A stretch of DNA of 21,622 nt from a virus: IMG/VR virus record IMGVR_UViG_3300020463_002394, positions 1-21,622 of that record. The stretch is one strand, 5' to 3'. Position numbers and translations under genes: made by a program. The notes under the pieces were generated by a model. That model saw nothing but the letters and a program-made list of their open reading frames with translations. It was not told the origin of the DNA and searched no databases. Positions 1 to 21,622 of this stretch are shown piece by piece; within the stretch, counting starts at the first letter, position 1; each line of letters begins with the position of its first letter.

Positions 1-914
1 CAAGGCAAGAAGTACCATTCAGGTACAATGTGTGCAGGAGTCACCAACGGGTTGGCTTCTATGTAGTTGTCTGGATGTCCGAGTATGTTAGGAAAGTTAA
101 ACAAGAAAAACATGAAAATTAAAATAAAGACAAGAAAAGCATACATGTCTTTGATTGTAATGTACGGATGGAACGATACTGTATCTCTGGTATCCTTTGG
201 CTCAACACCTGTTGGATTGTTGGAACCTGTCATGTGTAAAGCGATCACGTGAAAAACAACCACTGCAACAATTATAAATGCAATAAGCCAGTGTAGTACG
301 AAAGCTCTGTTTAGAAATGCATCGCCAACTGCATAATCACCCCATAACAAGGTGACTATACTATCACCTATCACAGGAATCGCTCCGAATAAACTTGTTA
401 TCACCGTAGCCCCCCAATAGCTCATTTGCCCCCATGGCAGAACATATCCTAGGAAAGCAGTGGCCATCATTAGGAAATAAATTATTATTCCGAATATCCA
501 CATAAGTTGTCGAGGCTCCTTGTATGAGCCAAAGTATAATCCGCGGAACATGTGTATGTACACTGCGATGAAAAAGAATGATGCCAGGTTCATGTGAGCA
601 TATCGCAACAACCAGCCGCCGTTGACATCTCTCATGATGTGTTCCACACTGCTGAAGGCCTCTGCGACACTTGGTTTGTAATGCATTCCAAGAACAAGTC
701 CGGTAGCAATTAAACCTAGCAAAGTAAATGTAAGTATGCCTCCAAAACTCCAAAAATAGTTTAAATTTTTTGGCACCTGGAAGTCCAAGTACTCATGTTT
801 GAACATTCTAAAGATAGGCAATCTGTTGTCCAACCACCCAAGGACTCCTGTGAAAGGAGAGGTGTTGTCTTTTACCTTATTGGTATGAACAGGTTTGTAA
901 TCCTTATTATCCAT
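1..914 (-). CDS. petB: Cytochrome b subunit of bc1 complex, phage-borne (partial, 3' end outside window)
   Basis: Cytochrome b is the membrane subunit of ubiquinol:cytochrome c oxidoreductase (complex III) and holds hemes bL and bH and the quinone sites. This frame is open for 304 codons from an ATG at 914 and runs off the left edge, so the last transmembrane helices are not seen. Visible features: heme ligands H107/H121 (RYAHMN, YIHMFRG) and H208/H222, each pair with 13 residues between them as in bc1; the cd1-region motif [15 protein letters not shown] near 159-173; NNPTG near 232-236; and the Qo motif PEWY at 298-301, the expected position. A single chain reaching PEWY with this spacing indicates bc1, not split b6/subunit IV. 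The match is closest in feel to alphaproteobacterial cytochrome b but divergent: helix D reads VLHWLIAF where bacterial sequences usually have a Pro. It starts 12 bases after the nrdB stop on the same strand, with no Shine-Dalgarno site. No Rieske or cytochrome c1 gene is in view. Confidence 0.93.
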
Positions 915-926
915 ATGCGTTTATAA

Positions 927-2027
927 TTAAAGTTTAAATTTGCTAAACTGGCCTTTTTTGACGTCTTGCTTGATACCACCAACAATGTATGACTCAACTT
1001 CTGTTTCTTGCGGTGCTACCTGCATACCTTTACTTGACAGCCAGTGTTGTGTCCATGGTAATGGATTCTGTGTTGCTGACACATCATATAGTGGGTCATA
1101 TCCAAGTGCTCTTAATCTTTTGTTGGCAATAAATTCAACGTACTTGCCAAGTAATTTTTCATTTAGTCCTATGATGGATCCGTCTTTGAACAAATATCTT
1201 GCCCATGCTTTCTCTTCTTCAACACAGTCTTTGAACATCTGGATAACTGTTTTTTCAGTGCCCTTGATCGCTTTTGTCATTTCGGGGTCATCACCCTTGT
1301 GCCATGCTTTCAATACGTGTGTTGATAGGTTCAAGTGTGTTGCCTCATCTCTCGCGATCAAAGATAATATTTTGGCTGAACCTTCCATAAGTTTAAGTTC
1401 ACCAAATGCGAATGTACAAGCGAATGATACATAGAATCTCAATCCTTCTAGCAAGTTCACAGTGTTCATTGCAAGATATAATTGTTTTTTCAGTGCCAAC
1501 ATGTCGACTTTTTTACCTACCGCATGTTCAAGTGCCATGTTTCCAAACTTATCATATTCTCCTGTAACACTTTTTGCTCTTTTCAATATCTCTTTGTCAT
1601 TTACGATTGTGTTAAACACTTCCGTTGGATCTGGATAAATGTTCTTCATAATGTGCGTGTATGATCTTGAGTGTATAGTTTCAAAGAAGTCCCAAGTCAC
1701 AATGCAACCTTCCAGTTCTGGATTGGACACATAAGGCAGGAACATCAAACTTGGACCTCTACCTTGCACACTGTCCAAAAGAGTTTGATATTTTAAATTA
1801 CTTGTGAATATGTGCTTCTGCTCTGGTCTGAAGTTCTGGAAGTCCGCTCTGTCCTTCTGCAATGACACTTCTTCTGGTCTCCAAAAGTATCCGATCATAG
1901 TTTGGTTCAGTTTGTCGAACTGTGGATACTTGAACTCGTCATATCTCTGCACTCCACCGTCCTCACCAAAGAACATAGGCTGTTTAGTAAAGTCAATATC
2001 TCTCTGGTTAAAAACTGTTTTTGTCAT
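927..2027 (-). CDS. nrdB: Ribonucleotide reductase class Ia, beta subunit
   Basis: Small (R2) subunit of aerobic ribonucleotide reductase. It houses the diiron-tyrosyl radical cofactor and passes the radical to NrdA for reduction of NDPs to dNDPs. The 366-residue protein is close to E. coli NrdB in length (about 376). Ligand residues are in place: D85 (LLDSVQGR), E116 and H119 (FFETIHSRSYTH), the radical tyrosine Y123, a Glu in FAFGELKLMEG, and Glu and His in RDEATHL. It appears catalytically complete. It lies 14 bases downstream of nrdA and 12 bases upstream of cytochrome b, so the three genes probably share transcripts. There is no clear Shine-Dalgarno site; a TATAAAT box sits just upstream of the ATG. 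Nucleotide metabolism genes of this kind are common in large lytic phages. Confidence 0.97.
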   Translation of the reverse strand: MTKTVFNQRDIDFTKQPMFFGEDGGVQRYDEFKYPQFDKLNQTMIGYFWRPEEVSLQKDRADFQNFRPEQKHIFTSNLKYQTLLDSVQGRGPSLMFLPYVSNPELEGCIVTWDFFETIHSRSYTHIMKNIYPDPTEVFNTIVNDKEILKRAKSVTGEYDKFGNMALEHAVGKKVDMLALKKQLYLAMNTVNLLEGLRFYVSFACTFAFGELKLMEGSAKILSLIARDEATHLNLSTHVLKAWHKGDDPEMTKAIKGTEKTVIQMFKDCVEEEKAWARYLFKDGSIIGLNEKLLGKYVEFIANKRLRALGYDPLYDVSATQNPLPWTQHWLSSKGMQVAPQETEVESYIVGGIKQDVKKGQFSKFKL

Positions 2028-2041
2028 AATAATTTATAATG

Positions 2042-4456
2042 TTAGATTGTGCAGGCTTCACACTCACCATCTTCGCCCGCGGATGTACTTATCTGATCAT
2101 TGCCATTTACGGCGTCTTCAGGTTCAAGTATCACATCTTCTCCATCGTCCTCTTGCTGTGCGGAAATACCCGCTGGTTGTACGTCTTCCTCTTCTCCCTT
2201 AAAATCATATGTGTTCTGATAATAACTTGTTTTCCATCCATACTTGTAAGCCGTCAGCATGTCTTGAGCCATGGCTGATAAAGGAACTTCATTATTTTCA
2301 AACTGCAATGGATTGTAACTCCAGTTTCCTGATATGGCCTGATCAAAGTATTTCTGCATCATTGCAACCACGTTAATGTATCCTTCATTGCTAGGCATAT
2401 CCCATAGTAATGTGTAGTCATTTTTTAATTTAGGGAAACCAGGTGCGATCTGTTTCAATGGACCTTTTTTACTTTTCTTGATTGACATCAATGCTCTAGG
2501 TGGTTCAATGCCGTTTGTTTCATTACTAACAACGGAAGAACTTTCTGATGGCATTTGTGCTGATAGTGTGCTGTGTCTTAATCCGTATTTGGCGATATCT
2601 TTTCTTAAACTTTCCCAAGCCATTCTTTGTTTGTGCGGAACTATTTCGTCGACTTCTTTTTTGTAGTGGTCAATTGGTAGTAAGCCATCTGCATATTTTG
2701 TTCTCTCGAAACCTTCACACTTACCTTTTTCCATTGCTATGTCACAACTTGACCTTAGTAGATGATATTGGAATGCTTCTGTTAGTCTGTCAACAAGTGT
2801 CCATGCTTCAGGATCAGAATACTTAACACCATTCTTGGCCAGGTAATGTGCTAGTCCAATATAGCCTATACCTAAGCTTCTTCTTTTCTTTGTGCTGACT
2901 TCAGCGGCCCTCACTGGGTAATCTTGATAGTCTATGATTTGCTCAAGTGCTCTCACACTGAGGTCACAAACATTTTCTAATTCTCCTAGATCATTCAATG
3001 CACCAACATTTACTGCGGAAAGGATACATAGTGCTATCTCTCCTTCTGCATCATCGATGTGTTGAATTGGAGTTGTAGGAAGTGTTATCTCTTGACAAAG
3101 GTTACTCATTGACACTTTGTCTTTGAAAGAACTGTGTGAATTACAGTGGTCTAAATTCATTATATAGATCCTACCTGTCTCAGCTCTTTCTTTTAAAAGA
3201 TCAAAGAACAAGTCTTGTGCCGGTACTGTTTTCTTTGGAATTGTTTTATCCGCTTCGTATTTCAAATAAAGATCGTCAAAGTCTTCTGTACCGAATGCTT
3301 CATAAAGTCCTGGGGCCATGTGTGGAGAGATTAGAGTGATATCTTCTTCGTTCATGAATCTCTCATAGAACATTTTAGATATTTGTATAGAATAATCCAT
3401 ACGTCTCACTCTGTTGTCTTCTGTGCCTTTATTATTTTTAAGTACAAGTATGTCTTCAATTTCTGGGTGCCATATAGGGAAGTGTACAGTTGCGTTTCCA
3501 CCACGCACACCATTCTGCGTACAACATCTTACAGTTGATTCGAATTTTTTAAGGAACGGAATGACTCCTGTGTGTTGAACCTCCCCACCTCTGATTTTAG
3601 AATTTATGCCTCTGATACGTCCTGCGTTTATTCCTATGCCTGCCCTTCTGGCAACGTATAGACCTATCGCCATATCACTTGAAAAGATACTTGGCAATGT
3701 GTCATCACTGTCCACTAAGACGCAAGAAGCAAACTGTCTGATAGGTGTTCTCACTCCTGCCATGACAGGAGTTGGAATGTTTATTTTGTGTTGTGATATT
3801 GCGTCATAGTATTTTTTTACGTATGACATTCTTGTTTTTGTTGGATAGTCGGCAAACAAAGTTGCCGCAATCATCATGTACATGTCTTGTGGAGTTTCAT
3901 AGATCTGTCCCGAGCTTCTGTCCTGTACAAGATACTTGTCGCATATCTGTCTTAACCCTGCATATGTGAATTTTAAATCTCTGTCTCTCTTAATCCATGT
4001 GTTAAATTTTTTAATTTCTGTTTTTGAATACTTGTCTAGGATGCCTTTATCATACACTCCTAGTCTGATGTTTCTTAATATTAATTTCAACAATGGAATA
4101 TATTCGTATTGTCCATGTGCTTCTTTCCTAACGTCATAGGATAGGAGCCTTGCCGCGGCATACTGATAGTTTGGATAATCTAAACTTATAAGATCGTTGG
4201 CTGAACGAACCAAAACATTTTGGATGTCCTTGGTAGTCATGCCATCATAGAACTGAATGTTTGCATTCATTTCGATTTGCGATGAACTTACACCTGTCAA
4301 TCCTTCACAGGCTTCTTCAACGACGAAATGAATCTTATTGATATCAAGCGGCTCTAGCCTACCATCTCTTTTTTGAACTTTGATCGTACTAGAGTTGGTG
4401 TTCGGCATTAAGTTTTTATAATTTTTATTTTTGATTTTTGTTTTTGTTGTATCCAT
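2042..4456 (-). CDS. nrdA: Ribonucleotide reductase class Ia, alpha subunit
   Basis: Large (R1) catalytic subunit, reducing ribonucleoside diphosphates to deoxyribonucleotides with NrdB. An ATP-cone-like segment lies near residues 25-110 (starts KVQKRDGRLEPLDINK). The catalytic core shows the redox cysteines (SCVLVD; ALCILSAVN), the N-x-C-x-E active-site triad in SNLCQEI, and the radical-transfer tyrosine pair in SYYQNT. The C-terminus ends CEACTI, the reducible cysteine pair, here spaced CxxC rather than the wider E. coli spacing. At 804 residues it is longer than E. coli NrdA (761); part of the excess is a long acidic linker of about 45 residues between YYQNT and the terminal cysteines. It is first in the nrdA-nrdB-cytochrome b array. 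The ATG at 4456 directly follows an AGATAAAT box; M17 (4408) is a less likely start because the ATP cone begins soon after it. Confidence 0.97.
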   Translation of the reverse strand: MDTTKTKIKNKNYKNLMPNTNSSTIKVQKRDGRLEPLDINKIHFVVEEACEGLTGVSSSQIEMNANIQFYDGMTTKDIQNVLVRSANDLISLDYPNYQYAAARLLSYDVRKEAHGQYEYIPLLKLILRNIRLGVYDKGILDKYSKTEIKKFNTWIKRDRDLKFTYAGLRQICDKYLVQDRSSGQIYETPQDMYMMIAATLFADYPTKTRMSYVKKYYDAISQHKINIPTPVMAGVRTPIRQFASCVLVDSDDTLPSIFSSDMAIGLYVARRAGIGINAGRIRGINSKIRGGEVQHTGVIPFLKKFESTVRCCTQNGVRGGNATVHFPIWHPEIEDILVLKNNKGTEDNRVRRMDYSIQISKMFYERFMNEEDITLISPHMAPGLYEAFGTEDFDDLYLKYEADKTIPKKTVPAQDLFFDLLKERAETGRIYIMNLDHCNSHSSFKDKVSMSNLCQEITLPTTPIQHIDDAEGEIALCILSAVNVGALNDLGELENVCDLSVRALEQIIDYQDYPVRAAEVSTKKRRSLGIGYIGLAHYLAKNGVKYSDPEAWTLVDRLTEAFQYHLLRSSCDIAMEKGKCEGFERTKYADGLLPIDHYKKEVDEIVPHKQRMAWESLRKDIAKYGLRHSTLSAQMPSESSSVVSNETNGIEPPRALMSIKKSKKGPLKQIAPGFPKLKNDYTLLWDMPSNEGYINVVAMMQKYFDQAISGNWSYNPLQFENNEVPLSAMAQDMLTAYKYGWKTSYYQNTYDFKGEEEDVQPAGISAQQEDDGEDVILEPEDAVNGNDQISTSAGEDGECEACTI

Positions 4457-4478
4457 ATTTATCTAAATCCGTGTTTAT

Positions 4479-4574
4479 AACTTTTTTTGTCTCTTTATGT
4501 CACCTGTCGTTTGACTAAAATTACTGCGTCGTTATGTAATTTTATAATGTACTAATATTATGACAAAAAAAGTT
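4479..4574. repeat. Exact 13-bp inverted repeat pair in AT-rich intergenic region
   Basis: The left arm at 4479-4491 reads AACTTTTTTTGTC. The right arm at 4562-4574 is its exact reverse complement, GACAAAAAAAGTT. The 70 bases between them hold no gene. The pair sits in the 141-base gap between the tail-spike gene and nrdA, the longest gap in the window, and would lie in the nrdA leader region if transcribed. Possible roles are transcription control or a replication-related site; the sequence does not decide which. No clean sigma70-type promoter was found here: a TTGTCA at 4566-4561 (minus) has a TATAAA only 14 bases further on. Confidence 0.5.
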
Positions 4575-4581
4575 TTTTGTC
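4562..4581 (-). terminator. Candidate AT-rich hairpin terminator after tail-spike gene
   Basis: A 9-bp perfect stem (4562-4570 with 4573-4581) made almost wholly of A:T pairs, with a run of T inside the 3' arm on either strand. It begins 17 bases past the tail-spike stop. The lack of G:C pairs makes it a weak terminator candidate; it also forms part of the longer inverted repeat. Confidence 0.35.
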
Positions 4582-4597
4582 TATAAGATAATTGATT

Positions 4598-6190
4598 TTA
4601 TGCTAGGATGGTTGTTTGGTAATCTATTATTGCCGCCGTACCTGTACTGGTAGTTGTAAACCTAAATGAAACTGTTTCACTGCCTGCAGTTGAATCTTTA
4701 TTGTCTAGTGTGGCTGTCAATGTGACACCAGCAGTAGCACCGCTTTCTGTGAATGTGTCATCGAAACTAATACCATTCGTTGATGCACTTATTATTAATT
4801 CACCTGTTCTATCAAGAGTACCTCTAGTAATTTTATACTTTATTGATATTCCTTTACTTGTCAGTGCTGGAAATTCGTTTATCGTAGTGGCCGACGATGT
4901 GTTGTCAGGTAAAGTCTGTGATTTAATTAATTTGGTTGTGACACCTATACCTTGTACTTCCGGTGCCGCGTTTGTACTGCCATCCGATCTTCTCGCATCA
5001 GTCCTCTCAAAAAAGTCTTGGACAGATGAACACTCATCATTGTCGAATTGAATAATTGGTACTTCTCTGATCGAGCCAACACCTTCGAAGTTGTTAGCAA
5101 CAGTCTTTGCGTAAAAGTTGGCGTGTGAAACTATATGTCTTGGTCCGGCATCATCTGTTGTGCCTGTCGCCGGGGCCACTAAAATTGCCTGCTGTCCTAT
5201 GTCACTCCAACTCGAACTGGTAAATTGGACGTCTCGTGGTCCATCATCAAGTCCTGTTGTACTACCGTCCATCTCTGCACCAATTAGTGCTCCATAGAAT
5301 GCTGTTTTGAAATCACAGGCATGGAATTTGATGTTAGTGCAATTAAAACTTAAATCAACTAGCCTTGCAAATTTTGTAAATTGGCATTGGTTGAATACAA
5401 TATTTGATGTTGAATGTGTTGAAGTAGAATTTGTAACCGTTACACCTTTTGAATTAGAAGAGTCAGTTCCTCCAGAAGCAAATGTTCCTTGGAATTTGAC
5501 ATTATTAAAATATGCGTTCGTAACCCTGTCTAATGAAACACCTCCGTAGGCTACAGATGTTCTCAAAGTCATATTTGTTATCTGTATCTGAGTCGGTGTT
5601 GTAGCACTAGAGTTTCCTATGTTTGATCCAACGTTGCCTTCGTCATCTTGCATTACCATTACAGCATTGTTTCCTGAATTCTTGATTATCGTTTTGTCTG
5701 GACCTTCACCCACTAGGTGAGCGAATGGTGGAATTTTGAGTGCTGAACTAATTTTGTATGTGCCTGCTGGGAAAAATAATACTCTCCTTGCCCTAGTATC
5801 GTCTTTGTCCGTGTCAATGTATAACTCGTCGATTGCATTTTGTATCGCAGTAAGGTCTGCTGTAGAGTCATCACCCTTTGCACCAAAATCTCTGACAGAA
5901 ACATATTCGTCTAATCTGTTTTGTAAGGTCCTCTGTTGAGATGTTGTGATAGGCGTTGAATCACCTAGGTAGCCTTTGTAGGTGTAACTGAGAGCGGTTG
6001 TAAATGCTGAACTTCCTTCAGTTACAATTTCAGTGTTTCCCACAGCCGGTGCACCATCGGACACGGTTCCATTACCTATGAACAATCTCTGTTCATCGAT
6101 TACCCAACCTAGTTCTCCTGCCGCTAATTGTGGCAGATCCGTACGTTTTCCACGTCTGTGCTGTATTCTTGATATCTGTACTATCGGCAT
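4598..6190 (-). CDS. Tail spike / tail fibre protein with pectate-lyase-type beta-helix
   Basis: Probable receptor-binding or glycan-degrading virion protein of 530 residues. The first 60 or so residues (RIQHRRGKRTDLPQLAAGELGW, then DEQRLFIGNGT) match the pattern of the Mtd N-terminal-like module that attaches many phage fibres. Residues around 95-125 (VSVRDFGAKGDDSTADLTAIQ) are the classic opening of a pectate-lyase-3 parallel beta-helix. The helix body is rich in Asn, Thr and Ser. From about 430 onward a separate beta-rich C-terminal domain follows. Depolymerase activity is possible, but no catalytic residues can be assigned by eye. The ATG at 6190 has no Shine-Dalgarno site; a CATAAATA box lies at 6198-6205. 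The radical SAM gene upstream ends 10 bases away. Confidence 0.85.
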   Translation of the reverse strand: MPIVQISRIQHRRGKRTDLPQLAAGELGWVIDEQRLFIGNGTVSDGAPAVGNTEIVTEGSSAFTTALSYTYKGYLGDSTPITTSQQRTLQNRLDEYVSVRDFGAKGDDSTADLTAIQNAIDELYIDTDKDDTRARRVLFFPAGTYKISSALKIPPFAHLVGEGPDKTIIKNSGNNAVMVMQDDEGNVGSNIGNSSATTPTQIQITNMTLRTSVAYGGVSLDRVTNAYFNNVKFQGTFASGGTDSSNSKGVTVTNSTSTHSTSNIVFNQCQFTKFARLVDLSFNCTNIKFHACDFKTAFYGALIGAEMDGSTTGLDDGPRDVQFTSSSWSDIGQQAILVAPATGTTDDAGPRHIVSHANFYAKTVANNFEGVGSIREVPIIQFDNDECSSVQDFFERTDARRSDGSTNAAPEVQGIGVTTKLIKSQTLPDNTSSATTINEFPALTSKGISIKYKITRGTLDRTGELIISASTNGISFDDTFTESGATAGVTLTATLDNKDSTAGSETVSFRFTTTSTGTAAIIDYQTTILA

Positions 6191-6200
6191 ATGTTGTTAT

Positions 6201-7325
6201 TTATGTCCATGAAGGATTGAACGTTTTAACGAAATCTGTGCCTCTTACATCGTCAAGCATTGTGAAATATTGCTTGAACCTTGTGTGTAAATTATTATCA
6301 AATTCATAGTTTTCCAACCAATTATGTACTACTTTAACCTTGGGCGTGTTGATCGTGGATAACCATCTTTTGAATTTTTCGACGTCTAGTTTGTCAGCAC
6401 TGCTCAACGTAAGATGTCCGGAACCATCAACTGAGCCACCATAGATCTCTCCTATCTCCAGTGCGATGTCATTTTCCACACAGTACTCATACACAGGTCT
6501 AAATGTAAAAAGTGAAGTATGTTGTAGGATGTAGTAGAATAATATTCTAACATTCTTCTCCTTGAGTCTTTTAACATTTGTTTCAATATCCTCCCATGCA
6601 CTGCCGCTCCTTATGTAATTGTTGTGATGGCCTATACCATCAATACTGATGTTGACAATTACATTTGGTCTGTTTTCAAGTAATTCCAAAGTGCTATCAG
6701 AGAGTGTAGTTCCATTTGTGTTGAAAGATAGTTCTGCATCATGTTTAATCTCTTTCAAAAAATCATCAATAAATGGATTGATAAAAGGTTCACCACCCCC
6801 GAAGTTTGCAGATACACAGTTTCTAAGAATTTCTTTAATGAAAGTTTTGTTTTCTTGGCTGTTTATCCAGTCGTGATCCAATTTTAAATATCCAATGTTA
6901 AACTGCGAAAATTTTTCTTTATTTTTCTTGGCTTCAGCAGACCACTGTGAACTTGCGTACGGTCCACACATGGTGCATTTTAAATTGCAAAAATTTCCAA
7001 GCCTCACTTCCAGATGTCCAACATCAAGGGTGTCTGCCTGAAAAGACTCATACTCCTCTTTGAACAACCTACTATGATAGGCCCTTCTATTGATTCCATT
7101 ACCCTCACGTTTAATACAATACCTGCAACCTCCGTCTACTTCTCCATCAAGCATTTTTTGGCGTAGTGTGGTGTCCGCTCTATACTTTTCAAACTCCCAA
7201 ATCTTGTATTGTGGTAATGAAGATTCATTTCGTATGAATTCACAACACGGCATCAATGTGCCATCGTTGTCCACCACGAGTCCACGGAAAGGTGCCTTAC
7301 AGAATTTTTCTGGTTCTGTTTTCAT
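6201..7325 (-). CDS. Radical SAM enzyme with N-terminal twitch/SPASM-like domain (copy 1)
   Basis: A 374-residue radical S-adenosylmethionine enzyme. The catalytic 4Fe-4S motif CxxxCxxC is C113, C117, C120 (NFCNLKCTMC), followed by GGGEP at 176-180, which binds SAM. Before it, C9 (FCKAPF), C27-C28 (MPCC), C67 and C70 (GCRYC) form a set that would ligate an auxiliary Fe-S cluster, so the order is auxiliary domain then radical SAM domain. The N-terminal pattern CxxPF...DGxxxxCC is that of SPASM/twitch domains. Enzymes of this shape often modify peptides or proteins, but no substrate can be named here. A TTAAATA box (7332-7338) stands 6 bases before the ATG in place of a Shine-Dalgarno site. Its neighbours are the tail spike and the nuclease. 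Confidence 0.9.
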   Translation of the reverse strand: MKTEPEKFCKAPFRGLVVDNDGTLMPCCEFIRNESSLPQYKIWEFEKYRADTTLRQKMLDGEVDGGCRYCIKREGNGINRRAYHSRLFKEEYESFQADTLDVGHLEVRLGNFCNLKCTMCGPYASSQWSAEAKKNKEKFSQFNIGYLKLDHDWINSQENKTFIKEILRNCVSANFGGGEPFINPFIDDFLKEIKHDAELSFNTNGTTLSDSTLELLENRPNVIVNISIDGIGHHNNYIRSGSAWEDIETNVKRLKEKNVRILFYYILQHTSLFTFRPVYEYCVENDIALEIGEIYGGSVDGSGHLTLSSADKLDVEKFKRWLSTINTPKVKVVHNWLENYEFDNNLHTRFKQYFTMLDDVRGTDFVKTFNPSWT

Positions 7326-7334
7326 CAGTACTAT

Positions 7335-8048
7335 TTAATCAAGTATTTTTTTGTAATATTCTTCGAGTTTTGCGTACCACTTGCCAACCCAGTGGTCATA
7401 GTTGTCTATGTCAAATGTTTGATATTGGTTGTCTTGTGTGCAAATAAAAATGCGACCAGTCTTGATCTGTGTGTCATACTGTTTGTTGTGTGCTTCGGCG
7501 TATGCCACCAACTGGAGATAGTAGTCCTCCACCCACTCTTTCTTTTTCAATCTACGTGCTTGTTTGAAATCCATTATGGCAGGTTCGCCTTTGTACAAAC
7601 CAACCAAGTCTGTGGTACCTGCATATAGTTCAGGATAGTAAAGTGAAACTTCTGATCCCCATACCTCACTAACATCATTCAATCCGTTTTCAATAATGAC
7701 ATTGGCCATGCCATGTGCTTTTTGTTGTATGAGATTCGATCCCGGTGTGCGGTCCTCGCCCTTTACGTGCTTCTCTAGGCTACGGTGCATCACTGTTCCT
7801 ATGTTGGCTGACTCTGTTGTTATCTGTTGTGCCTTTTCCACACCCACTCTCTTACGCCATGCATGTAGGTGTGTCATGTCCTTGGTTGCACTCAGCACTG
7901 TTGTGACACTGGGGACTGCTCTTCCTCCGGGTGTTTCGTAATGTCTTTTTTTATCTTTAGTTACTCGAGATAATTCATTGTAAGGGTACTTCTGTACGTA
8001 GTTGATGCCTTTGCTCACGAGAACATCCTTTGGTATTTTCATAGACAT
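7335..8048 (-). CDS. PD-(D/E)XK family exonuclease (RecB/Cas4-like)
   Basis: A 237-residue single-domain nuclease. Active-site residues of the PD-(D/E)XK fold are visible: E133 in SEVSLYY, D147 in GTTDLVG, D160-F-K162 in IMDFKQA, and the trailing QxxxY at Q179-Y183. A conserved-looking N-terminal section (PSVTTVLSATKDM, then NIGTVMHRSLE) matches small RecB-like nucleases of marine T4-like phages, where they are annotated as exonucleases. A likely job is processing DNA ends in replication or recombination, or degrading host DNA; this is family knowledge, not seen here. No helicase domain and no C-terminal iron-cluster cysteines are present. It sits 9-10 bases from radical SAM genes on both sides. 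A second in-frame ATG lies two codons in. Confidence 0.85.
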   Translation of the reverse strand: MSMKIPKDVLVSKGINYVQKYPYNELSRVTKDKKRHYETPGGRAVPSVTTVLSATKDMTHLHAWRKRVGVEKAQQITTESANIGTVMHRSLEKHVKGEDRTPGSNLIQQKAHGMANVIIENGLNDVSEVWGSEVSLYYPELYAGTTDLVGLYKGEPAIMDFKQARRLKKKEWVEDYYLQLVAYAEAHNKQYDTQIKTGRIFICTQDNQYQTFDIDNYDHWVGKWYAKLEEYYKKILD

Positions 8049-8056
8049 ATTGTATA

Positions 8057-9343
8057 TTACTTTAACGAATTTGTCAAAGTTTCTTCTAGTTTTGGCAGTA
8101 AATTACGCCAAGTGTTACCTTTCCTGTGATTATCTTGCGTGTCGTTATATCTAATAAAATTTGCTCGTAAATTTTTTCCTGTATCTTCATCGAGCTGATC
8201 TATTCTTAAATTATCAATCTGTTTTTCATAGAAGTATGATATGCCCTTGTATGTCTTAAAATACTCAACGCTTTTTTCAAGTTTGTCTGCAACCATCAAC
8301 CTGTATTCCCTGGGTGCTATGTCGTAGTTACATATACGAGGGTACCATACCTGTGCCATCCACGATACATTAAAAGTGTTGCCCCAGTCGCCGTCTGAAA
8401 AGTCTATGAACCATTTAAGCATGTCATCTAATTGATGTATGTTCAATAGTTGTATCGCAGGACTAAAGGTTATTGAACCATTACCGTGCTTGTCTAATAA
8501 TTTTTTGTAATAATATAAATTCTCTGTAATCTTTTTAAAGTTGCTAGGATATCTGATGTATTCTGTTGTTGAACCGAGGCCATCCAAACTAGCCCAGATG
8601 CGCCAACGTTTCATTTCAGGTAGCCACTGTGTCATTTTAGGATTTGTGTTAGTAAGATTTGTGACTATAGTTATATCTTTGTCCTTGAGTGTATTGTTCT
8701 TGTAACAAAAATCCAAAAGTTCATAAAATTCTGGAATCACTGTTGGCTCGCCACCTATCACTGTCAGTTGTGTTATATTTTTACTAACATATTCTATAAG
8801 TCTATTCTTAATTTTTTTGTTTTGAAACCAAGTGTATTCCACTGAAAGGTCGTTTGTCCAGTTGTTAACATTACCACTTTGTTTGTATACCCAATCTAAG
8901 AAGTCTTTATCTTTTTCTCCAATTTGTAATATCTCTTTGCCTATTTGATTCGAATAATCTTGTCCACACATTTTACATTTCAAATTGCAGACATTACCAA
9001 AATGTAATTCCATAGAGTGCGGCAGAATGTCCATTGATCCATCATCCTTTAATCTAGCCAGATTTTCTTCTTCATGTCGATTATCCCTCATGGATTTGTA
9101 GCCACGTTCCTCTTGTTCTATACACTTTGCACATGCCTTTAACACTTCTCCGTCCTTCATTTTTAGTCTTGCGTCTTTCATGTAATCACTGTTCCAGGCC
9201 TTCTGTAATGAGTCATTGTTCATGTGCAACCTGTTGCCCTTCTTGTCTGTGGCGTTTTCCATTGTGGCACAGCATAACCTTACAGATCCGGACATGTGGA
9301 TATATTGATGTTGGAAAGGGAAAGCACAATAAGTTTTAGGCAT
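8057..9343 (-). CDS. Radical SAM enzyme with N-terminal twitch/SPASM-like domain (copy 2)
   Basis: Radical SAM enzyme of 428 residues with the same order of parts as the gene ending at 6201. Auxiliary-cluster cysteines are C6 (TYCAFPF), C24-C25 (LCC), C71 and C74 (CAKC); the catalytic CxxxCxxC is C119, C123, C126 (NVCNLKCKMC); GGEP follows in TVIGGEP. The ATG at 9343 was chosen over an in-frame ATG at 9397 because GGAG lies 6 bases upstream and the MPKTYCAFPF start matches the family pattern; the longer form would add 18 unconserved residues and overlap the next gene by 62 bases. As called, it overlaps the upstream radical SAM gene by 8 bases, which suggests coupled translation. The substrate is unknown. 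Confidence 0.88.
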   Translation of the reverse strand: MPKTYCAFPFQHQYIHMSGSVRLCCATMENATDKKGNRLHMNNDSLQKAWNSDYMKDARLKMKDGEVLKACAKCIEQEERGYKSMRDNRHEEENLARLKDDGSMDILPHSMELHFGNVCNLKCKMCGQDYSNQIGKEILQIGEKDKDFLDWVYKQSGNVNNWTNDLSVEYTWFQNKKIKNRLIEYVSKNITQLTVIGGEPTVIPEFYELLDFCYKNNTLKDKDITIVTNLTNTNPKMTQWLPEMKRWRIWASLDGLGSTTEYIRYPSNFKKITENLYYYKKLLDKHGNGSITFSPAIQLLNIHQLDDMLKWFIDFSDGDWGNTFNVSWMAQVWYPRICNYDIAPREYRLMVADKLEKSVEYFKTYKGISYFYEKQIDNLRIDQLDEDTGKNLRANFIRYNDTQDNHRKGNTWRNLLPKLEETLTNSLK

Positions 9344-10340
9344 TGACAACTCCACAGGTATGATAACAAGTCTGCAAACGGTATGCATCTCGCTCACCTT
9401 GTATACCTCTTCCTAACTCTTTGAAGAAATATCCGTCAAGTATTTCTTCTAGGCTGGTATGATTGATATTAATTGTTTTGTAATCTTTTATTATGTTTTT
9501 TGTTTCATGTATCTTTAGATCTCCCAACCAACAGCATGGACTGACATCTCCGTTTGCCGCTAGATATATTTCGCTTTTTGTGTCATGATATGACCAACAG
9601 TTAATCTTTCTAGTTTTGAAAGAATCATTGACTTTTGATTTTTGTGTAACATCTAGTCCTGGGGCCTTGGATTCTCTTTCAACTTTTTCTAGTGTGTAGT
9701 TTCCTATTTGTATTGATGTTCTCTGTATCCAGTTACCATCGCTGTCAAAGTCATCCCATCTTGTGGTATCTTTTTTATTAAAATGTTGAAATCCTAGTTT
9801 CTTAGACAGTGCTTCTGCTTCTGCAATTTGATGTACGTTATGTTTGAACACTAGGAAATCCCAATATGCTCTCCCACCTGCACCAATAAAGGCCTGTACA
9901 TTCTCAATTAGTTTTTCCCATTTAACGTTTCTCCTGTACAGATGATTTGTGTCCTCCAACCCGTCTATTGCAAATATCACGTGGGTCTTTGTGTCAGCCA
10001 ATGCTCGCCAAAAGTCTACGTTTCTGGGGCCTCCATTTGTGTTTAGAGATGTGTGAGATGTGCCTGAAGTTTTGACATAATCATATATTTCCACACATTC
10101 AGGATTCATCGCTCCGTCGCCCAACACTCCACATGAATAAAATTTTTTTAAATTAGTCAATACTTTGCTACCTATTTTTTCCCTTATTATTTCGAGACTG
10201 GTGTGTGAATTATTTGTGATATCTTTTATTAAGTTTAGATCAAAATCAAATCGTGGACACATTGGACAAGCGGAGTTGCAGTAATTAGACAACTCGGCAT
10301 TAATTGTGTTTAGATTACCAATAGTAATGTATGGACTCAT
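9336..10340 (-). CDS. Radical SAM/SPASM enzyme (copy 3)
   Basis: A 334-residue radical SAM protein with domains in the usual SPASM order: the catalytic CxxxCxxC comes first at C21, C25, C28 (NYCNSACPMCPR), and the auxiliary set is C-terminal at C248, C269-C270 (VSPCC), C325 and C329 (TCYHTC). The usual GGEP is replaced by GDGAMNP near 74-80. It therefore differs from the two neighbouring radical SAM proteins, whose auxiliary domain precedes the catalytic one. SPASM enzymes act on peptides or proteins in characterised cases, but no small precursor-peptide gene is apparent beside it. No Shine-Dalgarno site precedes the ATG. The following radical SAM gene starts inside its last codons. Confidence 0.87.
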   Translation of the reverse strand: MSPYITIGNLNTINAELSNYCNSACPMCPRFDFDLNLIKDITNNSHTSLEIIREKIGSKVLTNLKKFYSCGVLGDGAMNPECVEIYDYVKTSGTSHTSLNTNGGPRNVDFWRALADTKTHVIFAIDGLEDTNHLYRRNVKWEKLIENVQAFIGAGGRAYWDFLVFKHNVHQIAEAEALSKKLGFQHFNKKDTTRWDDFDSDGNWIQRTSIQIGNYTLEKVERESKAPGLDVTQKSKVNDSFKTRKINCWSYHDTKSEIYLAANGDVSPCCWLGDLKIHETKNIIKDYKTININHTSLEEILDGYFFKELGRGIQGERDAYRLQTCYHTCGVVNA

Positions 10341-10377
10341 ACTATTAATTATTAAGGTTTTTTTATTATCGTGGAAG

Positions 10378-10734
10378 TTATTTTCTTCTATTCATTGCAG
10401 ACCTAGCCATCTTTTTTACCACGTCAGTGGATCCCTGGTCATCATAATCCATGGCAGGTTCCTTTTCTGCCTCTTGGTCCGTTTTCACAACAATCTTATC
10501 GTTGTCGAAGTCCGCCACCACATTTTTCAAGTCTCCGTCTTGATCGTATATCTTTTTGAATACATCGTAGTTAAACGCTGGATATCCTGTGTTGCTCATG
10601 ATTTGCTTTACTGCATCCATGCTTATGTCTGTGGCTTTGTCCTGTTCGTCTGCATCGCCCTTCATATTGAGTAGGACATTTATCAACGCTGACTCTAGGT
10701 CTGTGTCGCTTTTGTTGAATTCGTAAAATCTCAC
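10378..10734 (-). CDS. Hypothetical protein, acidic, GTG start
   Basis: An unrecognised 118-residue protein beginning RFYEFNK after a GTG start codon at 10734. The start is placed there because it lies 5 bases after the stop of the upstream gene and GGGAAG precedes it; the next in-frame ATG would discard a well-formed N-terminus. Composition is rich in Asp and Lys with a basic end (KKMARSAMNRRK). There is no signal peptide, membrane segment or cysteine. It looks like part of a translationally linked pair with the acidic protein upstream and may be a virion or assembly protein, but nothing proves this. Confidence 0.7.
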   Translation of the reverse strand: MRFYEFNKSDTDLESALINVLLNMKGDADEQDKATDISMDAVKQIMSNTGYPAFNYDVFKKIYDQDGDLKNVVADFDNDKIVVKTDQEAEKEPAMDYDDQGSTDVVKKMARSAMNRRK

Positions 10735-10739
10735 AGGAA

Positions 10740-11603
10740 TTACTTCCCTGCTAGTTTGCTGAAAACTCTGTTTGATGCTTCAAACACTTCTTTGGATTCT
10801 CTTTGCTCTCTGCCTTCAGGTTCTGTGCCACCCGCTTCGGCGTCAGAGGCTCCAAACTCATCTGTCTCCGTATCTGTGTCTGGGTCCAGTGAGTCTAGAT
10901 CTGTGTCCATGTCCATCGTGTCATCGGCGCCCATAGGTTCTGAAGCAACTTCTTCTCCGGTCAATATTCTTACACCGTTGTCTAGCTCTTGTCTAGTTGT
11001 CGATAAAGTGGCTTCTGCCTGTTCAATCGCTGGTTGGATTTTTTGAATGAAAGCATCTGCCTTGTCTGCTCCCATCTCGTCTCTGATTCTGTCTGCTAGT
11101 TCCAGCATACCTTCTGTCTTCATTGATGCTAGATCTTCCAAGTACCCTGTGACTTTGTCCATCATGTCCTTGGCCGCTAATATTAATTCTGATTGTTCTT
11201 CCACACCCTCTGTCTGTAGCATTTTGCTTACTTGTTTTTTCTCATCAGGTGATAAACTTTGTCCTTTATCCAATTTTGCCTTGGCACTTATTGCCGTTGC
11301 ACCCGCTTTAACTTGAGGGTCACCGGCCATGCTACCTCCATACTCTGCAAGTTTTCTTTCAGAAATTGCTTGGTTTACAATGTCAAGCATCATTTGGTTC
11401 TTCTGATAACTGTCGTTCTTAAGTTCATGTCCAAAATGTGTGTTTTGTGTGATTTCGTGTATCTTAGTTCTGATGTGATTTGCAGTGTCTTCTAGTTCTT
11501 CCTTTGTGAATTTTGAAAGATCCATAGTTTGGTTGAATCTTGATTCGAATTCAGCCAATAAACTTTCGGTTGTGATAGGTTTTGTAAGATCTAAACTCTT
11601 CAT
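10740..11603 (-). CDS. Hypothetical helical protein with acidic low-complexity tail
   Basis: An unrecognised 287-residue protein. Residues 1-205 look mainly helical, with heptad-like stretches such as the one around AEATLSTTRQELDNGV. Residues of about 215-265 are a very acidic Asp/Glu/Thr/Ser-rich linker (MDMDTDLDSLDPDTDTE), and a short basic helix (ASNRVFSKLAGK) ends the chain. Such a helical body plus acidic tail is seen in phage scaffold or prohead-core proteins, but that is only a loose resemblance. An AATAAATA box at 11611-11618 lies 7 bases before the ATG; the GGAGG further upstream is the stop region of the previous gene and too distant to act as a ribosome site. Confidence 0.75.
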   Translation of the reverse strand: MKSLDLTKPITTESLLAEFESRFNQTMDLSKFTKEELEDTANHIRTKIHEITQNTHFGHELKNDSYQKNQMMLDIVNQAISERKLAEYGGSMAGDPQVKAGATAISAKAKLDKGQSLSPDEKKQVSKMLQTEGVEEQSELILAAKDMMDKVTGYLEDLASMKTEGMLELADRIRDEMGADKADAFIQKIQPAIEQAEATLSTTRQELDNGVRILTGEEVASEPMGADDTMDMDTDLDSLDPDTDTETDEFGASDAEAGGTEPEGREQRESKEVFEASNRVFSKLAGK

Positions 11604-11620
11604 ATGTGTTTATTTATTAT

Positions 11621-12139
11621 CTATCCTCCGAACGTGTCGTTGAAAATATGCTGTATTCTGCCCTTGCATTCGTCCGCTAGGTGGTTTGCAGTGTCTAGAC
11701 GGTCCCAGTACACATTTTCGGATAACTCATCCTTGTTCTTTTGAGCTTCCTTTATCATACGTTTAGCACTTTGTATGTCAAACAGTTGTGAAGCAAACTT
11801 GGTGTCTAATTCTAGTATATTAACAGGCAAAGCCTTTTGATCTGCCAGGTGATGGGCCACAAGAATTGCTGTTTGTTTCAAGTTAATATCTTCATGTAGC
11901 ACTTTGGCTTCTAGCATGTCCGCGATTACATAAACGTATCTAGTTCCGGTTGATTTTTTAGGAACAATGGCTATGTTACCTATTAATATACCTTTTGAAA
12001 ACTGTTTCGGTAGATGTCTAAAGGGCCTTTTTGCTTCTTCCTTTTTAACAAGGTCAGCAAGTTTGTTCTTAAGACCATAGGCCTCAATCTGTTTTACTAG
12101 TTCTGATCTATTTTTTAGCGTCATTTGCCATCCATTCAT
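11621..12139 (-). CDS. Hypothetical protein
   Basis: An unrecognised 172-residue protein. A central beta-rich part (residues of about 48-75, GILIGNIAIVPKKS then RYVYVIADML) is followed by a helical, charged C-terminal half ending HIFNDTFGG. No catalytic motif, signal peptide or membrane helix is visible. The start at 12139 lies inside the end of the nitroreductase-like gene (32-base overlap); an alternative ATG five codons later (12124) is nearly as good, and neither has a convincing Shine-Dalgarno site. Confidence 0.7.
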   Translation of the reverse strand: MNGWQMTLKNRSELVKQIEAYGLKNKLADLVKKEEAKRPFRHLPKQFSKGILIGNIAIVPKKSTGTRYVYVIADMLEAKVLHEDINLKQTAILVAHHLADQKALPVNILELDTKFASQLFDIQSAKRMIKEAQKNKDELSENVYWDRLDTANHLADECKGRIQHIFNDTFGG

Positions 12140-13151
12140 TAAAAAAATATTCCCATTCTTTTACTCTACCTGAATAGGCAAGTTCGAAAAGTTTCTTTGG
12201 ATCTGAACTGTACCTACCATAATAATCCATAAAAAATTTTATTTGATAGTCTGGAATCTCCCTAGGAAAATTTTCTATGTACTTTTTTTTATAATCTTGT
12301 CCTTCCACCCTTTGCAAACCTTCATTGTCTGTGTCTGCCATGTTGCCTAAATGGATGTCGTTAGGATCAAACATATTTTCACTATTACTTTGAGCTTTTC
12401 GAAACTCTCTTGTTTGGGAAATCTTAACTGCTTCTGGATGGGTTCCGAGCAACTGTATCATATAAGGAAACCATTTTCCCGAGCTATGGAATTTATTTTC
12501 AAATTTAGAGTGCCACGTTAGTGTTTGACGATAGGCCATGTAATTTTGACAGTAATATCCTAGTTCTCTGCACCTTAATGACACGGCACCCATTGCCAAA
12601 CCTACAGTAAGATTGAGTCCAACGAGGTGCTCGGCGTTCCACATTGCGAATGGGCTTATGAAAAAAGGAGAATCGCTGTATGTCATCGACTTTTTTTTAA
12701 CAAGCTCTTCCGTCAATTTAGTTTTCAAAAGTTTTTGAGTGCTATCCCAATCTTTGGCTATCCGTAAATCCATTATCTCGTCGGTGCCTAAATGTGATTG
12801 ATTAGCGTCAAATTCATAATCAGTTTCAGATATCACTTTGTCCGCTACGTGTTCGGGCTCTTTTAGTATATACACTAACGCTGTAGACACGTTGTTGAAT
12901 GTTTGGTCCTGGCATTGATCTGAAGCCCATACCGATGCACAACCAAGGGCGTTTTCAAGTTCTGATTCCCTATGTGGAATCCATAATTCATAAGGCTTAT
13001 AATTACAGTGTTCTGTTGCCGTAAGCAAAGCACAAGGCATATTGAGGGCACATTCAACAATGTCAGTTAAATGATCTTCAGGTATTGGTTTATTATCTTT
13101 TTTCCATCCTATCGGTTGGTATGTGCGTTTTGCTAAATTGTTTATGCTCAT
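12108..13151 (-). CDS. Nitroreductase-like flavoprotein (tentative)
   Basis: A 347-residue protein whose N-terminus (RTYQPIGWKKDNKPIPEDHL, then a helix and a tract ending KPYELWIP) follows the nitroreductase pattern of an Arg-rich start, a DKPIP-like turn, an APS-like loop and a QPW-like strand. Near 175-200 the segment GLNLTVGLAMGAVSLRCREL followed by GYYCQ resembles the helix before the second FMN-binding loop of that family. The C-terminal third (IPDYQIKFFMDYYGRY to the end) is not recognised. The predicted activity would be FMN-dependent reduction, substrate unknown; a degenerate non-enzymatic homologue is also possible. The start is the ATG at 13151, with AAGGA 6 bases upstream, rather than the TTG one codon earlier. 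It overlaps the upstream gene by 59 bases. Confidence 0.5.
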   Translation of the reverse strand: MSINNLAKRTYQPIGWKKDNKPIPEDHLTDIVECALNMPCALLTATEHCNYKPYELWIPHRESELENALGCASVWASDQCQDQTFNNVSTALVYILKEPEHVADKVISETDYEFDANQSHLGTDEIMDLRIAKDWDSTQKLLKTKLTEELVKKKSMTYSDSPFFISPFAMWNAEHLVGLNLTVGLAMGAVSLRCRELGYYCQNYMAYRQTLTWHSKFENKFHSSGKWFPYMIQLLGTHPEAVKISQTREFRKAQSNSENMFDPNDIHLGNMADTDNEGLQRVEGQDYKKKYIENFPREIPDYQIKFFMDYYGRYSSDPKKLFELAYSGRVKEWEYFFNEWMANDAKK

Positions 13152-13365
13152 CAATTATCCTTATCTTCCTATTTAAAGCATACTGCATACCAGCGTCAAG
13201 TTTTTTGCGAACAAAGACTGCCTTGTCTGCCAACCTTTTTGCTCTGTCGGCCTCGTGCGAAGTAAGGTCACTGCTTTTGAAAGAACCAGTCGAGTGCTGT
13301 CTAATGAACTGAACATCTTCGTCTGTGACGTAGACACGGGCCTTAGGTGCTATTTGTATGAACAT
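13093..13365 (-). CDS. Hypothetical small basic protein
   Basis: An unrecognised 90-residue, Lys/Arg-rich protein (for example HEADRAKRLADKAVFVRKKL, then KIRIIDEHKQF), mostly helical in appearance, without cysteines or membrane segments. Its last 59 bases are shared with the start of the nitroreductase-like gene in another frame. No Shine-Dalgarno site precedes the ATG. The next gene upstream ends 12 bases away. Confidence 0.65.
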   Translation of the reverse strand: MFIQIAPKARVYVTDEDVQFIRQHSTGSFKSSDLTSHEADRAKRLADKAVFVRKKLDAGMQYALNRKIRIIDEHKQFSKTHIPTDRMEKR

Positions 13366-13377
13366 TAATTGGTAATT

Positions 13378-13683
13378 TTAGCCTGGCATCTTCATCAGGA
13401 TAACCACCACCGTTGATAGTAAACCTGCGACCACTGTGCCTGCCGTTGCTATGATTGTCTTTGTCTGTGATTTATGACCTGCTGTCATCTCTTCATTCAT
13501 TCTGCCTAGACGAACTTCGATAGCACTCAATCTATCATGTAACCCTTTGTATCTCTCTGAACAAAGGTCCACGTGTGCTTCTAGGTTTTGTTTTTCTAAG
13601 TCTGTTGTACTCATAAATTTTTCTATTTCCATTTTAAGGAGTTTTACCTCCATCAGTAGAGCCTGTAAATGAGCCTGGGTCAT
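13378..13683 (-). CDS. Small coiled-coil protein with C-terminal membrane anchor (XhlA/holin-accessory-like)
   Basis: A 101-residue protein. Residues of about 5-65 form a heptad-patterned, charged coiled coil (LLMEVKLLKMEIEKF, then RLSAIEVRLGRMNEEM), and residues of about 76-98 are a single hydrophobic segment (TAGTVVAGLLSTVVVILMKM) at the end of the chain. This coil-then-anchor plan is that of XhlA-type hemolysin/holin-accessory proteins of phages, so a lysis or membrane role is plausible. No endolysin gene is visible nearby. A GATAAATA motif on the minus strand near 13733-13740, about 50 bases upstream, could be a late promoter. Confidence 0.65.
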   Translation of the reverse strand: MTQAHLQALLMEVKLLKMEIEKFMSTTDLEKQNLEAHVDLCSERYKGLHDRLSAIEVRLGRMNEEMTAGHKSQTKTIIATAGTVVAGLLSTVVVILMKMPG

Positions 13684-13732
13684 TGCCTGTGTGTGCCTTT
13701 GTGTGTGTTCGGTTTGAGCCTAAATTATAGTA

Positions 13733-14248
13733 TTATTTATCTTGATATCCAGCGTATGAAAAGTAGGTGTTTATGACACCACCTGCAAGTGCAGATATGA
13801 CCTTTTGCTGTTCTGTGCCGGTAAGATCTTTAGTAATAAAAGTTTGTATAGGAAAATGTGCAGTGTTGCTACATTCCGCAATGATAGGCACAAGATTGAA
13901 ATCGTCCACTAGATTCTCTGTAGGATCTGTTTGGTCTCCAAAAATATCAGTCTGCTCAGTAAAGAACTGGAAGTGCCATGTGGAATGTCCGCCTTCGTAA
14001 TATGAACCAAAGTTATGGTTGCCAAGAGACACTAGTTCTACTCTTTGTGGCGGATGTTCCCATGTAATGTTACCACGTAGTTGAAGTAATTGTAGAATAG
14101 TGTTAAAGTTTGCATTTTGATTACGTGCAATGGCCAAGCTGTGTTTATCGTCTATCACTTCTCCTTGCTTAGTCTTAAAAGGGAACGCCTGTTTAAGATT
14201 GCCTGTCTCTGTAATGTCTATCAGTGTGTGTAGTCTGTACTCGTGCAT
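13733..14248 (-). CDS. Hypothetical protein
   Basis: An unrecognised 171-residue protein, beginning HEYRLHTLIDITETGN and holding a His/aromatic-rich centre (VSLGNHNFGSYYEGGHSTWHFQFF, residues about 69-93). It has no signal peptide, membrane segment or known motif. Proteins of this style are frequent in marine T4-like phages without assigned function. The ATG at 14248 has no Shine-Dalgarno site; the gene upstream ends 18 bases away. Confidence 0.7.
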   Translation of the reverse strand: MHEYRLHTLIDITETGNLKQAFPFKTKQGEVIDDKHSLAIARNQNANFNTILQLLQLRGNITWEHPPQRVELVSLGNHNFGSYYEGGHSTWHFQFFTEQTDIFGDQTDPTENLVDDFNLVPIIAECSNTAHFPIQTFITKDLTGTEQQKVISALAGGVINTYFSYAGYQDK

Positions 14249-14266
14249 CGAAATGTAGCAATCAGT

Positions 14267-14545
14267 TTATTTTGATCGTGCTTCTGATATTTTTTTCTCT
14301 GCTTCTGCCCACTGTTCTTTGGTCAGCATAATGTCTGCTGGCTCTTGTTTTCTGACCACATCCTCAGGAATTAATTTTTTAAACCGTATGGCACACACAC
14401 CTTTCTTCCTGCCGCTTTCTAAAGTAAGTACAGGATGACCCCACTTGTCTATTTCTATTGCTTTGATTTCTTGATTGGCCAAATGGAATCTACCAGTTTC
14501 TACCTTGTCTCCAACTTTGATCTCTAACGTGAATTTATCTATCAT
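14267..14545 (-). CDS. Hypothetical small protein, SH3-like barrel fold likely
   Basis: A 92-residue protein. Residues 1-60 alternate short strands and turns (LEIKVGDKVETGRF, then IEIDKWGHPVLTLESGRKKG), the look of an SH3- or KOW-like barrel; residues 65-92 are a charged helix. Function is unknown. A strong Shine-Dalgarno site (AAAAGGAG) precedes the ATG, and the promoter-like box at 14561-14570 sits just upstream, so this gene may begin its own transcript after the terminator that closes the structural operon. Confidence 0.75.
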   Translation of the reverse strand: MIDKFTLEIKVGDKVETGRFHLANQEIKAIEIDKWGHPVLTLESGRKKGVCAIRFKKLIPEDVVRKQEPADIMLTKEQWAEAEKKISEARSK

Positions 14546-14560
14546 TAAATTCTCCTTTTG

Positions 14561-14570
14561 GATATTTAAG
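14561..14570 (-). promoter_or_regulatory. Late-promoter-like box CTTAAATATC
   Basis: On the minus strand the box reads CTTAAATATC, close to the T4 late -10 element TATAAATA. It lies between the terminator and the Shine-Dalgarno site of the gene starting at 14545, leaving room for a short leader. The same box, with the same flanking terminator, recurs at 21475-21484. Confidence 0.55.
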
Positions 14571-14573
14571 CCA

Positions 14574-14611
14574 TAAAAAAAGGGCGGAGCCTATAAAAGA
14601 ATCCGCCCTTT
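14574..14611 (-). terminator. Rho-independent terminator
   Basis: A perfect 10-bp stem (14579-14588 with 14602-14611, core GGGCGGA/TCCGCCC) closes a 13-base loop and is followed on the minus strand by a run of eight T. It starts 16 bases after the stop of the structural-like gene ending at 14628 and ends that operon. The A-run on the other flank is short, so it is best for the minus strand. Confidence 0.9.
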
Positions 14612-14627
14612 GGTAATTTAAAAAGTA

Positions 14628-15173
14628 TTATGCGTTTACTCTAGCTGAGTTTACACCGTATACTTCGTCAACACCTGTTGATACAACACCATCAGATGGT
14701 AGGAATCTCACGTCAACGTGTACTCCTTCCGCTGAGTCAGAAGATCCTGAGATTCTGTCTAGGATTTCTGCTTCGATGTCTGCTTCTGCGTCTGCGATGA
14801 CTCCTGGGTCAGAAGTTTCATTTTGACCTGGATCCAAGTTAATGTCTCCTGTTGAGTCTGCTTTGTTGAATTGACCTGGTGTGCCTTCCACTATAAAAGT
14901 GTAGTAGTCACATAGTTCGTCCTCAACAATAGAAGTGGCAAGAGCCGCATCTTTTTCAGTCGCTTTAGCCGCCAGTGTGTATGATTGAGCTATGATGGTA
15001 CCAAAAGTACCAACTAATTTACTCATGTCATTGAACACTGAGTCTTTGGTGTCAGGAGTAGTAGCAGTAGTCGTTACTTCGTCATCGAACATCATTTCAA
15101 TGAAAGTTAAACCTTTTCCATTGAAAGACTGTCTTCTACTCATGTTTGCTGTTGCGTTACTTGTTATTGGCAT
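14628..15173 (-). CDS. Probable virion structural protein
   Basis: An unrecognised 181-residue acidic protein, rich in Thr, Ser, Asp and Ala, with a Gly/Asp/Asn-rich centre (DSTGDINLDPGQNETSDPG, residues about 105-123) and a helical segment before it. No cysteine-rich or catalytic motif is visible. It is the last gene of a three-gene set with strong Shine-Dalgarno sites (AAAGGAG here) closed by a strong terminator; this high-expression layout and the composition suggest a virion component. The function is inferred from context only. Confidence 0.75.
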   Translation of the reverse strand: MPITSNATANMSRRQSFNGKGLTFIEMMFDDEVTTTATTPDTKDSVFNDMSKLVGTFGTIIAQSYTLAAKATEKDAALATSIVEDELCDYYTFIVEGTPGQFNKADSTGDINLDPGQNETSDPGVIADAEADIEAEILDRISGSSDSAEGVHVDVRFLPSDGVVSTGVDEVYGVNSARVNA

Positions 15174-15192
15174 TTATATTCTCCTTTAACTA

Positions 15193-15624
15193 TTAACTAA
15201 CAGCGTTTGCAGTTAAGATACCAATTTTAGTTTCTGTAACTGTTGCACCTGTTATGTCTGCCGCTATTCCAGGGAAAGAAGAACTAGATTGATCTAATGT
15301 TCTTAGGTATGCCTGTAAAGCCGCTTTTGTTGTTGTACCTGATAGACTGTCCAATTGGTCAGTTCTCACCACATACGTTTTTTGTGTGTCCGAGTCAACC
15401 AATGGACCTTCTGCTAATATTCTTAGTCCTTGGTGTTCGAAAGCATGTCTAGCCATTTGTAGACCTGCTGTTGTTGAGCCTGTAGTTAAGTCTCCTGTCT
15501 CTGCCGACATATCATTGATGAAGTCAACTGTTAACAAAGTTAAGTCAACACCTTCCGCTTCAAAGTTTTGATTCAGAGAGAAGTTTCCTTTTCCACCTGC
15601 TACTTTACTTCCGTCATAAGCCAT
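15193..15624 (-). CDS. Probable virion structural protein, paralogue A
   Basis: A 143-residue protein paralogous to the next gene upstream. Both begin MAYDG, then AGGxGNF, share an EGEGV/AEGVDL-type segment followed by a TVDxI motif, a TAGL core, a QGxxIL strand, and a QTYxVRxDxLDSxS(S/G)TTT stretch at about 83-101. It is Thr/Ser/Gly-rich, has no membrane segment or catalytic motif, and is preceded by a full AGGAGG ribosome site. Tandem duplication plus strong translation signals favour an abundant capsid decoration or tail protein, though no named family is recognised. Confidence 0.78.
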   Translation of the reverse strand: MAYDGSKVAGGKGNFSLNQNFEAEGVDLTLLTVDFINDMSAETGDLTTGSTTAGLQMARHAFEHQGLRILAEGPLVDSDTQKTYVVRTDQLDSLSGTTTKAALQAYLRTLDQSSSSFPGIAADITGATVTETKIGILTANAVS

Positions 15625-15647
15625 TTTATTTTCCTCCTAAAATGTTA

Positions 15648-16067
15648 TTATGCTACCTGAGTATCAGACAAGTCTCTGTCGCCTGCTGTTGCAGATGAGA
15701 TAGTTGCTGTTACTTTGTCAGGTGTTAATGCGTTTAATCCTCTTATAGCCGTTTGGATTGCCGCAACTGTTGTTGTTGAGCTGATCGAGTCTAGAGCATC
15801 TGCTCTTACCATGTAAGTTTGCTCTGTGTTTGAGTTACCTAGAGCACCATGACCTAAGATGTTAACACCTTGGTTCTGGATAGCTTCCATAGATAATTTA
15901 AGACCAGCCGTGTTTGCTGATGCAGTTGAATGTGTTACTTCACCATTCATTGCACTGATATAGTCCACCGTGATGAAGTCAACTCTTACACCTTCGCCCT
16001 CATGAGCTAAATTTGGTGTTTGAAAGTTGCCTGGTCCACCCGCTGGGATTGTTCCGTCGTATGCCAT
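15648..16067 (-). CDS. Probable virion structural protein, paralogue B
   Basis: A 139-residue paralogue of the gene at 15193-15624, sharing MAYDG..AGGxGNF, the VDxITVDxI segment, TAGLKLSMEA against TAGLQMARHA, and QTYMVRADALDSISSTTT against QTYVVRTDQLDSLSGTTT. The C-terminal thirds differ, so the copies have diverged in function or surface. It is first in its operon, with AGGAGG 7 or so bases before the ATG, a leader hairpin and a late-promoter-like box. A small virion protein is the best guess. Confidence 0.78.
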   Translation of the reverse strand: MAYDGTIPAGGPGNFQTPNLAHEGEGVRVDFITVDYISAMNGEVTHSTASANTAGLKLSMEAIQNQGVNILGHGALGNSNTEQTYMVRADALDSISSTTTVAAIQTAIRGLNALTPDKVTATISSATAGDRDLSDTQVA

Positions 16068-16101
16068 TTTTAATCCTCCTTTTTATCTGATTTAAATGAC
16101 T

Positions 16102-16122
16102 TTGATTCCGCTCAGGAATCAA
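16102..16122 (-). other. Leader hairpin of structural operon
   Basis: An 8-bp perfect stem (16102-16109 with 16115-16122) with a 5-base loop lies between the promoter-like box and the Shine-Dalgarno site. No T-run follows on either strand, so it is more likely an mRNA-stabilising 5' hairpin than a terminator. The rest of the 16068-16166 gap holds only the ribosome site and promoter-like box. Confidence 0.5.
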
Positions 16123-16130
16123 GTTGCAAG

Positions 16131-16138
16131 TATTTATT
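16131..16138 (-). promoter_or_regulatory. Late-promoter-like box AATAAATA
   Basis: On the minus strand AATAAATA differs by one base from the T4 late -10 consensus TATAAATA. It lies about 63 bases upstream of the first structural-like gene, a normal leader length, and past the end of the FkbM gene. Confidence 0.55.
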
Positions 16139-16166
16139 GGTAAAGTTGGTAAATTATGCGATAATA

Positions 16167-16781
16167 TTACGATTTGATCCAGATCTCATCACTTTTAGTG
16201 GTCTTTACGTACTGATACCCAAGATCATTTAAGATAGCAGTTGCCCTGCGTGTAATCACAGGACGTTTCGCCCTTTTCATTTCAATATTGATCACCGGAG
16301 AATTACGAGTGAGTGTTTCCCGGGCGCCTTCCAATAAAGGTATTTCAAATCCGTCAATATCAATCTTTACATAATCTATTTCGGTCAAATTAAAACTGTC
16401 TAATGATCTACATTCAATATCACCATCACGAGGATTTGTATCACCCACTTTATGATTCAAGTGTGTATCTGTTTTGCCTTGTTCGGCAGTGTGTTCATGA
16501 CTACTCAATGCATAAGGATGTAGGATCACATTAGGCTCATTGATGTTTCTTGAAAAACACTCTCGAAAGTTAGGGTTCGGTTCAAAGCATATCACGTTGT
16601 CGAAAATTTTAGCAAGTGGTCTGGTCCATTGTCCTATGTTGCTTCCTATATCTAATGCATTCCTATGTGAACTCACATATCTTAGACTGGCCTCTCTTTG
16701 TGCCCTTTGTCCACCCCCTGCGTCCTTCAAATACTTTGGCTCATCATGGGAGGCGTACAGCACCCAATAATTGTTGTCCAT
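16167..16781 (-). CDS. FkbM-family SAM-dependent methyltransferase
   Basis: A 204-residue Rossmann-fold methyltransferase. The SAM-binding motif is DIGSNIG at 44-50 with the acidic end of strand 2 at CFEPNP (65-70). The FkbM hallmark follows at about 126-153: a short LDSF segment, then YVKIDIDGFEIPLLEGA. The family O-methylates sugars, polyketides and other hydroxyls; the substrate here is unknown, and a glycan is plausible since a glycosyltransferase-like gene is close by. Its ATG shares a base with the stop of the upstream gene (TAATG), so translation is probably coupled. Confidence 0.9.
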   Translation of the reverse strand: MDNNYWVLYASHDEPKYLKDAGGGQRAQREASLRYVSSHRNALDIGSNIGQWTRPLAKIFDNVICFEPNPNFRECFSRNINEPNVILHPYALSSHEHTAEQGKTDTHLNHKVGDTNPRDGDIECRSLDSFNLTEIDYVKIDIDGFEIPLLEGARETLTRNSPVINIEMKRAKRPVITRRATAILNDLGYQYVKTTKSDEIWIKS

Positions 16782-17341
16782 TAAAAGTCCTTGAATTTTT
16801 TATGAATGTCAGTGTTAGGTAGTTTCGACTGCAACATCTGTTTAAGTTTGTTAACCGTTTGTGTTTGCGTACTTGAATTCAATCGGCTGTAATCAGCCAC
16901 CGCTCTTCTTACATTTTTATAGTTGGCATCAGTGATATTCAATGCTCTTTCTAATTGTGTAAGATTTTTGTAGTGATCCTCCCAACTTCTCAGATATCTT
17001 CTCAATGCCATCACGGGCACTGGCTGTCTTTGCCTCATTGCCTGTGCTTGATTTTTGTTTTTTAACTTTTTTGTTATCTCAGGATCGCCGGACACGATGG
17101 CCAACATGTTTGCAAGATCATTGTTTATCATCCTTACTTGATCAAAGGTGCCTTTCGCCATGGTTTGATCAGCGTAGGACTTCACGAATGGTAAAGTATC
17201 TTTACTTTGGCTCATGAGTGCTAATGCTAAAAAACTAAGATATATTCTCTCTGAGACCTCAGGGAAAGTAAACCTTTGCAGGTCACTAAATTTCCTTATC
17301 ACTTTGCCTTCTGATACATACTTTAAAAAAGGTGTTAACAT
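16781..17341 (-). CDS. Hypothetical helical protein
   Basis: An unrecognised 186-residue protein, basic and mostly helical, with a Gln/Arg-rich turn (NKNQAQAMRQRQPVPVMALR) near the centre and no cysteines. The start at 17341 was preferred to an in-frame ATG at 17383: the longer form would run into the divergent gene that starts at 17361, and a perfect TATAAATA box lies 5 bases before 17341. If that box is a promoter, the mRNA would be almost leaderless. Its stop overlaps the FkbM start by one base. Confidence 0.7.
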   Translation of the reverse strand: MLTPFLKYVSEGKVIRKFSDLQRFTFPEVSERIYLSFLALALMSQSKDTLPFVKSYADQTMAKGTFDQVRMINNDLANMLAIVSGDPEITKKLKNKNQAQAMRQRQPVPVMALRRYLRSWEDHYKNLTQLERALNITDANYKNVRRAVADYSRLNSSTQTQTVNKLKQMLQSKLPNTDIHKKFKDF

Positions 17342-17346
17342 ACGGG

Positions 17347-17354
17347 TATTTATA
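17347..17354 (-). promoter_or_regulatory. Perfect T4 late-promoter box TATAAATA
   Basis: An exact match to the T4 late -10 element on the minus strand, in the 19-base gap between two divergent genes. Only 5 bases separate it from the ATG at 17341, so a T4-type start site would fall at or beside the start codon. Confidence 0.5.
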
Positions 17355-17360
17355 GGGTAG

Positions 17361-18398
17361 ATGCAACGAAATTTTATTCTCACAGATCTAATGAAAACCG
17401 GTAAGCATGTGGAGGTTGATCAGTTCATCAGTTCAAACAGCCTACAAGATCAGACTTTTGACTTAGAATCAGAATACTACCGTCTTCATAACTATGATCT
17501 TGAGAGCTACGACAGGCGATTAGCGATTGTTGATGTCCGCCACGACAACTACAGGCTAAAAGACAATAAAGAGTTCAAAATAGAATTTGAAAGGAGATGT
17601 AAACTACTACATAGCCTAGGCTTTGTGTTTATATCTGCTACACCATGGGAATCTGAAGATAATATTGCACAGACCGAACTGTATCCTAGTCTAAAAATTA
17701 ATCATATTAAATGGACAGGTGGCGTATCATGGTTCTGGTCCCACATGTATCACAAACACAAAGACAAAAAATATACTTTTGATCATTCACAGAAGAAGTA
17801 TGACTTCCTGTATCTAAATAAAAATCCTAGGAGGCACAGGGTAAAGATGTTTGAAAAACTTTCAAACACAGGTACGTTACAAAAAAGTTTGTATACATAT
17901 TGGCCTGACAAAAAACTCCCAAGGGAATACGAATTACCATGGGCCCAAGAGTATCCTCGGTACGGCATGGATCAAGACATCTATGAAAGGCCATACAACG
18001 ACACTGCTTGTAGCATAGTGTCCGAAACCAATGACAACGACACAGAAATTTTCATGACTGAAAAGATTTGGAAACCAATCATAGCACAACATATTTTTAT
18101 CGTGCATGGCAATTATCTATACCTACAGCGACTACGAGAAATGGGATTCCGGACATTCAATAATTATTTTGAAGAGGTCTATGATTTAGATAGAGATCCT
18201 AATATCAGAATAAACACTATCGCTGACGTGTGCGATAGGTTAATTGATGCCCCATGGCAGGACATATATCTACAAACGAAAGCACTTAGACAATACAACT
18301 ACGATAATTTTTTTAATAAAGAAAAATTAAGCCTTGAGATCAATAAAACTTTAAACCTATTTCTTGAATTTGCTGACAGCAGTCAAATTACGTCTTGA
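17361..18398 (+). CDS. Glycosyltransferase-like protein (fucosyltransferase GT10-type motif)
   Basis: The only supported plus-strand gene, 345 residues. The segment at about 220-251 (VSETNDNDTEIFMTEKIWKP and the following IIAQHIFIVHGN) matches the donor-binding signature of alpha-1,3-fucosyltransferase-like enzymes (E-N/T...TEK-W-...-P-v-G), and MGFRTFNN..FEEVYD after it is typical of related phage proteins. The N-terminal half (residues 1-150) is less clear. The predicted role is transfer of a sugar, perhaps to host surface glycans or virion proteins; the exact donor is unknown. There is no membrane segment. A weak AGGG precedes the ATG. The gene overlaps the convergent ligase-like gene by 42 bases at its end and is 19 bases from a divergent gene at its start. 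Confidence 0.6.
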   Translation: MQRNFILTDLMKTGKHVEVDQFISSNSLQDQTFDLESEYYRLHNYDLESYDRRLAIVDVRHDNYRLKDNKEFKIEFERRCKLLHSLGFVFISATPWESEDNIAQTELYPSLKINHIKWTGGVSWFWSHMYHKHKDKKYTFDHSQKKYDFLYLNKNPRRHRVKMFEKLSNTGTLQKSLYTYWPDKKLPREYELPWAQEYPRYGMDQDIYERPYNDTACSIVSETNDNDTEIFMTEKIWKPIIAQHIFIVHGNYLYLQRLREMGFRTFNNYFEEVYDLDRDPNIRINTIADVCDRLIDAPWQDIYLQTKALRQYNYDNFFNKEKLSLEINKTLNLFLEFADSSQITS

Positions 18399-19571
18399 GA
18401 ATCCTAATCTGTCTACAAGTTTAACAGCATTGCCTGACTTATCAACAGCAACAAAACCTTCCGGTTCAGTGACTTCCAATCCACTATCTGTCTGAGAGAA
18501 TGAACCTATCGCCATTGCTTGATTCATTTTTTTCAAAACAAATGCTTTCATAGTCTGCACTGCCTTATAAAATGTTAGCATAGCCTGGAGTGGTTTCTTT
18601 GCTCTGTTAAGGAAAACAGGCATCTGTTTCATTTTGTCCTGTCTTAGTTGAAGTGCCTTCTGTGCTTTTAGGCCTGCTATCTGCTTTTGCATCCTGTCAG
18701 CATAGAATTTTCTGAATCCTTGTAGAAATTTATTTGCATCACTAGGAAGTTGTCCTTGTTTGACCATTGCATTAATATACATCTGGAACATTGGAATGAA
18801 GTCTTGGTTTTGTCCAAGCACCGCCGAAAGGTTCCTTGGCACATTGTCAAGCAGTCCCTCGAGCTTTTCAATGCCGTTGTAGAACTGTTTTGTTTCTGCG
18901 TCAGTAAACTTGGCACTGCCAGACACATCCTTATAGGTTGCATTGTCAAAGAACACATCACTGCTTTTTGTAAAAGAACTTACGTCTGCTCCACCTTGTG
19001 CGTTCATCTCGGATAGAGAGTCGCCCACATAAGTTGTATGGAATATTATTCCAACTTTTGCCCTGTCTATTTGCTTTCCTAGGTCGCCACCTTCTGGTAC
19101 AGCATAGGTAATGGTGTTTGGTGTGAAAATCAGATGTGGCTTGCCTTCGATGTTCTTCCTGGTAATGTCTTCGTCTGTAAACAATAAATCTCCTTGAACT
19201 ACACCCCCTATGTTTAATTTTTTGATATGCACAAGACATTTTAGTAACTTTTGCCCTAGCTCGTCTGTGCCGTGGTTGTTTGCTATATCTTTCTTTGTGT
19301 AATTTATTTTTGGAGACTTTGCAAACACAGACTTTGTTCCAACAAAAAATCTTCCATTATCTGGATTAGTTCCACACACAACGGCAGGAGCACCGTCCCA
19401 CTTGACAGACACACTCATAGCCTCAGAGCTGGTACCTTTCAATGTTAGCAACAGGCCCCTGAAGTAGTCCAGGACCGCCTTGCCACCTTCGTACCCATCT
19501 GTGATTACAATATCCTCGATGTGTTCTAGGTGTGTCCTTTTGAATTCTGTAAGGACATCTTCTATCAACAT
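18357..19571 (-). CDS. Covalent nucleotidyltransferase-like protein (DNA/RNA-ligase fold, KWDG motif)
   Basis: A 404-residue protein with the signature of ligase/capping-type nucleotidyltransferases: motif I K57-W-D-G60 (VKWDGAPAVV) with the lysine that would carry AMP, a FFVGTKSVF strand near 75-83, a VVQGDLLF segment at 124-131, KVGIIFHTTY at 172-181, motif IV E371-G-F-V and motif V VKLV with K384. Between 200 and 360 a long Lys/Gln-rich helical insertion separates the N-terminal motifs from IV and V. Homologues of this general type occur in marine T4-like phages, usually left as proteins of unknown function. The activity (strand sealing, end adenylation or other) cannot be read from sequence. 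A good AGAGGA ribosome site precedes the ATG. Its last 42 bases overlap the plus-strand gene. Confidence 0.72.
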   Translation of the reverse strand: MLIEDVLTEFKRTHLEHIEDIVITDGYEGGKAVLDYFRGLLLTLKGTSSEAMSVSVKWDGAPAVVCGTNPDNGRFFVGTKSVFAKSPKINYTKKDIANNHGTDELGQKLLKCLVHIKKLNIGGVVQGDLLFTDEDITRKNIEGKPHLIFTPNTITYAVPEGGDLGKQIDRAKVGIIFHTTYVGDSLSEMNAQGGADVSSFTKSSDVFFDNATYKDVSGSAKFTDAETKQFYNGIEKLEGLLDNVPRNLSAVLGQNQDFIPMFQMYINAMVKQGQLPSDANKFLQGFRKFYADRMQKQIAGLKAQKALQLRQDKMKQMPVFLNRAKKPLQAMLTFYKAVQTMKAFVLKKMNQAMAIGSFSQTDSGLEVTEPEGFVAVDKSGNAVKLVDRLGFSRRNLTAVSKFKK

Positions 19572-19573
19572 GA

Positions 19574-19873
19574 TTAGTCCTCTTTGTATTCGCCGTCTTT
19601 GATTTTAAGGACGTTTTCTTTTACGTCTCGATTCTCTTTAATACGTGCGACACCTTTGCTAAACTTAGATGCGTCCATGTTTTTGATTGCAGAGTTGAAT
19701 TTTTTCTCTAGTTTGAATGCTGTATCTTGATCAAAGTTCTCTCTAATATATGTCATTAGTCTGATCGCTGATTCAAGAATGTGTGAGGCACGGCTCTCCA
19801 CAACTTCCTCCTTGTCCCTTTTAAGGGGCATTGAACTTAATTCTTCTAATAGACTTTTTGTGTGCTTTTGCAT
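19574..19873 (-). CDS. Hypothetical small helical protein
   Basis: An unrecognised 99-residue, strongly charged and helical protein (for example RASHILESAIRLMTYIREN), with no cysteines or membrane segment. It ends 2 bases before the ligase-like gene and likely shares its transcript; the AGAGGA for that gene lies inside this one's last codons. A GTAAATA box (19880-19886) stands 6 bases before the ATG, with no Shine-Dalgarno site. Confidence 0.7.
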   Translation of the reverse strand: MQKHTKSLLEELSSMPLKRDKEEVVESRASHILESAIRLMTYIRENFDQDTAFKLEKKFNSAIKNMDASKFSKGVARIKENRDVKENVLKIKDGEYKED

Positions 19874-19923
19874 TGTAGGTATTTACACTTTATTGTAACA
19901 CAATTAAAGCAAAAGTCTAGTGG

Positions 19924-20607
19924 TTATCGCTGATCTAAGTAGTTTAACAGGTATTTTTCTAGCTCAAGATATTGTTCTGGGGCATGGTGGCTGTTAAAAT
20001 AGAATGTTTCCTTGTTAGGCATGGTGTTGTGCATGTATCTATTACCACAAAATGAGAACAGATCTATTACACTAGGGTTATTTTCAATTAATTTAATCTT
20101 TCCAAATCCATCATATTTTTCAATGTGTTCTCTGCTGAACTCATTACACATATCAAAAAACAAATGCTTTATATTTCTACTTTCTAAAAAGGCTGATAGC
20201 ATGATAATCTCTGTGAATATCTTGCTGTCATAGGTTACACTTATAGGTATACAACCATAGTAAAGATCCACAAGTTCTGCAATTTTGTCCTTGCTTACAT
20301 CATCCCTTAACTTCTGTTTTGTAGAGAATAAATGTTCTCTGTTCTGCATTGGAAACCACGGGCCATAATCTTCTTGTTTCTCTGCTATTGCGAGTTCCCA
20401 CCTATGTCTAAAAGTGATAGGTATCATAACAAAACTAGGGTTGCCGTTAACCGCTATCCATTCAATTGTGGTACGGCATGTTCTCTGAAAACTTGTTGCT
20501 ACTTTTGAAATGTTTTCTACTTTCTCACAACCTACTTCGCTGACAAACAATTTTGAAGGATTCCAACGGTGAGTAAAACTGCAACCATTTAATAATAAAG
20601 TTTTCAT
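19924..20607 (-). CDS. SGNH/GDSL-like hydrolase-fold protein
   Basis: A 227-residue protein that opens LLLNGCSFTHRW, the block I pattern of SGNH proteins with S10 as the would-be nucleophile, and ends with a block V-like segment NSHHAPEQY before a final helix. The usual Asp of the DxxH pair appears as N205 (N205-x-x-H208), so the catalytic dyad may be altered. The middle (SFQRTCRTTIEWIAVNGNPS) fits the block II-III spacing seen in phage members. SGNH enzymes hydrolyse esters, for example acetyl groups on glycans; activity here is uncertain. It lies 6 bases from the oxygenase gene. The 50-base gap downstream (19874-19923) has only the start signals of the next gene. Confidence 0.65.
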   Translation of the reverse strand: MKTLLLNGCSFTHRWNPSKLFVSEVGCEKVENISKVATSFQRTCRTTIEWIAVNGNPSFVMIPITFRHRWELAIAEKQEDYGPWFPMQNREHLFSTKQKLRDDVSKDKIAELVDLYYGCIPISVTYDSKIFTEIIMLSAFLESRNIKHLFFDMCNEFSREHIEKYDGFGKIKLIENNPSVIDLFSFCGNRYMHNTMPNKETFYFNSHHAPEQYLELEKYLLNYLDQR

Positions 20608-20613
20608 TATCTG

Positions 20614-21471
20614 TTACCAGATTAATTTATGTTTTGAATTTTTATCTGTGCTTTCTATAAATTTCCAGGTCTTGTCTGTAGTTCTACCTGTGAATTGCAA
20701 GATATATCTAGTATCCCACCCAAGATTTGCTGTGCCATGTGGAAAGTCTTGCCAATGCCAACTGATAACATCACCTGCTTTCCAATGTGTGTGTACCGCT
20801 GTGCCTTGGTGCCAAATTTGACCCATGCTCCAATCATTTAGAAATACCACAAACCTGTGTACTTTCTTTGGGTCGACATCGTAGTCCATTTCTTGGAACG
20901 TGTTTTGCCTGTCTAACCTCGCGGCAAAGTTGTCCATGTGCATATGTAACAGTTGTCCGCATACTTGACTGTGTAATTTTAATTCATAATCGTAAAGACC
21001 AAGCAGGCCTTCTGCCAACGACACTGCTTTAGGATCAGTAAACATATTTGCTCTGCCATATATCTTTCCCTCAGGGTCTCCACCTGATCTCACTATGTCA
21101 TATACTTCTTGGTCTATACCATAGTTCTCCCCAACACTTTTATTCCTTGTTGCCCAATGCACTGCGTTGTCCTGTGCTTTGTCGCCGTAAGTATCTATAA
21201 AGTAATTACAGTCCATATCAATGTTGCCATGAAACATCAACACATCCTCTATGTTGTCTTTCTTGCTCCAGTCAAAATGATATGCTCCTCTATCTAAAGC
21301 TCTCTTTTTTTCAAAGTCCCAACGACTTTTGCCATACTCTAACTTCTTACCAGTCTTGATTGCGTTTACTTCTGTGTGTGCCTTAAGATTTTTAATTGCT
21401 TGATCAGAGTCTTGCAAATCCTCATCAATTTTCTTTAAAACATTTTTTGAATAGTCGTTGCTATGTTCCAT
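20614..21471 (-). CDS. 2-oxoglutarate/Fe(II)-dependent oxygenase
   Basis: A 285-residue protein with a double-stranded beta-helix core. The iron triad is H178-x-D180 (MHMDNFA) and H245 (FPHGTAN), and R255 ten residues later (WDTRYILQFTG) would bind 2-oxoglutarate. It sits in a context of prolyl-4-hydroxylase-like patterns (RFVVFLNDW, then THWKAGDVISWHW). Such enzymes hydroxylate proteins, nucleotides or small molecules and are widespread in marine T4-like phages; the target is unknown. The N-terminal 110 residues are charged and not assigned. The ATG at 21471 lacks a Shine-Dalgarno site and lies 5 bases after a TTAAATA box in the duplicated intergenic module. Confidence 0.85.
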   Translation of the reverse strand: MEHSNDYSKNVLKKIDEDLQDSDQAIKNLKAHTEVNAIKTGKKLEYGKSRWDFEKKRALDRGAYHFDWSKKDNIEDVLMFHGNIDMDCNYFIDTYGDKAQDNAVHWATRNKSVGENYGIDQEVYDIVRSGGDPEGKIYGRANMFTDPKAVSLAEGLLGLYDYELKLHSQVCGQLLHMHMDNFAARLDRQNTFQEMDYDVDPKKVHRFVVFLNDWSMGQIWHQGTAVHTHWKAGDVISWHWQDFPHGTANLGWDTRYILQFTGRTTDKTWKFIESTDKNSKHKLIW

Positions 21472-21474
21472 AAC

Positions 21475-21484
21475 GATATTTAAG
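21475..21484 (-). promoter_or_regulatory. Late-promoter-like box CTTAAATATC (second copy)
   Basis: Identical ten bases to 14561-14570 on the minus strand, again directly downstream of a GGGCG-stem terminator. Here it is only a few bases before the oxygenase ATG. Confidence 0.5.
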
Positions 21485-21490
21485 TCATAG

Positions 21491-21523
21491 AAAAAGGGCG
21501 AACAAATTAATAGCCGCCCTTTT
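21491..21523 (-). terminator. Rho-independent terminator, probably bidirectional
   Basis: A 9-bp perfect stem (21492-21500 with 21515-21523, core AAAAGGGCG/CGCCCTTTT) with a 14-base loop, with T-runs on both strands. It begins 13 bases after the stop of the partial gene at the right edge and matches the terminator at 14574-14611 in core and flank. Confidence 0.85.
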
Positions 21524-21535
21524 AATAATTAATTA

Positions 21536-21622
21536 TTATGCGTATGCTTCCATCAACTTCTGGCTTTCTGGTAGTGTGCCAGTTTTAGATGAAGTGATCG
21601 CAAATAAATCTTTTCTGAATTC
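21536..21622 (-). CDS. C-terminal end of an unidentified protein (partial, 5' end outside window)
   Basis: The last 28 codons of a gene entering from the right edge, ending SQKLMEAYA and a TAA at 21536-21538, followed closely by a strong terminator. The segment (RKDLFAITSSKTGTLPE) has no membrane or catalytic features, and the protein cannot be identified from it. The ending and terminator arrangement parallels the structural-like gene that ends at 14628. Confidence 0.6.
   Translation of the reverse strand, partial: EFRKDLFAITSSKTGTLPESQKLMEAYA

Follow-up and report, generated by a model that had tools for sequence, protein, structure and literature searches.

Cytochrome b, a core subunit of the bc1 complex (complex III), is encoded within phage genomes and not in a host flank. 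Judged from the sequences, the phage gene is real, is present on many independent contigs, looks functional and has been little described. It was found in the window, which is the whole stretch of DNA analyzed (an IMG/VR record of 21,622 bases, classed as linear), and in 74 further viral records. Phages have probably acquired in this gene a working cytochrome b that would assemble with the Rieske protein and cytochrome c1 of the host and keep the bc1 complex running during infection.

The window contig and its viral relatives

The features of the window on which the analysis draws are as follows.

3..914, minus strand: cytochrome b of the bc1 complex (petB/CYTB); the contig end truncates it after 304 N-terminal residues (ORF and Pfam)
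594..596, minus strand: codon of heme ligand H107 (R. capsulatus H97); H in 73/75 viral rows (2 gaps) and 54/54 bacterial rows
552..554, minus strand: codon of heme ligand H121 (R. capsulatus H111); H in 73/75 viral rows (2 gaps) and 54/54 bacterial rows
291..293, minus strand: codon of heme ligand H208 (R. capsulatus H198); H in 75/75 viral and 54/54 bacterial rows
249..251, minus strand: codon of heme ligand H222 (R. capsulatus H212); H in 75/75 viral and 54/54 bacterial rows
12..23, minus strand: PEWY motif of the quinol oxidation (Qo) site, residues 298–301 (alignment of 75 viral and 54 bacterial rows)
927..2027, minus strand: nrdB, small subunit of class Ia ribonucleotide reductase, directly upstream of cytochrome b (phrog_86, 500.3 bits)
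2042..4456, minus strand: nrdA, large subunit of class Ia ribonucleotide reductase (phrog_84, 1120.7 bits)
4598..6190, minus strand: tail fibre/spike-like protein with an Mtd_N domain, a phage marker of the contig (Pfam, PHROG)
18357..19571, minus strand: phrog_455 protein, common to HTVC008M and many cyanophages (42.8% over the full length to HTVC008M)

The cytochrome b reading frame starts with ATG and is free of stops for 304 codons up to the contig end, and the window covers the first 304 of about 416 residues of the protein. Pfam searches gave 227 bits for Cytochrome_B and 150 bits for Cytochrom_B_N_2 with the N-terminal domain complete, and only the first 19 of the 102 positions of Cytochrom_B_C, the rest of which is cut off by the contig end. 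Only related NCBIfam models (b6, ExtP, actinobacterial QcrB, and SoxC) matched, all below their cut-offs, with no proteobacterial cytochrome b model among the matches. The first-pass annotation had described a complex III cytochrome b frame directly behind phage nrdAB, and the ORF, the Pfam domains and the 12-base gap that separates the end of nrdB from the cytochrome b start codon agree with it. Because this gap measures 11–13 bases across loci, cytochrome b is probably co-transcribed with the phage genes for nucleotide synthesis. Among the isolate matches to nrdB, Pelagibacter phage HTVC008M ranked first (65.7%), and the nearest isolates for both NrdB and the phrog_455 protein were HTVC008M and cyanophages; the kinship of these two genes is the only guide to which phage family the window's clade belongs to. 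The window also holds three radical SAM genes (6201–7325, 8057–9397, and 9336–10340), two of them with a SPASM domain above cut-off, and its sole plus-strand ORF of more than 200 amino acids lies at 17361–18398.

Comparison of the window protein with IMG/VR viral contigs gave 34 loci with 58–99% identity. When IMG/VR was scanned again, using a cytochrome b from Pelagibacter as the bait, 46 loci were obtained. Forty of them were new records; the other six (L295, L298, L310, L312, L314, and L319) were contigs already in the first set and were dropped, and the viral set consists of 74 further records and the window, 75 in all. In the relatives the gene is complete. A stop codon is present in 30 of the 34 loci of the first scan and in 42 of the 46 of the second, the remaining 4/34 and 4/46 run off the 3' end of the available sequence, and ORFs with both ends available encode 397–434 amino acids. 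The full-length viral relative L030 carries the N-terminal and C-terminal cytochrome b domains, both complete, in one chain (Pfam).

Some of the carrier phages are, by their genes, clearly T4-like. Judged from gene kinship, the carriers probably infect marine alphaproteobacteria of the SAR11 and HIMB59 kinds. The T4-like markers Gp23 and phrog_2 terminase were found in 2/75 and 4/75 records, respectively (two of the four weakly), and phrog_2 is a poor marker alone, as it also matches 11 of 14 control genomes. Records G022 and G335 carry a T4-like terminase (by phrog_36964, >400 bits) and tail sheath, and the Gp23 capsid protein is present in G022 and G362. The 172-kb record G015 is without Gp23 and phrog_2 and contains a phage DNA polymerase (phrog_262, 653.5 bits).

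A breakpoint between nrdB and cytochrome b, which the first-pass annotation had named as a sign of assembly error, was not seen. The several independent phage contigs with this linkage that it had hoped for do exist: nrdB lies directly upstream of cytochrome b in 11 records, window included, and in nine contigs cytochrome b is flanked by nrdB and, on its other side, by the PAAR or c33 gene of these phages (in one of the nine, G005, the nrdB adjacency was taken from locus L123 on the same contig). The window also belongs to a phage-only clade, of 20 rows (100/99), and no host petB-petC flank was found. Whole-record searches detected cytochrome c1 in 0/34 and 0/40 and the Rieske protein likewise in 0/34 and 0/40 of the further viral records; among 14 control genomes, the same searches matched c1 in one (Caulobacter) and Rieske in 10. 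As most records are fragments (the longest are 172, 156, and 132 kb, and none is shown to be complete), absence from a single record is weak evidence and absence from all 74 is stronger. In the available records phage cytochrome b is thus a lone core subunit, and it would work inside a host complex.

That a host petB end was fused to a phage contig, or that bacterial contigs were misfiled as viral, is scarcely credible. The cytochrome b gene of the window does run off the contig end, and viral collections do contain host flanks, such as those of the NuoB loci L199 and L201 and of a Helicobacter phage record that looks alike. However, nine contigs carry phage genes on both sides of cytochrome b, and neither Rieske nor c1 was found in any of the 74 records. 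Contamination would also give near-identical copies. Pelagibacter cells are very common in surface sea water, but the Pelagibacter bait gave 46 loci of which none exceeded 71% identity, together with a separate second viral clade. Since identity to the bait peaked at 69% for full-length alignments and at 71% for two partial ones, the viral loci are not disguised Pelagibacter contigs. The closest bacterial protein among the matches listed (the best 80 of 592 relatives in genome contigs) is 77% identical, the comparison genomes (150 and 147) having been drawn from larger groups. One contig first suspected to be phage, L036 from a 'Fonsibacter' MAG, is bacterial and carries Rieske-cytochrome b-c1.

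Conserved sites, repeated capture and host petB

The alignment upholds the first-pass statement that the four heme ligands (H107, H121, H208, and H222), their spacing and PEWY are intact. The heme histidines of the window and its relatives form two pairs, 13 residues apart within each pair. The glutamate of PEWY is E in 71 of the 75 viral rows (N in 1, gap in 3) and in 51 of the 54 bacterial rows (N in 3). With R. capsulatus numbering, the offset of which was checked on the alignment, H217, K251, D252, E295, and M140 are taken here to be the known Qi and Qo sites. No viral row with a letter at these positions deviates at the Qi residues H217, K251, and D252 or at any of the four heme histidines. 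For Qo E295, 71 of the 72 viral rows with a letter agree, the exception having N as do three bacterial rows. Selection gave a similar picture. The median dN/dS in the window clade was 0.025, from 5 usable pairs; two other viral clades gave 0.049 (8 pairs) and 0.050 (78 pairs), and SAR11-III hosts gave 0.054 (12 pairs). The inputs were 19, 7, 20, and 13 rows, and a pair counted only if its dS was 0.05–1.5. These values indicate purifying selection on viral cytochrome b about as strong as in hosts. A structure model of L005 was of middling confidence (mean pLDDT 67.2), and its top Foldseek matches were bc1 cytochrome b chains (TM 0.80). With active-site residues kept and dN/dS low, the first-pass view of a protein that looks functional rather than a relic holds at the sequence level.

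The phage protein may instead alter complex III by forming hybrid complexes with changed quinone or inhibitor affinity, which would slow the host chain or divert electrons. We consider this unlikely. Of the 133 columns conserved in 95% of bacterial rows, nine differ in >10% of full-length viral rows (e.g., residues 33, 174, 204, 338, and 339 in L005 numbering), M140 of the Qo region is V, T or I in 10/75 viral rows vs I in 4/54 bacterial rows, and a pseudoazurin-like carrier encoded beside cytochrome b in G362 (see below) could change the electron acceptor. Against these changes, the other 124 columns are kept in at least 90% of full-length viral rows, and there is otherwise no change in the heme ligands or in those Qi and Qo residues that were checked.

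The phylogenetic tree contained 129 rows, the 54 bacterial ones chosen by hand. Because six of the seven changes of the viral label on this tree are forced by well-supported branches, cytochrome b was captured several times by phages. A second viral-only clade of 36 rows (100/99) lies far from the window's clade, and seven further viral rows are sister to the SAR11-III clade (99/95). The loci L024, L025, and L034 group with SAR11-III (100/99), their placement within it being weak (85/76). In addition, one HIMB59 lineage contains L030 and L031 (100/97), and L033 falls with another HIMB59 type (100/100). A separate clade (100/99) comprises L018, L022, L309, L311, and L313, and L287 is isolated on a long branch. 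The host groups are referred to as HIMB59, SAR11-I, and SAR11-III, assignments that we presume to be correct. HIMB59a refers to the type of cytochrome b in L037–L039, and HIMB59b to a second type in the same order.

It is very improbable that the gene is a selectively neutral passenger moved by recombination. Its presence is patchy, as cytochrome b is adjacent in five of the best 80 of 599 nrdB loci (79 of them with at least 600 bases downstream), a count from which, like the other scans, the commonness of viral cytochrome b cannot be read. A passenger, however, would not be expected to show purifying selection near host strength, intact ORFs of the lengths given above, and several captures.

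In SAR11-III and HIMB59a, the petB gene of the host itself has a separate history. The operon in the loci compared is still contiguous, in the order Rieske-cytochrome b-c1. The mean identity of SAR11-III to SAR11-I vs HIMB59a is 68.4% vs 58.5% for Rieske and 64.7% vs 53.4% for c1, and the order is reversed for cytochrome b, with 60.1% to SAR11-I vs 65.6% to HIMB59a. AU tests on 18 loci (L273 and L275 gave no Rieske) rejected the union of SAR11-III with HIMB59a for Rieske and c1 together (p 2e-8), and for cytochrome b rejected SAR11-III with SAR11-I (p 1.3e-4) and HIMB59a with HIMB59b (p 0.014); the group of SAR11-III and HIMB59a was named after the trees had been seen, and its p-value is not that of a blind test. 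From the AU tests and the identities it follows that the middle gene, petB, alone has another history in these groups. The host loci with a petB history unlike that of petA and petC in the AU tests are L036, L038, L254–L256, L260, L267, and L269, and the affected cytochrome b genes belong to a 63-row clade (100/100) that includes 37 viral rows.

A tentative explanation, to which we give slightly less than even credence, is that phage cytochrome b recombined into these hosts and replaced petB alone in petABC, the phages being a moving pool of complex III subunits. A constrained tree that joins both host groups and excludes three viral-only clades was not rejected (p 0.195), nor was another constrained tree (p 0.149), and for this reason transfer from phage to host is not claimed. 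Exchange among bacteria, with phages as mere takers, is compatible with the data because the first of these trees was not rejected. The much smaller p-values of other constrained tests show only that the viral rows, and the host rows, are each not one group. If recombination from phages is true, these bacteria respire with a complex whose central subunit has passed through viruses, and the process could explain how a single subunit comes to be replaced within a conserved respiratory operon.

Gene neighbors and the proposed role

The gene order in the window lineage is nrdA-nrdB-cytochrome b-PAAR. In 21 records of the second clade, a class II ribonucleotide reductase is encoded no more than three genes upstream of cytochrome b (one representative identified by family search, the others by similarity). 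Ribonucleotide reductase is thus upstream in two unrelated settings, class I in 11 records and class II in 21. The order in L030 is nuoB-sufB-cytochrome b-quinone-dependent pyrD, and L031 has the same order without sufB; L198 has nuoB-sufB-pyrD and no cytochrome b in the available stretch. The members of this cassette vary between the related contigs L196, L197, L198, and L202. Other features of the carrier phages are listed below.

L030:8038–8541, also in L031: phage NuoB, the N2 subunit of complex I (NF005012, 268.6 bits vs cut-off of 116)
L333:19008–19475 (record G362): pseudoazurin-like copper protein, directly upstream of cytochrome b (Copper-bind domain; 107.5 bits vs pseudoazurin cut-off of 109.85)
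G015 35232–36665, G025 37902–39350, L410:2887–3285, L413:4344–4916, and L341:11273–11596: genes for SufB, SufE, NfuA, and ferredoxin (SufB of G025 by similarity only)
L018:6960–7937: uroporphyrinogen decarboxylase of the heme pathway (PF01208)

The search for NuoB covered 34 of the 74 viral records with cytochrome b; two of these had it, and so did both bacterial controls. As phage NuoB loci, L199 and L201 were left out, having further host nuo genes downstream, as was L200, which is cut right after NuoB. In INPHARED, NuoB matched eight records with <60% identity, two of them annotated as nuoB (Acinetobacter phage MD-2021a). Relatives of the pseudoazurin-like protein of G362 are also directly upstream of cytochrome b in L294 and L296. 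When 2,556 ORFs from 76 stretches were compared with genome G225, cytochrome b was matched in 73 stretches and any other host gene in 15 at most; the two host genes reaching 15 were the ribonucleotide reductase subunits, at <30% identity. The other host-like genes confirmed by Pfam include SufB, SufE, NfuA, an Fe-S biosynthesis protein, ferredoxin, uroporphyrinogen decarboxylase, and glutaredoxin, and their annotations point to a theme of iron-sulfur and heme supply among the genes of cytochrome b phages. A TctA-like carboxylate transporter, the likeness being judged by eye, occurs in four cytochrome b phages (G015 4593–6029, G022 147076–148584, G034 47958–49394, and G005).

In the proposed role, phage cytochrome b would enter the host membrane and take up two b hemes, and would then assemble with the Rieske protein and cytochrome c1 of the host. 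Once host gene expression is shut down, the host cytochrome b would be replaced or topped up, and quinol oxidation, proton pumping and ATP supply would be kept up for dNTP synthesis and phage replication. The hosts, a lytic life, expression, hybrid host complexes and the benefit to the phage are what we infer from these data. The bc1 complex may outlast a short infection, which would make replacement needless, and the low count of adjacent cytochrome b among the nrdB loci, being that of a flexible cargo, also tells against maintenance.

The main use of the protein could also lie in nucleotide supply, with bc1 reoxidizing the quinol from quinone-dependent dihydroorotate dehydrogenase and so feeding dNTP synthesis, respiration being secondary. 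Linkage with both class I and class II ribonucleotide reductases and with quinone-dependent PyrD in L030 and L031 is in accord with such a use, which is nevertheless quite unlikely: PyrD is linked in one phage lineage only, and ribonucleotide reductase is a common phage cargo (4,874 records match nrdB) and its adjacency may be incidental. The maintenance of complex III makes a testable claim, namely that phages keep this complex running by one replaceable subunit.

Comparison with known systems

The first-pass annotation had held that cytochrome b is not a standard phage cargo gene. This is true of sequenced phages but not of virome reports, in which CYTB has already been listed (PMC3877843; PMC10653327). 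No PHROG matched cytochrome b at E 0.001, and a search of the 50,697 phage records of INPHARED gave a single match, at 42%, at the edge of the record of Helicobacter phage Pt11470_1. This match is probably a host flank or prophage edge, as a protein with two CxxCH motifs follows cytochrome b, and it was not counted as a carrier. The Helicobacter phage record in question, PQ159902.1, deposited as 'complete', ends in cytochrome b (35684–36736) and probably includes host flank. No cultured phage with cytochrome b was found in sequenced phage records.

Reports also exist on respiratory genes in marine viral fractions. The available part of a 2013 study counts seven CYTB reads in two viromes (PMC3877843), and that of a 2023 viromics study names CYTB and petB among the AMGs at 5 and 50 m, CYTB in one sentence (PMC10653327). 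Complexes IV and V have been validated as virus-encoded in PMC4053976, the main text of which does not contain 'complex III', and reads of NADH dehydrogenase and cbb3 oxidase in the viral fraction are given in the accessible part of PMC3474794. The word 'cytochrome' is absent from the main text of a global ocean AMG survey (PMC11360552), and the accessible text of PMC6109700, PMC11480375, and PMC10452541 holds nothing on phage complex III cytochrome b. Searches of the open-licence PubMed Central literature found neither a study of phage cytochrome b genomes nor a paper joining nuoB, phage and auxiliary metabolic genes. As far as their accessible text goes, the virome reports (PMC3877843; PMC10653327; PMC4053976; PMC3474794) resemble the present work in that the same or neighboring respiratory functions were counted in marine viral fractions; they consist of annotation counts and contig linkage, to which gene context, phylogeny, active sites, missing partners and repeated capture are added here.

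The proteobacterial cytochromes b of R. sphaeroides, R. capsulatus, and P. denitrificans are 52–56% identical to the viral protein (Foldseek alignments) and like it are full-length single proteins with four heme ligands and PEWY, whereas the viral version is phage-encoded and lies outside any petABC operon. The plastocyanin, PTOX, and NDH genes of cyanophages are likewise phage electron-carrier genes, and the plastocyanin family phrog_515 (PetE) matches the pseudoazurin-like protein of G362 weakly (35.3 bits); unlike them, the genes described here are alphaproteobacterial respiratory versions. The nearest parallel in kind is that of cyanophage psbA and psbD. The products of these genes, D1 and D2, are lone core redox subunits of a multi-subunit membrane complex that phages carry without the partners, and the genes have been exchanged between phage and host lineages. 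They belong to photosystem II, whereas cytochrome b belongs to complex III of heterotrophic respiration and is known from metagenomic contigs. By analogy, its maintaining role would be like that of phage D1 in photosystem II. SAR11-type bacteria, the probable hosts of these phages, are among the most numerous cells in the sea, and phage cytochrome b would be the counterpart, for aerobic respiration, of the phage photosynthesis genes that changed the view of marine photosynthesis.
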